Below are positions 1 through 64,000 of a DNA stretch of 64,000 bases, in pieces. Below the pieces are notes generated by a model, which was not told where the DNA came from, did no database searches, and saw only the letters and a list, made by a program, of their open reading frames with translations. The position numbers and the translations under genes are program-made. Source of the DNA: Sulfurihydrogenibium azorense Az-Fu1 (GTDB lineage: Bacteria > Aquificota > Aquificia > Aquificales > Hydrogenothermaceae); NCBI RefSeq assembly GCF_000021545.1, contig NC_012438.1:1-64000 (forward strand). Reading direction: 5' to 3'. Each line of letters opens with the position of its first letter. Position 1 is the stretch's first letter.

Positions 1-639
1 CATTAGGAATGGTTTGTCTGTCTCTCTTGGTGGTGTTGGTATGTATTCGTCCATAGCCTTTAATAAGTCTTCTACTGACTTAAACCATTTTGGATCGTCG
101 TTTAATGCTCCTAATGCTGACCCTCTTATTACTGGTACTTCATCTCCTGGAAAGTCGTATTTTGATAGAAGCTCTCTTACTTCCATCTCTACTAAGTCTA
201 TTAATTCTTCGTCATCTACCATATCACATTTGTTTAAAAATACTACTATGTATGGTACGTTAACTTGTCTTGCAAGTAGTACGTGCTCTCTTGTTTGTGG
301 CATTGGTCCGTCTGCTGCTGATACTACAAGTATAGCTCCGTCCATTTGGGCTGCACCTGTTATCATGTTCTTGATGTAGTCTGCGTGTCCTGGACAGTCT
401 ACGTGGGCATAGTGTCTTTTTTCTGTTTCGTATTCTACGTGGGTGATGTTTATTGTTATTCCTCTCTCTCTTTCTTCTGGTGCTTTATCTATGTCTGCAT
501 ATCCTACGAATTTTGCTAACCCTTTCTTGCTTTGTACGTATGTTATAGCTGCTGTTAATGTTGTTTTACCGTGGTCTACGTGACCTATTGTTCCTACGTT
601 TAGGTGCTCTTTCCCTCTTACAAACTTCTCTTTTGCCAT
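1..639 (-). CDS. tuf: Elongation factor Tu, 5' portion (cut by window edge)
   Basis: Translation GTPase that delivers aminoacyl-tRNA to the ribosome. The visible 213 residues carry the G1 loop GHVDHGKTT, the switch-I region ERERGITI, G3 (DCPGHADY) and G4 (NKCD), so the GTPase domain is nearly complete and domains II-III lie beyond the window. The ATG at 639 follows a strong AGGAGG. The gene is last in a tRNA-tRNA-tRNA-tRNA-tuf unit read from the promoter near 1097-1125, and nothing separates it from the tRNAs except short spacers. Family assignment is certain. Confidence 0.98.
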
Positions 640-685
640 CTATCTTTACCTCCTGATATTTAAAAGCAATTCTTTGCCACTACTA

Positions 686-758
686 AGCCCAAGACGGGAC
701 TTGAACCCGCGACCTCACCCTTACCAAGGGTGTGCTCTGCCGACTGAGCTACCTGGGC
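686..758 (-). tRNA. tRNA-Thr (GGT anticodon)
   Basis: On the minus strand this folds as a cloverleaf: acceptor GCCCAGG pairs with CTTGGGC, the anticodon stem CACCC/GGGTG encloses loop TTGGTAA, and the T loop reads GGTTCAAGTCC. The anticodon GGT reads ACC/ACT threonine codons. No CCA is encoded. It is the tRNA nearest to tuf and corresponds in position to E. coli thrT. Confidence 0.97.
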
Positions 759-827
759 ATTTAAAAAACATAAAAAGACGTAAAAAGGCTATAAAGCCTT
801 CCTACGCCTTGTAAATAAGATATTTAG

Positions 828-900
828 AGCGGGAGACGGGACTCGAACCCGCGGCCATCTGCTTGGAAGGCAGATGCTCTACCAACTGAGCTACTCCCGC
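828..900 (-). tRNA. tRNA-Gly (TCC anticodon)
   Basis: Minus-strand cloverleaf with acceptor GCGGGAG paired to CTCCCGC, anticodon stem TCTGC/GCAGA and loop CTTCCAA. Anticodon TCC reads GGA/GGG glycine codons. It is third in the cotranscribed tRNA set, corresponding to E. coli glyT. No CCA is encoded. Confidence 0.97.
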
Positions 901-908
901 ATACTCTA

Positions 909-991
909 TGGAGAGGGACGGATTCGAACCGCCGAAGGCTTTCGCCGGGAGATTTACAGTCTCCTGCCGTTGGCCACTTGGCTACCTCTCC
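909..991 (-). tRNA. tRNA-Tyr (GTA anticodon)
   Basis: Minus-strand class II tRNA with acceptor GGAGAGG/CCTCTCC, loop containing GTA, and a long variable arm (CCGGCGAAAGCCTTCGG region), as expected for bacterial tRNA-Tyr. Only 8 nt separate it from tRNA-Gly. It occupies the slot of E. coli tyrU. Confidence 0.97.
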
Positions 992-1004
992 ATATTCTCT
1001 AATA

Positions 1005-1077
1005 AGCCGGCGGTGGGACTCGAACCCACGACCTGGTGATTACAAATCACCTGCTCTGCCGACTGAGCTACACCGGC
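1005..1077 (-). tRNA. tRNA-Thr (TGT anticodon)
   Basis: First gene of the tRNA-tuf unit on the minus strand. Acceptor GCCGGTG pairs with CGCCGGC (one G-U), anticodon stem GGTGA/TCACC encloses TTTGTAA, anticodon TGT reads ACA/ACG threonine codons. It is the counterpart of E. coli thrU. The unit starts only about a dozen nucleotides downstream of the predicted transcription start. Confidence 0.97.
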
Positions 1078-1096
1078 TTATTCAATTGAGGTATAT

Positions 1097-1125
1097 ATTA
1101 TATAATAAAGATTATTTTGTGTCAA
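1097..1125 (-). promoter_or_regulatory. Consensus sigma-70-type promoter of the tRNA-tuf operon
   Basis: On the minus strand a perfect -35 TTGACA (1125-1120) is followed after exactly 17 nt by a perfect -10 TATAAT (1102-1097), placing the start near 1090. A full double consensus is unusual and fits a strong stable-RNA/translation-factor promoter. Confidence 0.93.
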
Positions 1126-1176
1126 GAGGTTGTATAAGCTGCAATACATCGTGAACACCTTCACCTAAAAATTTTA

Positions 1177-1270
1177 TCATACTCCATAAACAATGTCTGC
1201 TGGTCTTTTGTATCCTAAAGAATGATGTGGCCTTATAAAGTTATACTTCCTTATATAAGTCCTTTAAACT
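1177..1270 (-). pseudogene. Transposase C-terminal remnant (DDE integrase core)
   Basis: A minus-strand reading frame with a TGA stop at 1177-1179 encodes the tail YNFIRPHHSLGYKRPAD followed by IVYGV. This is the typical end of rve/IS3-type integrase-core transposases (the RPHxSLGYxTPxx motif). Only about 30 codons are left and no start or upstream catalytic region is present, so it is a scar of an insertion element wedged between the tRNA promoter and rnpB. Confidence 0.75.
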
Positions 1271-1275
1271 ATGTT

Positions 1276-1303
1276 TTGAAATATCTTAGTAAAAGAATAT
1301 ATT
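1276..1303 (+). promoter_or_regulatory. Promoter of rnpB
   Basis: TTGAAA (1276-1281), 16-nt spacer, TATATT (1298-1303). The predicted start, 7 nt after the -10 box, is position 1310, exactly the first base of the P1 helix of the RNase P RNA, so mature 5' end and transcription start appear to coincide. Confidence 0.75.
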
Positions 1304-1309
1304 GTATAT

Positions 1310-1664
1310 AAGGCTACGGCTTTGAGGTGGTTCGCGCCGGCTGTAAACCAGTCGGTGAGGAAAGTCCGGACTCCACAGGGCAGGAAGCTGCCGAAAAGGC
1401 AGGTGGGGGTAACCTCACAGATAGGGCCACAGAAAATAGACCGCCAATCCGCACACCTTTTGGGTGTGGTCATGGAGGCAAGGGTGAAAAAGTGGGGTAA
1501 GAGCCCACTACCTACGGTGGTGACATCGTAGGTTGGCAACCCTCTTCCGGAGCAATCCCAAGTAGGAAGGCGTTATCAGGTTTGCCCGACCGATGCCTTC
1601 GGGTAGGGAGCTAAGATAAATGACCACTAAAACAGAATCCGGCTTACTCCAAAGCCGTAGCCTT
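1310..1664 (+). ncRNA. rnpB: RNase P RNA (type A, no P18)
   Basis: Catalytic RNA that removes tRNA 5' leaders. Universal blocks are present in order: GAGGAAAGTCCGGACTCC near 1357-1374, ACAGAAAATAGACCGCC near 1430, GGTAAGAGCCCAC near 1497, GGAGCAATCCCAAGTAGG near 1550, and ACAGAATCCGGCTTA near 1631. The 5' AAGGCTACGGCTTT pairs perfectly with the 3' AAAGCCGTAGCCTT, giving a 14-bp P1. Between GGGTAGG and the TAAGATAAATGAC segment only GAGC is left where E. coli has the P18 hairpin, so P18 is absent. As I recall, P18-less RNase P RNAs have been described from Sulfurihydrogenibium and Persephonella, whereas Aquifex aeolicus has no known rnpB. The 3' end touches the stop codon of the convergent ATPase gene. 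Confidence 0.96.
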
Positions 1665-3036
1665 AAAACTCTTGAAAATTAAATAGAAGGATACTTTTAT
1701 CCTTTTTAGCCAAGTCTATGAGTTCTTTTGTAAACCCAATTTTGGAAAATACAGCGTAGTACTCTTTTCTTTTATCCTTTTTCCAATCTACTTTTTTAGC
1801 CTTTTCTTTAAGCTGATGTAAAACGTTTACTCCTACCAAAGAGTCCCAGTATTTACACTCTCCAAAAAGGATACTATCCTCTCCTACTGCAACTACATCA
1901 ATCTCTGTATCTTTATCCCACCATTTACCAGCTTTATATATGTGAAATGGAATATCTAAATCGTAAATGTACTCTAAAACAATCTCTTCAAAGGTAAAAG
2001 ACTCAAAAACATGGAAGTCTGATTTTATTTTATCTAAAACGTAATCATACTTACCTGTTTCTAAATAGTTCTGATATGGAAATACATACTTAAACCAAAA
2101 GTTAAAAAAGTTATCTTTTATAAAGTACAAACCTTTTTTACTTTTTTCCGGATTTTCTTCTGTTATGGGAACTTTTCTCTCTAAAATATCAAGCTCTATA
2201 AGTTTTTCTATAAAGGATGTTAAATTCTGGGTTTGCATTCCCAATTTTGATGCTATTTTTCCTATTTTGTGTTCTCCCTGTGATATAACTTGAAGTATAG
2301 AAAAGTATGTAATTGGGTCTTTTATCTCCTCTTTCAAGATAAATTTAGGTTCTTCATAAAGGTAGCTGTTTTTATGTAGAACATTCCTTCTTATATTTTC
2401 AAACACATCTAAAGTTTCGTCAAAAATCTCTATATATCTTGGAATTCCTCCTATTACACTGTAAAATTCTAAAAGTTTTAAGTTATCTAAGCTTTTGAAA
2501 AATTTTTTAAAGTTTTTAAAGTTCATAGGCTTTAATTTTATTTGAGCTGTTCTTCTTCCGTAGAGAGGGCTTGTGTATCCAAGAGTAGTTTTATACATCA
2601 AACCTATCAAAGATCCACATAAAATAAGCATTAGATTTTTGTTTTTCAGTAAGTTATCCCATATACTTTGGAATATAGATGGTATACTGCTGTTTACTTG
2701 TGCTAAATACTGAAATTCATCTATCACTATTATTAACTTTTTTTGTACCTTGGTTGCGATATACTTAAAGATCGTTTCCCAGTTCTCTACTGTTAAACTT
2801 TTAAGTAAATCATCATTTAAAACTTCTGATACTACATTTTTAAAACTCTCTATCTGTAGTTTTTCGTTTTGTAAAGTTGCTAAAAAATATACAGCTTCTT
2901 TATTCTCTATAAACTTTTCTATAAGGGTGGTTTTCCCTGTTCTTCTTCTACCGTAGATTACAACAAAAGATGAAGTATCCTTTTTATACTCTTGCTCAAG
3001 AATTTGAAGTTCTTCTTCTCTATTTATAAATCTCAA
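1663..3036 (-). CDS. ATPase of the archaeal-ATPase/DUF234 family
   Basis: 457 residues. The N-terminus FINREEELQIL and Walker A YGRRRTGKTTLI (about 27-38), and Walker B LIIVIDEFQYL (about 100-110), are those of the STAND-like archaeal ATPase family (PF01637). A winged-helix region follows (about 240-300). The C-terminus EIDVVAVGED...LFGECKYW has the D...ExK spacing of the DUF234 PD-(D/E)xK-like domain. Cellular role is unknown in the family; a nucleic-acid related or defence role is conjecture. Start is TTG at 3036 behind GGAGA. It is last in the minus-strand run that begins with mutS, 47 nt after the Mre11 gene, and may have its own -10 (TATAAT) in that gap. Confidence 0.8.
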   Translation of the reverse strand: MRFINREEELQILEQEYKKDTSSFVVIYGRRRTGKTTLIEKFIENKEAVYFLATLQNEKLQIESFKNVVSEVLNDDLLKSLTVENWETIFKYIATKVQKKLIIVIDEFQYLAQVNSSIPSIFQSIWDNLLKNKNLMLILCGSLIGLMYKTTLGYTSPLYGRRTAQIKLKPMNFKNFKKFFKSLDNLKLLEFYSVIGGIPRYIEIFDETLDVFENIRRNVLHKNSYLYEEPKFILKEEIKDPITYFSILQVISQGEHKIGKIASKLGMQTQNLTSFIEKLIELDILERKVPITEENPEKSKKGLYFIKDNFFNFWFKYVFPYQNYLETGKYDYVLDKIKSDFHVFESFTFEEIVLEYIYDLDIPFHIYKAGKWWDKDTEIDVVAVGEDSILFGECKYWDSLVGVNVLHQLKEKAKKVDWKKDKRKEYYAVFSKIGFTKELIDLAKKDKSILLFNFQEF

Positions 3037-3083
3037 AGGTTCTCCAATTTTCGTTTTTAAATTATTATAATCTAAAAACGAAT

Positions 3084-4226
3084 TTAAAGTTCAAGAAACT
3101 CTTGATGGCTTTCTATATAATCCTCAAAATCTTTAAGGTTTTCAAAAGCTTTTATTTCCTCTAAAACTTTTTCTACTTTAATAAGTAATTCGTCTTCTTC
3201 TAAAAGTTCTTTTAATTTCTCTTTGATTGTAGTTGATTTATCTTCTTCTTGGATAACTTGAAAGTCAAGGATTTTTTTTGATTGATTTACAACATCACAA
3301 CTTACATGTAAAAACCTGTCCATTAAAGCTTCTTTTTGTAATATTTCTAAAACTTCTTTGTTTGTTAAAAATTTTTTAGTCTTTCCTTTTAAAAATAAGA
3401 TTGGTTTTTTATCTGTAGGTAACTCTAACTCCTTAATAGATTTAATAACATCCATTAATGTCTCATCATCAAAAGAGTAGCTTAAAAACATTCTATTTTT
3501 TATAGGTACAAACTCAGCTCTACTGCTTCCGTTTTCTACTTCTACAACATAACAGCCTTTTTCCGTATATGTTTTTTCGTTAAACTGTGTGTACTCTGTA
3601 GAACCACTGTAAACAACAGTTGACCCGTTAAGATTTATAGGCTCTTGTCTTTGATGATAATGTCCTATACCTACATAGTTGTACATTCCTTCTGGTAGAT
3701 AATGTTCTAACTTTAACCCAGAGTTGAAAAATGGTTCAAATTCTAAATGTAGCATTAAGATGTTAAAGTTGTTTTTGCTTTGGGTTTTGTCGTAAAGTTT
3801 TTCAAGTATCTCTTCAAGTTTAAGATTTCTCTTGATGAATATAGGAGATATGTACTTTAGTCCAAAGATGTTTACTCCAAGGGAGTCATCTACTCCGGCA
3901 TCTAACACTTTTAATCCTATGTGTTTTAATATTTCTAAAGCTGTTGTATCCCTTACTCCGCTTCCTCTATCGTGGTTTCCTGCCACTGTGAATATAGGTA
4001 TATTGTGGTCGTTTAATCTTCTTACAATCTCTATACCTTCAAGTAGGGTTTGATTTGATGGTCTGTGGGTGTGGAAAAAGTCTCCAGTATGGATAATAAA
4101 ATCTACTTTGTTCTCAATAGCAACATCTACAACTGACATAAAAGCGTCAAAGTAGTCTTTTGACCTTTCTACTAAGCCGTATTGGTGATACCCAAGATGG
4201 GTATCACTTAAGTGTAAGAATCTCAT
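3084..4226 (-). CDS. Mre11/SbcD-type DNA repair nuclease
   Basis: Metallophosphoesterase nuclease of the Mre11/SbcD family, acting on DNA ends and hairpins. Metal-binding motifs appear in order: LSDTHLG (about 6-12), HTGDFFH (about 46-52), GNHDR (about 81-85) and GIGHYHQR (about 190). The C-terminal 120 residues are rich in Lys/Glu and helical, as in Mre11 capping and Rad50-binding regions. The ATG at 4226 overlaps the stop of the upstream gene in an ATGA arrangement; a GTG two codons earlier is an alternative start. No Rad50/SbcC ATPase lies beside it, which is unusual because the two genes are normally adjacent. Downstream is an unrelated ATPase. Confidence 0.88.
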   Translation of the reverse strand: MRFLHLSDTHLGYHQYGLVERSKDYFDAFMSVVDVAIENKVDFIIHTGDFFHTHRPSNQTLLEGIEIVRRLNDHNIPIFTVAGNHDRGSGVRDTTALEILKHIGLKVLDAGVDDSLGVNIFGLKYISPIFIKRNLKLEEILEKLYDKTQSKNNFNILMLHLEFEPFFNSGLKLEHYLPEGMYNYVGIGHYHQRQEPINLNGSTVVYSGSTEYTQFNEKTYTEKGCYVVEVENGSSRAEFVPIKNRMFLSYSFDDETLMDVIKSIKELELPTDKKPILFLKGKTKKFLTNKEVLEILQKEALMDRFLHVSCDVVNQSKKILDFQVIQEEDKSTTIKEKLKELLEEDELLIKVEKVLEEIKAFENLKDFEDYIESHQEFLEL

Positions 4227-4423
4227 CCGCACATAGTTTCCTTACCAGTTATCTTCTTAAGTACAGTATCAGATGGGCAAAAACCAGTTATACCTGCAAA
4301 TAAAGCCATTAAAGCAACAAACCAGATTAGGTACTTACCCCACTCAACACCGTTTAGGTCAAGTAGTAACCCGGTAATAAGGATTATACCCATCATTATT
4401 CTTTGTATTCTCATTGGTGTCAT
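4223..4423 (-). CDS. DUF2892 small membrane protein
   Basis: 66 residues with two hydrophobic segments (about 10-24 and 30-48) separated by a short loop, and the C-terminal GFCPSDTVLKKITG with a Cys-Pro as in the DUF2892 inner-membrane family, which also occurs as the tail of YgaP-like rhodanese proteins. Function is not established. AGGAGG lies just upstream of the ATG. It overlaps the Mre11 start by 4 nt, so the two are translationally coupled, though a functional link is not obvious. Confidence 0.75.
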   Translation of the reverse strand: MTPMRIQRIMMGIILITGLLLDLNGVEWGKYLIWFVALMALFAGITGFCPSDTVLKKITGKETMCG

Positions 4424-4446
4424 GTTACTTACCTCCTATTTAGTTA

Positions 4447-5441
4447 TTATATGATTATATCATTTAAACTTTTTGCAAGAATGATTTTTCTATGTATTTC
4501 TTTTAACAGGTCAACATCAGATATTCGACTTATTTTTTCTTTTAAAGCATCTTCCACATAACCAAATTTCAGCTCTACAGCATCAAATATGCTCTGTCTT
4601 AAGCCTTCCACTAAACCTTGTTGTAGGCCTTGTTGTAGTCCTTGTTCTATACCCTTCTTTAATCCTTCTTCCATACCCTTTTTTAATCCTTCCATCTTCC
4701 ATTTTTCTGTTAATGTCATCATCTTCTCTTCACCTCCTATCTCTTCTAACACTTTCTCTATCGTTTCTAAATCTTTTTTGATTATTACAGTGTAATCAAT
4801 AATAATATAAAGACAGTCTTTTACATCTGCAAGGATAAGTTTTTCTAATATTGGTTTTAAACTCTGTAAATCTTTAAATATATTCTTCATTGTGTAAATG
4901 GCTGACATTAAACAGGCGTTTGCATATAACTTATCAACTAAAAATGTATCTTCTACTTTAGATGTGTCAAAAAGTATATAACTTAAAGAGTGGATATAAT
5001 CTCTTAGATTCTCTTTTATATTCTTTAGCTGAGGAATTTTTGTAGGTATGTTCCAAGGTTTTTCTCCATGGTAGAAAACTATTGGTATAACAGGTCTGTA
5101 TGGTCTCGATAGTCTCTCATCTTCTTCCATCATTACGGCTTTATAAAATGCTATTTGAGAAGGTGTGTGTTTGTCTGGGTAAGATTTATGTTCAAAGACT
5201 ATGTATATCTGTCCGTCAGTTGTATTTCCATCTTCATCTTTTATTTTACAGTCAAAGGCAATATCAAGAAAAACTTTTTATACTTTTTAGATAGTTTTTC
5301 TGTGTCTGAGAGTTTTAGGGAGTTTGGGAGGATTATTTGATAGACTTGAGGGAGGAATATTTCTAAGAATGATTTAACGTTTTGTTCTTGGGAGAATATC
5401 ATTTTAAACAGCCAGTCGTGGGGTGATTTTTCTATTGACAT
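4447..5441 (-). pseudogene. Rpn-family recombination-promoting nuclease, frameshifted
   Basis: Two frames together make one Rpn/YhgA-like protein (PF04754, PD-(D/E)xK). The first frame starts at ATG 5441 with the family N-terminus SPHDWLFKMIFSQ and runs to about 5270. The other frame continues with LDIAFDCKIKD and VFEHKSYPD (catalytic D and ExK region), then enters the ORF starting at 5133 with PVIPIVFYHGEKPWN and the repeated EGLKKG/QGLQQG heptad-like tail. One base appears to be missing in the A/T-rich run at 5269-5280. Rpn proteins are DNA nucleases that stimulate RecA-independent recombination. The gene sits 11 nt behind mutS. A C-terminal product could still be made by internal initiation, as reported for some E. 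coli rpn genes. Confidence 0.85.
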
Positions 5442-5452
5442 TAGACTCTCCT

Positions 5453-8020
5453 TTAACTTTTTAGATTTTTAACCATATTTTTCAGCTCACTGAGTATCAT
5501 CAATGCTTGGAGTGGTGTAGTTGTTGCTATGTCTATCTCTTCTATAAAGTTTAGGAGTTGGTCGTTTTTATCAGACTTGTATTCCTGTTCTGGTTGATTT
5601 AGTTGGCTAAACAGCAGCTGCTGATAGATTTCTTCTTTGTTTTCTGATTTTTTATTTTCAAGGTCTAAAAGTATCTCTTTTGCTCTTTCTATAACTGACT
5701 TTGGCAGACCTGCAAGCTGAGCAACGTGTATACCATAACTTTTATCTACAAATCCTTCCATTACTTTGTATAAAAATCTAATCTCTCCGTTTTGGTCTTC
5801 TTTTATTGATAAGTAAAAGTTTTTTACACCCCGCAGCTGACTTTCAAGTTGTGTAAGTTCGTGGTAGTGGGTTGAAAAGAGGGTTTTTGCTTTGATGTTT
5901 TTTGATATATACTCTGAAACAGCCCAAGCTATAGCTATCCCATCGTAAGTACTTGTTCCTCTTCCTACTTCGTCAAGGACTATAAGACTGTTTTTTGTAG
6001 CGTTGTTTAGTATATTTGCTACTTCAAGCATTTCAACCATAAAGGTAGATAAGCCTTTCGCAAGGTTGTCTCCTGACCCTATCCTTGTATAAACTGCATC
6101 AACTACACTAATCTGGGCAGATGAAGCTGGGATAAATGAGCCTATTTGAGACAGTATTGTAAGAAGTGCAACTTGTCTTATGTATGTACTTTTTCCAGAC
6201 ATATTTGGTCCTGTTATTATATGGAAAAATCTGTTTTCATCAAAGTAAACACTGTTTGGAACAAAGTCTTTTGAAAAGTTGGCTACTGTAGGGTGATACC
6301 CTTCTTCTATAAAGAGATGGTAGCCATTGTGGATTTGGGGTCTTATCCAACTTTTCTCAACAGCAACTTGAGCCAAACCTGCTAAAGCATCTAAATACCC
6401 TAAAAGTCTTGCCGTCTCTTCTATCTCAAAAGAGTGATTTACCACTTCTTCCCTTACTTGGGTGAAAATCTCATACTCAAGAGCTTTTATCTTTTCATCT
6501 GCAGAAAGTATTTTGTCTTCTAACTGTTGAAGGTAGTCAGTTGTAAATCTTTCTGCATTTGATAGTGTTTGTTTTCTTTTGTAATAAGGAGGTACAAGTT
6601 TTAGGTTTGGTTTTGTTATTTCTATGTAGTATCCCATAACTTTGTTAAATCCTATCTTAAGACTTGATATTTTAGTTTTTTCCCTTTCTTGTTCTTGATA
6701 CTGACGGATAATCTCTTCTGCATTTTCTTTTAAAGATTTAAGCTCGTCTAACCTTTCATCTACTCCTTTTTTAATCAAACCACCTTCTTTGAGATGAAAT
6801 GGTGGGTTGTCTTCCAAGTATCTTTCTAACTTATCCACTAGCTGAGTATGAGGGTTTAGACTGTCTACAATATTTTTTAGAAGTTTTGACTTTGGACTGA
6901 GTTTCTTTATATCTTTTACTTTCTTTAAAGATTCTCTTAAGGCAACCATATCCTTAGGTGTTAAGGTGTTTGAAGTTATCTTTGCTACAAGTCTTTCAAT
7001 ATCGTAAACTTTATCTAAATGTTGTCTAATCTCTTCTCTTAGTGTGTGGTTTTGGGTAAGTTCTTCAATAGCATCTTGACGATCCTTTATCTCTTGTATA
7101 TTTAAAAGTGGGTGTAAAAGCATAAATTTAATCTTCCTTTTTCCCATTCCGGTTATGGCTTTATTTATAACAGAAAGTAAAGATGGGTTGTGTTCTTGTG
7201 ATGATACTAGTTCAAGATGTTTTATAGTTGAGTAGTCTAGTTTCATATACTTATCTTCTCTATAAGGTTTAGGTGGTGAGATGTAAGGCAGGAATGATTT
7301 TTGTGTTATTTTTGCATAGTTAAACACAGCTGATAGAGGTCTTATGATTAACTCTTCTTCAAAGTGATTAAAACCAAAAGATGTTATACTTTTTGTTTTA
7401 AAGTGATTTAAAAACTCTTGTTGATAATCTTTTTCAAAAAAGTACTCTGGTAGACTATAGTGGAAAAATCCTTTATACTCTTGATTTAAAAATGATATAT
7501 CTGTTTGGGGAGGAGTTAGTATTTCCTTTGGTGAGAATTTACTTATAAAAGAGATTAAATCTTCTTTGTTTAAAACAGTTGCGTAAAACTCTCCTGTTGC
7601 AAGGTCAAGAAAGGCTATAGCGTATTTATCAGACTTTTTATATACAGCTGCCAGTCCTGATTTTATTTTTTCGTTGTCAAAGTATGTTCCCGGTGTTATT
7701 ACCCTTATAACATCTCTCTTTACTACTCCTTTTGCTTTAGATGCATCTTCAAGTTGTTCACATATGGCAACTTTATAACCTTTTGATACAAGCCTTGTGA
7801 TATAACTGTCAGCAGAGTGGTAAGGAATACCACACATAGGAATATCTTTATCTTTACTTATTTTCTTTTTAGTAAGGACAATATTTAACTCTTTAGAGCC
7901 TATAACTGCATCTTCATAAAAAAGTTCATAAAAATCTCCTAGTCTATAAAGTAAAAGACAGTCCTGATACTGAGCTTTAATCTTATGGTACTGTGCAACC
8001 ATTGGAGTTAAATTTTCCAT
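5453..8020 (-). CDS. mutS: DNA mismatch repair protein MutS
   Basis: 855 residues, full-length MutS1. It recognises mismatches as a dimer and switches on ATP binding. The N-terminal mismatch-contact motif GDFYELF (Phe-x-Glu) is at about 27-33, the connector, lever and clamp regions follow, and the ATPase has TGPNMSGKSTYIRQ (Walker A), DEVGRGTSTYDG (Walker B) and STHYHEL. A helix-turn-helix dimerisation end (GIHVAQLAGLP) and a short linker close the protein. The RBS GAGGATTGGA precedes ATG 8020. It heads the minus-strand cluster leading to rpn, DUF2892, Mre11 and the ATPase, and is divergent from the ChaN-like gene with only 36 nt between. Confidence 0.97.
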   Translation of the reverse strand: MENLTPMVAQYHKIKAQYQDCLLLYRLGDFYELFYEDAVIGSKELNIVLTKKKISKDKDIPMCGIPYHSADSYITRLVSKGYKVAICEQLEDASKAKGVVKRDVIRVITPGTYFDNEKIKSGLAAVYKKSDKYAIAFLDLATGEFYATVLNKEDLISFISKFSPKEILTPPQTDISFLNQEYKGFFHYSLPEYFFEKDYQQEFLNHFKTKSITSFGFNHFEEELIIRPLSAVFNYAKITQKSFLPYISPPKPYREDKYMKLDYSTIKHLELVSSQEHNPSLLSVINKAITGMGKRKIKFMLLHPLLNIQEIKDRQDAIEELTQNHTLREEIRQHLDKVYDIERLVAKITSNTLTPKDMVALRESLKKVKDIKKLSPKSKLLKNIVDSLNPHTQLVDKLERYLEDNPPFHLKEGGLIKKGVDERLDELKSLKENAEEIIRQYQEQEREKTKISSLKIGFNKVMGYYIEITKPNLKLVPPYYKRKQTLSNAERFTTDYLQQLEDKILSADEKIKALEYEIFTQVREEVVNHSFEIEETARLLGYLDALAGLAQVAVEKSWIRPQIHNGYHLFIEEGYHPTVANFSKDFVPNSVYFDENRFFHIITGPNMSGKSTYIRQVALLTILSQIGSFIPASSAQISVVDAVYTRIGSGDNLAKGLSTFMVEMLEVANILNNATKNSLIVLDEVGRGTSTYDGIAIAWAVSEYISKNIKAKTLFSTHYHELTQLESQLRGVKNFYLSIKEDQNGEIRFLYKVMEGFVDKSYGIHVAQLAGLPKSVIERAKEILLDLENKKSENKEEIYQQLLFSQLNQPEQEYKSDKNDQLLNFIEEIDIATTTPLQALMILSELKNMVKNLKS

Positions 8021-8044
8021 CTTCCAATCCTCGCAAACAAAGTA

Positions 8045-8050
8045 TATACT
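8045..8050 (+). promoter_or_regulatory. -10 box placing the ChaN-like mRNA start at its ATG
   Basis: TATACT ends 6 nt before the ATG at 8057, so a normal 7-nt spacing would start transcription on the initiation codon. There is no Shine-Dalgarno sequence in ACTATAGTT before the ATG. The -35 region (TTCCAA near 8022) is weak. Confidence 0.5.
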
Positions 8051-8056
8051 ATAGTT

Positions 8057-8749
8057 ATGAAGCTAAATTTATCGCCTTTTATTGTCTTTATTATAGGAAT
8101 TATTTTAGCATTTTCAAACACTCTAAACAGGTACGATATTATCTTAGTAGGAGAAGTGCATACAGATGAAAATGACCATAGAGTACAGCTTGAGTTGATT
8201 AAGGAGCTTCACAAGTACGGGAAAAAGATAGTTATCGGTATGGAGATGTTTCAACAACCTTTTCAAAAGTACTTAGATGACTACATTGAAGGTAAGATAT
8301 CTGAAGAAGAATTTTTGGAAAAAACAGAGTATAAAAAAAGATGGGGATTTGATTTTAAGTATTACAAAGACATTTTAGAGTTTGCAAGACAAAATAAGAT
8401 AAAAGTTTACGCCTTAAACATTCCTTCAGAAGAGTTAAAGGTTATAAAAGATAAAGGAATAAACAACGCTGAAAGTAAATTCTTACCAAAACCAATACCA
8501 ACCTTATCAGAAAATGAAATAAAAGAGCTTGAAGAAGTTTTAAAAAATCATCCTCAAATAAAAGATAAAAAAGCATTTTTTGATATTCAGCTTGCATGGA
8601 ACTACTCTATGGCTTATAAGATTTATCAGTTAAAGAAAGAAAATCCTGATTACGTAGTTTTAGCCTTAGTTGGCAAAGGTCATACAGAGGGAATAAAAAG
8701 AATTTTGAACATTTTAGATAAAGATTTAAAAGTTTTTATTTACAACTAA
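8057..8749 (+). CDS. ChaN-like haem-binding family protein (DUF399)
   Basis: 230 residues. An N-terminal hydrophobic segment (about 6-20) suggests export or membrane anchoring. The body has the family motifs ILVGEVHTDENDH (about 29-41) and IGMEMFQQ (about 62-69), and ends with ALVGKGHTEGI, matching the Cofac_haem_bdg/ChaN family (PF04187), whose members bind haem in a surface groove. A role in iron or haem handling is inferred. It lacks a lipobox, unlike many ChaN lipoproteins. It appears to be a single gene, possibly on a leaderless mRNA. Confidence 0.8.
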   Translation: MKLNLSPFIVFIIGIILAFSNTLNRYDIILVGEVHTDENDHRVQLELIKELHKYGKKIVIGMEMFQQPFQKYLDDYIEGKISEEEFLEKTEYKKRWGFDFKYYKDILEFARQNKIKVYALNIPSEELKVIKDKGINNAESKFLPKPIPTLSENEIKELEEVLKNHPQIKDKKAFFDIQLAWNYSMAYKIYQLKKENPDYVVLALVGKGHTEGIKRILNILDKDLKVFIYN

Positions 8750-8849
8750 ATCAATTTTTAAATCATTCTTTGACAGGGATTATACCATAAGCTTAATTTT
8801 GATATATAATTATTACTAATAATCCTCATTTTGGAGGTCTATTTTTTAC

Positions 8850-9836
8850 TTGTATTTAACTATATTAGGTGGTGGAAGCTGGGGAACGGCTCTGGCTCAG
8901 GTTTTAAGCTATAACTTCGAAAAAGTCTACATCTGGGACATAGATAAACAAGTTTTAAAAGATATACAAGAATATCACCAAAACAAAAAATACCATCCGA
9001 ACGTAATGCTTGCTCACAACATCATCCCTATAGAAGATATTCAGGAAGCTACTAATATAGGAGATATTATAGTTGTAGCCATTCCAAGCCAGTTTGTACG
9101 TCAAACCCTTTCCAATGTAAAGATAGAAAAGGAAAAACCTATAATTTCCGCATCAAAAGGGATAGAGATAGAAAGTTTAAAATTAATGTCCCAAGTCATT
9201 GAAAAGAGTCTAAATTTAGATTTAAAATACATCTTTGCCTTATCTGGACCTTCTTTTGCAAAAGAGGTGATAATGGGACTTCCTACAGCTGTAGTACTGG
9301 CAGGAGATACTAGGTTAGGTAAGGATTTACAAAAAATTCTAAGTACAAAAACCTTTAGAGTATATCTGTCTGATGATGTTGTAGGAGCTGAGGTAGGTGG
9401 GTCTGTAAAAAACGTTATAGCTATTGCCTGTGGAATTAGTGATGGACTTGGTTTTGGCAACAATGCAAGGGCAAGCCTTATAACCAGAGGTTTGTATGAG
9501 ATAAGTAAAATAGTAAAAGAGTTTGGAGGAAATCCTCAAACTGTTTATGGATTATCAGGACTTGGAGATTTAATCCTTACTGCTACAGGAGACTTGTCAA
9601 GAAACAGGAAGTTTGGAATACTAATAGGACAAGGCTATAACGTAGAAGATGCTATTAAAGAAATAGGTCAAATAGTAGAAGGCTACACAACTGTAAAAGC
9701 TTTAAACAATTTAGTAAAAGAAAAGAATATAGACCTTCCTATATCTCAAATGGTTTACAAAGTCGTGTACGAAGGCTTAGACCCAAAGTTAGCAGCAGAG
9801 ATGCTTATGATTAGAGACTTAAAATCAGAATTTTAA
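8850..9836 (+). CDS. gpsA: Glycerol-3-phosphate dehydrogenase [NAD(P)+]
   Basis: Reduces dihydroxyacetone phosphate to sn-glycerol-3-phosphate, the backbone for phospholipids, in the cytosol. 328 residues, normal for GpsA. The Rossmann motif [12 protein letters not shown] opens the protein, SGPSFAKEV and the catalytic Lys in [13 protein letters not shown] are present, and the substrate loop [17 protein letters not shown] is intact. Start is TTG at 8850, supported by GGAGGT at 8834-8839 and by the Rossmann fold beginning at once. It leads a plus-strand run; the MFS gene follows after 11 nt. Confidence 0.96.
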
Positions 9837-9847
9837 GGAGGAAAAGA

Positions 9848-11065
9848 TTGATAGACAAAGATTTTACACCACAAGAAAAAAAGATAACACTTGGCCTTGC
9901 ATTTATATTCTCTCTAAGAATGCTTGGGCTGTTTTTGGCTTTACCTGTACTAAGTGTTTATGCTAAAAATATGCCGGGATCTGATGCTTTTTGGGCAGGT
10001 CTTGCAATAGGTGCTTACGGTTTAACTCAGGCTATATTCCAAATACCTTATGGGTTATGGAGTGATAAGATAGGAAGAAAACCTATCATTGTGTCTAGTA
10101 CGATTATCTTTGTTTTAGGTAGTTTTTTAGCAGCTTACGCATCTTACATAGAAAACATACATCTTCTAATAGCTGGAAGGTTTTTACAAGGTATAGGAGC
10201 CGTATCTTCTGTAGTTATAGCTTTACTTGCAGATATGACAAGAGAAGAGATTAGAACAAGAGCTATGGCAACTATTGGAGCTTCTATAGGAATGGCTTTT
10301 GCATTTGGTATGGTACTTGGACCATTGATAGCTTCTTACTTTGGTTTAACAGGAGTGTTTTTATTTACAGGAATACTTGGTCTTATATCTCTTCCTTATG
10401 TAATATTTGGTATAAAAGAGCCATCTATTGTTAAGCACCACGAAGATGCAGAGTTTACCTCTTCCTACTTATCTGTTGTTTTAAAAGATAAAAATCTTCT
10501 TAAGATGGATTTTGGAGTGTTTGTTCTTCATATGACTTTAACTGCGGTCTTTACGGCAGTCCCAATAATTTTTGCCCACCAACACAGTATAGATTTAAAA
10601 GATATATGGAAGATTTATCTTTTAATGTTTTTTGTAGGGCTTACTATAATGGTTCCTTCAACGATTATTGCAGAAAAGAAAGGGAAAATAAAGCAGGTAA
10701 AAATGCTTGGAATACTGATTTTAATAATCTCTTTCATTATGTTTATCCTCTTTAAAGACAACTTTTATCTAACAGTTTTAGCTATAGTAGTTTACTTTAC
10801 AGGATTTATGATGCTTGAACCTATAATGCCATCTCTTATGAGTAAGTATGCAAAACCCCATGTAAAAGGAACAGCTTCTGGAGTGTTTAACACAGCCCAG
10901 TTTATAGGTGCTTTTGTAGGTGGAGCTGTCGGTGGACTACTATTAAAAATAGACGATTCAGCAAAACTTAACTTTATCTTCCTTACAGTACTAACTTTAG
11001 TATGGCTTGTTTTAGTCTCTTCTATGGAGATGCCTGTAAAAGGAGTAAAAAATGATACCAATTAA
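9848..11065 (+). CDS. MFS transporter, YajR-like
   Basis: 405 residues, 12 predicted membrane helices. The N-terminus FSLRMLGLFLALPVLSVYA and the motif A-like loop GLWSDKIGRKP closely follow E. coli YajR, and the downstream pattern (ALLADMTREE, MVLGPLIASYFG, GTASGVFNTAQFIGAF) agrees. It stops after helix 12 and lacks the cytoplasmic YAM domain of E. coli YajR. Substrate is unknown. TTG start at 9848 sits 6 nt after GGAGG. Its 3' end overlaps the rhomboid gene by 14 nt, indicating coupled translation. Confidence 0.82.
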   Translation: MIDKDFTPQEKKITLGLAFIFSLRMLGLFLALPVLSVYAKNMPGSDAFWAGLAIGAYGLTQAIFQIPYGLWSDKIGRKPIIVSSTIIFVLGSFLAAYASYIENIHLLIAGRFLQGIGAVSSVVIALLADMTREEIRTRAMATIGASIGMAFAFGMVLGPLIASYFGLTGVFLFTGILGLISLPYVIFGIKEPSIVKHHEDAEFTSSYLSVVLKDKNLLKMDFGVFVLHMTLTAVFTAVPIIFAHQHSIDLKDIWKIYLLMFFVGLTIMVPSTIIAEKKGKIKQVKMLGILILIISFIMFILFKDNFYLTVLAIVVYFTGFMMLEPIMPSLMSKYAKPHVKGTASGVFNTAQFIGAFVGGAVGGLLLKIDDSAKLNFIFLTVLTLVWLVLVSSMEMPVKGVKNDTN

Positions 11066-11726
11066 AGATAACATACCTACCCAATCTTTTCCCTATTTAA
11101 CAGTTTTGCTTATAGGTATAAATGTCGGAGTGTTTTTTTATGAGCTTTCTTTAAGCCCAGTAGAGCTTGAAATATTTGTACATAAATACGGACTTTTACC
11201 TCTTGATATTGTATATTTTAACTTTTTAAATCTTTTTACCCATATGTTTATTCACGGTAATATTGCTCACATTGTTGGAAATATGCTATTTTTATGGATA
11301 TTTGGAAATAACGTAGAAGATGCTTTAGGAAGAGTAAAGTTTTTAGTTTTATACTTTTTGTCTGGATTTTTTGCTGCATTCTTACAATCTTCTGTAGCTA
11401 TTCTTGAAGGAAGTTTAAACATACCTATGGTAGGAGCTTCTGGAGCTATAAGTGGGATACTGGCAGCTTACGTTAAACTCTACCCTTATGCAAAGGTACT
11501 GACGGTAATACCACCTTTTATATTTTTCTTTTTTGTCCTTCCAGCTTGGTTTTTCATAGGATACTGGTTTATACTGCAGGTTCTTTACGCTATGTTTATT
11601 CCTACCAGTCTTGGTGGTGTTGCTTGGTATGCCCATATAGGTGGTTTTATAGCAGGATGGTTTTTAATCGATAAACTCTACAAAAAATCACTAAAGTTAG
11701 TCCATTATTCAGCGATAAGGTATTAG
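11052..11726 (+). CDS. Rhomboid-family intramembrane serine protease
   Basis: 224 residues, six or seven membrane helices. It has the rhomboid signatures HGNIAHIVGNMLFLWIFG (about 61-78), the nucleophile motif GASGAISG (about 128-135) and the catalytic-His helix AHIGGFIAG near residue 195. These proteases cut membrane proteins within or near their transmembrane helix. Substrates cannot be told from the sequence; the overlap with the upstream MFS gene suggests coexpression only. Confidence 0.9.
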   Translation: MIPIKDNIPTQSFPYLTVLLIGINVGVFFYELSLSPVELEIFVHKYGLLPLDIVYFNFLNLFTHMFIHGNIAHIVGNMLFLWIFGNNVEDALGRVKFLVLYFLSGFFAAFLQSSVAILEGSLNIPMVGASGAISGILAAYVKLYPYAKVLTVIPPFIFFFFVLPAWFFIGYWFILQVLYAMFIPTSLGGVAWYAHIGGFIAGWFLIDKLYKKSLKLVHYSAIRY

Positions 11727-11748
11727 TAAGAAAATGTTAGGAGAGAAG

Positions 11749-12177
11749 ATGCGGTTTGTCTTGGTGCTGGTTTTACTTTTCTTTTTAAATGTCTTTGCCC
11801 AACCAAAAGACGATTACTCTTGGATGGATAAATACTTTTTAGTAGAACCTTTTAATATATACAACATTGTAATGATGCAAAAAACAGATTTGGAGCTTAC
11901 ACAAAAACAGATAGATGCTATAAAGTCTGAGTATGACAAATACTTTCCTATAATGCTTGGAAAAGCAAGAATCCTTAAAGATAAAGAAGAGGAATTGAGA
12001 AAGTTGGTCTACGGCAACTCCGACCCAGAGAAAGTTAAAAACCTTATTGTAGAAATAGCAAAACTCAAGTCTGAAATGACAGTTTTAGATATTAACCTTT
12101 TTAAAGCAGTTCAATCTATACTCAATAAAAAGCAAAATGAAAAACTTATAAAATACTTAACATCAGGGTCTTTGTAA
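11749..12177 (+). CDS. Secreted Spy/CpxP-like helical protein
   Basis: About 142 residues. The start at ATG 11749 is preferred over the in-frame ATG 15 nt upstream because TTAGGAGAG precedes it and it gives a clean signal peptide (MRFVLVLVLLFFLNVFA). The mature part is all-helical and charged, with DLELTQKQIDAIKSEYDK resembling the L-T-x-x-Q motif of CpxP/Spy periplasmic chaperones. A periplasmic metal- or envelope-stress role is possible but unproven. Its stop TAA overlaps the panC ATG. Confidence 0.6.
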   Translation: MRFVLVLVLLFFLNVFAQPKDDYSWMDKYFLVEPFNIYNIVMMQKTDLELTQKQIDAIKSEYDKYFPIMLGKARILKDKEEELRKLVYGNSDPEKVKNLIVEIAKLKSEMTVLDINLFKAVQSILNKKQNEKLIKYLTSGSL

Positions 12178-13019
12178 TGCAGATTATTAAAAATCCAAAA
12201 GAGCTTCAAGATACAATCCTTAATTTAAAAAAACAAGGTAAAAAAGTAGGATTTGTTCCTACAATGGGATACCTTCACGATGGACACGTATCATTAATAA
12301 GATGTGCTAAAAGCCAAAACGATATAGTAGTTGTAAGTATATTTGTCAATCCACTACAGTTTGGTAAAAATGAGGATTTAGATAGATATCCCAGAGATTT
12401 TGAAAGAGATAAAAGTATTTGTGAAAAGGAAGGAGTTGACTACTTATTTTACCCTGACTACAAAGATATGTATCCAGAAGGATTTCAGACCTATGTAGAG
12501 GTTGTGGAGCTGTCTAAAGGACTTTGTGGAGATTATAGACCGGGGCACTTTAAAGGTGTGGCAACGGTTGTTTTAAAACTGCTTAACATAGTTTGTCCAG
12601 ATAACGCCTATTTTGGTAAGAAAGACTATCAACAGCTAAAAGTAATAGAAAGAATGGTAAAAGACCTAAACCTTCCTATTAACATTGTAGGCTGTCCTAT
12701 AGTAAGGGAGACTGACGGTCTTGCAATGTCTTCAAGAAACAACTACCTTTCTAAAGAAGAAAGACAGTCAGCTACTTATATATACAAAGGACTTTTAGAA
12801 GGAAAAAAACTGTTTCAATCAGGAGAGAAAGACCCAAAAAGGATAAAAGAAGCTGTAGTGGAAACTATAAAAAAAGCACCTCTACTAAAAGAAATTCAGT
12901 ATGTAGAGATTGTAGATAAAGACAGTTTAAAACCTAAAGAAGTAGTAGAGCCAGGAGATGTGATAGCTGTTGCCGTGTTTATAGGCAACACAAGGCTAAT
13001 AGATAATATGGAGCTGTAA
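12177..13019 (+). CDS. panC: Pantothenate synthetase
   Basis: Condenses pantoate with beta-alanine using ATP, the last step of vitamin B5 synthesis for coenzyme A. 280 residues, standard length. Motifs: FVPTMGYLHDGHVSLI with the HIGH-type His pair (about 26-41), FVNPLQFGKNEDLDRYPR, PGHFKGVATVV, YFGKKDYQQ, and SSRNNYLS. The start overlaps the preceding stop (TAATG), so expression is coupled to the secreted helical protein; no other pan gene is nearby. Confidence 0.97.
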   Translation: MQIIKNPKELQDTILNLKKQGKKVGFVPTMGYLHDGHVSLIRCAKSQNDIVVVSIFVNPLQFGKNEDLDRYPRDFERDKSICEKEGVDYLFYPDYKDMYPEGFQTYVEVVELSKGLCGDYRPGHFKGVATVVLKLLNIVCPDNAYFGKKDYQQLKVIERMVKDLNLPINIVGCPIVRETDGLAMSSRNNYLSKEERQSATYIYKGLLEGKKLFQSGEKDPKRIKEAVVETIKKAPLLKEIQYVEIVDKDSLKPKEVVEPGDVIAVAVFIGNTRLIDNMEL

Positions 13020-13023
13020 AAAA

Positions 13024-13944
13024 ATGAGCTATTCGATTTTAAAAAAGATTGTTTCATATTTATCTACATACCTTCAAGGAAAGGAAAGGGCTATAGAACT
13101 TACTTTAATAACATTCTTTTCAAGGGGACACCTTTTAATAGAAGACCTTCCTGGACTTGGTAAAACAACACTTGCCATTGGAATAGCAAAAATTTTAGGG
13201 TTAGACTACGGAAGGATACAAGGAACTTCTGACCTTCTACCTTCTGATATTATAGGAGTGTCTGTTTTTAACAAAGAAAAATCTCAGTTTGAATTTAAAC
13301 CAGGACCAATTTTTAACAACATTATCTTAGTTGACGAGATAAACAGGTCAACACCTAAAACCCAGTCTGCTCTCCTTGAAGCTATGGGAGAAAAGCAGGT
13401 AACAGTAGATGGCAACACTTACAAACTTCCAAAACCTTTCTTTGTAATTGCAACACAAAACCCTGTAGAACAGTATGGAACCTTTCCACTTCCAGAATCT
13501 CAGTTAGACAGATTTTTAATGAAAATCTCTATTGGCTACCCATCAAGGGAAGCTGAAAAAGAGATAATAAAAGGTGGTAGTAAAAGAGAAAAACTATACG
13601 AGATTAAACCTTTACTAACAAAAGACGAGATACTTAAGATACAAGACGAGATTACAAAAGTGTATGTATCAGACAAAATAGCAGACTACATTCTTGATAT
13701 AGTTTGGGCTACAAGGGAAAGTAAGTACTTAGAAGCTGGATTATCAACAAGGGGAAGTCTTGCAATAGTGTCAGCTGCCAAAACAAATGCCTACTTTGAA
13801 GGAAGAGATTACATCATCCCAGAAGACATAAAAAAACTCTATCCTTATATTATTCCTCACAGATTAGTCTTTAAACCAGAGTTTGAAGCCCAAAAACAAG
13901 AGATTGTAAAATGGATAGTGGAAAACATTCCTATCCCTCTGTGA
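13024..13944 (+). CDS. MoxR-family AAA+ ATPase
   Basis: 306 residues. Walker A LPGLGKTTLA (about 43-52), Walker B ILVDEINRSTPK with the MoxR-type sensor sequence ATQNPVEQYGTFPLPESQLDRF. MoxR ATPases act as chaperones or activators, usually for proteins encoded beside them. Here it is followed by DUF58 and transglutaminase genes, overlapping by 34 nt, the classic MoxR-DUF58-TgpA arrangement. The VWA-domain (Bat) genes seen in some such clusters are missing. Confidence 0.93.
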   Translation: MSYSILKKIVSYLSTYLQGKERAIELTLITFFSRGHLLIEDLPGLGKTTLAIGIAKILGLDYGRIQGTSDLLPSDIIGVSVFNKEKSQFEFKPGPIFNNIILVDEINRSTPKTQSALLEAMGEKQVTVDGNTYKLPKPFFVIATQNPVEQYGTFPLPESQLDRFLMKISIGYPSREAEKEIIKGGSKREKLYEIKPLLTKDEILKIQDEITKVYVSDKIADYILDIVWATRESKYLEAGLSTRGSLAIVSAAKTNAYFEGRDYIIPEDIKKLYPYIIPHRLVFKPEFEAQKQEIVKWIVENIPIPL

Positions 13945-14798
13945 TAAAGATAACAAAAGCAGGCTGGATATTTGTAATAACCACTTTACTAACAGGTTTT
14001 GCAGCTGTAAACACCAATAACAACCTTCTATTTTTTATCGTTTCTGCTTTTTTATCTTTTATGGGACTTTCTGGATTTTTTGGTAAAAGGAATATAGATG
14101 GTTTAGATGTTGAAATTATCTTTCCCGATGAAATTTTTGCAAATAAGGAATTTATAATTACAGTTAAATTAAAAAACAAGAAAAAATTTTTAAATGCTTT
14201 TTTAATTGAAACAGTTTTATTAGATAAATCAGCTGTATTCCCAGTAGTAGAAAAAGAAAGTGAAAAACCTGTAAGTCTAACTGTGCCAAAAAGAGGAATT
14301 TTAGAAATATCATCTGTTAGATTGTGCTCCGTTTTTCCATTCAACTTTTTTATCCGTTGTAGAACTGTTAAGGTAGATGTTAAAAAGTTTATCTATCCAG
14401 AACCTAAAAGGTATCCTCTTTCTTATATTTTTTCAGAGTACTCAAAGAAAAAAGGAGATATATCTTCACAAAAGTTTGGATACGAAGGAGACTTTGTAGG
14501 AGTTAGAGATTACACCCAAGGAACACCTATCAAGTACATAGACTGGAAATCTTCCGCAAGGTCAGAAAAGTTAAAAGAAAAAGTATTTTCTTCTCTTCAA
14601 TCTATTCCTTTAATAGTAGATTTTGAAAAAGTTGATTTACCAACAGAAGAGAAGCTCTCTTTTTTTACTTACATAGCAGTTAACTACAAACAGTTTGAGA
14701 ACCTCTTTATAAAGTTTGAAAACAAGATTTATGATATAAGTATAAAGGTAGAAAGAGAAAAATTACTTTCAAGGTTTGCTGTCTATGGAGTTAGTTAA
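13911..14798 (+). CDS. DUF58 protein of the MoxR cluster
   Basis: 295 residues. Two hydrophobic segments near the N-terminus (about 12-48) anchor it in the membrane. A beta-rich domain follows, then the DUF58 hallmark DFVGVRDYTQGTPIKYIDW and SSAR (about 203-225). Function is unknown, though DUF58 proteins associate with MoxR ATPases. ATG 13911 lies inside moxR, and the gene end runs past the transglutaminase start, so all three genes are translationally linked. Confidence 0.88.
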   Translation: MDSGKHSYPSVIKITKAGWIFVITTLLTGFAAVNTNNNLLFFIVSAFLSFMGLSGFFGKRNIDGLDVEIIFPDEIFANKEFIITVKLKNKKKFLNAFLIETVLLDKSAVFPVVEKESEKPVSLTVPKRGILEISSVRLCSVFPFNFFIRCRTVKVDVKKFIYPEPKRYPLSYIFSEYSKKKGDISSQKFGYEGDFVGVRDYTQGTPIKYIDWKSSARSEKLKEKVFSSLQSIPLIVDFEKVDLPTEEKLSFFTYIAVNYKQFENLFIKFENKIYDISIKVEREKLLSRFAVYGVS

Positions 14799-16689
14799 AG
14801 AAAAAGTCCTTTCTGTTGAAAAGTTAGTTAAAGTAAACGCTTACATTGCAAGTACTCTTGCTTACATTATAATCTTTCCTTATATATCACCTATTTACAG
14901 TTTTGCCTTTTCCATCTTACTTTTAACAGCTCTATACAAAGATTTTTATAAATACTTTACAGTTTCAAGGTTTATCCTTAACACAGTTGGTATATTTTTG
15001 GTTTTACTTATGACTTTACAGATAAACCCAGACAACATAGTCCAACCTGCCCTTGATACGATAACAGTTTTACTTGGGCTTAAACTTTTAGAAGATAAAA
15101 AATTTAGAGACTACATGCAAGTTTACCTTATAGTGGCTCTCATACTGTCTGGATACACTCTTTTGTCTATTAGTATGGTTTTTTTACTTTACCTTGTCTT
15201 CTTTGTATTCTTTCTAAACTACGGTGTGATTTTACTATCTTACTACCAAAAAGACCCTAGTTTAACTTTTGATTTAAAGCAACTAAGGAGTTTTATTTTA
15301 AAAACTTCTTTAATACCTGTATTTTCAATTCCAATAACAGTTTTCTTATTCTTTGCACTTCCAAGGACAAGTTATCCAATGTTGACTTTCCTGCAAGGAC
15401 AGGGTAAAGGAAAAACAGGCTTTTCTGATAATGTATCTTTAGGGGACGTATCTTCTATACAGCAAGATGACTCAGTAGTAGCAAGAGTTGTTATGAAGAA
15501 GGTAGGAGAAGTTTACTTAAGAGGAGTTGTTTTTGATTATTTTGATGGTAAAAGATGGCAGTCTCAAGAAAAATTTTTAAATACAAAGTTTACCCGTCTA
15601 TCAGGTCAAAAAGTAGAGTACACAGTTTATTTAGAACCTACCTATCAGCAGTACTTATTTTCTGTAGATATACCCTACAATATAACATCACCAACTGGAT
15701 TTATACTCTTTAGAAATCAAGATTTAACCTACAAAGTAGACAAACCTATAACATCAAAAGTTAGATACGAAGGAGAATCTTTTATAACAGACAGCTACTA
15801 TCAAGAATTAAACTCGTCTATCTACCTACAACTACCACAAATCTCAAGTGATATTGTAAACCTTGCAAAACAGCTAAAAAAACAAACACCTCAAGAAACA
15901 GCACAAGAGATTTCTAATTACCTTCAAAATTTTTCATACTCTTTAAAAGACCTTCCATCAGGAGAAAATCCATTAGAAGATTTTTTATTTAAGACTAAAA
16001 AAGGAAACTGTGAATACTTTGCCTCAGCTATGGCTGTTTTGCTTAGGTTAAACGGTATTCCTTCAAGGTTAGTAGGAGGATACAAAACATCTGCTTACAA
16101 CGAAATTGGAGGTTATTACATCTTTAGAGAAAAAGACGCTCACGTGTGGGTAGAAAGTTATATAGACGGTAGATGGGTAAAGTTTGACCCAACCCCACCT
16201 ATAAGAAATGTTGTAGTTGAAAGCCTATACAGGCAAAACTTTATAAAACAGTGGCTTGAGCTTATTGATTACTACTACACAACCTTTATCGTGAACTACG
16301 ATTTTTCAAAACAGATTCAACTTATAAACAAAATTAAATCTAACTTTACTAATACCAACCTAAAACTATCTTTTAGTTTAAACAAAAACTTTTTAGCAGC
16401 TGCCTTTTTATTTTTAATCTTTATTTACTTAGTATATGTCTTTATCAAACATTTATCTGAACCTTACGAGAAAAGAGTTTTAAATCTCTTTTTGAAAAAG
16501 ATGAAAAAGTTAGGATACGAAAAGAAAGAAAACGAAGGTTTGGAAGAGTTTGTTTTAAAAATAGACAACCCTAACATTAAAGAAAAAGCCTTAAACTTTG
16601 TAAAAGCATACGAGAGCTTCCTTTTTAAAGATATAAAGATAACAGAAAAAGAGTTTAACTACTTAAAAGAGCTTCTTAAAGATTTATAA
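14785..16689 (+). CDS. Membrane transglutaminase-like protease (TgpA-like)
   Basis: About 634 residues. N-terminal membrane bundle of several helices (about 20-200, DUF3488 type), then a periplasmic transglutaminase core with catalytic Cys in KGNCEYFASAMA, His in DAHVWVESY and Asp in VKFDPTPP, a further helix near 540 and a cytoplasmic DUF4129-like tail. ATG 14785 is chosen over TTG 14776 as the stronger codon; both lie inside the DUF58 gene. TgpA-type proteins are periplasmic proteases or transglutaminases involved in envelope maintenance. It ends the operon; 88 nt of gene-free DNA follow. Confidence 0.88.
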   Translation: MELVKEKVLSVEKLVKVNAYIASTLAYIIIFPYISPIYSFAFSILLLTALYKDFYKYFTVSRFILNTVGIFLVLLMTLQINPDNIVQPALDTITVLLGLKLLEDKKFRDYMQVYLIVALILSGYTLLSISMVFLLYLVFFVFFLNYGVILLSYYQKDPSLTFDLKQLRSFILKTSLIPVFSIPITVFLFFALPRTSYPMLTFLQGQGKGKTGFSDNVSLGDVSSIQQDDSVVARVVMKKVGEVYLRGVVFDYFDGKRWQSQEKFLNTKFTRLSGQKVEYTVYLEPTYQQYLFSVDIPYNITSPTGFILFRNQDLTYKVDKPITSKVRYEGESFITDSYYQELNSSIYLQLPQISSDIVNLAKQLKKQTPQETAQEISNYLQNFSYSLKDLPSGENPLEDFLFKTKKGNCEYFASAMAVLLRLNGIPSRLVGGYKTSAYNEIGGYYIFREKDAHVWVESYIDGRWVKFDPTPPIRNVVVESLYRQNFIKQWLELIDYYYTTFIVNYDFSKQIQLINKIKSNFTNTNLKLSFSLNKNFLAAAFLFLIFIYLVYVFIKHLSEPYEKRVLNLFLKKMKKLGYEKKENEGLEEFVLKIDNPNIKEKALNFVKAYESFLFKDIKITEKEFNYLKELLKDL

Positions 16690-16777
16690 ATACATCTATT
16701 GAAAAATTAAAACTAAAAAAGAAAAAAATAACAGTAAAATGATTTTATAAAGTTTTTATCTTTTTGGGGGGTAATGT

Positions 16778-17788
16778 ATGCAGTATTTAGCAGGATTTAT
16801 TTTTAGTAGCTTTTTAGCTTTAGTGGCTATGTTTATATCTGGACTTGATATAGTTAAATCCACAGTAAATTTTAGTCCTTTGATTATAGCAATTATAATA
16901 GGCATAGTTATAGGTAATACAGTTAAAATTCCAGAAGTCTTAAAACCAGGGATAAACTTCTCTTTGAAGAAGATTCTTAGAGTAGCGATAATATTTTTAG
17001 GTTTTAGGCTTACTTTTCAAAACATCATTGACGTAGGACTTGAAGGACTTTTAGTAGATGCTTTTATGCTTGTGTCTACTTTTGTTCTTACCGTTTTTGT
17101 ATCCCAGAGATTTTTTGGACTTGATAGTCAGATGAGTTATATGATTGCATCAGGTTCTTCTATATGTGGAGCTTCGGCAGTTTTAGCAACCTCTCCTATA
17201 GTAAAAGGTCAGATGCATCAGGCGGCTATGGCTGTTGCTACCGTAACTATATTTGGTACTATAGCAATGTTTTTATATCCTTTGGTCTATAAATCAGGAC
17301 TACTTCCCGGGTTAGATGATACAACCTACGGTATATATACAGGTGCAACCGTTCATGAAGTTGCTCAGGTTGTTGCGGCTGGTTTTGCAGTTTCAGACCA
17401 AGCAGGTAATACAGCAACTATAGCAAAGTTAACAAGGGTTATAATGCTTGCTCCTTTACTGTTGTTTTTAAGTTTTTACTTTGCAAAAAAACATGCTACC
17501 CATGGTGTTAACCTAAGGGAAATACCTATACCTTGGTTTGTTTTTGGGTTTATCGCTATGGTAGGAGTTAACTCTATGTCAATCTTTTCTAAAGAGATAG
17601 TTAATATAATTAACCAAGTAGATACATTTCTATTAACTGTATCTATGGCAGCTTTAGGGATTGAGACTTCTTTAGAGAAGATGAAAAAAGCTGGAATGAA
17701 GCCTATATACGCTGCTTTTGTTGTTTTTGTATACCTTTTTGTGGTAGGATACATAGTTACGTTAGTATTTCATAAAGTATTAACTTAA
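16778..17788 (+). CDS. YeiH/UPF0324 family membrane transporter
   Basis: 336 residues, about 10 membrane helices. The motifs GIVIGNT, RVAIIFLGFRLTF, ASGSSICGASAVLATSP and GATVHEVAQVVAAG identify the conserved UPF0324 (PF03601) family, annotated elsewhere as putative sulfate exporters. The ATG follows GGGGGG. A sulfur-compound export role would suit a sulfur-oxidising thermophile, but the substrate is not proven. The universal stress gene follows after 15 nt and is probably cotranscribed. Confidence 0.88.
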   Translation: MQYLAGFIFSSFLALVAMFISGLDIVKSTVNFSPLIIAIIIGIVIGNTVKIPEVLKPGINFSLKKILRVAIIFLGFRLTFQNIIDVGLEGLLVDAFMLVSTFVLTVFVSQRFFGLDSQMSYMIASGSSICGASAVLATSPIVKGQMHQAAMAVATVTIFGTIAMFLYPLVYKSGLLPGLDDTTYGIYTGATVHEVAQVVAAGFAVSDQAGNTATIAKLTRVIMLAPLLLFLSFYFAKKHATHGVNLREIPIPWFVFGFIAMVGVNSMSIFSKEIVNIINQVDTFLLTVSMAALGIETSLEKMKKAGMKPIYAAFVVFVYLFVVGYIVTLVFHKVLT

Positions 17789-17803
17789 AATGGGGGAAGT
17801 AAA

Positions 17804-18241
17804 ATGGCTTTTAAAAAAATAGTGGTGGGTTACGATGGTTCACAATATGCAAACAATGCACTAAAAAAAGCTATAGAAGTTGCAAAATGTAGCAATGGAG
17901 AAGTATACATTGTAGGAGTTATAAAACCTATAGATTTTGGAATAGTAGATTATATAACTCCAACAGAAATTGAGGAGTATGAAAAAGAAGAGATATCAAA
18001 AGAGGAAAAGTATTTAAAAGAAGCTATAAAAATAGTAAAAGAATCAGGATTAAAAGCATTTTATAAAGTTTTAGAAGGAGACCCTTCAGAAGAGATAATG
18101 AGTTATGCAGACGAAGTGGAGGCTGATTTAATAGTTGTAGGACATAGAGGATTAGGAGGATTTAAAAGACTGCTTTTAGGAAGTACATCCTCTGAGCTTG
18201 TTAAGTATGCTAAACAAACTGTTTTAGTTGTAAAATCTTGA
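17804..18241 (+). CDS. Universal stress protein, UspA family (ATP-binding type)
   Basis: 145 residues with the Usp fold: KKIVVGYDGSQYANNAL at the start and the ATP-binding signature VVGHRGLGGFKRLLLGSTS (G-2x-G-9x-G-S) near the C-terminus. It probably binds ATP and signals energy or stress status; in this pair it may modulate the upstream transporter. A GGGGGAAG RBS precedes the ATG. Its TGA stop lies within the -35 box proposed for ssrA. Confidence 0.92.
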   Translation: MAFKKIVVGYDGSQYANNALKKAIEVAKCSNGEVYIVGVIKPIDFGIVDYITPTEIEEYEKEEISKEEKYLKEAIKIVKESGLKAFYKVLEGDPSEEIMSYADEVEADLIVVGHRGLGGFKRLLLGSTSSELVKYAKQTVLVVKS

Positions 18242-18265
18242 AAATTAGAAAAAAATGCCTATAAA
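18238..18265 (+). promoter_or_regulatory. Promoter of ssrA
   Basis: TTGAAA (18238-18243), 16-nt spacer, TATAAA (18260-18265). Transcription would start near 18272, leaving about 12 nt of 5' leader to be removed by RNase P before the mature tmRNA end at 18285. The -35 box overlaps the stop codon of the stress-protein gene. Confidence 0.65.
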
Positions 18266-18284
18266 TATATATCCAACTGAATAT

Positions 18285-18632
18285 GGGGGCGATACGGGTT
18301 CGACGGCAAGAGCAGGCAAAGGGAAGCATGCCGTAGAAGGCCACTACGTAAAAAACCAAAACAAAACAATTCCCGAACGCGAAATCGCTCTCGCTGCTTA
18401 ATTAACGCAGCGACGTCCTACCCGGTTTGCCTGTAGGCTGGGATAGGGCGTAAGACATACAGGATAGGAGGTTGCCAACCTCCCCTGAGGTAACCTCCGA
18501 AACTCTACGGGGATAGCTTCTCTCCTCCTGCCTGTGGGAAAGAGAGAAGCGAAACTCAAACACAGGCTAAGCATGTAGATGCCCTACTGCTTAGGCTCTT
18601 GTCGGACGGGGGTTCGATTCCCCCCGCCTCCA
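18285..18632 (+). ncRNA. ssrA: Transfer-messenger RNA (tmRNA), one-piece
   Basis: Rescues stalled ribosomes and tags their peptides. The 5' GGGGGCGATACGGGTTCGAC and the 3' GGGGGTTCGATTCCCCCCGC give the tRNA-like half: acceptor GGGGGCG pairs with CGCCTCC and is followed by discriminator A at 18632. The tag reading frame ends GAA CGC GAA ATC GCT CTC GCT GCT TAA (stop 18399-18401), so the tag ends in ...PEREIALAA. By spacing from GGCC compared with E. coli, the resume codon is near 18366, giving about 10-11 residues, but it cannot be fixed by eye. Pseudoknot regions rich in G/C follow (18410-18560). The CCA is not encoded. Confidence 0.97.
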
Positions 18633-18659
18633 CTCTACAACCAATCAAAAAATTTCTGA

Positions 18660-18665
18660 TATAAT
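18660..18665 (+). promoter_or_regulatory. -10 box placing the gmhA mRNA start at its ATG
   Basis: A perfect TATAAT ends 6 nt before the gmhA ATG (18672), so the predicted start coincides with the codon, and no Shine-Dalgarno sequence exists in TATCCT. No good -35 is present 17 nt upstream; readthrough from ssrA is the alternative. Confidence 0.5.
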
Positions 18666-18671
18666 TATCCT

Positions 18672-19262
18672 ATGATTGAAAATGAAATCATACAACTTTT
18701 TGAAGAGAGTGCCAACCTAAAAAAAGATTTTGTTTACGAGTATGCAGAAGATATTGTCAATTTAGGTATTCTTATTGCAAGAAGGTTAAAGTTAGGAAAA
18801 AAAGTCTTAATATGTGGAAACGGTGGTAGTGCAGCTGACAGCCAACACTTTGCAGCTGAGATAGTCGGAAGATTTGAAAAGGAACGAAAAGGTTATCCTG
18901 CAATAGCCCTAACAACAGACACATCAGCCCTTACAGCAATAGGAAACGATTACGGATTTGATAAAATTTTTTCAAGACAAGTTGAAGCCCTTGGAGAAAA
19001 AGGAGATATACTCATAGGAATATCTACAAGTGGCAACTCTCAAAACGTTATTCAAGCAGTAGAAGTAGCAAAACAGATAGGAATATTTACTGTAGGATTC
19101 TTAGGAAAAGACGGAGGAAAACTTAAAAACTTAGTAGATAAAGCCTTTATAGTAAGGTCAGATAACACCGCAAGAATCCAAGAAGTCCATTTAACTTTGG
19201 AACATTCAATTTGTAAAGTTATAGATATGTACCTTACTGGAGAAATAAAGGAAGATGAGTGA
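18672..19262 (+). CDS. gmhA: Phosphoheptose isomerase
   Basis: Converts sedoheptulose-7-phosphate to D-glycero-D-manno-heptose-7-phosphate, the entry to LPS inner-core heptose. 196 residues, single SIS domain. Signatures are [20 protein letters not shown] (about 56-75), [29 protein letters not shown] and the metal/His site [12 protein letters not shown]. This implies a heptose-containing lipopolysaccharide outer membrane. The next gene overlaps by 8 nt. Confidence 0.95.
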
Positions 19263-20085
19263 TGAAAAAAATTTAGACGTTCATCCTTTAGTAGATGTAT
19301 CAGACAAGAAAGTAAAAAGAATATCTCCGATAAAAATAGCAGTTGTAAGTGTAATAGTATCATACATCGCTATTGGATACCTTTTTTATGATTACTATAA
19401 AAGTAAAGAAAACTTAAATCCACCTTTAAACATAGTAGAAGAGTATCTAAAAGTTGAAGAGGTTGTAAAAGCAGTTGAAAACTCTTTAAAATCTAATTTA
19501 ACCCTTGATACAAAAGAAGTAAAAACAGAAGAAGAAATAATACAAGATTTAGCTCAAAAAAGTATAAACTTACCTGACCTAAAACAAACAATAGATAAAA
19601 CGTTAAATCTACCACCACCTTCCCTACCTCAAACTCAATCTTCTCCTGCTCCTCAGACTCTTCAAATTCCCTTAAGTAGATACGACTACTTTTTACAAAA
19701 AGCCCGTGAGTATGAGAGTATCGGTAACTATAAATATGCAATATTCTTTTACTTAAGAGCTTTTGCAGAAAACCAGAAGGACTATGACAGTAAGTATAAA
19801 GTAGCTCAGCTCTACTACAAGTTAGGGCAGATACAGTTAGCAGTAGAATCTGCAGTAGACAGTTTAAATATAAAACCTGACTACCTTCCATCTCTACATT
19901 TTTTATCAGAGGTTTACCTAAAAACAGGGTACAAACATTCACAGTTAAAAACATTCTTAGAACAAAATATAAATAAGTATCCAAACGAAAAAACGCTACT
20001 TTATGCCCTTGCAAAAATATATAAAGAGGAAAATAATTTAGAAGGTTACAATCAAGTAATTTCTAAAATAGAAAGTAAACAATGA
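19255..20085 (+). CDS. Membrane-anchored TPR protein
   Basis: 276 residues. A short basic N-terminus, one transmembrane helix (about 24-44), a Glu/Lys-rich linker, a Pro/Gln-rich stretch (about 120-140) and at least two tetratricopeptide-like repeats (about 143-240: [20 protein letters not shown], then [20 protein letters not shown]). Probably a protein-interaction scaffold facing the periplasm. No family name can be given. It overlaps gmhA by 8 nt and the sigma-54 activator by 4 nt, so the three form a tight operon. Confidence 0.7.
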
Positions 20086-21302
20086 ATTTTATAGATGAAC
20101 TTAACTTAATAGTAGTAGATACAGAACTAAATATAAGAAGGATAAGTCAGACTTTAGTAGAGCTTCTAAACTATCAAAACTATGAAGTAGTTGGAGAAAA
20201 ACTTGATAAGATCTTAGATAAACCATTAAAGGATTTAAATGATGTATCAAGTTTTGTTGCATTTTTAAAGACCAAAAATGGTAATCTATACAAAGGTTAT
20301 TTCAAAGTTGACAAACTTTACGACTATTACAACCAAGTTAGAGGGTACTTGATTCAATTTATGGAGTTTAACGAGGTAGAGTTAAACGATGACTTTATTG
20401 TATTTAACACTCAAAACATCAAAATGAAAAAACTTTTAGAGAGAGCTTCCTTGGTTGCACAGCATGATGTGTCAGTTTTAATATCTGGAGAAACAGGAAC
20501 AGGAAAATCAAAACTTGCAAAGTGGATACATATTAACAGTAAAAGGTCAAGAAACAAGTTTGTATCTGTAAACTGCTCTGCCATTCCAGATACACTCTTT
20601 GAATCAGAGTTTTTTGGGTATGAAAAAGGAGCGTTTACAGGAGCTGTATCATCTAAACCCGGTAAAGTTGAGATTGCAGACGGAGGAACTTTATTCTTAG
20701 ATGAGGTTGGAGATTTATCTCTAACATCTCAGGCAAAACTACTTGTTTTTGTAGATACAAAGGAGTTTGAAAGACTTGGAGCTAACAAAGCAAAAAAAGT
20801 TGACGTAAGAATTATATCCGCAACAAACAAAGACCTAATAAAAGAGATGGAAAAAGGAAACTTTAGAAATGACCTATTTTACAGAATATGTGCAGTAAAG
20901 ATAGAGATACCACCTTTAAGAGAAAGAAAAGAAGATATACCTTTGATTGTTAACAGTATTTTATCTAAAAAAGGAAAAAGAATAACCACCAGAGCAATGC
21001 AGTATATAATCTCTAAAGACTGGTATGGAAACGTAAGGGAGCTGAGGGCTTTTTTAGATGCTGTTTGTATATTTTGTAATTCAGATTTTATAGATTTAGA
21101 AGATTTAAGTAATGAGTACGTCAATTTCAATCACGAAAAAGATGATATTGAGTTTTCAGAAGAAGTTTTATTTAACGAGCAGAAAAGGATCATAGAGGCT
21201 TTAAAAAGGGCTAACGGGAATAAGAATAAAGCTGCAAAACTTCTTGGTATAAGTCCCGTTACCCTCTGGAGAAAGATAAAACAGTACAATATTGAACTGT
21301 AA
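20082..21302 (+). CDS. Sigma-54-dependent transcriptional activator with PAS domain
   Basis: 406 residues. The N-terminal 105 residues look like a PAS sensor (VVDTELNIRRIS...VVGEKLDKIL). The AAA+ core has ISGETGTGKSKLAKWIH (Walker A), the sigma-54 contact loop EKGAFTGA, Walker B GGTLFLDEVGDL and the R-finger region. The C-terminus KNKAAKLLGISPVTLWRKIK is a Fis-type helix-turn-helix. It has no receiver domain, so the input is probably a ligand or redox cue through PAS. Target genes are unknown; a sigma-54-like site lies upstream of glnB in this window. Its stop is 1 nt from the end of the convergent typA. Confidence 0.93.
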   Translation: MNFIDELNLIVVDTELNIRRISQTLVELLNYQNYEVVGEKLDKILDKPLKDLNDVSSFVAFLKTKNGNLYKGYFKVDKLYDYYNQVRGYLIQFMEFNEVELNDDFIVFNTQNIKMKKLLERASLVAQHDVSVLISGETGTGKSKLAKWIHINSKRSRNKFVSVNCSAIPDTLFESEFFGYEKGAFTGAVSSKPGKVEIADGGTLFLDEVGDLSLTSQAKLLVFVDTKEFERLGANKAKKVDVRIISATNKDLIKEMEKGNFRNDLFYRICAVKIEIPPLRERKEDIPLIVNSILSKKGKRITTRAMQYIISKDWYGNVRELRAFLDAVCIFCNSDFIDLEDLSNEYVNFNHEKDDIEFSEEVLFNEQKRIIEALKRANGNKNKAAKLLGISPVTLWRKIKQYNIEL

Positions 21303-21303
21303 A

Positions 21304-23136
21304 TTACTTTCTTTTGTTTACTTCTAAAATTTTCTTTCTTATTCTTATTGCATCAGGAGTAACTTCTATTAGCTCTGTTTCGTTTATCCATTCCATAGCT
21401 CTTTCAAAGTCCATCTTTTTAGCAGGAATAATTTTTATGTTTTCATCAGAACCAGATGCTCTCATATTTGTAAGTTTTTTCTCTCTAGTTACGTTAACAT
21501 CAAGGTCATTTTCTCTGTTGTGTTCTCCTACAACCATTCCTTCATAAACTTCCGTTCCAGGGTCAATAAAGAAAACTCCTCTATCTTGAAGTCCAAAAAT
21601 TGCGTAAGGAGTTGCAACACCTTTTCTATCTGCTATTAAAGCACCGTTTATCCTTGTTTTTATTTCACCTTGCCACTCTTCCCAACCTTCAAAAATTGTG
21701 TTTAAAAGTCCTTCTCCTCTTGTATCTGTTTTAAACTCAGACCTGTATCCAATTAAACCTCTGGAAGGTATTATAAACTCAAGTCTTACTCTTCCAAAAC
21801 CGTGATTTATCATGTTTACCATTCTACCTTTTCTTGAACCAAGTTTTTGTGTTATCGTTCCTACAAACTCTTCTGGAGTATCTATTAATACTCTTTCTAC
21901 AGGCTCATACTTTTTACCGTTTATCTCTTTTACGATAACTTCAGGTTTTGATACTTGAAACTCATATCCTTCCCTTCTCATCATCTCTGCTAAAATAGAA
22001 AGCTGAAGCTCTCCTCTACCCATTACTAAAAATGAGTCTGGATTTTCTGTATCTTCAACTCTTATGGCTACGTTTGTTAAAGTTTCTTTATACAGTCTTT
22101 CTCTCAGATGTCTTGAAGTTAAAAATCTTCCACTTCTTCCTGCAAAAGGAGAATCGTTTACAGAAAAAATCATAGATATCGTTGGTTCTTCAACTGTTAT
22201 TGGTGGAAGTGCTACTGGATTTTCTGCATCGGCTATTGTTTCACCTATAGTTATATCATCTAAACCTGCTATGGCTACTATATCTCCTGCCTTTGCTTCT
22301 TTTGTTTCTATCCTTTTTAATCCTTCGTAAGTGTATAAAGCTCTTACAGAACCTTTTATCACAGTTCCATCTCTTTTAACTACGGCTACTTGTTGATTTT
22401 GTTTTACACTTCCATTGAATATCCTACCTATGGCAAGTCTTCCAACAAAGTTGTCATAATCTAAAGAAGTTATTAAAAATTGTAGCCCTGCATCTTTGTC
22501 GTAAGTTGGAGCTGGTATGTACTGTATTATCTTTTCAAACAGTGGCTTTAAGTCTTTTGAATCATCATTTAAATCTTCTTTTGCAATACCATCTCTACCT
22601 ATTGTGTAAAGTATTGGGAAATCAAGTTGGTCTTCTGTTGCATCTAAATCTATAAATAAGTCGTAAACTTCGTTTATTACTTCTTGAATCCTTGCATCAG
22701 GTCTATCTATCTTGTTTATTACAACAATAGGAGTTAAGTTTGATTCTAAAGCTTTCTTTAACACAAACCTTGTTTGTGGCATAGGCCCTTCTGCAGCATC
22801 TACCAAGAGTATAACACCATCTACCATTTTTAAAGTTCTTTCCACTTCTCCACCAAAGTCTGCGTGTCCTGGAGTGTCAACGATATTTATTTTATACCCT
22901 TTATACCTTACGGCTGTATTTTTTGCCATAATGGTAATTCCTCTTTCCCTTTCCAAATCTATGTTATCCATAACTCTTTCAGCAATTTCTTCATTTTCTC
23001 TGAATAATCCTGACTGTTTTAACATTGCATCTACGAGGGTTGTTTTTCCATGGTCAACGTGGGCTATAATGGCAATGTTCCTAATGTCTTCTCTAAAAAC
23101 TTTGTTTGTCTCTAAAACTTTTTGGTTTAACTGCAT
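21304..23136 (-). CDS. typA: GTPase TypA/BipA
   Basis: 610 residues, EF-G-like ribosome-associated GTPase that helps 50S assembly and stress adaptation. N-terminal GTPase with [39 protein letters not shown] and NKIDRPDA; beta-barrel domain II; two EF-G-like domains; and the BipA-specific end with [13 protein letters not shown]. There is a long N-terminal lead (about 17 residues) before the GTPase. It is convergent with the sigma-54 activator with no room for a terminator. Confidence 0.96.
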
Positions 23137-23168
23137 AAAATCTCCTTAATAAAAAAATAAGCTAACAA

Positions 23169-23852
23169 TTATAACAGAAACTTATCTAAAAATTCGAATA
23201 AATAACTTTGTAAAGTTGGTAAAATTAATTTAGAATTAGATATTATCTCCTGAGGATTTAGCTTTTCTTGTTTTATTTCTTCTTCATAAACATCAATCCA
23301 TTGTTTTACCATCTCTTCGTTTACCTCAATATGAAACTGTAATCCTACAGCTCTTTCAAATACAAAACCTTGATTTTCATAAATTTCATTCTTAAAAACT
23401 CGTTCAGCTCCTTTTGGTAAATTAAAAGTATCTCCGTGCCATTGAAATGCTTTAAAATTTTTTGGAAAATGAGAAAATAAAGCATTTTCAGAAACCTTTT
23501 CTATATCAAAAAACCCTATCTCTTTACCTTTTTCTCCTTTATACACTTCTCCACCCAAAACTTTTGCTAACATCTGACATCCAAGACATATACCAAGTAA
23601 AGGAATTTGGTGTTTCAAAGATTGTTCTATTACTTCAAATTCGTATTTTAAAAATGGATATAGATTTGATTCATAAACACCCATATACCCACCTAATATA
23701 ACTATAAAGCTATATTCTTCTACAGGTAATTTAAGTTTTTGACCTTTTGGGGTATCAATATACTCAATAGTAAAACCTCTTTGTTTTAAATAATCTTCAA
23801 TAACACCTAAATGTTCAATATCTACATGTCTAATAGCAGCTACTTTTCTCAT
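23169..23852 (-). CDS. Class I glutamine amidotransferase-like protein
   Basis: 227 residues, stand-alone GATase1 domain. The nucleophile elbow GICLGCQMLAKVLGG (Cys near 94), QWHGDTFNLP, and the His-Glu pair GLQFHIEV are all present, so it should hydrolyse glutamine or a related amide. It resembles GMP-synthase-like amidotransferases of unassigned substrate. It is followed on the same strand by typA after about 32 nt and is divergent from the aldehyde dehydrogenase gene across a palindrome. Confidence 0.85.
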   Translation of the reverse strand: MRKVAAIRHVDIEHLGVIEDYLKQRGFTIEYIDTPKGQKLKLPVEEYSFIVILGGYMGVYESNLYPFLKYEFEVIEQSLKHQIPLLGICLGCQMLAKVLGGEVYKGEKGKEIGFFDIEKVSENALFSHFPKNFKAFQWHGDTFNLPKGAERVFKNEIYENQGFVFERAVGLQFHIEVNEEMVKQWIDVYEEEIKQEKLNPQEIISNSKLILPTLQSYLFEFLDKFLL

Positions 23853-23886
23853 GGTTAACTCCTTTTATAGAACAAGTTTTATTACC

Positions 23887-23903
23887 AAATTGTAATACAA
23901 TTT
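23887..23903. promoter_or_regulatory. 17-bp perfect palindrome, candidate operator
   Basis: AAATTGTA-A-TACAATTT, arms of 8 bp around one base, in the 130-bp gap between the divergent amidotransferase and aldehyde dehydrogenase genes. It lies just upstream of the -35 box proposed for the dehydrogenase and close to the amidotransferase start, so a bound repressor could affect both. The regulator is not known. Confidence 0.55.
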
Positions 23904-23923
23904 TTATACCAATTTTCAACCTT

Positions 23924-23952
23924 TTGCATCTTTAAAAGATTTAAGTTATTAT
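23924..23952 (+). promoter_or_regulatory. Promoter of the aldehyde dehydrogenase gene
   Basis: TTGCAT (23924-23929), 17-nt spacer, TATTAT (23947-23952); predicted start near 23959, 24 nt before the ATG, with GGAGGT in the leader. Confidence 0.6.
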
Positions 23953-23982
23953 TAAGATTGAAAACTACCTTGGAGGTACAAG

Positions 23983-25407
23983 ATGATTAGGTTACCGATG
24001 TTAATTGGAGGAGAAGAGGTATTTAAGGATGAAGTTATTGACGTTATCTATCCATACAATCAACAAAAGGTAGGAGAAGCTGTAAAAGGGTCTGTAGAAG
24101 ATGTTGAAAAAGCCGTAGAAAAAGCCAAAGTAGGATTAAAAAAATTAAAACAACTTACAGCGTACGAAAAGTATAAGATACTCCTAAAAGTAGCGCAGCT
24201 CCTTGAAGAGAGAAAAGACGAGTTTGCAAAGGTTATAACCTTAGAAACGGGAAAAACTATAAAAGAATCAAGAGTAGAAGTTGAAAGAGCCATAAACACA
24301 ATAACATTTTCTGCAGAGGAAGCAAAGAGAATAGGTGGAGAAGTAGTTCACTTTGATGCATCTCCAAACGGTAGAGGAAAAAGAGGATACTACTTTAGAG
24401 TCCCAGCAGGGATAGTCGCAGCTATAACACCTTTTAACTTTCCAGTAAACCTTACAGCTCACAAAATAGCACCTGCAATAGCAGCTGGATGCCCGTTTAT
24501 ACTAAAACCAAGCGAAAAAACCCCTTTATCACCAACAATGTTATGCCAGCTTTTCTTGGAAGCAGGAGTTCCAAAAGAAGCCGTATCAATTATTCCGGGT
24601 TTTGCAGATGTAGGACAAGCAATGACAACCCATCCTGACGTTAGAGTAGTTTCTTTTACAGGAAGTTTAAAAGTAGGAGAAATAATAGCAAAACAAGCAG
24701 GTCTTAAAAAGATAGTTATGGAACTTGGTTCAAACTCTGCAGTTATAGTAGACAAAGATGCAAACTTAGAACTTGCAGCTAAAAAATCAGTTTTAGGTGG
24801 CTTTGCTTTAGCAGGTCAAGTTTGTATATCTGTTCAAAGGGTGTTAGTTCACAAAGAAGTTGCAGATGAGTTTGAAAACCTACTAAAAAAAGAAGCTTCC
24901 AAACTAAAGTATGGAGACCCTATGGAAGAAGACACTGACGTAGGACCAGTAATATCAATAAACGAAGTAGATAGAATACAAACATGGATATCAGAAGCAG
25001 TTATGAAAGGTGCAAAAGTTAGCCTTGGTGGGCAAGCAGAAAAAACACTGTTTAAACCTACTATAGTATCAGAGGTTCCAGAAGATTCAAAACTATTCTA
25101 CGAAGAAGCCTTTGCACCAGTTGTTGCAGTAAAAAGGTTTGAGACTATAGAAGAAGCTATAGAGATGGTAAACAAGACTAATTATGGCTTACAAGTAGGG
25201 ATATTTACAAACAACCTTAAAAATGCTTGGAAAGTTATAGAAGAAGTTGAAGTTGGTGGTGTTATGGTAAACGATATTCCAACCTTTAGAGCTGATAACA
25301 TGCCTTACGGTGGTGTTAAAGGAAGTGGTATAGGAAGAGAAGGTCCAAAGTTTGCTATAGAAGATTACACAGAAATTAAAGTCGTTGCCTTTGATTTAAA
25401 TGCATAA
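23983..25407 (+). CDS. NAD(P)-dependent aldehyde dehydrogenase
   Basis: 474 residues of the ALDH superfamily. Catalytic Asn in TPFNFPVNL, the nucleotide-binding FTGSLKVG, the general base in MELGSN and the catalytic Cys in GGFALAGQVCISVQR are all present, along with the C-terminal PYGGVKGSGIGREG. It resembles the GapN/lactaldehyde-dehydrogenase-like group of hyperthermophiles; the actual aldehyde is not readable from sequence. It appears to be a single-gene unit. Confidence 0.92.
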   Translation: MIRLPMLIGGEEVFKDEVIDVIYPYNQQKVGEAVKGSVEDVEKAVEKAKVGLKKLKQLTAYEKYKILLKVAQLLEERKDEFAKVITLETGKTIKESRVEVERAINTITFSAEEAKRIGGEVVHFDASPNGRGKRGYYFRVPAGIVAAITPFNFPVNLTAHKIAPAIAAGCPFILKPSEKTPLSPTMLCQLFLEAGVPKEAVSIIPGFADVGQAMTTHPDVRVVSFTGSLKVGEIIAKQAGLKKIVMELGSNSAVIVDKDANLELAAKKSVLGGFALAGQVCISVQRVLVHKEVADEFENLLKKEASKLKYGDPMEEDTDVGPVISINEVDRIQTWISEAVMKGAKVSLGGQAEKTLFKPTIVSEVPEDSKLFYEEAFAPVVAVKRFETIEEAIEMVNKTNYGLQVGIFTNNLKNAWKVIEEVEVGGVMVNDIPTFRADNMPYGGVKGSGIGREGPKFAIEDYTEIKVVAFDLNA

Positions 25408-25440
25408 AAATTATGCAAACATACCTACTGGTTGAATAAA

Positions 25441-25513
25441 AAAAGTGCAATAGTTAATTACCTTTTTAATGTAAAATATTTAAAAGCTTTTAATTTAAAG
25501 GTTTTGCACTTTT
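25441..25513. promoter_or_regulatory. Spaced inverted repeat upstream of glnBA
   Basis: AAAAGTGCAA (25441-25450) and its exact complement TTGCACTTTT (25504-25513) lie 53 bp apart. An inner ACCTTT/AAAGGT pair is also visible. Two half-sites separated by about five helical turns upstream of the nitrogen-assimilation genes could bind an activator or form a DNA loop. The GTGCAA arms share TGCA with NtrC half-sites, but the full NtrC palindrome is not present. Confidence 0.45.
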
Positions 25514-25527
25514 GGCATGAAATTTGA
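25512..25527 (+). promoter_or_regulatory. Sigma-54-like -24/-12 element before glnB
   Basis: TTGGCATG-N4-TTGA keeps the GG and the 12-bp phasing of the sigma-54 consensus TTGGCACG-N4-TTGC, but has GA in place of the -12 GC. The expected start, near 25539, leaves a very short leader directly at the RBS GGAGGT. It overlaps one arm of the inverted repeat. Plausible, not certain. Confidence 0.4.
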
Positions 25528-25550
25528 TTATAAAAAGTTGGAGGTCTTAA

Positions 25551-25892
<342 letters not shown>

Positions 25893-25918
25893 AAAAATTT
25901 ATAAAGGAGGTTTTTTAA

Positions 25919-27343
25919 ATGATGATTCAATGTCAAACACCAGACGATGTAATGCGTGTCATTTCAGAAAAAGGTATAACGTTCATTGACCTTAAGTTCT
26001 CTGATCCCTTCGGTCAATGGCAACACCTAACTATCCCTACCCATGAGTTTGGTTTACACTCTTTTGAAGAAGGAATTCCTTTTGACGGCTCTTCTATAAG
26101 AGGTTGGAAGGGTATTCAAGAATCAGACATGCTCTTAATACCAGACCCAAAATCTGCCTTTATAGACCCATTTATCAATGAACCAACTTTATCACTAATA
26201 TGTGATGTAGTTGACCCTATTACAAAAGAGCCTTACTCAAGAGACACAAGACAGATAGCCAAAAAAGCCCTTGAATTTTTAAGATCAACAGGTATAGGAG
26301 ATATTGCTTATTTTGGTCCTGAAGCAGAATTTTTCATTTTTGATGATATAAGATTTAGTACAGGTCCTAACCACGCTTTCTATCAGATAGACTCAGAAGA
26401 AGCTTGGTGGAACACATCAAGAGAAGAAAATCCAAACCTTGGTTATAAAATACCTTTCAAAAGAGGATACTTCCCTGTATCTCCTTTAGATAAAACCCAC
26501 GACATAAGAATGGAAATGGTAAAAACCCTTGAAGAAGTGGGAATAACTGTAGAGAGAGAACACCACGAAGTAGCAACTGCAGGACAGGGAGAAATAAACT
26601 TTAGATTCTCTGATATAATTGGGTCAGGAGATAACATACTAAAGTATAAATACGTTTTAAGAAACGTAGGATATAGATTTGGAAAGTTTGTCACATTTAT
26701 GCCTAAACCAATAGCAGGAGATAACGGATCAGGAATGCACGTTCACTTCTCTATATGGAGAAACGGAGAAAACCTTTTTGCAGGAAACTCTTATGCAGGA
26801 CTTTCAGAGATAGCTCTTTATGCAATAGGTGGAATAATAAAGCACGCAAGGGCTATATGTGCATTTTCAAACCCAACAACAAACTCTTATCATAGACTCG
26901 TTCCTGGGTACGAGGCACCTGTTAGACTTGCTTACTCTGCAAGAAACAGATCAGCTGCTATAAGAATACCTCTTGGATCACAATCTCCAAAAGCAAAAAG
27001 AATAGAAGTAAGATTTCCAGACCCATCTTCTAACCCATACCTAACCTTTACAGCTCTACTAATGGCTGCTATAGACGGTATAGAAAACAGAATCCATCCA
27101 GGAGAGCCATTAGATAAGGATATATACTCACTTCCACCAGAAGAGCTTGCAAACGTTCCTCAAACTCCAGGGTCATTACAAGAAGCTATAGACGCTCTCA
27201 AAGAAGATAAAGAGTTTTTACTAAAAGGTGGAGTAATGGACGAAGACTTTATAAACATGTGGATAGAAACAAAACAGGCTGAAGTAGACGCTATAAGACT
27301 CGTTCCACATCCAAAAGAGTTTGAATTATACTTTGACGTATAA
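25919..27343 (+). CDS. glnA: Glutamine synthetase, type I
   Basis: ATP-dependent amidation of glutamate, the main ammonium-assimilation enzyme. 474 residues. Motifs: FDGSSIRGW, the metal site [29 protein letters not shown], and the active-site NRSAAIRIP and [10 protein letters not shown]-like [12 protein letters not shown]. Near the C-terminus DIYSLPPEE keeps the Tyr used for adenylylation in the GSI-beta group, so covalent control is possible. A strong GGAGG precedes the ATG. It ends in a clear hairpin terminator. Confidence 0.97.
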
Positions 27344-27346
27344 AAC

Positions 27347-27370
27347 AAAAGGGGCTTTAAAGCCCCTTTT
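27347..27370. terminator. Bidirectional terminator between glnA and the metal-efflux operon
   Basis: AAAAGGGGCTTT/AAAGCCCCTTTT is a perfect 24-nt palindrome with T runs on both strands. It is placed right behind glnA and 63 nt beyond the end of the convergent RND pump gene, so it can stop both. Confidence 0.9.
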
Positions 27371-27432
27371 CTTAAAATTTTACCTCTCAAATTTTCCTTT
27401 AAAATCTCTATACCTTGTTCTTACATACTTTT

Positions 27433-30400
27433 TTACTTGTTGATATCTTCTTTCAAATCTGTTTGGTGTTTTGTAGGTTGGTAAGGCCTTGGCTCTCTGT
27501 AAAATAGCCTATAAACAGCAGGCAAAATAAGTAAAGTTAACATGGTAGAGGTAAATATACCTCCTATTACTACTGTAGCTATCGGTTTTTGAGTCTCTGA
27601 ATCTACGTCGTTTGTAATTAGTATAGGTACAAGTCCCAAAGATGCAGCTGTTGCTGTTATCAGTATAGGTCTTAGTCTTAATTTTGTTGCAACTTCTATA
27701 GCTTTATCTATAGGTTTTCCTTCTTCTAAAAGCTGTCTTATGTAAGATATTAAAACAACACCGTTTAAAGTAGCTATTCCAAATACGGCTATAAATCCGA
27801 TAGCTGCTGGAACAGATAAATTAAAACCGGATAAGTAAAGGGCAACAATTCCTCCTATAGTTGCAAAAGGCACGTTTAACATAACTATCAAGCTGTCTTT
27901 TGCAGAGTTGTAGTTAATGTAAAGTATTATGAATATGAGAAGTATAACTATTGGTATAACTATAGATAACTTTTTCATAGCTCTTTCTTGATTTTCAAAC
28001 TGTCCTGCAAACTGTATAACATAACCTTCAGGAAGTTTTACGTTTTTCTCAATGTTTTGTCTAAGGTCATTTATAAAACTACCTAAATCTCTCCCTTTCA
28101 AGTTAGCTTGGACCAAAGCATATCTCTGACCGTTTTCGTGTCTTATCTTAAAGAAACCTTCAGAGATTTCAATATCCACAACCTGAGAAAGAGTAACTAT
28201 CTTGTTTTCAGAACTTACTATGGGAGTACTTAAAAATCTTTCAATATCGTTTATATCTCTATCTGGAATCTTAACTATAATTGGATAGGATATTAATCCT
28301 TCCCGTAAGTTATTTACTTCCACTCCAGCTATTGCTTCTTTTATGATTCCAAGTAAATCTTCAACTGTTAAGTTGAATTTTGCAAGTTGATCTTTTTTAG
28401 GGTATATTTTTAGCTGAAGTTTTCCTTTTTGAACTTCCATCTCAACATCAACAGCACCAGGTGTACCCTTTACAATACTTTCAATGTTTTTACCTATCTC
28501 GTTTAACATCTCCAAATCATCCCCAAAAACTTTTATAGCAACAGTTGACTTTACCCCTGACAAAAGTTCATCTATTCTCATTTGGATTGACTGAGTAAAA
28601 CTAAACTTTGCACCTGGAAGCTGATTTAACTTTTCCCTTAAAGCATCTTCTAACTCATCTTTTGTTTTAAAGGTCTTCCATTCACTGTAAGGTTTTAGAG
28701 TTATAAATGTCTCCATGTAATTAACATCTTCAGGGTCGCTTTTTTCAGACCTACCTAACAGTGTAAAGGCATCTTTAACTTCGGGAATAGATTTTGCAGT
28801 TTTTTCAACAAAAGACGCTACTTTTGAAGATTCTTCCCTTGTAATATTAGGATCTAAGTAAGTTTTAACAAGTAAAGCTCCTTCATCTAAAACAGGTGCG
28901 AACTCTGTTCCTATCCTTGTCAAAAGTGTTAAAGACAGTAAAAATACCACTACAACGGAAGCTATCACAACCTTAGAATACTTCAAAGTTAATCTTAATA
29001 TTTTTTGATATACGTTTGATATGGCCTTCATTATTTTTGTTTCTTCTTCTTTTTCTGCTTTTATAAAGTAGTAAGCAAGTACTGGCATAAATACAAAAGC
29101 AACAAACAAAGATGCAAACAGTGCAAAGATTATAGTTGTTGCAAGAGGTTTGTAGTATTTACCTTCAACAGACTCAAAACTAAAGATAGGAATAAAGACC
29201 ATAGCTATAACAAACACTGCAAACATTACAGGTCTAAAAATTTCCCTTACTGATAAAGACAATATTTCCAGTTTTTCCAACTTAGATTTTGAAAATTCTA
29301 AGTTATGATGCAGGTGCCTATAGATATTTTCTATCACGACTACCGAAGCATCTGCAAAAAGCCCCATACCTATGGCAAGTCCAGCAAATGACATTAGATT
29401 ACCTGATATTCCTGCTTGCTTCATAAATATAAAAGCTATAAGCAGTGTGATAGGTATGGATAAAACTACAATTAAAGCAGTTCTAAAGTTTCCTAAGTAA
29501 AATATCATCGCTAAAGTAACTAAAACGATACCTTCTATTAAGGCTTTTTCTACAGTGTGTATAGCTTTATCTATCAGGTAAGCTTGGTCGTAAACTACTT
29601 TTAAATTTACACCTTCAGGTAAAACCTTTTTAACATCTTCTAATTTTTTGTAAACATTTTTTATAACTTCCCTTGTATTACTAAAACTTCTTTTGACAAC
29701 TATGTTTCCTTGAACTTCTTCTCCGTTTAAAGAGAAAAGACCTCTCCTACCAGGAACTTCAGATACCTCTACTTGTGCAATATCAGACACTTTTATATAA
29801 AATCCATCTAAAGATTTGACTTTTATATCTTTAATGTCTTCTATACTTTTTATATATCCTATACCTCTTAAAACTACATCCTTTCCATTTATTATTCCGT
29901 ATCCACCACCTGCAACCCCTCCTCCTTCTTTAATCTGATTTATAAGGTCTTCAAAGGATATGTTGTAAGCAATCATTTTGTTATAGTCAGGTCTTATTAA
30001 GTAAGCTTTATCAGGACCCCACTCGTTTATATCCTCAACTCCATCAACAGATTTTAAAAGGGGTTTTACTCTCCACCTTTCTATACTTTTTAAGTCTGCA
30101 AGTGTGTATTTATCACTTTCCAAAACATAGAACATTACAAAACTAAGACCAGAAGCGTTTGGTCCCAACACAGGTTTGTACTGAGGGTCCAAGACAGACT
30201 CAACCTCATTTAGTTTTTCCATAACTAACCTTCTGGCAAAGAATATATCAACGTTATCTTTAAAAAAGACTGTAACCTGGGATAAACCTGCTATTGATAC
30301 GCTTCTTACACCTGTTACATCTTTTATCCCTGACATTACTGTTTCTACTTTCTTTGTAATAAGAGACTCAACTTCTTCTGCAGACAATCCTGGAGCTTCT

Positions 30401-30540
30401 GTGTATATGTTTACTTGAATAGGTGTAGGGTCAGGAAATGTATCTATAGGAAGGGTTTTGTAAGAGTAAACTCCGAAACCTACAATAAAGAGTAAAAGTA
30501 GTAAAACTATTATTCTATTAGATAAGATAAACTCTATCAT
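27433..30540 (-). CDS. Heavy-metal efflux RND pump (CzcA/CusA family)
   Basis: 1035 residues, proton-driven inner-membrane exporter of metal ions. Twelve membrane helices in the 1+5, 1+5 RND pattern and the HME signature PITLLIAFIFM then GLAIGMGLFADASVVVIEN in helix 4. There the Asp and Glu of the proton relay are kept but the first Asp of the CzcA-type DFG is replaced by GMG, more like the Cu/Ag (CusA) subgroup. Substrate cannot be fixed by eye. It overlaps the adaptor gene by 4 nt. The C-terminus may be frameshifted: a second frame stays open for about 38 codons across its end. Confidence 0.93.
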   Translation of the reverse strand: MIEFILSNRIIVLLLLLFIVGFGVYSYKTLPIDTFPDPTPIQVNIYTEAPGLSAEEVESLITKKVETVMSGIKDVTGVRSVSIAGLSQVTVFFKDNVDIFFARRLVMEKLNEVESVLDPQYKPVLGPNASGLSFVMFYVLESDKYTLADLKSIERWRVKPLLKSVDGVEDINEWGPDKAYLIRPDYNKMIAYNISFEDLINQIKEGGGVAGGGYGIINGKDVVLRGIGYIKSIEDIKDIKVKSLDGFYIKVSDIAQVEVSEVPGRRGLFSLNGEEVQGNIVVKRSFSNTREVIKNVYKKLEDVKKVLPEGVNLKVVYDQAYLIDKAIHTVEKALIEGIVLVTLAMIFYLGNFRTALIVVLSIPITLLIAFIFMKQAGISGNLMSFAGLAIGMGLFADASVVVIENIYRHLHHNLEFSKSKLEKLEILSLSVREIFRPVMFAVFVIAMVFIPIFSFESVEGKYYKPLATTIIFALFASLFVAFVFMPVLAYYFIKAEKEEETKIMKAISNVYQKILRLTLKYSKVVIASVVVVFLLSLTLLTRIGTEFAPVLDEGALLVKTYLDPNITREESSKVASFVEKTAKSIPEVKDAFTLLGRSEKSDPEDVNYMETFITLKPYSEWKTFKTKDELEDALREKLNQLPGAKFSFTQSIQMRIDELLSGVKSTVAIKVFGDDLEMLNEIGKNIESIVKGTPGAVDVEMEVQKGKLQLKIYPKKDQLAKFNLTVEDLLGIIKEAIAGVEVNNLREGLISYPIIVKIPDRDINDIERFLSTPIVSSENKIVTLSQVVDIEISEGFFKIRHENGQRYALVQANLKGRDLGSFINDLRQNIEKNVKLPEGYVIQFAGQFENQERAMKKLSIVIPIVILLIFIILYINYNSAKDSLIVMLNVPFATIGGIVALYLSGFNLSVPAAIGFIAVFGIATLNGVVLISYIRQLLEEGKPIDKAIEVATKLRLRPILITATAASLGLVPILITNDVDSETQKPIATVVIGGIFTSTMLTLLILPAVYRLFYREPRPYQPTKHQTDLKEDINK

Positions 30541-31583
30541 TTACCTTCCTCCAACAGCTCTTTCTTCAGAAGGTTTACACCACTTACAACAACCTCATCT
30601 CCTTCCTTTAAACCTTGTATAACAACTACATTATCTGAAGAAACTTTATTAATAGCAACTTCCCTTAGTGTGTATCCTTTATCTGTTTTTACAATTACAA
30701 AATTTTTGTAAGATGTGGCTATGACGGCAGATTTAGGAATTATAAAGCCTTCTTCCGAGATTTTAAAAAGTCTAACGTTTACAAACATATTAGGTTTTAA
30801 TGTAAAGTTTTTATTTTTTACAGACACTCTAATCTCATTTCTTCTAGTTTGAGGGTTAAGCTGATAATCTATTAAAGCTACCTTACCTTTTAGTTCAACG
30901 TTGTCTAACCCTACAACATAAACTTCATCTCCTACTTTAATTTTTTTTACTTCTTCAGGAGGTATTTGAGTAACTACTAAAACCTCGCTTAAATCTGCAA
31001 TTTTACCTATCTCTTTATCTACACTGACAGTTGACCCTACAAAAACTGAAAGTTCTAAGACAACTCCTGAAACCTTAGATGTGATTAAAAGTTTACCGTT
31101 TTTTACAACTCCGTAAGAAAACAGAACCTTTTCAAGGGACTTTAACGTTGCAACTGCATTTTCATACTCAACTTTAGCCGAAAAGTACCTTGAGTAAGGA
31201 ATAACTTCTTCTTTATACAAAAGCTCTTCTCTATCCAGTATGTTTTTGGTTGTTTGAACTTTTACTCTAGCTGTCTCTATTTGAGCTATTATCTGGTTTA
31301 TCTCTGGAGATACTATTTGAGCTATAACCTGCCCTTTTTTAACAAAATCTCCCTTTTTAACAAATAGATTATCTAAAACTCCAGACACAGGGGAAGAGAT
31401 TATAACTGTTTTTGATGGATTTTCTATAACTACACCAGGATACTCATCTTTGTCTATCAGTTTTTCTTTTTTTACTTTTAATGTTTTTATATCAAAATTC
31501 CTCTCAATTTCAGGATTCAACTTTACATACTTTCCATAAGAAAGTGAAAATAGTATGAGCACTAAAAAAACTACTTTTTTCAT
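30537..31583 (-). CDS. RND periplasmic adaptor (membrane-fusion protein)
   Basis: 348 residues. Signal peptide MKKVVFLVLILFSLSYG, a lipoyl/barrel-sandwich domain (VSGVLDNLFVKKGDFVKKGQ at about 68-87), an alpha-hairpin (IAQIETARVKVQTTKNILDRE), a second lipoyl half (TSKVSGVVLELSVFVG) and beta-barrel domains. It bridges the RND pump and the outer-membrane channel. It lacks a His/Met-rich metal-binding N-terminal extension. Starts overlap both neighbours by 4 nt, so the pump, adaptor and channel are stoichiometrically coupled. Confidence 0.92.
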   Translation of the reverse strand: MKKVVFLVLILFSLSYGKYVKLNPEIERNFDIKTLKVKKEKLIDKDEYPGVVIENPSKTVIISSPVSGVLDNLFVKKGDFVKKGQVIAQIVSPEINQIIAQIETARVKVQTTKNILDREELLYKEEVIPYSRYFSAKVEYENAVATLKSLEKVLFSYGVVKNGKLLITSKVSGVVLELSVFVGSTVSVDKEIGKIADLSEVLVVTQIPPEEVKKIKVGDEVYVVGLDNVELKGKVALIDYQLNPQTRRNEIRVSVKNKNFTLKPNMFVNVRLFKISEEGFIIPKSAVIATSYKNFVIVKTDKGYTLREVAINKVSSDNVVVIQGLKEGDEVVVSGVNLLKKELLEEGK

Positions 31584-32749
31584 ATTTCTCCTCCAATTTT
31601 GATGTACTCTGCGTAATTTTTATGTATAGAATCTAAGACTTCTAACCTGTACTTTAAGGATTGAAAGTAATCATTCTTTATGTTTGTTAATTCAAAAAGA
31701 GTTATAACTTTTAGCTTGTAGCTTTTTTCTCCAAGTTGCAGCTGTTTTTCTGTAGTAGGAATCAAGTCTGTGTTTACTTTATATAGCTGAGATTTTAAAT
31801 TTTCATGAGTTTTATAGATTGTCTCATACTTAAGTTTCAAACTGTTTAAGGTGTAAGTTTTAAGGTTTTCATACTGTATCTTTTTGTGTTTCAATGATGT
31901 TAACTCACCTGCGTACCTGTAGAAAGTAGGTAATGTAGCTGATATAAAAAATCCTGCTTCATAACTGTTTTTTGTTGATTCTTTAGTTATAAATCCAAAT
32001 GATATTTGAGGTTTAGATAAAGCTTTAAAGTAGTTTTCTTGTTGTGAGATTGCTTCTTGATACTTTTGGTAAGATTTTACTTCTGGGTTTTCTTCAAAGT
32101 TTAACATTTTAATATCTTTAAAACTATAAAAATCTCCTTCTACGTCAGAAACATCAAATCCCACAAAAGATGAAAGTCTTTTCAAAGACTCTTTATACTC
32201 TGCCTGAGCTTTTTCATAGTTTATCTTTGCTAAGTTGTACTCCTTCTCTGACCTGTACAAATCTACTTTTGATACCTCACCTAACTGGTAAGTTTTCTTT
32301 ACAAAGTTGTATATACTTTCTGAAAAATCAAGCTCCTGTTTTGATATGCTCATAAGTTCTTTTTTGTATAAACTTTCATAAAAAAGTTTATAGATTTCAC
32401 CTTTGTAGCCGTAGATAAACATTTCAAGGTTGTACTTGGAAGACTCAAGCAAAGCTTTAGCTTCGTTAACTCTGTAGCTCCTTACTCCGTAGAGAAGTAG
32501 AGGTTGAGATACAGAAAACTCTGTAAGTGTAGCTGAAGAATTTCCTTTAGATATCAACCTTCCAAACTCAGTATACACCTCAGGATTTTGAAAGCTTTTT
32601 GCTTTTATCAGTTCACCTTCTAAAACCCTTACCTCAGATTCTTTACTCTTTATAAGTTCATTCTGGATAGACTTATCTAAAATATCCTGTAAAGTTTCTC
32701 CATAACTTAAAGATAAAAACCCTAAAATTGTAAAAATGTACTTTTTCAC
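31580..32749 (-). CDS. TolC-family outer-membrane channel (CzcC-like)
   Basis: 389 residues with a signal peptide (MKKYIFTILGFLSLSYG) and two long-helix repeats typical of outer-membrane efflux proteins (PF02321), e.g. KSFQNPEVYTEFG with SVSQPLLLYGVR, and later KALSKPQISFGF with FFISATLPTF. It forms the exit duct of the tripartite metal pump. First of the three coupled pump genes on the minus strand, 47 nt after the small exported protein gene. Confidence 0.88.
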   Translation of the reverse strand: MKKYIFTILGFLSLSYGETLQDILDKSIQNELIKSKESEVRVLEGELIKAKSFQNPEVYTEFGRLISKGNSSATLTEFSVSQPLLLYGVRSYRVNEAKALLESSKYNLEMFIYGYKGEIYKLFYESLYKKELMSISKQELDFSESIYNFVKKTYQLGEVSKVDLYRSEKEYNLAKINYEKAQAEYKESLKRLSSFVGFDVSDVEGDFYSFKDIKMLNFEENPEVKSYQKYQEAISQQENYFKALSKPQISFGFITKESTKNSYEAGFFISATLPTFYRYAGELTSLKHKKIQYENLKTYTLNSLKLKYETIYKTHENLKSQLYKVNTDLIPTTEKQLQLGEKSYKLKVITLFELTNIKNDYFQSLKYRLEVLDSIHKNYAEYIKIGGEI

Positions 32750-32796
32750 AGCAGTCCTCCAAAAATTTTTTCAGGATTTAAAAATGGATCTACTAA

Positions 32797-33081
32797 TTAT
32801 ATTAAGGAATTAGGTATTGGTGGTTTAAAGATTTGATTTTGAAGTATATACTTAAACTTAGATTTCTCTATGACGGTAAAATCAAAGAGATTCTTAACTA
32901 TATTTAGATTTTCTAAATTTATTGAAAACTTAATCTCTGTATCGTTTTCTACAGTGGAAACACTATCTCCGTAAACTTCTTGATAGTACTGGTCCTCTAT
33001 TTGGTCATAAATCTGCCCAACGTGACTAAAATTTACACATAAAACCAAAAATAAAGAAGTTAGAACCTTTAAAATAAACAT
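32797..33081 (-). CDS. Small exported protein leading the metal-efflux operon
   Basis: 94 residues with a signal peptide (FILKVLTSLFLVLCVNFS) and a mature part ending NQIFKPPIPNSLI. I do not recognise the family. It sits where small CzcI/CopL-like periplasmic proteins often precede HME-RND genes and shares their size and Pro-Pro ending, but it has few His/Cys/Met ligands, so metal binding is doubtful. It is 14 nt after the hemerythrin gene on the same strand. Confidence 0.6.
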   Translation of the reverse strand: MFILKVLTSLFLVLCVNFSHVGQIYDQIEDQYYQEVYGDSVSTVENDTEIKFSINLENLNIVKNLFDFTVIEKSKFKYILQNQIFKPPIPNSLI

Positions 33082-33094
33082 AAAACATATTTTA

Positions 33095-33520
33095 TCATAA
33101 AAAGTTTGAAAGATACATAGCTGTAACTGTATCCATTGTTTTTACGTGATTTATAATCCATGGTTTAAAGTTGTAAACAAGATACTCTTTTAAAGTTTTA
33201 ACATCGTTTTTTTCTTTTAGCATCTTTTCTAAACTCTTTAATTCAAATAATACTCTGTCGTGTTCTCCCCTGTGCATAGAATATGCAAAAAAGTTTGTCT
33301 CTTCCATCATATTCTGTTCAAAAGAAAAGTGCTGTATCACATCATTTAAAAACTCATCAAATAACTTAACAACTTCATCAAATTTAGAGCTATCGTTTTC
33401 AAATTCTAAAATTTTCTCATAGAGTTTATTTAGTATTTCTACCTCTGTTGAATGAACTTCATTCATTTCATCAACAGCAACTTTAGGCATTTCTTGAGGA
33501 TTTATTAACATTTTACTCAC
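33095..33520 (-). CDS. Bacteriohemerythrin-like protein
   Basis: 141 residues, a single four-helix hemerythrin domain with all di-iron ligands in the expected spacing: His23, His64 and Glu68 (HFSFE), His83 and His87 (HRGEH), His125 and Asp130 (HVKTMD). It probably binds O2, delivering or sensing it in a microaerophile, or scavenges it. A GAGGTGAG RBS precedes the ATG. It lies 14 nt upstream of the small exported gene and may be the first gene of the metal-efflux transcript. Confidence 0.85.
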   Translation of the reverse strand: MSKMLINPQEMPKVAVDEMNEVHSTEVEILNKLYEKILEFENDSSKFDEVVKLFDEFLNDVIQHFSFEQNMMEETNFFAYSMHRGEHDRVLFELKSLEKMLKEKNDVKTLKEYLVYNFKPWIINHVKTMDTVTAMYLSNFL

Positions 33521-33645
33521 CTCTAATTTAAGATTTTAATACCATTATATCTTAAATTTAAATTTTTTTCAAACTGTGTTATAAAATCTTGCAAAGTTTT
33601 AAAATTTGGTTTATTCTAATTTTACATATTTATAGGAGGAGATAA

Positions 33646-34017
33646 ATGGTTACTGGTTACTTTGGATTAACTATATTCTTTGTATTAGCAGTAATTGTAG
33701 GAGCTGCATTACTTATTTTAAACAGACTTTTAGCTCCTAAAACTCCTGAACCTTACGAAGGTTATCCCTATGAGTGTGGGGTTCCACTTTACGATAAAAC
33801 TACGTGGACTACAATAGATCAAAAATATTACCTTTTAGGTTTACTTCTTGTTCTCTTTGACTTAGAGTCTGCTTTTGTATTTCCTTGGGCTGTAATATTT
33901 AAAGAAGTAGCTCAAGTAGCTCCAGGGTTTATCTTTACAGAGATGTTTTTCTTCTTAGCAATACTTATTTTAGGATACATATATGCTTGGAAAAAAGGAG
34001 CGTTAAGATGGCAGTAA
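33646..34017 (+). CDS. nuoA: NADH-quinone oxidoreductase subunit A
   Basis: 123 residues, three membrane helices. The conserved loop [10 protein letters not shown] (the ECG motif with the quinone-tunnel Cys) and [11 protein letters not shown] are present. Small membrane subunit of complex I next to the quinone channel. RBS AGGAGG. Its last codons overlap the nuoB start by 10 nt. Confidence 0.95.
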
Positions 34018-34526
34018 ACGTAAACAGTGGGATAATTTTAACTACAGTAGAAGAAGTTTTAAGCTGGGGAAGAAGAAACTCCCTATGGCCCGTGTCTATC
34101 GGTCTTGCTTGCTGTGCTATAGAGATGATGCATACAGCTGCATCAAGGTTTGATACAGACAGGTTAGGTATAATTTTTAGAGGTTCTCCAAGACAATCGG
34201 ATGTTTTAATTGTAGCTGGTACCGTTGTAAACAAAGTAGCTCCGATGCTTAAACTTATATACGAACAAATGCCAGACCCTAAATGGGTTATATCAATGGG
34301 TGGCTGTTCATCAGGAGGAGGTCCATTCCCTACTTACTCAACCCTTCAAGGTGTTGATAGGATAATTCCAGTTGATGTTTATATTCCCGGCTGTCCTCCA
34401 ACACCTCAGGCATTACTTTGGGGAATTATGGAACTTCAGAAAAAGATAAAAGCAAAAAAAGAAGGAAAAGAGTTAAAAGAAATTCCAATAAAAATTCCTG
34501 CGGAATCTAAACCTATAAGTAAGTAG
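34008..34526 (+). CDS. nuoB: NADH-quinone oxidoreductase subunit B
   Basis: About 172 residues. The start is ATG 34008 (MAVNVNSG) behind AAAGGAG; an in-frame TTG upstream at 33987 gives a longer but unlikely form. Ligands for the terminal N2 [4Fe-4S] cluster are visible: [17 protein letters not shown] and YIPGCPPTP. It passes electrons to quinone at the junction with NuoCD. Confidence 0.96.
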
Positions 34527-34535
34527 AGGCAAAGT

Positions 34536-36281
34536 TTGATTTGGATAAATCCTCAAAAGGTAGACAATTTAAAGTCTACCTTTCCTTCTTTAAAAATTCT
34601 TAAAAGTGAAAACTCTGTATCTGTAGAGATAGAAAAAGAAAAGCTAGTAGATTTTCTAAATTATATAAAACAAGATCCAGAGTATTCTTTTAAAATGTTT
34701 ATTGACTTTACAGTTGTAGATTATCCTTTTCATAAACCAAGGTTTCAAGGTGTTTACATACTATACTCTCCTGACTTTAATGAAAGAATAATAGTAAAGA
34801 CGTGGACAGATGAAACTCTTCCCTCCCTTACACCTCTATGGAAAGGAGCTAAGTGGGCAGAAAGAGAAGCTTACGATATGTTTGGAATAAAGTTTGAAGG
34901 TCATGAAAATTTAGTTAGAATGTTCTTGTGGGAAACTTACCCTTACTACCCTTTGAGAAAAGATTTTCCAAAAGAAGGCATAAAAGATACTTACCTTCCT
35001 TCATTAAACGAAAGGGAAAATATTCCAAGTCATGATTATGACCCTTACCATACAGCTATTCCAACCTTAGAAGACTTGGAAATCACAGAAAGAAAGAGAA
35101 TAAACAAAAAAAATCAGATAGTGTTAAACTGGGGACCTTTACACCCGGGAACCCATGGAACGATATGGTTCTTATTTGACCTTGAAGGTGAGACTATAAA
35201 AGAGTGTGATATTATTCTTGGACAGCTACACAGAGGGATAGAAAAGTTAGCTGAAGACCTTACATACACCCAGATTATTCCTTACACAGACAGAATGGAT
35301 TACATATCAGCACTTTGTTCAAATATAGCTTACGTAAACGCTGTAGAAAAACTCCTTAAAGTGGAACCTACAGAAAAGGCAAAATGGATAAGAACAATGA
35401 TGGCTGAACTACAGAGGATAAACAGCCATCTTCTATGGCTTGGTACAACCGCTTTAGACCTTGGTGCTTTAACTATGTTCTTATACACCTTTAGAGAAAG
35501 AGAAAAGATTATGGATATTATAGAAGGTATAGCTGGTATAAGGTTAAACTCATCCTTCTTGAGGATCGGAGGAGTTAGGTATGACCTTCCGGAAGGTGCT
35601 TTAGATGTTATAAAACACTTTATAAACGATTTTCCTTCAAGAATTAAAGATTACGAAGACCTTTTAACAAAAAACAGGATTTGGATAAAAAGAAATAAAG
35701 ATGTTGGTATTGTTACAAAAGAAGATGTTTACCAGTATGGACTAACTGGTATTATGGCAAGAAGTGCAGGAGTTCCTTACGATATAAGGTATATTCAGCC
35801 TACAGACGCTTACCCAGAGGTAGATTTTGAAATACCACTTGGAACAGTAGGAGATGCTTACGATAGATACCTTTTGAGAATGGAAGAGATGAAACAAAGT
35901 ATAAAGATTATTCATCAATGTGTACAAAAGTTAGAAAAGATGAAAGATGATAAATATCTTGCAACGGAAAATCCCTACGTTTTACCTACACTACAAGAGA
36001 CTTACTACTCAATAGAAGCTATGGTAAAAGACTTTAACCTTCGTATATACGGAGAAAAAGCCCCAGAAGGAGAGATTTACCTATCAGGAGAAAATCCAAG
36101 GGGAGAGTTAGGATTTTACATAGTAAGTAAAGGAGAAGGTAGACCTTACAGATTAAGAATAAGGTCTGGAGCTTTTTATAATCTACAAATATTTCCTCAA
36201 CTTATAAAAGGAAGAACTGTAGCAGACGCAGTTGCTCTACTTGGAAGTATTGACCCTGTTGTTGGAGAAACTGACAGGTAA
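34536..36281 (+). CDS. nuoCD: Fused NADH-quinone oxidoreductase subunits C and D
   Basis: 581 residues: NuoC (about 1-165, with GAKWAEREAYDMFGIKFEGH and RKDFP) joined to NuoD (about 190-581, with NWGPLHPGTHG, LGQLHRGIEKLAE, SHLLWLG and the C-terminal [13 protein letters not shown]). NuoD forms the quinone pocket. TTG start at 34536, 9 nt after nuoB, with a weak RBS. Fusion of C and D is also known in E. coli and some Aquificales. The other complex I genes do not follow: the next gene, thiD, runs the opposite way and overlaps the last 45 nt. Confidence 0.95.
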   Translation: MIWINPQKVDNLKSTFPSLKILKSENSVSVEIEKEKLVDFLNYIKQDPEYSFKMFIDFTVVDYPFHKPRFQGVYILYSPDFNERIIVKTWTDETLPSLTPLWKGAKWAEREAYDMFGIKFEGHENLVRMFLWETYPYYPLRKDFPKEGIKDTYLPSLNERENIPSHDYDPYHTAIPTLEDLEITERKRINKKNQIVLNWGPLHPGTHGTIWFLFDLEGETIKECDIILGQLHRGIEKLAEDLTYTQIIPYTDRMDYISALCSNIAYVNAVEKLLKVEPTEKAKWIRTMMAELQRINSHLLWLGTTALDLGALTMFLYTFREREKIMDIIEGIAGIRLNSSFLRIGGVRYDLPEGALDVIKHFINDFPSRIKDYEDLLTKNRIWIKRNKDVGIVTKEDVYQYGLTGIMARSAGVPYDIRYIQPTDAYPEVDFEIPLGTVGDAYDRYLLRMEEMKQSIKIIHQCVQKLEKMKDDKYLATENPYVLPTLQETYYSIEAMVKDFNLRIYGEKAPEGEIYLSGENPRGELGFYIVSKGEGRPYRLRIRSGAFYNLQIFPQLIKGRTVADAVALLGSIDPVVGETDR

Positions 36282-37061
36282 ATTCCAAGTATGGTTTAAA
36301 GGACCATGACCTTTACCTAAAGATAGACTGTTTTCTATAGCACCTTGTATGTACTCTCTAGCCTTTTTTATAGCATCAATTGGGCTTTCTCCCTTAGCTA
36401 AAAATGATGTAATTGCAGCTGAAAATGTACATCCAGTTCCGTGAGTATTTTTAGTAGGAATGGATTTTGCTTTTAGATAATGAAACTCTTTACCATCATA
36501 TATAACATCTACTTTTACATCACCTTCAAGATGACCACCTTTTAAAACTATATACTTAGATCCTAAAGAGTGTATAATCTTACAAGCTTTCTCCATATCT
36601 TCTATACTTTTTATCTCCATTTTACATATGTCTTCAGCTTCTGGAATATTTGGAGTCACTATTAAAGCTAAAGGTAGTAGTTTCTCAATAAGTGTTTTCC
36701 TTGCCGATTCTTTTAGAAGAGGATCTCCAGATTTTGCTATCATTACAGGGTCTACAACTAAGTTATTTAATTTAAAATCTTTTATAGCTTGAGAAACAGC
36801 TTGTATTATCTCTTGGGAAAATAACATACCTGTTTTTAAAGCATCAACTCCTATATCCTCTGCTACTGCTTTTATCTGACCGTAAACTATGTCAGGAGGA
36901 ACTGGATGAACACCGAAAACTCCAACTGTGTTTTGAACCGTTATAGCTGTTATTGCACTCATTCCATAGACACCTAAAGCAGTAAATGTTTTTAAATCTG
37001 CTTGTATTCCTGCACCACCACCACTATCAGACCCCGCAATAGTTAAAGCTTTCGCTATCAT
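36237..37061 (-). CDS. thiD: Hydroxymethylpyrimidine/phosphomethylpyrimidine kinase
   Basis: 274 residues. Phosphorylates HMP and HMP-P for thiamine pyrophosphate synthesis. Motifs: [18 protein letters not shown] at the start, [22 protein letters not shown], and the ribokinase-type anion hole with catalytic Asp-like position in [15 protein letters not shown]. The last 15 codons overlap nuoCD on the other strand, and the conserved end of NuoD shows that this overlap is real. No TPP riboswitch is visible upstream. Confidence 0.95.
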
Positions 37062-37087
37062 AGTTATACCTCTATGTTTTTAGAAAA

Positions 37088-37096
37088 ATTATAGCA
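37088..37096 (-). promoter_or_regulatory. Extended -10 promoter of thiD
   Basis: On the minus strand TGCTATAAT is a perfect extended -10 (TGnTATAAT). Transcription would start near 37081, about 20 nt before the thiD ATG, with GAGGT in the leader. Confidence 0.6.
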
Positions 37097-37173
37097 AATG
37101 AAAATATACAATCTTTTTGTGTTTTTTTCCTTTTAACACCAATTTTAGACACTTTATATTATTTTAAATATCT

Positions 37174-40100
37174 TTAAAAATACATTACATCTCTTTCAGC
37201 TACATACTGAAGTAGCTTATGTTTAAACTCATCTTCTAAGTTTACACAAAAATCAGAGTGAAGCTGTATTTCACACTCAAAGTTTCTGTCGTAAATATGT
37301 ATTACAACATCTTTGTCTCCTCTGTGCTCTTTAAAGAGCTGTTGTAATTTCGGAAGTAAGCCATTCATAGCTTTTTCTTTTGGTATTTTTATTTTTACAC
37401 CTTTTATATCTTTTAAAAAGTTTTCTATAGGCTCTACATTTACTACATTCATTGATATCTTCTCCTGTTCGTCATCTATTTCTATAAAACCTTCTAACAC
37501 AACTATGTTGTCATCTTTTAAAAGGTCTTTGTTTTCAAGTTTTTCTGGAAAGGCTCTACAATCTATCTGCCCTGTTTCATCAGAAAAGCTGAACATCATC
37601 ATCGTATTTCCTGACTTGGTCTTTTTTAGCTTGATTTCATCTACAACGCCTGCAAACTTTACTTTTAAATCACCTTCTGGTCTTTTTCCACTAAAGACAA
37701 GGTCGTATATTTCTCCTATTTTTGCTACTTTTCCTTTTAGCTCTTTTTTGTAAGCATTTATTGGATGTCCTGAAAGGTAAAATCCTAAGACTTCTTTTTC
37801 ATACTTTAACTTTTCTCTTTCTGTAAGTTTCTTAATTCCTGTATCTTCGTAAGTATGTTTTACGTTTACAACGGGAGTTGTTGTTAAAGCGAAAAGAGAG
37901 TTTTGTCCGGCCATTTTACTCTCCCTTGCTTTTTGTCCTGAAGATATTGCTTTATCCACGTTGTTTAGTAAGATGGCTCTGTCTACCTTCTCAAAGTCAA
38001 AAGCTCCTGCTTTTATAAGACTTTCTAATACTCTTTTGTTTGCCGTTTTTGTGTCAAGTCTTTCGCAAAAATCAAAAATATCAACAAATTCTCCATTTTT
38101 TTCTCTCTCTTTAACTATTTCTTTTGCTGAAGACTCTCCTACGTTCTTTATCCTTGCAAGTCCAAATCTTATGTTTTTTGGAGATTCTATGTAAAACTCA
38201 GCCATACTTTTGTTTACATCAGGGGGTAGTAGTTTTATACCAAAGTTTTCCATATCTATAAGGAGGTTTAAAAATTTACTATCGTTTACCTCTGTAGAGA
38301 GTTTTACTGCAAAAAATTCATCTGTGTAGTAAGTTTTAACCCAAGCAGTCCAGTAGGTTAGGTATGCGTATGCTGTAGAGTGGGATTTGTTGAAAGAGTA
38401 TGAAGCAAACTTTTCTATATCGTCCCAAAGTTTTTCTACTTTTTCTCTGTCAAATCCCCTTTCTACTGCACCTTCAACGAATCTTCCTTTCATTTTTGCC
38501 ATAGTTTCTGGATTTTTCTTTCCTATAGCTTTTCTTAATGTGTCAGCTTCTGCCATTGAAAATCCAGAGAGTATGTTAGACATAAACATTATTTGCTCTT
38601 GGTAAACTATAAGTCCATAGGTTTCTTTTAAAACTTCTTTTACTTCTTCAAATGGGTACTCTATAGGTTTTCTTCCGTGTTTTCTTTCTATGTACTCATC
38701 TACCATTCCACTCATTAAAGGTCCAGGTCTAAACAGTGCAAGTATAGCTATTATCTCATCAAAAACAGTAGGTTTGAGTCTTACTAACAGGTCTTGCATT
38801 CCTTTACTTTCAAGCTGAAATACACCTGTTGTTTTTCCTGATTGAAGCAGTTTGTAAACGTTTTCATCGTCAAGGGGTAAGTCTTGGTAGTTTATCTCTA
38901 TACCATGTCTTTCTTTTATAAGTTTTTTCATTAGGTCTAACTCTGTAAGGGTCTTTAGACCTAAGAAGTCCATTTTTACTAAGCCAAGCTGTTCTAAGGT
39001 TTTCATCTCAAACTGGGTTGCTTTGTTTCCATCTTTATCTCTATAGACTGGAACGTACTCATCCAGTGGACCCGGTGCAATAACTATTCCAGCTGCATGG
39101 ATACCTGTGTGTCTTGCAGAGCCTTCTAACTTCCTTGCAAGGTCTAAAAGCTGTTTTACTTTAGGGTCTGTTTCGTAGAGTTTTCTAAAGTCTGGGTTTG
39201 CTTCAAGATTTTCGTCTATCGTTAAGGTACTACCTTGAATTGGACCGGGAAGTATCATCTTCGCTATTTTATCAGCTTCTTGGTATGGAAAACCTAAGAC
39301 CCTTGCAACGTCCCTTATAACCATTTTAGATTTCATAAAGTTAAAGGTTATAATCTGGGCTACGCTGTCTTCTCCGTACTTATCTTTAACATATCGAATC
39401 ACCTTCTCCCTGTTTTCCATACAAAAGTCAACATCTATATCAGGCATTGATATCCTTTCAGGATTTAAAAATCTTTCAAAGATAAGACCGTGTTTTAACG
39501 GGTCAATTTCTGTTATACCCAGACAGTAAGCTACCAAAGAACCTCCTGCAGAACCTCTTCCAGGACCTACAGGAATACCGTTATTCTTCGCATAGTTAAT
39601 AAAGTCCTGAACTATAAGGAAATACTCTGCAAATCCCATATTGTTTATAACGTCTATCTCATACTGTAGCCTTTCTCTATACTCTTGGAGCTTCTCTTTA
39701 GATAGGTTTTTCTCCTTTTCAAGTCTTTTTTCTAATCCTTCTTTTGATAATTTTTCAAAGTATGCTTTTATATCTTCTTGGGTTGGATTTTCTATACCCG
39801 GGATTTGGTATTTTGGAAAGAGATAACCCCTTGTTTCCGCTGTATCTATTTCAACATTACACTTCTCAGCTATTTCCATAGTGTTTTTAAGGTACTCTTC
39901 ATAACCTTTAAACTTTTCGTACATCTCTTCTGGAGATGTAAAGTGAAGACCTTTTACTTTAAAGGCTTTTCCTTTCTCTTGAAGGCTTTGTAGAGTTTCT
40001 TTCATCTGTAATGCTTTTATAACGTCGTGGGCTGGTTGGTCTTCGGGGTTTAAATAGTGGGAGTCATTTGTCCCTACTACCTTAATACCTAACTCTTTTG

Positions 40101-40692
40101 CAAGTTTTATAATACCTTTGTTGGCCTCTTCTTGCTCTTCTAAGCCATTTACCTGAATCTCAAAGTAAAGGTCTTCTCCAAAGATATCTTTTAGTCTTTT
40201 AGCATACTTTTTTGCTTCTTCGTACTGGCCTTTAGACAAAAGATTTGGAATAAATCCCTTTAAACAAGCTGTTTGACAGATAAGCCCTTCATGGTACTTT
40301 TCAAGGAGCTCCCAGTCTATTCTTGGTTTATAGTAAAAACCTTCTGTGTAAGATAAAGAAGACAACTTCATAAGATTTTTAAATCCTGTTTTATCTTTTG
40401 CAAAAAGTATAAGGTGGTAGTTTTTATCTGTAAGTATATCGTCAGACCCTTCCCCTTTCTTTTCAAACCTGTTGTTTGTAAAGTAGCTCTCCATACCAAT
40501 AATAGGCTTAACCCCTACACTTTTCATCTCTTGGTAAAACTCTACAGCTCCAAATATATTTCCATGGTCTGTAAGACCTACAGCTTTATATCCATACTCA
40601 ACAGCTTTTTTTGCCAAATCTTTTATCTTAATAGCACCATCCAAAAGAGAGTAGTGAGTATGAAGATGAAGATGTACAAAATCTTTTCCCAT
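37174..40692 (-). CDS. dnaE: DNA polymerase III alpha subunit
   Basis: About 1172 residues, the replicative polymerase. N-terminal PHP domain (VHLHLHTHYSLLDGAIKI), polymerase core with GPGRGSAGGSLVAYCLG and the catalytic PDIDVDFC, then helix-hairpin-helix (about 820-900) and a C-terminal OB domain (VKFAGVVDEIKLKKTKSG). ATG 40692 (MGKDF) is favoured because TGAGGAT lies at the right distance and the PHP motif follows; an ATG four codons upstream is the alternative. A 112-nt gap separates it from thiD downstream. Confidence 0.96.
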   Translation of the reverse strand: MGKDFVHLHLHTHYSLLDGAIKIKDLAKKAVEYGYKAVGLTDHGNIFGAVEFYQEMKSVGVKPIIGMESYFTNNRFEKKGEGSDDILTDKNYHLILFAKDKTGFKNLMKLSSLSYTEGFYYKPRIDWELLEKYHEGLICQTACLKGFIPNLLSKGQYEEAKKYAKRLKDIFGEDLYFEIQVNGLEEQEEANKGIIKLAKELGIKVVGTNDSHYLNPEDQPAHDVIKALQMKETLQSLQEKGKAFKVKGLHFTSPEEMYEKFKGYEEYLKNTMEIAEKCNVEIDTAETRGYLFPKYQIPGIENPTQEDIKAYFEKLSKEGLEKRLEKEKNLSKEKLQEYRERLQYEIDVINNMGFAEYFLIVQDFINYAKNNGIPVGPGRGSAGGSLVAYCLGITEIDPLKHGLIFERFLNPERISMPDIDVDFCMENREKVIRYVKDKYGEDSVAQIITFNFMKSKMVIRDVARVLGFPYQEADKIAKMILPGPIQGSTLTIDENLEANPDFRKLYETDPKVKQLLDLARKLEGSARHTGIHAAGIVIAPGPLDEYVPVYRDKDGNKATQFEMKTLEQLGLVKMDFLGLKTLTELDLMKKLIKERHGIEINYQDLPLDDENVYKLLQSGKTTGVFQLESKGMQDLLVRLKPTVFDEIIAILALFRPGPLMSGMVDEYIERKHGRKPIEYPFEEVKEVLKETYGLIVYQEQIMFMSNILSGFSMAEADTLRKAIGKKNPETMAKMKGRFVEGAVERGFDREKVEKLWDDIEKFASYSFNKSHSTAYAYLTYWTAWVKTYYTDEFFAVKLSTEVNDSKFLNLLIDMENFGIKLLPPDVNKSMAEFYIESPKNIRFGLARIKNVGESSAKEIVKEREKNGEFVDIFDFCERLDTKTANKRVLESLIKAGAFDFEKVDRAILLNNVDKAISSGQKARESKMAGQNSLFALTTTPVVNVKHTYEDTGIKKLTEREKLKYEKEVLGFYLSGHPINAYKKELKGKVAKIGEIYDLVFSGKRPEGDLKVKFAGVVDEIKLKKTKSGNTMMMFSFSDETGQIDCRAFPEKLENKDLLKDDNIVVLEGFIEIDDEQEKISMNVVNVEPIENFLKDIKGVKIKIPKEKAMNGLLPKLQQLFKEHRGDKDVVIHIYDRNFECEIQLHSDFCVNLEDEFKHKLLQYVAERDVMYF

Positions 40693-40767
40693 CTTTATCC
40701 TCATTTTGTAAATTTTTTATTAAGTTTATATTAATACTCTATCTGCTGATTTTAAAGTATGACTTTT

Positions 40768-40796
40768 TTGATAAATTTTTACTATTATGGTAAAAT
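40768..40796 (+). promoter_or_regulatory. Promoter of the zinc-ribbon gene and radC
   Basis: TTGATA (40768-40773), 17-nt spacer, TAAAAT (40791-40796). The predicted start is near 40803, leaving a 44-nt leader with AAAGGAGAG before ATG 40847. Confidence 0.65.
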
Positions 40797-40846
40797 TGGA
40801 AAGGTGTTATAAAGCAAAAAACTATAACAAATAAAGGAGAGATGCG

Positions 40847-41323
40847 ATGAAAAGAATGGATAAGTTAATTCAAGAGTACATCCATGACCCATACTTTACA
40901 AAAGAGAAGTATCATGATCCATCTGTGTGTGAGAGATGTGGAGTTGTTTTCCATAATGGAATATTCGAATGGATGAAAGAAGTTCCTAAGAATGCTGAGA
41001 AAATTGTATGTCCAGCTTGTAGAAGAATAGAGGATAACTACGAAGGTGGTATAGTTTATTTAGAAGGCCAATTTTTAGAAAAGCATAAAGATGAGATTTT
41101 ACACCGTATTAAAAATGTTGAAGAAGAAGAGATGGAGTACAGACCTTTAGAAAGAATTATAGATATAAAAGAAGAAAACGGAAAGTTTGTTATAAGAACC
41201 ACATACGAACACCTTGCAAGAAGAATAGGCGAAGCTGTACATAAAGCCTACAAAGGAGAATTAAAACTTAACTACCCTGAAGGTAAAAAGTACGTAAGAG
41301 TTTACTGGCACAGAGACCAGTAG
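40847..41323 (+). CDS. Zinc-ribbon protein (BCAM0308/NMD3-like)
   Basis: 158 residues. Four cysteines in two CxxC pairs (Cys28/31 and Cys55/58) form an evident zinc ribbon, followed by a charged domain with DIKEENGKFVIRTTYEHLARRIG and a basic end KYVRVYWHRDQ. It resembles the small BCAM0308 family, whose zinc part recalls NMD3. An RNA or ribosome role is only suggested by that likeness. Strong RBS and its own promoter imply good expression. Confidence 0.6.
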   Translation: MKRMDKLIQEYIHDPYFTKEKYHDPSVCERCGVVFHNGIFEWMKEVPKNAEKIVCPACRRIEDNYEGGIVYLEGQFLEKHKDEILHRIKNVEEEEMEYRPLERIIDIKEENGKFVIRTTYEHLARRIGEAVHKAYKGELKLNYPEGKKYVRVYWHRDQ

Positions 41324-41333
41324 ATTAAAAATT

Positions 41334-42023
41334 ATGAAACAAGATAGGGCTGTATACAAAAAACCAATCAAAGACTTACCAAAAGACTTACTACCAAGGG
41401 AGAAAGCTCTTAAATATGGGCTTTCTTCTTTATCTGATGAAGAACTTTTGGCTATATCTTTAGGATCCGGAACAAAAGGAATAAACGTAATAGGGTTATC
41501 TCAAAAAATACTAAATGGGAAATCATTTAAAGAGTTGAAAAACATATCCTTAGAAGACCTAAAAAAAATCAAAGGAATAGGTACGACAAAAGCTCTGCAA
41601 GTCTTATCTATCATTGAGATTGCCAAAAGAATGGAAGACCCTGAAGAAAAAGTAAAGATAACCTCTGTATCTGATGCTTACAGTCTTTTAAAATACCTAT
41701 CTAAAGAGTCTCAAGAGTATATGGTTGGAATTTATCTAAACAGCTCAAACGAGCTTATAGCAAAGGAAGTTATAGCAAAAGGGTCTTTAAACGTTGTTAG
41801 GGTTTTACCAAGAGATATTCTTTATTATGGATTAAAACATAACTGTAATGGAATAATAATCGCCCATAATCACCCAAATGGCTCAAGTAAACCTTCTGAA
41901 GAAGACATAAACTTTACCAAAAAACTCTCTCAACTTGCCCTTGAGATGGGTTTTGAACTTTTAGACCACATTATAGTTGGAAAAAACGATTACTTTAGTT
42001 TTGCAGAAAAAGGATTAATTTAA
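41334..42023 (+). CDS. radC: RadC-family JAB domain protein
   Basis: 229 residues. N-terminal helix-hairpin-helix (SLEDLKKIKGIGTTKALQVL) and a C-terminal JAMM/MPN domain with HNHPNGSSKPSEED, the zinc-binding HxHPxG...D set. The family is often called a DNA repair protein, but its true role is unsettled. It follows the zinc-ribbon gene by 10 nt, and its stop TAA overlaps the start of the next gene. Confidence 0.94.
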   Translation: MKQDRAVYKKPIKDLPKDLLPREKALKYGLSSLSDEELLAISLGSGTKGINVIGLSQKILNGKSFKELKNISLEDLKKIKGIGTTKALQVLSIIEIAKRMEDPEEKVKITSVSDAYSLLKYLSKESQEYMVGIYLNSSNELIAKEVIAKGSLNVVRVLPRDILYYGLKHNCNGIIIAHNHPNGSSKPSEEDINFTKKLSQLALEMGFELLDHIIVGKNDYFSFAEKGLI

Positions 42024-42646
42024 TGGAAATTTTTGTTCCTCTGGCAATTTTTACCCTAATTTTACTGTCTCAGGTAAACTCCCAAGAAGAAGTATATAGA
42101 ACTGAGCCACTTTACATAGTAAATTATGAAAATAATCAAACAGACAAATCAGACCAATTAAAAAACTATACTGTTTATAAAGTTTACGTTTTTGGTTTGG
42201 CAGTAGGTGATATTTATATTACTAAAAAAGATGGAAAAATCGAGGCAAAAGGTCAAACTTATAAATCTTTGAGATTTTTATACAACTATGACTTTCTTTA
42301 TATAGAAGAAGGAGATTACAAAGCACTTTACGAGAAAGAGAAGGATAAAGAAAAAATCTACGAAAACCAAGAGATATACGAAAAAAAACCTTGGCTTCCT
42401 ATAATAACAAAGTTTTTCAAAGATAACGTTTCTCCTCAAGATATTCTATATATGAAGATACAGATAAACAACGCTCCTGTTTTAATATCAAAACAAGAAA
42501 ATCAAGACCAGATTGTTTACATATTTGAACCTCAAAAAAGCAAGACAAAAAAAATATTAGTATACATGAGAAAAAATCAAAGTGTTCCATACAAAATAGA
42601 CATAGAGGCTAAAGTGAGTATATCTTTAGAACTTGTTAAACCTTAA
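42023..42646 (+). CDS. Exported DUF3108-like protein
   Basis: 207 residues. Signal peptide (about 1-20, ending SQVNS), then a beta-rich domain with YKVYVFGLAVGDIYITKKDGK resembling the start of DUF3108 periplasmic proteins, and a Lys-rich end. Function unknown. It overlaps radC by 1 nt and the convergent modC by 11 nt. Confidence 0.5.
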   Translation: MEIFVPLAIFTLILLSQVNSQEEVYRTEPLYIVNYENNQTDKSDQLKNYTVYKVYVFGLAVGDIYITKKDGKIEAKGQTYKSLRFLYNYDFLYIEEGDYKALYEKEKDKEKIYENQEIYEKKPWLPIITKFFKDNVSPQDILYMKIQINNAPVLISKQENQDQIVYIFEPQKSKTKKILVYMRKNQSVPYKIDIEAKVSISLELVKP

Positions 42647-43493
42647 TTACCACTGGATTAAAAGCTTTAGTTCCTACTAACACTTCTTCTCCGACTTTAA
42701 ACTCCTGTGTAGTTGCAACCTCAACTAAATTACCATCTATGTCTACAGTTATTACATAGACCAAATCGGCCTTTCTTACATCTAAAACTGTTCCGTAAAA
42801 AGAAAACTTTCCAGAGATACTTTTTTCTATAAAAACTTCTCTAGGAGTGCCTATCTTCTTTATCTTTCCATCTTCAAGGTATATAACTCTGTCTGATAGT
42901 TTAAAAACTTCAGGTTTGTCATGAGAGACTAAGACAGTGGTTAAGTTAAAGATTTTGTGGATTTTTTTTAGTTCGTCTTGAAGTTTAGACCTTATTGAGT
43001 AATCAAGAGCTGAGAGAGGCTCATCTAAAAGAAGTATATCAGGATTTTTTACGATTGCCCTTGCTAAAGCTACTCTCTGTTGCTGACCTCCTGACAAGGA
43101 TGAAGGATACCTGTCTTTTAGAGAGTAAAGTTCTACTGTCTTTAAAACTTCGTCAACTCTATCTAACTGCTTTTTATCTACTGCATAGGCAACATTTTCA
43201 TAAACCGTCATATTAGGAAAAAGAGCATAGTTTTGAAACACAAACCCTACATTCCTTTTTTGTGGTGGAAGGTTTATCTTTTTTGATGAATCAAGGTAGA
43301 CTTTTCCATCAAACTCTATATAACCTTCATCCGGTTTTTCAAGTCCTGCTATCATCCTTAAAATCGTTGTTTTTCCACTACCTGATTTTCCAAATATAGT
43401 TAAAAATTCTCCCTTTTCTACTATAAAATCAGCTTCCAGAGTAAACTTACCCTTATAACCAATAAGTTGTTTTTTTACTTTTACTATAATCAT
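42636..43493 (-). CDS. modC: Molybdate ABC transporter ATP-binding protein
   Basis: 285 residues. Walker A FGKSGSGKTTILR, Q loop FVFQNYALFPNMTV, ABC signature LSGGQQQRVALARA, Walker B ILLLDEPLSALD and H loop SHDKPEV. The C-terminal 65 residues form only one short TOBE-like domain, shorter than the roughly 350-residue E. coli ModC. It drives molybdate import with ModB and ModA; adjacency to modB (1 nt) and modA makes molybdate the likely substrate, although tungstate cannot be excluded in a thermophile. Confidence 0.9.
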   Translation of the reverse strand: MIIVKVKKQLIGYKGKFTLEADFIVEKGEFLTIFGKSGSGKTTILRMIAGLEKPDEGYIEFDGKVYLDSSKKINLPPQKRNVGFVFQNYALFPNMTVYENVAYAVDKKQLDRVDEVLKTVELYSLKDRYPSSLSGGQQQRVALARAIVKNPDILLLDEPLSALDYSIRSKLQDELKKIHKIFNLTTVLVSHDKPEVFKLSDRVIYLEDGKIKKIGTPREVFIEKSISGKFSFYGTVLDVRKADLVYVITVDIDGNLVEVATTQEFKVGEEVLVGTKAFNPVVIKV

Positions 43494-43494
43494 T

Positions 43495-44181
43495 TTACTG
43501 AGCTACCTCAAACCTTTTGTTTAACATGTATAAAAGTAAAAGTACAAAAAATGAAAGTCCAAAAAGTATTGCTGCGTAAGCATGGGCAGTTGTGTAATCA
43601 AGTTTTTCTACAGCGTCGTAGATTGCTATTGATACTACCTTCGTTTCTCCCTCTATACTACCTCCTACCATCAAAACAACTCCAAACTCTCCTACAGTAT
43701 GGGCAAAAGAAAGTGTTATTCCTGTCATTATGGCAGGCTTCATATTTGGTAGGATAACTCTAAAAAGGGTTTGGATTTTAGATTTACCAAGGGTGTAGGA
43801 GGCCTCTATCAAAGATTTATTTACAGACTTAAACCCTGATAAAAGTGGATGAACCATAAAGGGAAAACTAAATATCACTGAAGCTATAACTATTCCTTCG
43901 TAGTGAAACGCAAGCTGATGCCCAAACAATTCTTGCCAAAACTTTCCTAAAAATCCGTTTTTAGACATTATCAAAAGAAGATAAAAACCCAAGACAGAAG
44001 GAGGCAGTACTAAAGGAAGTGCAACTACAGCTTCTATAGCTGCCTTTAACTTAAATTTAGAATAGCTTAAAAAGTATGCCAAAGGCATTCCTACAAAAAA
44101 CAGTATAACAGTTGTCGTAAAAGCAAGTTTTAATGTAAGGTAAAAAGGCGTAAAGTCTATCTGTTTTAAAACTTCAACCAT
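43495..44181 (-). CDS. modB: Molybdate ABC transporter permease
   Basis: 228 residues, about five membrane helices. The EAA loop EASYTLGKSKIQTLFRVILP, the site that contacts ModC, is clear, and LPLVLPPSVLGFYLL and SFAHTVGEFGVVLMVGGS are typical of ModB. It lies 1 nt from both the di-Mop gene and modC. Confidence 0.94.
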   Translation of the reverse strand: MVEVLKQIDFTPFYLTLKLAFTTTVILFFVGMPLAYFLSYSKFKLKAAIEAVVALPLVLPPSVLGFYLLLIMSKNGFLGKFWQELFGHQLAFHYEGIVIASVIFSFPFMVHPLLSGFKSVNKSLIEASYTLGKSKIQTLFRVILPNMKPAIMTGITLSFAHTVGEFGVVLMVGGSIEGETKVVSIAIYDAVEKLDYTTAHAYAAILFGLSFFVLLLLYMLNKRFEVAQ

Positions 44182-44182
44182 A

Positions 44183-44566
44183 TTACACCTCTAAGATAAT
44201 ATTTGTAGGTTTTATGTATATGTAGATTTTATCGTCTACTTTAAAGTCCTCTGCCTCGTACTTTGATAAAATAGCTGAAAATTGATAATTTTTCGCTTGA
44301 AAATTGATAGCTGAAAATATCTCTCCAAAAGTTATAGATTTAATCTCACCTTCAAAGGTATTTATTTTAAAAATTTTTTCTTTAGAAAAGATAAAATCAT
44401 TCTCTTTAAAAATGAGTTTTACAGACTTTCCTACTTTTAGATAATCTACTGTGTTTGGATTTTCAAGAACTATACAGTAAAAATCTCCAAGTTCTGTGCT
44501 TAACTTTACTTGAGAGATTGTGTCTGTAAACTCAACGCTAACTACGTAGGCTTGAATTGTATTCAT
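44183..44566 (-). CDS. Di-Mop (TOBE) molybdate-binding protein
   Basis: 127 residues made of two Mop/TOBE-like halves (about 1-62 and 67-127), each with the beta pattern ending in a hydrophobic strand (VGKSVKLIFKENDFIF; VDDKIYIYIKPTNIIL). There is no DNA-binding domain. Likely a cytoplasmic molybdate store or buffer, like molbindins. It is cotranscribed with modB. Sequence identity to classical molbindins is low. Confidence 0.7.
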   Translation of the reverse strand: MNTIQAYVVSVEFTDTISQVKLSTELGDFYCIVLENPNTVDYLKVGKSVKLIFKENDFIFSKEKIFKINTFEGEIKSITFGEIFSAINFQAKNYQFSAILSKYEAEDFKVDDKIYIYIKPTNIILEV

Positions 44567-44568
44567 CG

Positions 44569-44755
44569 TTAGCCTCTCTTGTTATTCATGTAAAGCATTT
44601 TAAAAGAAGATATTAAAAGTATAACTCCCAGCATTATCCTAAGCCCGTGGCTTGAAAACTGCTTTAAAAACAAACTTCCTACAAACGAACCCAATATAGA
44701 ACCTATAACCATAAACAGCACAAAAAACTTTTCATCTAAAACTGTCTTAAAGGAA
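44569..44755 (-). pseudogene. Tail of a TauE/SafE-type membrane exporter
   Basis: A minus-strand frame ending at a TAA (44569-44571) reads KTVLDEKFFVLFMVIGSIL, then GSFVGSLFLKQFSSHGLRIM and LGVILLISSFKML. This is the C-terminal membrane helices of the TauE/SafE (DUF81) family. No start or N-terminal part is present. Its 5' side is joined to a modD fragment at about 44745-44755, indicating a deletion that removed the rest of both genes. Confidence 0.65.
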
Positions 44756-44804
44756 TATCTTCGTTTACTATGTAATCTAACTCAAAACTGTTTAACTCTA
44801 CCAT
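44736..44804 (-). pseudogene. N-terminal fragment of modD (NadC-like)
   Basis: ATG 44804 overlaps the modA stop (TAATG) and opens MVELNSFELDYIVNEDIPLR, then QF and stop. The pattern LDxIVxEDIPL matches the start of ModD and nicotinate-nucleotide pyrophosphorylase (LDxLLxEDxPYGDLT), and modD genes do occur in mod operons. Only about 19 codons are left before the frame runs into the TauE-type tail out of frame. Confidence 0.6.
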
Positions 44805-45577
44805 TACTCCTCACCCGGTAAAATAAATCCGTACTTAACAAATATCTTTCTTGCCTCAGGAGTTCCTATAAAATCGTAAAATCTTTTAGCTGTTTCAAAT
44901 GTTTCTCTGTCTGTGTTTGCATGCTTTAAGATTGCATAGCCTTGCTTTATCTCATTGTGGCAAGTTGCAGGTAAGAGGTAGTATATTCCTATCTTTTGAA
45001 GTTTTTCACTTTTTGCAATAGAAAGGGCTAAAAATCCTACATCTGCAGCTCCTGTTTCAACATACTGAGCTGTTTGGCTTATATTTTCACCTAAAACTAA
45101 CTTATCCTTTAATTTGTCAAACAGCCTGTAATGTTCAAGACATTGTTTTGCCGCAACACCGTAAGGAGCATGCTCCCAGTTTGCTATTGCTATCTTTTTC
45201 ACTCTTGGGTCTAACACTGTATTTATACCTTTGGATACGTCTATTCCACTGTCTTTCCTTGTCCAAAGGACTATTCTACCTATAGCATAGGGTTTTACAT
45301 CAGATAAGGTTAGTCCTTGCTGTTTTAGCTTTTCTACGTATGACATATCAGCAGAGAAAAACAGATCGTAAGGAGCTCCATTTACAACCTGAGTGTAACC
45401 CTTTCCGGAAGAACCAAAAATAGCCTTAACTTTGTCTTGTGGATACTTTTGTTTGTACACTTTTAAAATCTCTTCAAAAGCGTAGGTTAAGTCTGCAGCT
45501 GCGTAAACGGTAATCTCTCCTGCGTACGCCTTAAATGCAAGTAGTAAAGCCAAAACGATACCTAAAATATTTTTCAT
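44804..45577 (-). CDS. modA: Molybdate-binding periplasmic protein
   Basis: 257 residues with a signal peptide (MKNILGIVLALLLAFKAYA). Mature start EITVYAAADLTYAFEEI, then FGSSGKGYTQVVNGAPYDLFFSADMSY, which holds the Ser/Ala oxyanion contacts, and later YGVAAKQCLEHY and ETGAADVGFLALS. It captures molybdate or tungstate for ModBC. Start ATG 45577 follows GGAGGTTTACG; a ModE-like box lies directly upstream. Confidence 0.95.
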   Translation of the reverse strand: MKNILGIVLALLLAFKAYAGEITVYAAADLTYAFEEILKVYKQKYPQDKVKAIFGSSGKGYTQVVNGAPYDLFFSADMSYVEKLKQQGLTLSDVKPYAIGRIVLWTRKDSGIDVSKGINTVLDPRVKKIAIANWEHAPYGVAAKQCLEHYRLFDKLKDKLVLGENISQTAQYVETGAADVGFLALSIAKSEKLQKIGIYYLLPATCHNEIKQGYAILKHANTDRETFETAKRFYDFIGTPEARKIFVKYGFILPGEE

Positions 45578-45584
45578 CGTAAAC

Positions 45585-45607
45585 CTCCTATATAAATTTT
45601 TATATAA
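45585..45607 (-). promoter_or_regulatory. ModE-like operator before modA
   Basis: CCTATATA-AATTTT-TATATAACC resembles the E. coli ModE site (CGnTATAT with a 6-7 bp gap and TATATAACG). It abuts the modA RBS, so a bound ModE-like repressor would block the start of transcription. No modE gene is in the window. Confidence 0.55.
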
Positions 45608-45628
45608 CCAAAATTAGTAAAAAAATTT

Positions 45629-45862
45629 TTAAAACTTACCTACTATAATATCAGACACTTTGATAACAGCTAAAACTTCCGTACCTTCTTTAAGAGTTTC
45701 AAGACAGACTCCAGTTGTTTTGCTTTCATCTTCCCAATCTGTTAAAAAGTACTTAGCCCTAATTGAACCAGAGAACTTAGACTCCTTTATAGCAGAGAAT
45801 ATGTCATCAGCAGCCATAACACTGGTTGACAAAAGTAAAGAAGTCAAAAGAGCCTTCCTCAT
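45629..45862 (-). pseudogene. Porin N-terminus fused to a Mop-domain C-terminus
   Basis: 77 codons in one open frame. Residues 1-17 are a signal peptide and 18-50 (ADDIFSAIKESKFSGSIRAK) resemble the start of Aquificales/Epsilonproteobacteria outer-membrane porins. Residues 54-77 (LETLKEGTEVLAVIKVSDII) are the end of a Mop/TOBE molybdate-binding domain. A deletion near 45700-45712 seems to have joined a porin gene to a molbindin gene in frame. The product would be an exported fragment and is probably nonfunctional. Confidence 0.65.
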
Positions 45863-45876
45863 ATCTTAACCTACGT

Positions 45877-45900
45877 CGCTATGTATAAAAATATATAACC
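45877..45900 (-). promoter_or_regulatory. ModE-like operator before the porin-Mop chimera
   Basis: CGCTATGTA-TAAAAA-TATATAACC, with the same second arm (TATATAACC) and 6-bp spacing as the box at modA, and a first arm CGCTATgTA that fits the E. coli ModE consensus even better. On the minus strand it overlaps a plausible -10 (TTATAT). Confidence 0.6.
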
Positions 45901-45920
45901 ATATAAAAACGTTAAAAAAT

Positions 45921-45938
45921 ATATGATAAATATCATAT
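45921..45938. promoter_or_regulatory. Crp/Fnr-like palindrome
   Basis: ATATGATA-AA-TATCATAT, perfect 8-bp arms. The core aTGAT-N4-ATCAt differs from the FNR consensus TTGAT-N4-ATCAA only at the outer bases. Its centre is about 42 bp upstream of the start implied by the -10 at 45893-45898, the position used by class II Crp/Fnr activators. Confidence 0.45.
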
Positions 45939-45977
45939 GTATAAACCAATTTCTTATTGTTGTATAAAATAACACTA

Positions 45978-46514
45978 TTAGCTACTAACTAACGATTTAA
46001 TGTATTCTAATAAATAATCTTTTCCTACATAAAATTTATGTTCTTCATATAATTTCCCGTCATAACTGTAAACAAAAACACCATCAGATTCAAAGGGAAG
46101 AATTACTCTCCATTTTCTTTTATTTTCTGGATTTTGAGGGTTAAAAAGTTCTTTATCTACATCAGGAGTGGCAAGTAAATATTTATAATTCTTTTTATAT
46201 TGCTTTACCTTTAAAGCCCAGTAAGCAGTTTGTGCTCCTCTTTCTCTAAAAGATTTTTTTACAGATATTACACAAACAAGTTTATTATCTTTCTTTCTAA
46301 CTACACAAACGTCTGCATCAATCATCTCACTTTTATCACCATATTGAATATAAAGCTCTTCTATGTTTTTTAAAACTTTGGAAGGATGTCCTATGGAAAA
46401 ATGTTCTCTAATCTCATTATCACTTAAAAGTAGTTGAATTACTTCTTTTTCTTTATCTTTTCCCGCTTTACTAACATTGCTTTGTCTTTCTTTTATAATC
46501 TTTTCTTTTTTCAT
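45978..46514 (-). CDS. Type II restriction endonuclease, CCGG family (BsaWI-like)
   Basis: 178 residues from ATG 46514 (RBS TAGGAGA; an ATG five codons upstream lacks one). The fold-type signature of PD-(D/E)xK enzymes is seen as Asp68 (IDADVCVV) and SVK (84-86). Residues 86-92, KKSFRER, match the K-x-S-x-R-(D/E)-R motif that CCGG-family endonucleases (Bse634I, NgoMIV, BsaWI) use to read the CCGG core. It is divergent from a methyltransferase with 87 nt between starts. The exact recognition site cannot be read. Confidence 0.75.
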   Translation of the reverse strand: MKKEKIIKERQSNVSKAGKDKEKEVIQLLLSDNEIREHFSIGHPSKVLKNIEELYIQYGDKSEMIDADVCVVRKKDNKLVCVISVKKSFRERGAQTAYWALKVKQYKKNYKYLLATPDVDKELFNPQNPENKRKWRVILPFESDGVFVYSYDGKLYEEHKFYVGKDYLLEYIKSLVSS

Positions 46515-46552
46515 AATATCTCCTATCAAATTTAATTTATGAAGAATTATGC

Positions 46553-46558
46553 TATAAT
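46553..46558 (+). promoter_or_regulatory. -10 box of the methyltransferase gene
   Basis: TATAAT, about 43 nt before ATG 46602, in a gap that also contains TATTAT-like sequence for the opposite direction. The promoters of the two restriction-modification genes therefore overlap or face each other within about 40 bp. No strong -35 is visible. Confidence 0.5.
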
Positions 46559-46601
46559 ATAGATGTTTGTAAAAAGTAGCACCTAAAATTTGGGGGTTAA
46601 A

Positions 46602-47579
46602 ATGAAATACCTAACAGGAAAAGAAAACAAAGAAATTAAGATAAGATTAAACTATAATACCTTTGAAAAACTAAAGGAAGTGTCTTTTAAAAAGGAAATA
46701 AGTTTAAATTTTTTGATAAATCAAATACTTGAAAAAGAGATAAATGAAAGTAATTATGAAAAGGATATTAAGAATTATTTTAAAGAAAAACCAGAACTTA
46801 TTTTTAGTAACGATAAAATAAAGTTATTCCATAATGACTTTATAGAAGTTGACTTATCTGACTACAAAGGGAAAGTTAATTTAATAATTACCTCTCCACC
46901 TTATAACGTTGGAATAGAATACGGAAAACATAACGATGCCGTGAACTATGAAGATTATCTTTCTTTTACAGAAAAATGGTTGTATAAATCTTATGAACTT
47001 TTAGCTGATGATGGAAGGGCATGTATAAACATTCCTTTAGACAAAAACAGGAACGGATTGAAACCTGTTTATGCTGACTTTATAAATATTGCCAAAAAAG
47101 TAGGTTTTAATTATCAATCTACTATAGTTTGGAATGAACAAAATGTATCAAAAAGAACTGCATGGGGAAGCTGGCTTTCTGCTTCTGCACCTTATGTTAT
47201 AGCACCTGTTGAGATGATTGTAGTACTGTATAAAAAACAATGGAAGAGAATAAACAAAGGAGAAAGCACAATAACAAGAGAAGAATTTATACAGTGGACT
47301 AACGGAGTTTGGAACTTTTCCGGAGAGAGTAAAAAAAGAGTTGGACATCCTGCTCCTTTTCCATTAGAGCTTCCCAAGAGATGTATAAAACTTTTTTCAT
47401 ACAAAGATGATTTAGTGTTAGACCCTTTTTCTGGTAGTGGTACTACCCTTATAGCTGCTTTTAAAGAAGAAAGGAGAGCTATTGGAGTAGAAATTGACAA
47501 AAACTACATAGATTTATCTGTTGAAAGATTAACAAAAGAAATAAGCAAACCTCAAAAAAACTTATTAAATATTGATTAA
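46602..47579 (+). CDS. DNA (cytosine-N4-type) methyltransferase with RHH-like N-terminus
   Basis: 325 residues from ATG 46602 (GGGGG upstream). TSPPYNV at 97-103 (motif IV of the m4C type) precedes DPFSGSGTTLIAAF at 274 (motif I), the beta-class order seen in M.PvuII and M.BamHI. Residues about 10-49 (KEIKIRLNYNTFEKLKEVSF then SLNFLINQILEKEI) look like a ribbon-helix-helix DNA-binding domain: strand, helix, turn, helix. It should protect the host from the divergent endonuclease, and the extra domain may let it repress its own operon. No separate C-protein is present. Confidence 0.88.
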   Translation: MKYLTGKENKEIKIRLNYNTFEKLKEVSFKKEISLNFLINQILEKEINESNYEKDIKNYFKEKPELIFSNDKIKLFHNDFIEVDLSDYKGKVNLIITSPPYNVGIEYGKHNDAVNYEDYLSFTEKWLYKSYELLADDGRACINIPLDKNRNGLKPVYADFINIAKKVGFNYQSTIVWNEQNVSKRTAWGSWLSASAPYVIAPVEMIVVLYKKQWKRINKGESTITREEFIQWTNGVWNFSGESKKRVGHPAPFPLELPKRCIKLFSYKDDLVLDPFSGSGTTLIAAFKEERRAIGVEIDKNYIDLSVERLTKEISKPQKNLLNID

Positions 47580-47583
47580 CTTT

Positions 47584-49398
47584 CTATTCTACTGTAACAG
47601 TTTTTGCAAGGTTTCTTGGTTGGTCTACATCCTTACCTAAAATAGTTGCTATGTGGTATGTCAGTAGTTGTAAAGGTATTACCGATACTATAGGGTAGAG
47701 ATTTTCGTTTTCTACAGAAGGTATTTTTATTATGTTATCTGAAAGTGATAATAAATGGCTATCTTGACTGTCACTAACAGATATTACTATTCCTTTTCTT
47801 GCCTTTACTTCTTGGATGTTTGATATCATTTTTTCGTATAATGAATCTTTTGGGACTATACAGACTACTGGAAGATTTTCATCTATAAGGGCTATAGGTC
47901 CGTGTTTCATTTCACCTGCAGGATAGCCTTCTGCGTGTATGTAAGATATCTCTTTTAGTTTTAAAGCTCCTTCTAAGGCTATAGGATAGTTTAGTCCTCT
48001 TCCAAGGAATAAAAAGTCCTTTACGTTATGGTATTTGTAAGAGATTTCTTCAATAGCTTTATCTTGTTTTAAAACTTCATTAACTAAATGTGGAAGATGG
48101 ATTATATCGTTATAGTACTTTTCAAACTCTTCTTGGGTTAAATTACCTCTTTCTAAGCCTGCCTTTAGTGAAAAAAGTAGTAAAGTTATAAGTTGAGCTG
48201 TAAAAGTTTTTGTAGCAGCTACTCCTATCTCTGGACCACAGTAAGTATATATAACAAAATCACTTTCCCTTGATAGGGAGCTTCCTACCACGTTTACAAT
48301 TGATAGAACTTTTGCGCTTTTCTTTCTGGCATCAATAGCTGAGAACCTTGTATCTGCTGTTTCTCCCGATTGGCTTATAGCAATGATTAACGTTTTCTCG
48401 TTTACCGGAAAATCTCTGTACCTAAACTCAGAAGCGTAATCGACTATTGTTGGTATTTTTACAAACTTTTCAATCCAAAATTTTCCTACAAGTCCTGCAT
48501 GGTAAGAAGTCCCACATGCAATAATAACAATGTTTTGTATATTTTTTATTTCGTTATAAACTGGGTTGTTTAAATCTGAGAAAAATCCAGATATTGTGTC
48601 TGTAATAGTTTTAGGTTGTTCGTAAATCTCTTTTAGCATAAAGTGTTTAAATCCACCTTTTTCAGCAGCTGCAAGGTCCCACTTTACAGTAAAAGGCTTT
48701 TTTTCTACCTTGTTTCCATTTATGTCGTAAACTTCTACTTTATCTTTGGTTATAACAGCTATCTCTTCATCGTCTAAAGCTATAAATGTTTTTGTGTACT
48801 CTAAGATAGCTGGAATATCTGATGCTATAAAGTTTTCTCCCTCTCCTATCCCAACCACTAAAGGACTTCCTTTTCTTAGGGCAACTATCTTGTCCGGCTC
48901 TACCGTTGATATTACACCTATGGCGTAAGCTCCTTCTATCATCTTTGCAACTTTTAAAACAGTCGTTAGAAGGTCTTTTTCATAATACTCTTCCAGTAGG
49001 TGTGCTATCACTTCTGTGTCTGTTTGTGATTTAAATTGGTATCCTTTTTTTATAAGTTCATCTTTTAATTTAGCGTAGTTTTCTATGATACCGTTATGAA
49101 CTACTGCAAAAGCCTCACTTTTACTTGTGTGAGGATGGGCGTTTTCTATTGAAGGTGGTCCGTGGGTAGCCCATCTTGTGTGAGCTATTCCTATGTTTCC
49201 ATTTATTTCTTTTCCCCAGATGTACTCCTGAAGGTCTTTTATCTTCCCTACTTGTTTTTCAACTATTATTTTTTTCGATTTTTCATCTAAAACAGCCAAT
49301 CCTGCCGAGTCGTATCCTCTGTACTCAAGTCTTTGAAGCCCATGAAGTAAAACAGGAACTGCCTTTCTGTATCCAACATAACCAACTATTCCACACAT
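47584..49398 (-). CDS. glmS: Glutamine-fructose-6-phosphate aminotransferase (isomerizing)
   Basis: 604 residues. Makes glucosamine-6-phosphate for peptidoglycan and LPS. Class II glutaminase with catalytic Cys2 (MCGIVGYVG) and HTRWATHG, then two SIS domains (ACGTSYHAG, SQSGETADT, EGYPAGEMKHGPIALI), and C-terminal LAKTVTVE. It is the last gene of the fab-rnc-pdxJ-glmS run; no glmS ribozyme is seen upstream, as pdxJ ends 3 nt before. Confidence 0.97.
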   Translation of the reverse strand: MCGIVGYVGYRKAVPVLLHGLQRLEYRGYDSAGLAVLDEKSKKIIVEKQVGKIKDLQEYIWGKEINGNIGIAHTRWATHGPPSIENAHPHTSKSEAFAVVHNGIIENYAKLKDELIKKGYQFKSQTDTEVIAHLLEEYYEKDLLTTVLKVAKMIEGAYAIGVISTVEPDKIVALRKGSPLVVGIGEGENFIASDIPAILEYTKTFIALDDEEIAVITKDKVEVYDINGNKVEKKPFTVKWDLAAAEKGGFKHFMLKEIYEQPKTITDTISGFFSDLNNPVYNEIKNIQNIVIIACGTSYHAGLVGKFWIEKFVKIPTIVDYASEFRYRDFPVNEKTLIIAISQSGETADTRFSAIDARKKSAKVLSIVNVVGSSLSRESDFVIYTYCGPEIGVAATKTFTAQLITLLLFSLKAGLERGNLTQEEFEKYYNDIIHLPHLVNEVLKQDKAIEEISYKYHNVKDFLFLGRGLNYPIALEGALKLKEISYIHAEGYPAGEMKHGPIALIDENLPVVCIVPKDSLYEKMISNIQEVKARKGIVISVSDSQDSHLLSLSDNIIKIPSVENENLYPIVSVIPLQLLTYHIATILGKDVDQPRNLAKTVTVE

Positions 49399-49401
49399 CT
49401 T

Positions 49402-50136
49402 TTAAAATTCCTCTCTTGATTTTTTTATTATCTCCTTCATCCTTCTTACGGCTTCGTAAAGTCCTAAAAAGACTGCGTTGGCTATTATTGAATGTCCTAT
49501 ATTTAACTCTTCTATCTCTTTTATTTTTGCTATCTCTTTTACGTTGTCGTAGTTAAGTCCGTGTCCTGCGTAAACCTTAAGACCCTTTTCTTTTGCATAC
49601 TTTGCTGCCTTTTTTATTCTTTCTAACTCTTTTTCTACTGACTTTCCACAAGCATTTGCATACTCTCCCGTGTGTATCTCTATAGCATCACAACCAACTT
49701 CTAAAGCTGCGTCTATCTGGTCTAAATCTGGGTCTATAAAAAGGCTTACATGAATACCTGCCTGTTTTAACTCTTTTATGTAATCTTTAAGGTAATCTTT
49801 TAAAGATACTACGTCTAATCCACCTTCGGTGGTAATTTCCTGCCTTTTTTCTGGAACTAAAGTACAAGTGTTAGGCAATGTTTCTAAGGCTATCTGTTTC
49901 ATCTCTTGAGTAGGTGCCATCTCAAGGTTTATAGGAATAGTGCTATCTTTGAGCTCACACTTTAACCTTAGAAGGTCTTCATCTTGGATATGTCTTCTGT
50001 CCTCTCTTAAATGTAGAGTTATCTGGTCAGCTCCTGCTTGTATTGCAATTAGAGCTCCCTTTACAGGGTCTGGTTCAACGGTCTTTCTTGCCTCTCTTAA
50101 AGTTGCTATGTGATCTATGTTTACTCCCAGTCTCAT
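49402..50136 (-). CDS. pdxJ: Pyridoxine 5'-phosphate synthase
   Basis: 244 residues, TIM barrel that condenses 1-deoxyxylulose-5-phosphate with 3-amino-acetone phosphate to pyridoxine phosphate (DXP-dependent vitamin B6 route). Motifs: [57 protein letters not shown] and [11 protein letters not shown]. It is 2 nt downstream of rnc and 3 nt upstream of glmS. Confidence 0.97.
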
Positions 50137-50138
50137 CT

Positions 50139-50855
50139 TTATTCCTTTATTTTTCTAAAAGCTTCTTTTGCTGCTTGCGTTTCTGCTTCTTTTTTAGACT
50201 TACCTTTCCCAGTTGTTTTTATCTTTTCTATCTCACATTCTACTACAAAAACTTTATCATGTTCAGGACCTTCTGAGTGTATCAGTCTATATTTTGGTAT
50301 TTTACCGTAAAGTTTTTGAGTTTCTATTTGAAGTAAAGATTTGTAGTCTCTGGGTATGTTTTCTGTTTTTATATCTTGTAAAAGTTTTTCTTTAAAGAGT
50401 TTATTAAAAACATTTCTAGGAGTGTCTATATTGTAGTCTGTATCTATGTATATAGCTCCAAACACAGCTTCAAAAACATCACACAGTAGAGAGTCTCTTT
50501 CACTACCTTTTTGAGATTTTTCTCCTTTACTTATAAGAACAAACTGTCCTAAATTTAGTAATTTTGCAAGTTTAGAAAGGTAAGCTTCACTTACAATTGC
50601 AGACCTAAGTTGAGAGAGGTCTCCTTCCCTTGCATCAGGAAACTGTTTTATCAGTATCTCACTTACAATCAAAGATAAAACTGAGTCTCCTAAAAACTCT
50701 AAAACTTCATAGTCTTTAAGCTTTACAGGATACTCAGCAACGAAAGACCTATGTGTTATAGCAGCCAAAAGTAATGATTTATCTTTAAAATTGTAATCTA
50801 AAAGTTTTTCTAAATTCTCTACTCTACGTAAAAATTCTGGATTTTCAATCTTCAT
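50139..50855 (-). CDS. rnc: Ribonuclease III
   Basis: 238 residues. Cleaves double-stranded RNA, e.g. rRNA precursors. The signature [14 protein letters not shown] (about 48-61) holds the metal-binding Glu and Asp, [13 protein letters not shown] supplies the second pair, and the C-terminal dsRNA-binding domain ends [21 protein letters not shown]. It overlaps fabF by 11 nt, a fab-rnc arrangement common in many bacteria. Confidence 0.97.
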
Positions 50856-52089
50856 AAGCCTTGAATACTAAACAACCGTTTGTACCACCAAAACCAAAGG
50901 AGTTAGATATCGCCACTTTAACAGGATATTGGATAGCTTTGTTAGGAACGTAGTCTAAATCACATTCAGGGTCAGGATACTCATAGTTTATAGTAGGTGG
51001 TATTATTCCTTCTTTTATAGTTAAGGCTGTAGCTACTGCTTCTACAGCGCCTGCAGCTCCCAGTAGGTGTCCTATCATAGATTTGTTAGAACTTATCTTC
51101 AGTTTATAAGCATGGTCTTTAAAGACCTGCTTTATAGCTAAGGTTTCTATTTTGTCGTTTAGAGGTGTTGAAGTTCCATGGGCGTTAACGTAATCTACTT
51201 CTTCCGGGTTGACCCTTGCATCGTTTAAAGCCATCTTTATTACTCTTATAGCACCATCTGCATCAACGCATGGAGCTGTAATATGGTAAGCATCTCCTGT
51301 TAGACCATATCCTACTACTTCTGCGTATATCTTTGCTCCTCTTTTTTTTGCATGTTCTAACTCTTCAAGAACAACTACTCCTGCACCTTCACCCATTACG
51401 AAACCATCTCTTTGTGCATCAAAAGGTCTTGAAGCTTTTTGAGGTTCGTTATTTCTTGTAGATAGAGCCTTCATATTAGCAAATCCTGCAACACCAAGTG
51501 GTGTGATAGCAGACTCTGTTCCGCCTGCTATCATAATATCTGCATCTCCTCTTTGAATTATCTTAAAAGCATCACCTATAGAGTGGGTTCCAGTTGCACA
51601 AGCAGTAACAACACAAGAGTTTGGTCCTTTAAAGCCAAACTCTATAGATATGTATCCAGATGCCATATTTGATATACCGGAAGGTATGAAGAAAGGAGAG
51701 ACTCTCTTAACTCCCTTCTCCATAACAACCTTTTGTTGTTCTTCTATGTCCCGAAGGCCGCCAATACCGGTCCCGACTATAACACCTGCCCTTGTTAAAT
51801 CTATCTTGTCTAAATCTAATCCTGAGTCCTCTATTGCCTCTTTTGCTGCAATAACTGCAAACTTTACAAAATCACTCATCCTCTTTAACTCTTTTGAGTC
51901 TAAGAACTTTTCAGGATTGAGGTTTTTTACCTCTCCTGCAATTATTACAGGAAGACCTATTGCAATAGGGTCAAACCTTTTAATAAGGTCTATTCCACTA
52001 ACGCCATTAACAAGGTTTGTCCAAAAATCTTTTACGTTGTTACCTATAGGTGTTACAGCTCCAAGACCGGTTATGACGACTCTTCTCAT
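50845..52089 (-). CDS. fabF: 3-oxoacyl-ACP synthase II
   Basis: 414 residues, elongating condensing enzyme of fatty acid synthesis. Catalytic Cys in [13 protein letters not shown], the His pair in [11 protein letters not shown] and [18 protein letters not shown], and the C-terminal NSFGFGGTN are present. It follows acpP by 5 nt. Confidence 0.97.
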
Positions 52090-52094
52090 CCTTA

Positions 52095-52328
52095 TTACCC
52101 TTGCTTTGATTTAATGTATTCTAATACATCTCCAACTGTTGCTATCTTTTCTGCATCTTCGTCTGGAATCTCTACACCAAATTCCTCTTCAAAAGCCATT
52201 ATAAGCTCAACAACATCTAAAGAATCAGCTCCAAGGTCATCAACAAACTTAGCATCAGGAGTTATCTTCTCCATCTCTACTCCAAGTTGATCTGCGATAA
52301 TTTCCTTTACTCTTTGTTCGATTGACAT
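52095..52328 (-). CDS. acpP: Acyl carrier protein
   Basis: 77 residues, acidic four-helix carrier. The phosphopantetheine site is the Ser of [16 protein letters not shown]. It carries growing acyl chains among the Fab enzymes; the genes on either side, fabG and fabF, act on them. Confidence 0.98.
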
Positions 52329-52353
52329 CTTTCAAACCTCCTATATAAAATTT

Positions 52354-53094
52354 TTAAAACATTCCGCCATTTACGTGTATTGTTTCACCAGTTATATAAC
52401 TGGCCATATCTGATGCTAAAAATAAAACCACATTTGCAACATCTTCAGGTTTTCCAAACCTTCCAAGGGGTATCTGTTTTAAATAGCTTTCTACAATATC
52501 AGCAGGAAGGTTGGCTGTCATATCAGTTTCTATAAAGCCGGGTGCAACTGCGTTTACAGTTATATTTCTTGAAGCAAGCTCTTTTGCCAAAGATTTTGTA
52601 AAGCCTATTAACCCTGCTTTTGTTGTGGCATAATTAACCTGTCCTACATTTCCAATAAATCCTATTATAGAACTGATGTTTATAATCCTACCGTATCTTT
52701 GTTTTATCATAAGTTTGGCTACTGACTGAGTTATTTTAAACGTTCCAGTTAAGTTTGTATTTATAACAGAATCCCAATCTTCCTGCTTCATTCTTATAAA
52801 AAGTGTGTCCTTTGTTATACCTGCATTGTTTACAAGAACGTCTATCTTTCCACCAGACCAATCTACAATCTCTTTAAATGGACTTTCAATATCTCCTGAA
52901 AGGTCTAAGTTTATACCAAAGGCTTTAACACCAAACTCATTTTCTATATTTTTAGCTAAAACTTCAGCTGCTGATTTTTCTCTACCTGTTATTATTACAT
53001 TTGCACCGTGTTTAGCGAAAGATAATGCTATTGCTTTACCTATCCCTCTTGTTGAGCCTGTTACTAAAACATTTTTCCCTTTAAAATCTAACAT
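52354..53094 (-). CDS. fabG: 3-oxoacyl-ACP reductase
   Basis: About 246 residues, NADPH-dependent short-chain dehydrogenase. TGSTRGIGKAIA (cofactor site), NNAGIT, catalytic Ser in NISSIIG and YATTK with the Tyr-Lys pair. ATG 53094 (MLDFKGKN) follows AGAGGT; the longer frame beginning 8 codons upstream lacks support. First gene of the six-gene minus-strand unit. Confidence 0.96.
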   Translation of the reverse strand: MLDFKGKNVLVTGSTRGIGKAIALSFAKHGANVIITGREKSAAEVLAKNIENEFGVKAFGINLDLSGDIESPFKEIVDWSGGKIDVLVNNAGITKDTLFIRMKQEDWDSVINTNLTGTFKITQSVAKLMIKQRYGRIINISSIIGFIGNVGQVNYATTKAGLIGFTKSLAKELASRNITVNAVAPGFIETDMTANLPADIVESYLKQIPLGRFGKPEDVANVVLFLASDMASYITGETIHVNGGMF

Positions 53095-53193
53095 CAATAC
53101 CTCTTTACAAAATAGCAAAAATTACTTAATATTTTAACATATTTTATAAAATTTCATAAAAAATAAAAAATTATTAAAAGAGGTGTCAAAACT

Positions 53194-55320
53194 TTGGAAA
53201 ATTTAGAAATAAAGCTTTCTATCTCTTGTTCTTGCGGACCTTTATCTTTGTCTGAGGAAAAAAATGCAGAGTGTTATCAGTGTGGTATACCTATAACTGG
53301 AAAACCCTTAAAGTTTGAAGTAGACGGAAAGATGGAAGATTTTTGCTGTTTTGGATGCTATCTTATCAACAGGACAACAGGTTTAAGAGGAGAAGAAGGA
53401 ACTGCTTTAGCATTTTTAGGGAAATTTGGTTTTGGATATTTTTTAGCTATGCTTGTGATGATGTTGAGTATGTATATATACGGATCTCACTTTGTTGATC
53501 CTAACGATAGAGAGATGCTTCTTTTTACAGGATTTATAAAGTGGGTTATACTATTCTTATCTACACCTGTTATGATACTACTTGGTATTCCAATACTTAA
53601 AAACTCTTTTTCTAAGGAGAATCTACTTAACTTTAACACAGACACTCTTATAGCTATAGGTTCTTTTTCTGCTTACTTTTTATCTGTTTACTCTGTTTTG
53701 ACAGGTAAAAATGCTATCTACTTTGAAACTGCTACAATGATACTTGTCTTAGTTACCTTTGGAAGGTACTTAGAGACATCTTCAAGGGTTAAGGCATCTA
53801 ACTTTATGAAACAACTTATGGATTTATCTGCAAAAAAGGCGACTGTTATAAAAGATGGAAAAGAAGTTGAGATTCCTGTAGAAGAAGTAAGGGTAGGAGA
53901 CATCGTAAAGATAAAACCCGGAGAAAAAGTCTCTGCTGATGGAGTGATAGTAGAAGGTGTAGGAAATGTAGATGAGTCTATACTAACAGGTGAGATAAAA
54001 CCGGTTTTAAAAAAGGTAGGAGATTACCTGTATACTGGAACAACGGTTTTAGATGGTAGCTTTTTAATAAAAGTGGATAAACCTCAATCTCAATGGACTT
54101 TAAACAGATTTATAGAGATAATGAAACAGATTAGGAACACAAAAGCTCCTATAAACCGTATCACAGATAGGATAGCTTTCTACTTTTTACCAATAGTATT
54201 TTTCCTTGCCATCTCATCTTTTATATATTGGTTTATACAAGCAGGTTTTGAAAAAGCTTTGATAGTATCTTTATCAGTTTTACTTATATCATGTCCTTGT
54301 GCTTTTAGCATAGGAGCTCCTCTTGCTCTATGGCTTGGGCTTGGACAAGCTATGAAAGACGGTGTTATCATCAAAAGCGCTGAAGTGTTGGAAAAGCTGT
54401 CAACGGTTAAAAAAGTTTTCTTTGATAAAACAGGAACGATAACAGAAAGAACAATGGAAGTATCTCAAGTTTGGTTTAAAGATGATAAATCAAGAAACGT
54501 ATTCTATTCTTTGGAAAAAAACTCTGAACATCCCCTTGCCAAAAGTTTTATAAATTGGTGTAAAGAATGTAGAGAGTTAAAAATTGACGATTTTAAAGTT
54601 GTTTTTGGTTTTGGAATTAAAGGTAAGGTAGAAGGAAAAGAGTATATACTTGGTAGTGAGGAGTTTTTAAAGCAGCATGGCGTTATGTTAGATGATAATA
54701 TAAAGAAACTTAAAGAAAATGCCATAAAAAATGGAGAAGTGATAACATTTCTATCAGATAAACAACAAATTTTAGGATTTGTATCTTTTTCTCAAAAGAT
54801 AAGACCAGAAGCCAAAATAACTATTGATGTACTCAAAAATTTAAAAGTTGAAGTAGGTATTCTTACAGGAGACTCTGATTACTTTGCAAATGTGCTGAAA
54901 AAGGAACTTCAAATAGAAGATGTTAGGGCTAACCTACTTCCTGAAGGCAAGTTAAAAGCCATAAAAGAGGAAAAATCAAAAGGAAAAGTAGTTGCAATGG
55001 TAGGAGATGGTATAAACGATGCTCCAGCGTTAGCAGAAGCAGACATTGGTATTGCAATGGGCTGTGGTACTGACCTAACAAGAGAGTCAGCATCTATCAG
55101 TCTTATAGGTGATGATTTAAGAAAAATCCCTTTAATAATAATATTATCTCGAAAAGTAAAAAGGGTAATATACACAAACATATTCTGGGCATTTATATAC
55201 AACATAATAGGTATGGGATTAGCTATAACAGGGCATTTAAACCCTGTATTTGCAGCTCTTGCAATGGTTCTTAGTAGTGTATTTGTTATAGGAAACTCTT
55301 TAAGAATTAAGACATACTAA
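53194..55320 (+). CDS. Copper-type P1B ATPase (CcoI/FixI-CopA group)
   Basis: 708 residues. In place of the usual HMA domain the N-terminus is Cys-rich (Cys12/14, Cys27/30, Cys51/52/55 with FCCFGC), as in CcoI/FixI pumps that supply copper to cbb3-type oxidase. Eight membrane helices, the SCPCAFSIG metal site, phosphorylation motif DKTGTITE, HP locus SEHPLAKS and MVGDGINDAPALAEAD follow. TTG start at 53194 behind AAGAGGTG. A role in oxidase assembly is inferred from the N-terminus, and ccsA for cytochrome c maturation is nearby on the other strand. Confidence 0.85.
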   Translation: MENLEIKLSISCSCGPLSLSEEKNAECYQCGIPITGKPLKFEVDGKMEDFCCFGCYLINRTTGLRGEEGTALAFLGKFGFGYFLAMLVMMLSMYIYGSHFVDPNDREMLLFTGFIKWVILFLSTPVMILLGIPILKNSFSKENLLNFNTDTLIAIGSFSAYFLSVYSVLTGKNAIYFETATMILVLVTFGRYLETSSRVKASNFMKQLMDLSAKKATVIKDGKEVEIPVEEVRVGDIVKIKPGEKVSADGVIVEGVGNVDESILTGEIKPVLKKVGDYLYTGTTVLDGSFLIKVDKPQSQWTLNRFIEIMKQIRNTKAPINRITDRIAFYFLPIVFFLAISSFIYWFIQAGFEKALIVSLSVLLISCPCAFSIGAPLALWLGLGQAMKDGVIIKSAEVLEKLSTVKKVFFDKTGTITERTMEVSQVWFKDDKSRNVFYSLEKNSEHPLAKSFINWCKECRELKIDDFKVVFGFGIKGKVEGKEYILGSEEFLKQHGVMLDDNIKKLKENAIKNGEVITFLSDKQQILGFVSFSQKIRPEAKITIDVLKNLKVEVGILTGDSDYFANVLKKELQIEDVRANLLPEGKLKAIKEEKSKGKVVAMVGDGINDAPALAEADIGIAMGCGTDLTRESASISLIGDDLRKIPLIIILSRKVKRVIYTNIFWAFIYNIIGMGLAITGHLNPVFAALAMVLSSVFVIGNSLRIKTY

Positions 55321-55321
55321 T

Positions 55322-55972
55322 ATGATAGGATGCATACTTTTAGCAGCTGGAAAAGGAAGTAGGTTTGGAGATAAAAAACAGTTTTTAGAATTAGGTGGAA
55401 AAAGGATATTAGATTACTCCATAGAAACAGTTGAAAGTTTACCCCAGATAGACAAGGTTGTCGTTGTTTTGCCTCAAGACAGTATTGATTTGAAAATAAA
55501 AATGAGTAAAGATTTTGAGAAAGTAGTAGGTGGCAGTGAAAGACAGTACTCTGTGTACAATGGTTTATTACATTTAAAAAATTGTGATATTGTCGTTATC
55601 CACGATACGGCAAGACCTTTTGCCACTTCTAAAATGTTTTTGGACGGGATAGAAAATGTTAAATCCGGATGGGATGGTTCAATTACTGCTTATAAATCAA
55701 GAGATACAGTAAAAGAAGTTTTAAACAAAAAAGTTGTTAAAACGTTAGACAGAGAAAGTATCTATATAGTTCAAACACCTCAAACCTTTGATTACCAAAA
55801 ACTACTTTACGCCCATAAAAAAGCTTTATCGGAAAACTTTTTAGCCACAGACGATTCTGCTTTAATGGAAAGGGAAGGATTTAAGATAACTGTAAATGAG
55901 GGAAGTTTTTTAAATTTTAAGATAACATATCCTGAAGATTTAGAGTTAGCTAAAGCTTTATTGAAAAGGTAA
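55322..55972 (+). CDS. ispD: 2-C-methyl-D-erythritol 4-phosphate cytidylyltransferase
   Basis: 216 residues, third enzyme of the MEP isoprenoid pathway. LLAAGKGSRFGDKKQFLEL at the N-terminus holds the CTP-binding glycines and Lys; VIHDTARPF, TVKEV and QTPQTF then ATDDSALMEREG follow. The ATG is 1 nt after the P-ATPase stop, so translation is coupled although the functions are unrelated. Confidence 0.95.
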   Translation: MIGCILLAAGKGSRFGDKKQFLELGGKRILDYSIETVESLPQIDKVVVVLPQDSIDLKIKMSKDFEKVVGGSERQYSVYNGLLHLKNCDIVVIHDTARPFATSKMFLDGIENVKSGWDGSITAYKSRDTVKEVLNKKVVKTLDRESIYIVQTPQTFDYQKLLYAHKKALSENFLATDDSALMEREGFKITVNEGSFLNFKITYPEDLELAKALLKR

Positions 55973-55990
55973 GGCTTTAAGGCCTTACCT
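55967..55990. terminator. Hairpin between convergent ispD and ccsA
   Basis: AGGTAAGGC-TTTAAG-GCCTTACCT, a 9-bp stem overlapping the ispD stop. On the minus strand the sequence after the stem is TTTTCAAT, so it may serve ccsA better than ispD. There is no long T run on the plus strand. Confidence 0.6.
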
Positions 55991-55996
55991 ATGACG

Positions 55997-57115
55997 TTAC
56001 TCTGTTGCGTAGCTGTGAAGTCCTGGAAAGTAAAGATTTACACCAAAATAACATATTAAAAGCATTATAAATCCAGCTACAACAATCCAAGCAGAGGTAG
56101 TTCCTTTCCATTTTCCAACAGTTCTACCGTGAATGTATGCAGCAAAGAAAAGCCACACAATCAAAGCCCATGTTTCTTTTGGATCCCAGCTCCAGTAACT
56201 ACCCCAAGCCTCGTTAGCCCAAGCACCACCAAGCATTATAGAAGCTGTCCATATAGGAAAAGATATAGCAACAGCTTTAAAAGCTATCTCAGAAAGTAGA
56301 TTCTCAGATGGTAAAGCCTTTCCAATAGGTTTTAAAACATAAACACCAAAGTAAATAAGCGATAAAAGAGCTAATATAAACAAAACACCGAAAAACATTG
56401 TTTTAATATCTTTTGCACCAGTTAAAGTCATATAACCAAAAATAGAGGTCAATATAAAACTTACAACAAAACCACCGTACTGAATCGGTTTAACTTCTAT
56501 ACCTTTATCAAATGCCTGTTTTATTAAGTATGCAAAAGATGCACCAAATGCTACAGTAAATCCAGCATAACCTACAAAAGATGCTAAAACGTGTAAATAC
56601 AACCAATAGCTCCTTAAAGCTGGAACTAGAGGATTTATATCCGTATTAAACTTGTGTCCCCAGATTACTAAAAATGCAACTATAGGCATAAAAAACGTTC
56701 CAATAACTCTTGTTTTATACTCTTTCTCAATGTAAAGATATAACCCTACTGCAAGCCATGGAAAGAACATCAACGATTCGTAAAGGTTTGTCCAAGGTGG
56801 ATGGAATATACCCATTTGATAAGACTCAATTCCTCTTACAAACAATCCTACAGTTTGAGCAAGCCAACCAGTAAATGCAAGTAAAGTACCAACTTTTCCT
56901 ACGTTTTCATTTTTAAAGAAAAATTGGAATATATACATTAAAGCTGAAAGTCCGTAAATAAATCCGGATATCTGAAATATAAGAACGTTGCTAACTTTAC
57001 CACTTAAAACGGAAAAGGCAATAATCCCACCTACAACAGCTAAAACTAAAACTGAGAATACAACTGACTCTACATAACTTGGTTTACTCTTATTTTCAAA
57101 AACTACGCTTTCCAT
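55997..57115 (-). CDS. ccsA: Cytochrome c biogenesis protein CcsA (system II haem handling)
   Basis: 372 residues, at least eight membrane helices. The WWD-type haem-binding motif WGSYWSWDPKETWAL and conserved histidines (e.g. YLHVLASFVGYAG, FFAAYIHGRTVGKWKG) identify the CcsA/CcmC/CcmF superfamily. With CcsB/ResB it carries haem to apocytochrome c. No ccsB-like partner is in the window. AGGAGG precedes the ATG. Confidence 0.9.
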   Translation of the reverse strand: MESVVFENKSKPSYVESVVFSVLVLAVVGGIIAFSVLSGKVSNVLIFQISGFIYGLSALMYIFQFFFKNENVGKVGTLLAFTGWLAQTVGLFVRGIESYQMGIFHPPWTNLYESLMFFPWLAVGLYLYIEKEYKTRVIGTFFMPIVAFLVIWGHKFNTDINPLVPALRSYWLYLHVLASFVGYAGFTVAFGASFAYLIKQAFDKGIEVKPIQYGGFVVSFILTSIFGYMTLTGAKDIKTMFFGVLFILALLSLIYFGVYVLKPIGKALPSENLLSEIAFKAVAISFPIWTASIMLGGAWANEAWGSYWSWDPKETWALIVWLFFAAYIHGRTVGKWKGTTSAWIVVAGFIMLLICYFGVNLYFPGLHSYATE

Positions 57116-57135
57116 GATCTAAATCCTCCTTTTAC

Positions 57136-57558
57136 TTAAAGTTCAAGTTCTTCAATAGAATTTATTATAACTGCTTTTTTATGTAAACTTTTTAAGGTCT
57201 CTATATTTTCAATGGACTTTATTTTATTTTTAATATCTCCCCCTATGTTTCCAAATCTTAACTCTAATAGCTCTATAAGAGCTTCTTGCAATCCTTGTTG
57301 TAATCCTTCTTTTATAAATTTTTCTTTCCTTTCCTTAAAAGCTTTTCCTATTCCTGGATAACTTTCTATCTCTTCCCTTGTCCACTCTATTGTGATTGGC
57401 ATCTCAAAATCCTCCTGTTTTATATAGCTTCTTATCTCTTCCTCTATATTATTCCTTATTTTACTTATTTCAAGAAATAGTGTAAATAGCTTGTCTGTGA
57501 TGATTGGGTTTTTAAACAGATGTTTAAGTAGTAAATCGGTTTTAACTTTTAATTCCAA
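57136..57558 (-). CDS. Rpn-tail-like protein, nuclease domain missing
   Basis: 140 residues. The last 60 (KEGLQQGLQEALIELLELRFG ... ETLKSLHKKAVIINSIEEL) closely match the tail of the frameshifted Rpn gene at 4447-5441, including the QGLQQGL repeat, but the catalytic D/ExK part is absent and an in-frame stop precedes the TTG start. It is either a decayed rpn gene or a separately kept C-terminal protein. It lies 20 nt upstream of ccsA and could be cotranscribed. Confidence 0.5.
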   Translation of the reverse strand: MELKVKTDLLLKHLFKNPIITDKLFTLFLEISKIRNNIEEEIRSYIKQEDFEMPITIEWTREEIESYPGIGKAFKERKEKFIKEGLQQGLQEALIELLELRFGNIGGDIKNKIKSIENIETLKSLHKKAVIINSIEELEL

Positions 57559-57660
57559 CTTTTTTACTCTAAATTAGGTTTGAATAAACATTCTATCATA
57601 ACACTATAACCTTTTGCCTGTGTTAAAATAAAATCAATTAACTTATTAGATGGAGGAGAT

Positions 57661-58872
57661 ATGCTATCACCTGAAGAGCAGCTTAAGTTGATAAAAAAAG
57701 GAACCTTGGAGATAATATCAGAAGAAGAGCTGTTAGATAAATTAAAAGAAGGGAGACCTTTAATAGTAAAAGCTGGGTTTGATCCTACAGCTCCGGATTT
57801 ACACCTTGGACATACAGTTTTACTTCAAAAATTAAGGACTTTTCAACAACTTGGACACACAGTTTACTTTATAATCGGTGATTTTACAGCAATGATAGGA
57901 GACCCTTCTGGTAGAGACCAGACAAGACCACCTCTTACAAAACAGCAAGTCTTAGAAAATGCAAAAACTTACAAAGAACAAGTTTTTAAAGTTTTAGACC
58001 CGGAAAAAACAGTAGTAGTGTTTAACAGCTCTTGGCTTGGAGAGATGAAAGCAGAAGATTTAATAAAGTTGACTGCCAAATACACTGTTGCAAGAATGTT
58101 AGAAAGAGAAGACTTTAAGAAAAGATTCAAAGAGAACATTCCAATATCAATCCACGAGTTTATATATCCTCTTTTACAAGCTTACGACTCTGTTGCAATA
58201 AAAGCTGATGTAGAGCTTGGAGGGTCAGACCAAAGATTTAACCTACTTATAGGAAGGGATATACAAAAAGAGTACGGTATAGAAAAACCACAGGTTGCGA
58301 TTTTACTACCTCTCTTAGTTGGTACAGACGGCGTTAAAAAGATGAGTAAATCATACGGAAACTACATAGGAATAACAGAACCACCAGAAGATATGTTTGG
58401 AAAGGTAATGTCTATATCAGATGAACTTATGTGGCAGTATTGGGAGCTCCTTACAGACCTTACAGTGGAAGAGATTGATAAAATGAAAAAAGACGTAGAA
58501 AGTGGAGTACTCCACCCAATGGAAGTAAAAAAACAACTTGCTATGTACATAGTAGAAAGATTTCACGATAAAGACTCTGCTATTAAGGCAAAAGAACATT
58601 TTGAAAAAGTCCACTCTAAAAAAGAGATTCCTGACGATATACCTGTTATAAATGTTAAAGATTTAAATATTGAAGATAAAGAAATAGAGCTTTTTGAACT
58701 CATTTACCTACTAAACCTTGCACCATCTAAAGCAGAAGCGAAAAGACTTATAAAGCAAGGAGGAGTAAAAATAGACGGAGAGAAAGTTGATGATTTTTTA
58801 TATAAAGTAGACTTAACAAAAGAGCATATAATACAAGCTGGCAAAAGAAAGTTTGTTAAGCTTCAAGTTTAA
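57661..58872 (+). CDS. tyrS: Tyrosyl-tRNA synthetase
   Basis: 403 residues, class I synthetase. HIGH motif as [10 protein letters not shown], the KMSKS loop as [10 protein letters not shown], tyrosine-site [10 protein letters not shown], and a C-terminal S4 RNA-binding domain ([19 protein letters not shown]). The overall pattern is of the TyrZ-like type common outside enterobacteria. Strong GGAGGAG RBS. No T-box is visible upstream. Confidence 0.97.
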
Positions 58873-58885
58873 GCAGAGGTAAAGA

Positions 58886-60010
58886 TTGAGAGTATTAGAG
58901 GGAGAGTACTGGAAAGAGATACCACTTTACAGTGAAATATCACAATACCAGTGGAAAGATTGGAAGTGGCAGATAAAAAACCGTTTAAAGACGTTAGAAG
59001 ATATAAAGAAAATACTGCCTAACGTAAACGAAGATGTATTTAAAAAAGTTTCCCAGATTTACCACTTTGGAACAACACCTTACTACATTTTTTTAGCTGA
59101 TAGAACTAACTTAGAAGACCCAATTTTAAAACAGATACTACCAGATGAAAAAGAGATAGACGAAAAATACCAAGAAGGGGCTTTTTTAGACCCATTTTTA
59201 GAAGATGAAAAATCTCCAGTACTCGGACTCACCCATAGATATCCTGATAGGGTTTTATTTAGAGCAACAAATTTTTGTAGTGTTTACTGTAGACATTGTA
59301 TGAGAAAAAGAATGTTTTTAGAAGATGAAAGAGCAAGGACAAAACAAGAGTACGATGTTATGTTTGAATACATAAAGTCAAATAAAGCTATAAAAGAAGT
59401 TTTAGTATCAGGTGGAGACCCTCTTACACTTCCCAATCAAAAAATTGAGTACATAATTAAAAATCTTTATGAAATAGACCATGTAGATATAATAAGAATA
59501 GGCTCAAGAGAGCTTGTATCAAACCCTTTTAGATTTTACGATGAGGAGCTACTGGAGATTTTTGAAAAGTACGATAAAGTATGGATAGTTACCCACTTTA
59601 ATCATCCAAACGAAATAACTTCTGAAACAAAGAAGGCAGTTAAAAACATCTTGTCTACAGGAACACCTGTATTAAATCAAACAGTTTTACTAAAAGGTAT
59701 AAACGATGATAAATATACAATGGAAAATTTAATGAGGTCACTTTTAAAAGTAAAAATAAAACCATACTACTTATTCCACTGTGACCCAACAAAAGGTGTT
59801 TACCACTTTAAAACCGGAATAGAGAAAGGTCTTGAAATAATGGAACATCTAAGGGGAAGGGTTTCAGGTTTAGGCAATCCTACCTTTGCGGTAGACCTTG
59901 TAAACGGGTTAGGTAAAGTACCTTTACTCCCAGAGTATTTAATAAGTAAAAAGAATGGGTTTTATGAGTTTAAAAATTACCAAGGTAAAACAGTCAAAAT
60001 AAAAATTTGA
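58886..60010 (+). CDS. KamA/EpmB-type radical SAM aminomutase
   Basis: 374 residues. The radical SAM cluster ligands are Cys131, Cys135 and Cys138 (CSVYCRHC), and the likely PLP-binding Lys is in VDLVNGLGKVPLLPEY. Family members are lysine 2,3-aminomutase (making beta-lysine) or EpmB, which makes beta-lysine for elongation factor P. It is shorter than clostridial KAM (416) but longer than EpmB (about 342). TTG start behind AGAGGT, 13 nt after tyrS. Which role applies depends on whether an epmA/efp or ablB partner exists elsewhere. Confidence 0.85.
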   Translation: MRVLEGEYWKEIPLYSEISQYQWKDWKWQIKNRLKTLEDIKKILPNVNEDVFKKVSQIYHFGTTPYYIFLADRTNLEDPILKQILPDEKEIDEKYQEGAFLDPFLEDEKSPVLGLTHRYPDRVLFRATNFCSVYCRHCMRKRMFLEDERARTKQEYDVMFEYIKSNKAIKEVLVSGGDPLTLPNQKIEYIIKNLYEIDHVDIIRIGSRELVSNPFRFYDEELLEIFEKYDKVWIVTHFNHPNEITSETKKAVKNILSTGTPVLNQTVLLKGINDDKYTMENLMRSLLKVKIKPYYLFHCDPTKGVYHFKTGIEKGLEIMEHLRGRVSGLGNPTFAVDLVNGLGKVPLLPEYLISKKNGFYEFKNYQGKTVKIKI

Positions 60011-60036
60011 AAAAATATAGATTTTTATGTTATAAT
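60007..60036 (+). promoter_or_regulatory. Promoter of the repeat lipoprotein
   Basis: TTGAAA (60007-60012), 18-nt spacer, perfect TATAAT (60031-60036). The -35 overlaps the stop codon of the aminomutase gene. Start near 60043, leader with GAGGAGG. A strong promoter and RBS suggest abundant product. Confidence 0.75.
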
Positions 60037-60068
60037 CTTTCCAAAATTTTTTTGAGGAGGTATTTGTG

Positions 60069-60302
60069 ATGAAAAAATTAGTACTTGGATCAGTAGCAGC
60101 TGTATTATCAGCATCTTTACTTTTCAGCTGCCAAAAGAAAGAAGAACAACCAGCTGAGCAACAAGCTCCAGCACCGGCTGAGCAACAAGCAGCACCAGCT
60201 CCAGCACCAGCTGAACAACAACCAGCAGGTCAAGAGCAACAACAAGCTGCACCAGCTGAACAACAACCAGCAGGAGAACAAAAACCAGCTGAACAAAAGT
60301 AA
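60069..60302 (+). CDS. Small Ala/Gln/Pro/Glu-rich lipoprotein
   Basis: 77 residues. Signal peptide with lipobox LLFSC (Cys at about 21), then only a low-complexity chain of PAEQQ, APAP and AGQEQQQ units ending AEQK. There is no folded domain. Tethered to a membrane it could act as a flexible spacer or surface coat. ATG 60069 is chosen over the GTG just before it for RBS spacing. It stands alone between its own promoter and a terminator. Confidence 0.75.
   Translation: MKKLVLGSVAAVLSASLLFSCQKKEEQPAEQQAPAPAEQQAAPAPAPAEQQPAGQEQQQAAPAEQQPAGEQKPAEQK
60204..60274 (+). repeat. 26-bp direct repeat, 45-bp period, within the lipoprotein gene
   Basis: The segment 60204-60229 (beginning GCACCAGCTGAACAAC) recurs exactly at 60249-60274. 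The 45-bp period is 15 codons, so gain or loss of units keeps the frame. Shorter CAACAAGC/CCAGCT repeats surround it. Confidence 0.85.
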
Positions 60303-60312
60303 TTCATCAATA

Positions 60313-60333
60313 AAGGGGGATACAATCCCCCTT
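60313..60333 (+). terminator. Terminator of the lipoprotein gene
   Basis: AAGGGGGA-TACAA-TCCCCCTT, an 8-bp G/C-rich stem 10 nt after the stop codon. The following sequence is T-rich but interrupted (CTATCTATCATTCTTTCTT). Confidence 0.7.
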
Positions 60334-60425
60334 CTATCTATCATTCTTTCTTAATCTTTTATTCAAAAAATCTTAACTAAATTCAATATATAATATACCT
60401 ATAAAATCCCAAGGGGGAGAATAAT

Positions 60426-61976
60426 ATGAAAGGTTATTGGATGCTTGTTTTACATTCCCACTTACCATTTGTAAAACATCCAGAGTATGAGTACTTTTTG
60501 GAAGAACACTGGCTCTTTGAAGCAATCACCGAAACTTACATTCCACTTTTAATGACTTTTAAACAACTTAAAGATGAAAATGTTGACTTTAGACTCACAA
60601 CTTCTTTAACTCCACCACTACTAAGTATGCTAACAGATAAACATTTAATGTCTAAGTATGAAAAGTACTTAGATAAAATGATACTCCTTACAGAAAAAGA
60701 GATAAACAGAACAAAAGCAAGTCCTACATTTAACAAGCTTGCAAGGTTTTACAATGAAAGATTTTTAAAGATAAAAGATTTTTACTACGGATTTTTAGGT
60801 AGAAACGTCTTAAACGGATATAGATACTTTGAAGAGAGTAAAAATTTAGAGATAATTACCTGTAATGCTACCCATGGATTTTTACCTCTGCTATCTCCAA
60901 ACATCACGGCCATAGAAAGACAGATAGATTTAGCCGTAAAATCCCATGAGAGATTCTTTGGAAAAAAACCAAAAGGTATATGGCTTGCTGAATGTGCATA
61001 CTACGATGGACTTGATAAGATACTTTCAAAGTATGGTATTGAGTACTTTTTTCTAGATTCCCACGGTGTTATATTTGGAAAACCTTTTCCAAGGTACGGC
61101 GTTTTTGCTCCTGTTTATACACCTTCAAAAGTAGCAGTTTTTGCAAGAGACCCAGAATCATCAAAACAGGTATGGAGTGCAAAAGAAGGCTATCCCGGAG
61201 ACCCAAACTACAGAGATTTTTACAGGGATATAGGTTTTGACCTTGACTTTGAGTACATCAAAGATTTTATAAGTCCAGATGGAGTAAGGGTTTATACCGG
61301 AATAAAGTACTATAAAATTACAGGAGATGTAGATTTATCACAGAAAAAACCTTACGACCCGGATAAAGCTTATGAGATGACGAAAGTACATGCAGGACAC
61401 TTTCACATATCAAGAGAAAAACAGATGGAACATCTATCAAAGTATATGGATAGACTTCCTCTAGTAGTAAGTCCGTACGACGCAGAACTTTTTGGACATT
61501 GGTGGTTTGAAGGTCCTGACTTTTTATATAACGTATTTAAGATGATAGATACTTACAAACAGTTTAAACCAATAACTCCTTCTGAGTATTTAGACCTTTA
61601 CCCTGAAAATCAGGTAGTTAGACCTTCTCCTTCATCTTGGGGAGATAAAGGATATTACGAAGTTTGGTTAAATCCAGAAAATCATTGGGTTTACAAATAC
61701 CTTCACCAAATGGAAGAAGACCTTGTGAAAGTAAAGAAAGTATACGAAAGTAATGATATAATAAAACAGATGGAAAGAGAGCTTCTTTTAGCCCAAAGTA
61801 GCGATTGGACTTTTTTAATAACTACACAAACAGCAAAACAGTATGCAACAAACAGACTTAAAGAGCATATAGGCAACTTTTACAGGTTGAAAGAGATGTT
61901 AGATACAAATATAATAGATTTTGGTTACTTAACCAAGTTAAAAGAAAAAAATTCAATATTCTCAGATATTTTATAA
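60426..61976 (+). CDS. Glycoside hydrolase family 57 branching enzyme
   Basis: 516 residues. The start MLVLHSHLPFVKHPEYEYF, the middle GIWLAECAYYDGLDKIL with the nucleophile Glu, and SPYDAELFGHWWFEGPDFL with the acid Asp and paired Trp match GH57 1,4-alpha-glucan branching enzymes of thermophiles. It makes alpha-1,6 branches in glycogen. No other glycogen gene is in the window. RBS GGGGGAG; the dUTPase gene follows after 11 nt. Confidence 0.9.
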   Translation: MKGYWMLVLHSHLPFVKHPEYEYFLEEHWLFEAITETYIPLLMTFKQLKDENVDFRLTTSLTPPLLSMLTDKHLMSKYEKYLDKMILLTEKEINRTKASPTFNKLARFYNERFLKIKDFYYGFLGRNVLNGYRYFEESKNLEIITCNATHGFLPLLSPNITAIERQIDLAVKSHERFFGKKPKGIWLAECAYYDGLDKILSKYGIEYFFLDSHGVIFGKPFPRYGVFAPVYTPSKVAVFARDPESSKQVWSAKEGYPGDPNYRDFYRDIGFDLDFEYIKDFISPDGVRVYTGIKYYKITGDVDLSQKKPYDPDKAYEMTKVHAGHFHISREKQMEHLSKYMDRLPLVVSPYDAELFGHWWFEGPDFLYNVFKMIDTYKQFKPITPSEYLDLYPENQVVRPSPSSWGDKGYYEVWLNPENHWVYKYLHQMEEDLVKVKKVYESNDIIKQMERELLLAQSSDWTFLITTQTAKQYATNRLKEHIGNFYRLKEMLDTNIIDFGYLTKLKEKNSIFSDIL

Positions 61977-61987
61977 AGGAGTTAAAG

Positions 61988-62662
61988 TTGGATGAAAAGA
62001 TAAAACAGTGTTTAGACTTACAAGACACCCTTAACAAGAAGATAAACGAAAACTGGAAACAGATAAGAAAAAAGGAAGACTTTTACAGGGCTATATGGCT
62101 TGAATGTGCAGAAGCTGTAGAAAGCCTTCCTTGGAAGTGGTGGAAAAAAGTAGAACCGGATTTAGAAAATCTCGAGATAGAACTTGCTGATATCTTCCAC
62201 TTTATTCTATCTCTCATTCTTATGGAAAACAAGCCAGATTTAACCTACCTTTACAAAGGTTTAAATGAGGATTTTACCAATCTTAAAGGTATAGAAGGAG
62301 ATTATATAAATCACTACTTAGCAGATATATACCAAAACAACGCTGATAAGTATAAAGAGTATATATTTTTACTTGAAAGAATAGCAGAAAAAGCTTTAAA
62401 ACAAGATCTAAACGGTGTACTATTCTTTTTCGGATTAATCACAAAAAGGTTAATGGGTTTTGATAGGCTTTATTTACTTTACATGGGTAAAAACATATTA
62501 AACCACATTAGACAGGAGATGGGATACAAATCTGGAGATTACAAGAAAGTGATTAACGGATTGGAAGATAATAAATATTTGATAAAATTAATAAAAGAGA
62601 TTAATGACATGAACCAGCTGGAAACTAAAATAAGAGAAGAATTTACTAAAATAGGAGTGTAG
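61988..62662 (+). CDS. Dimeric dUTPase-like all-alpha NTP pyrophosphatase
   Basis: 224 residues, all helical. WLECAEAVESLPWKWWKK and LENLEIELADIFHFILSLIL carry the ExxE...ExxD metal-binding pattern of the dUTPase_2 family (PF08761), as in Campylobacter and trypanosomal enzymes. It hydrolyses dUTP to dUMP, keeping uracil out of DNA. TTG start behind AAAGGAG. It is an unusual dUTPase type compared with the common trimeric form. Confidence 0.8.
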   Translation: MDEKIKQCLDLQDTLNKKINENWKQIRKKEDFYRAIWLECAEAVESLPWKWWKKVEPDLENLEIELADIFHFILSLILMENKPDLTYLYKGLNEDFTNLKGIEGDYINHYLADIYQNNADKYKEYIFLLERIAEKALKQDLNGVLFFFGLITKRLMGFDRLYLLYMGKNILNHIRQEMGYKSGDYKKVINGLEDNKYLIKLIKEINDMNQLETKIREEFTKIGV

Positions 62663-62665
62663 AAC

Positions 62666-63514
62666 ATGGAAAATACAGGATTTTTTTTCATAAGCCAGTT
62701 ATTTTGGCTGATATTCCTTTTTATGATTATAATGCCTATACTACAAGCTCAAATGCTTCAATGGAGCAGAGAGAGAATATTAAAAGCTATAGAAGATAAA
62801 TACGGTAGCAAAGTCATAACTCTTATTCACAGACAAGAAACAAGGTCTTTGTTTGGCTTTTTTATGATGAGGATGATAACCATAGAAGACTCAGAAGCTG
62901 TTTTAAGGGCAATAAGAATGACACCTAAAGACAAACCAATAGACTTTATTATTCATACCCCAGGAGGAATTGCACTGGCAGCTACTCAGATAGCAAAAGC
63001 ATTAGCAGACCATCCTGCGAAAGTAAGAGTAATTGTACCTCACTTTGCAATGTCAGGAGGAACTTTAATAGCCTTAGCAGCTGACGAGATATTAATGGAT
63101 AATCATGCAGTTTTAGGACCTGTAGACCCACAACTTGGAGCAGAACCAGCAGCTTCTTTAGTAGCCATAGAAAAACTAAAAGATCCTAAAGACATAGATG
63201 ACCAAACTTTGGTGAAGATAGACATGAGTAAAAAAGCATTAAAACAGATGTACGACACAGTAGTAAATCTTTTAGTTAAAAAAGGTCATCCTTTAGAAAA
63301 AGCACAGATAATAGCAGAAGAACTCTCTCAAGGAAAGTACACCCACGACTTTCCTATTACTGTAGAACATTTAAAACAACTTGGATTAAACGTATCTACA
63401 GATATGCCAGAAGAGGTTTACGCACTAATGGACTTATATCCTCAACCTACAGGTATACCTGCAGTTCAGTACCTACCAGAACCAGTAAGAAGACCAGAGG
63501 CAGTTAAAAAGTAA
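62666..63514 (+). CDS. Membrane-anchored Clp-fold serine protease-like protein (SDH family)
   Basis: 282 residues. One N-terminal membrane helix (about 7-26), then a crotonase/Clp-type domain with FIIHTPGGIALAATQIA, the presumed nucleophile Ser in HFAMSGGTLIALAADEI and VLGPVDPQLG. It matches the SDH proteinase family (PF01972). Probably degrades membrane or damaged proteins. It starts 3 nt after the dUTPase gene, and its stop overlaps the next start. Confidence 0.88.
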   Translation: MENTGFFFISQLFWLIFLFMIIMPILQAQMLQWSRERILKAIEDKYGSKVITLIHRQETRSLFGFFMMRMITIEDSEAVLRAIRMTPKDKPIDFIIHTPGGIALAATQIAKALADHPAKVRVIVPHFAMSGGTLIALAADEILMDNHAVLGPVDPQLGAEPAASLVAIEKLKDPKDIDDQTLVKIDMSKKALKQMYDTVVNLLVKKGHPLEKAQIIAEELSQGKYTHDFPITVEHLKQLGLNVSTDMPEEVYALMDLYPQPTGIPAVQYLPEPVRRPEAVKK

Positions 63515-64000
63515 TGAAAAGTATAAACTTTAAAAACATATTTATAACAGGATTATTTGTCTTAATACCTATAATTGTAACTGTATGGGTTATAAAGACC
63601 CTTCTCTCCGTAGTAAACAACTTAATACTTCCATATTTAGAAGAGATAGGAATTCCAACACCTCACATTCCGGGACTTGGTATAATAGTAACACTTTCTA
63701 TAATATTCCTGCTTGGACTTCTTGCCCAAAACTACTTCGGTAAAAAGTTCTTAGCGTACGTAGAATCCTTAATATCAAAAATTCCCGTTGCAGGTTCTGT
63801 TTACAATGCTACAAAACAGACGATGGAAACACTTTTCTCAAAGAAAGAAAACTTTTCAAAAGTTGCCCTTGTTAGGTTTCCCCATCAGGATACATACGCT
63901 ATTGGGTTTATAGCTAATCAGTTAAAAATATGTGACGAAGATTACTACATAGTTTTTGTCCCAGCTGCAATCAACCCAACTTCTGGGTTTGCCATTATGG
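63514..64000 (+). CDS. DUF502 membrane protein, 5' portion (cut by window edge)
   Basis: At least 162 residues, read from ATG 63514 inside TAATG. Begins MKSINFKNIFITGLFVLIPI; two membrane helices (about 10-35 and 55-75) and the DUF502 pattern KIPVAGSVYNATKQ then FPHQDTYAIGFIA and VFVPAAINPTSGF. Function unknown; members are inner-membrane proteins. The 3' end is outside the window. Confidence 0.85.
   Translation, partial: MKSINFKNIFITGLFVLIPIIVTVWVIKTLLSVVNNLILPYLEEIGIPTPHIPGLGIIVTLSIIFLLGLLAQNYFGKKFLAYVESLISKIPVAGSVYNATKQTMETLFSKKENFSKVALVRFPHQDTYAIGFIANQLKICDEDYYIVFVPAAINPTSGFAIM

Follow-up and report, generated by a model that had tools for sequence, protein, structure and literature searches.

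A divergent gene pair in the window (the whole stretch of 64,000 nucleotides analysed, from a thermophilic bacterium) places a restriction endonuclease and its protective methyltransferase on one short common control region, and probably constitutes a compact type II cassette whose methyltransferase doubles as a transcriptional regulator, acting through an operator, with the endonuclease proposed to follow later. An N-terminal ribbon-helix-helix (RHH) domain of the methyltransferase very probably grips a conserved 16-base candidate site in that region to control both genes. By analogy, the best reading of the locus would be a self-regulating methyltransferase of the SsoII/Ecl18kI kind in which the regulatory part is an RHH domain and the enzyme is of the N4-cytosine (m4C) type. 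The pair comprises a BsaWI-family endonuclease gene (45978-46514, minus strand) and a gene for an SPPY-type DNA methyltransferase (46602-47579, plus strand), whose ATG start codons, at 46514 (minus) and 46602 (plus), leave an intergenic gap of exactly 87 bp, in agreement with the coordinates and gap given in the original prediction. That prediction had also noted the absence of a C-protein, and indeed no separate small helix-turn-helix (HTH) or C-protein ORF was seen in the gap or adjoining either gene; unlike C-protein-regulated systems, the window thus has no separate small HTH gene next to the endonuclease gene.

The module (45938-47578) has no counterpart in G102, the closest genome of the same genus as judged by glmS (protein 95% identical). 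A blastn comparison of the window with L153, together with the junction sequence, reveals an empty site in G102, where about 21 bp connect the same two flanks that here enclose 1.64 kb. Endonuclease, methyltransferase and operator can therefore be regarded as a self-contained cassette of ~1.6 kb, either acquired in the window genome or lost from G102. A porin-like outer-membrane gene at 45629-45862 is truncated: over its first ~53 residues it agrees with an ORF of 463 aa that is intact in G102 (L153), and its reading frame then departs from that ORF ahead of the modA gene. In another genome of the Hydrogenothermaceae (G088) the pair has decayed, leaving fragments of both the endonuclease and the methyltransferase gene (L059).

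The endonuclease (178 aa, BsaWI/CCGG family) matches the Pfam model RE_BsaWI (PF18643) at 109.6 bits, against a cut-off of 26.2 (E=9.5e-32), and its gene is preceded by a Shine-Dalgarno-like AGGAG (46520-46524, minus strand), five bases 5' of the start codon. The K-x-S-x-R-E-R motif from which a CCGG-family enzyme had been proposed holds up in this family match and in the alignment, where D68, K86, S88 and R90-E91-R92 are invariant among 13 relatives from systems with and without the RHH domain. The motif K86-x-S88-x-R90-E91-R92 (46239-46259, minus strand) combines the catalytic lysine with the R-(D/E)-R CCGG reader, a role described for BsaWI (W/CCGGW; PMC4652773), which belongs to the same endonuclease family and has the same continuous R-(D/E)-R motif. 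The window enzyme differs from BsaWI and the RE_BsaWI family in its length of only 178 aa, and lacks most of the N-terminal extension present in RHH-lacking relatives. A single-sequence phmmer search against the PDB retrieved no relative, and the sole match of the family profile at E<=1 was PfoI, a CCGG-family enzyme, at a weak E=0.16. Taken from these motifs, CCGG would be the predicted specificity of the endonuclease; CCGG is not avoided in 864 kb of the host genome, made up of the window and a further 800 kb (1408 sites observed, 1231 expected), a count that neither supports nor excludes this specificity, and WCCGGW forms, at 0.83-0.94 of expectation, give no avoidance signal. In the same 864 kb there is strong avoidance of CTAG and GATC, which reach 0.12 and 0.17 of expectation, as well as a depletion of GATATC (0.5), shortages that may be caused by other restriction systems or by repair. 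BsaWI-family endonucleases also occur with other partners: in L038 (same genus, G099) the methyltransferase in tandem with one is of another kind and hardly related to that of the window, and in L039, L041, L042, L046 and L047 the neighbouring methyltransferase is likewise barely related.

The methyltransferase (325 aa, beta-class order) belongs to the N6_N4_Mtase family (PF01555, E=1.4e-48), with TSPPY preceding DPFSGSG. An SPPY sequence in motif IV characterizes N4-cytosine methyltransferases; here it occupies S98-Y101 (46893-46904, plus strand), and TSPPY is invariant in the alignment of relatives. The best structural match is TTHA0409 of Thermus (2zie), followed by the A. vaga m4C, CcrM and PvuII enzymes, so that both m4C and m6A enzymes match by structure. 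The m4C type assigned originally is supported at the level of motifs, which would point to m4C chemistry.

The N-terminus of this enzyme is, according to structural modelling, an RHH fold (residues 10-49; 46629-46748, plus strand), which bears out the suspicion that had been raised from the sequence. The AlphaFold2 model of residues 1-62, for which a ten-sequence alignment served as input, contains a strand or extended segment at ~10-17 and helices at 18-31 and 35-49 (pLDDT 89-95); the absence of a formed strand in the monomer is expected, since its partner strand is missing. In Foldseek searches against the PDB, nearly all of the matches listed are RHH proteins (StnY, Arc, CopG, AmrZ, MatP, ParG, SvtR), with probabilities up to 1.00 and best TM-scores to the target mostly of 0.7-0.85, while all E-values exceed 0.1 because the domain is only ~45 aa long. 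Individual members of the family match Pfam RHH_3 (8e-4), HicB, VAPB_antitox and MatP_C weakly, with scores below the curated cut-offs; the RHH superfamily is defined by its fold rather than by any single sequence model. The predicted DNA-reading strand is E11-I-K13-I-R15-L16 (46632-46649, plus strand), and the residues expected in the sheet (E11, K13 and R15) do not vary among the nine RHH loci that have an endonuclease, a point in favour of the proposed DNA reading. From the perspective of known RHH regulators, such as Arc, CopG, ParG and the VapB/HicB-type antitoxins, the window protein shares the strand-helix-helix fold, the predicted reading by the sheet and the proposed autoregulation of a two-gene module. 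Those regulators, however, are standalone or carry a toxin-binding tail, whereas this RHH domain is fused to a 260-residue methyltransferase.

The candidate operator, CACC-TAAAATTT-GGGG, is an imperfect inverted repeat of 16 bp (46580-46595, plus strand) recognised by its conservation in RHH loci, and its presence in the gap supports the proposal that regulation operates there. CACC-N8-GGGG is found in its strict form in seven of the nine endonuclease-paired RHH gaps and in strict or relaxed form in all nine, the motif having been defined from the RHH loci themselves and then relaxed for two of them (L048, with a spacer of nine, and L053, with CCAC), so that discovery and test data overlap except for the distant lineages. 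Among RHH-lacking relatives (n=51, 300 upstream bases each), the strict motif occurs once and the relaxed one four times; for the strict form, the difference between RHH and RHH-lacking loci gives a Fisher p of 7e-7 with kinship ignored. In a de novo count, the commonest gapped word pair is again CACC-N8-GGGG, present in 7/9 gaps, compared with five or fewer in 300 dinucleotide-shuffled sets; of the nine gaps, the six from the Hydrogenothermaceae are mutually related. The strict pattern derived from that family recurs in independent lineages (L029/L052, shuffle p=0.0026; L005, p=0.0031), L053 matches the relaxed form (shuffle p 0.009), and the entire 1.64-Mb genome holds four CACC-type sites.

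With regard to the promoters, which like the start sites were assigned from consensus matches alone, the predicted extended -10 element of the methyltransferase gene, TATGCTATAAT (46548-46558, plus strand), conforms to TATG(C/T)TAWRAT in six Hydrogenothermaceae loci. The seventh locus of this layout (type A), L052, has TATAAT as its -10 box and the same spacing to the operator. In the type-A loci (n=7) the operator starts 20-21 bp past the methyltransferase -10 box, the intervening 20 bp being poorly conserved and the CACC half fully conserved. In the two most divergent loci, L005 and L053, the operator is inverted and directly adjoins TATAAT, upstream of the -10 box; the L053 message is probably leaderless, as its start codon lies 7 bp past TATAAT. 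In every locus the operator therefore lies where a bound protein would be predicted to block the promoter of the methyltransferase gene. The predicted endonuclease promoter, TTTACA-16-CATAAT (46546-46573, minus strand; 10/12 consensus matches), is weak, given that 0.7 such sites are expected in shuffles. It begins, on its -35 side, ~7 bp from the candidate operator, and its -10 box overlaps the extended -10 of the methyltransferase on the opposite strand, so that use of one promoter should preclude use of the other. There is no CCGG in the 87-bp gap, which renders promoter-methylation control of the CfrBI type unlikely.

These features resemble those of the SsoII/Ecl18kI systems, in which two methyltransferase molecules bind an intergenic inverted repeat and block the methyltransferase promoter, and in which the promoters overlap and polymerase can occupy only one of them at a time (PMC3695355; PMC12707154). 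The likenesses include divergent genes, a short gap (109 bp there) and a CCGG-superfamily endonuclease (PMC3695355; PMC12707154), as well as a regulatory DNA-binding region of ~70 residues at the N-terminus of the methyltransferase and an operator-like inverted repeat between overlapping promoters. SsoII-type systems have an operator distinct from the methylation site in the common promoter region; the gap here holds the conserved candidate site and no CCGG. The differences concern the parts: theirs are a C-protein-like HTH, an m5C enzyme and a 15-mer of the GGACAAATTGTCC type, whereas the window has an RHH domain, an m4C-type enzyme and CACC-N8-GGGG. Since the RHH domain sits on an SPPY enzyme and not an HTH on an m5C enzyme, the window system falls outside SsoII-type membership, although by analogy it would appear to work like that type. 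The domain combination had originally been regarded as unfamiliar among CCGG systems. This stands in that no description was found of an m4C-type enzyme bearing an RHH domain, and needs qualifying in that SsoII/Ecl18kI already pairs a methyltransferase bearing a regulatory N-terminal HTH with a CCGG-superfamily endonuclease (PMC3695355).

In the proposed mechanism, the RHH domain would dimerise and insert its two-stranded sheet into the CACC-N8-GGGG candidate operator between the divergent genes. The bound methyltransferase would then sit at about +15 to +31 relative to the start site of its own gene, within the RNA polymerase footprint or at its border, and would repress that gene. Clearing polymerase from the methyltransferase promoter would free the endonuclease promoter, given the overlap of the -10 boxes; early synthesis of the methyltransferase would thus be followed by self-repression, with the endonuclease rising only once the methyltransferase had accumulated. 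Self-repression is the better supported half of this scheme, ahead of the proposed rise of the endonuclease. In a less likely alternative, the RHH protein would dim the two genes to the same extent from a single operator, and the endonuclease would not be delayed. It draws on the distance of only ~7 bp between operator and predicted endonuclease -35 and on the short-gap loci, which place the operator about at the expected endonuclease -35; yet the endonuclease promoters are poorly defined, and in the closest known case repression by the methyltransferase falls on its own gene, to the advantage of the endonuclease gene (PMC3695355).

The distribution of the RHH domain was surveyed in GTDB genomes and in sets covering the Aquificota (136 genomes), the Thermotogota (103 genomes) and the L008 phylum (395 genomes), in which RHH copies are confined to a few lineages. 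These include six loci of the Hydrogenothermaceae, the window among them, one of the Desulfurobacteriaceae (L029, as L052), one of another Aquificota family of the same order (L053), one in a Thermotogota MAG (L005) and one on a viral contig (L061) that lacks an endonuclease; apart from this viral case, no further copies with both domains were found beyond the known set in phages, plasmids, the 395 genomes of the L008 phylum or the Thermotogota. A match in a Lachnospiraceae phage (H9/L069, matched from residue 4) was rejected as an RHH copy, having no match to the RHH profile. All nine endonuclease-paired RHH copies are divergent from their endonuclease gene, with gaps of 59-99 bp, while the eight BsaWI-paired relatives lacking the domain are tandem (L031, L043, L075, L076, L077, L088 and L091) or convergent (L018). 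In a tree of the catalytic part, all RHH copies fall in one clade (support 96/98) together with the viral L062, which has no RHH domain; most simply, the domain was gained once, and the association of domain, layout and operator consequently represents one event with one origin, not nine. The operator motif is absent upstream of the viral L061 methyltransferase, itself without an endonuclease partner. In L061 (region 2850-3000), GCGT-N8-ACGC occurs upstream of that gene, with the same 4-8-4 layout in other letters, and its predicted strand has R in place of K13; as this is one case only, the GCGT-N8-ACGC site could be due to chance.

This distribution bears on a further explanation, an unlikely one, in which the RHH domain would be a targeting or dimerisation arm that aids methylation and has no regulatory role. 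Modification systems do use RHH domains for scanning DNA, DndE being an example (PMC10853773), but close relatives of the window enzyme function without the domain, including L043, L076 and L077, which belong to the nearest sister lineages and are paired with an endonuclease of the same family, and the domain accompanies a divergent common promoter with a conserved site in it. Least probable of all, and quite improbable in itself, is that CACC-N8-GGGG would be a translation signal, either a G-rich ribosome-binding site or a leader hairpin, with the RHH role lying elsewhere: GGGG does end 5-9 bp ahead of the start codon in type-A loci, but the CACC half is fully conserved there, leader folding is no better than in shuffles (z ~0.2-0.6, window and L049), L005 possesses its own AGGAGG, and both L005 and L053 have an inverted motif at the -10 box, upstream of that box and outside the methyltransferase message, which argues against a ribosome-binding site.

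Self-regulation of the methyltransferase through its RHH domain, the favoured reading, touches on the long-standing question of how a restriction-modification module can enter a new host and leave it alive. By 2013, six methyltransferases, all of the m5C type, had been confirmed to regulate themselves (PMC3695355), and the section on this subject in a 2025 review treats m5C-type systems only (PMC12707154). A search of the literature (open-licence papers) for RHH-methyltransferase fusions found none. What is new here is the use of RHH in an m4C-type enzyme, together with its 16-bp candidate operator; self-regulation had previously been shown only with a different DNA-binding domain. If RHH-based self-regulation of an m4C-type enzyme is true, this solution would be a modular one with more than one evolutionary origin, and the defined 16-bp candidate operator makes it directly testable.

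The same catalytic core also occurs with an N-terminal MerR-type domain (HTH_17; Pfam E 1e-9 to 8e-15) in MAGs of the Chloroflexota, Nitrospirota and Deltaproteobacteria (L006, L007, L008, L013, L015, L023 and L089). By eye, four of these loci (L008, L013, L015 and L089) have a common TTGACA promoter with two RTGTTG repeats in the spacer. The combination of a MerR-type domain with promoter repeats of its own suggests a second, independent self-regulating form. On balance, it would seem that one m4C-type lineage took up DNA-binding domains of unrelated kinds on two occasions, an RHH domain and a MerR-type HTH_17, both accompanied by a conserved promoter element of their own, in a repeated plug-in of self-regulation outside the m5C enzymes. 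The MerR/HTH_17 fusions (among them L006, L008, L013, L015 and L023) resemble the window enzyme in catalytic core, in having an N-terminal DNA-binding domain and, in some cases, in their conserved promoter repeats; they differ in the type of that domain, in the repeats themselves and in the nuclease partner, since the nuclease genes that adjoin several of them look, by eye, HNH-like and not BsaWI-like.
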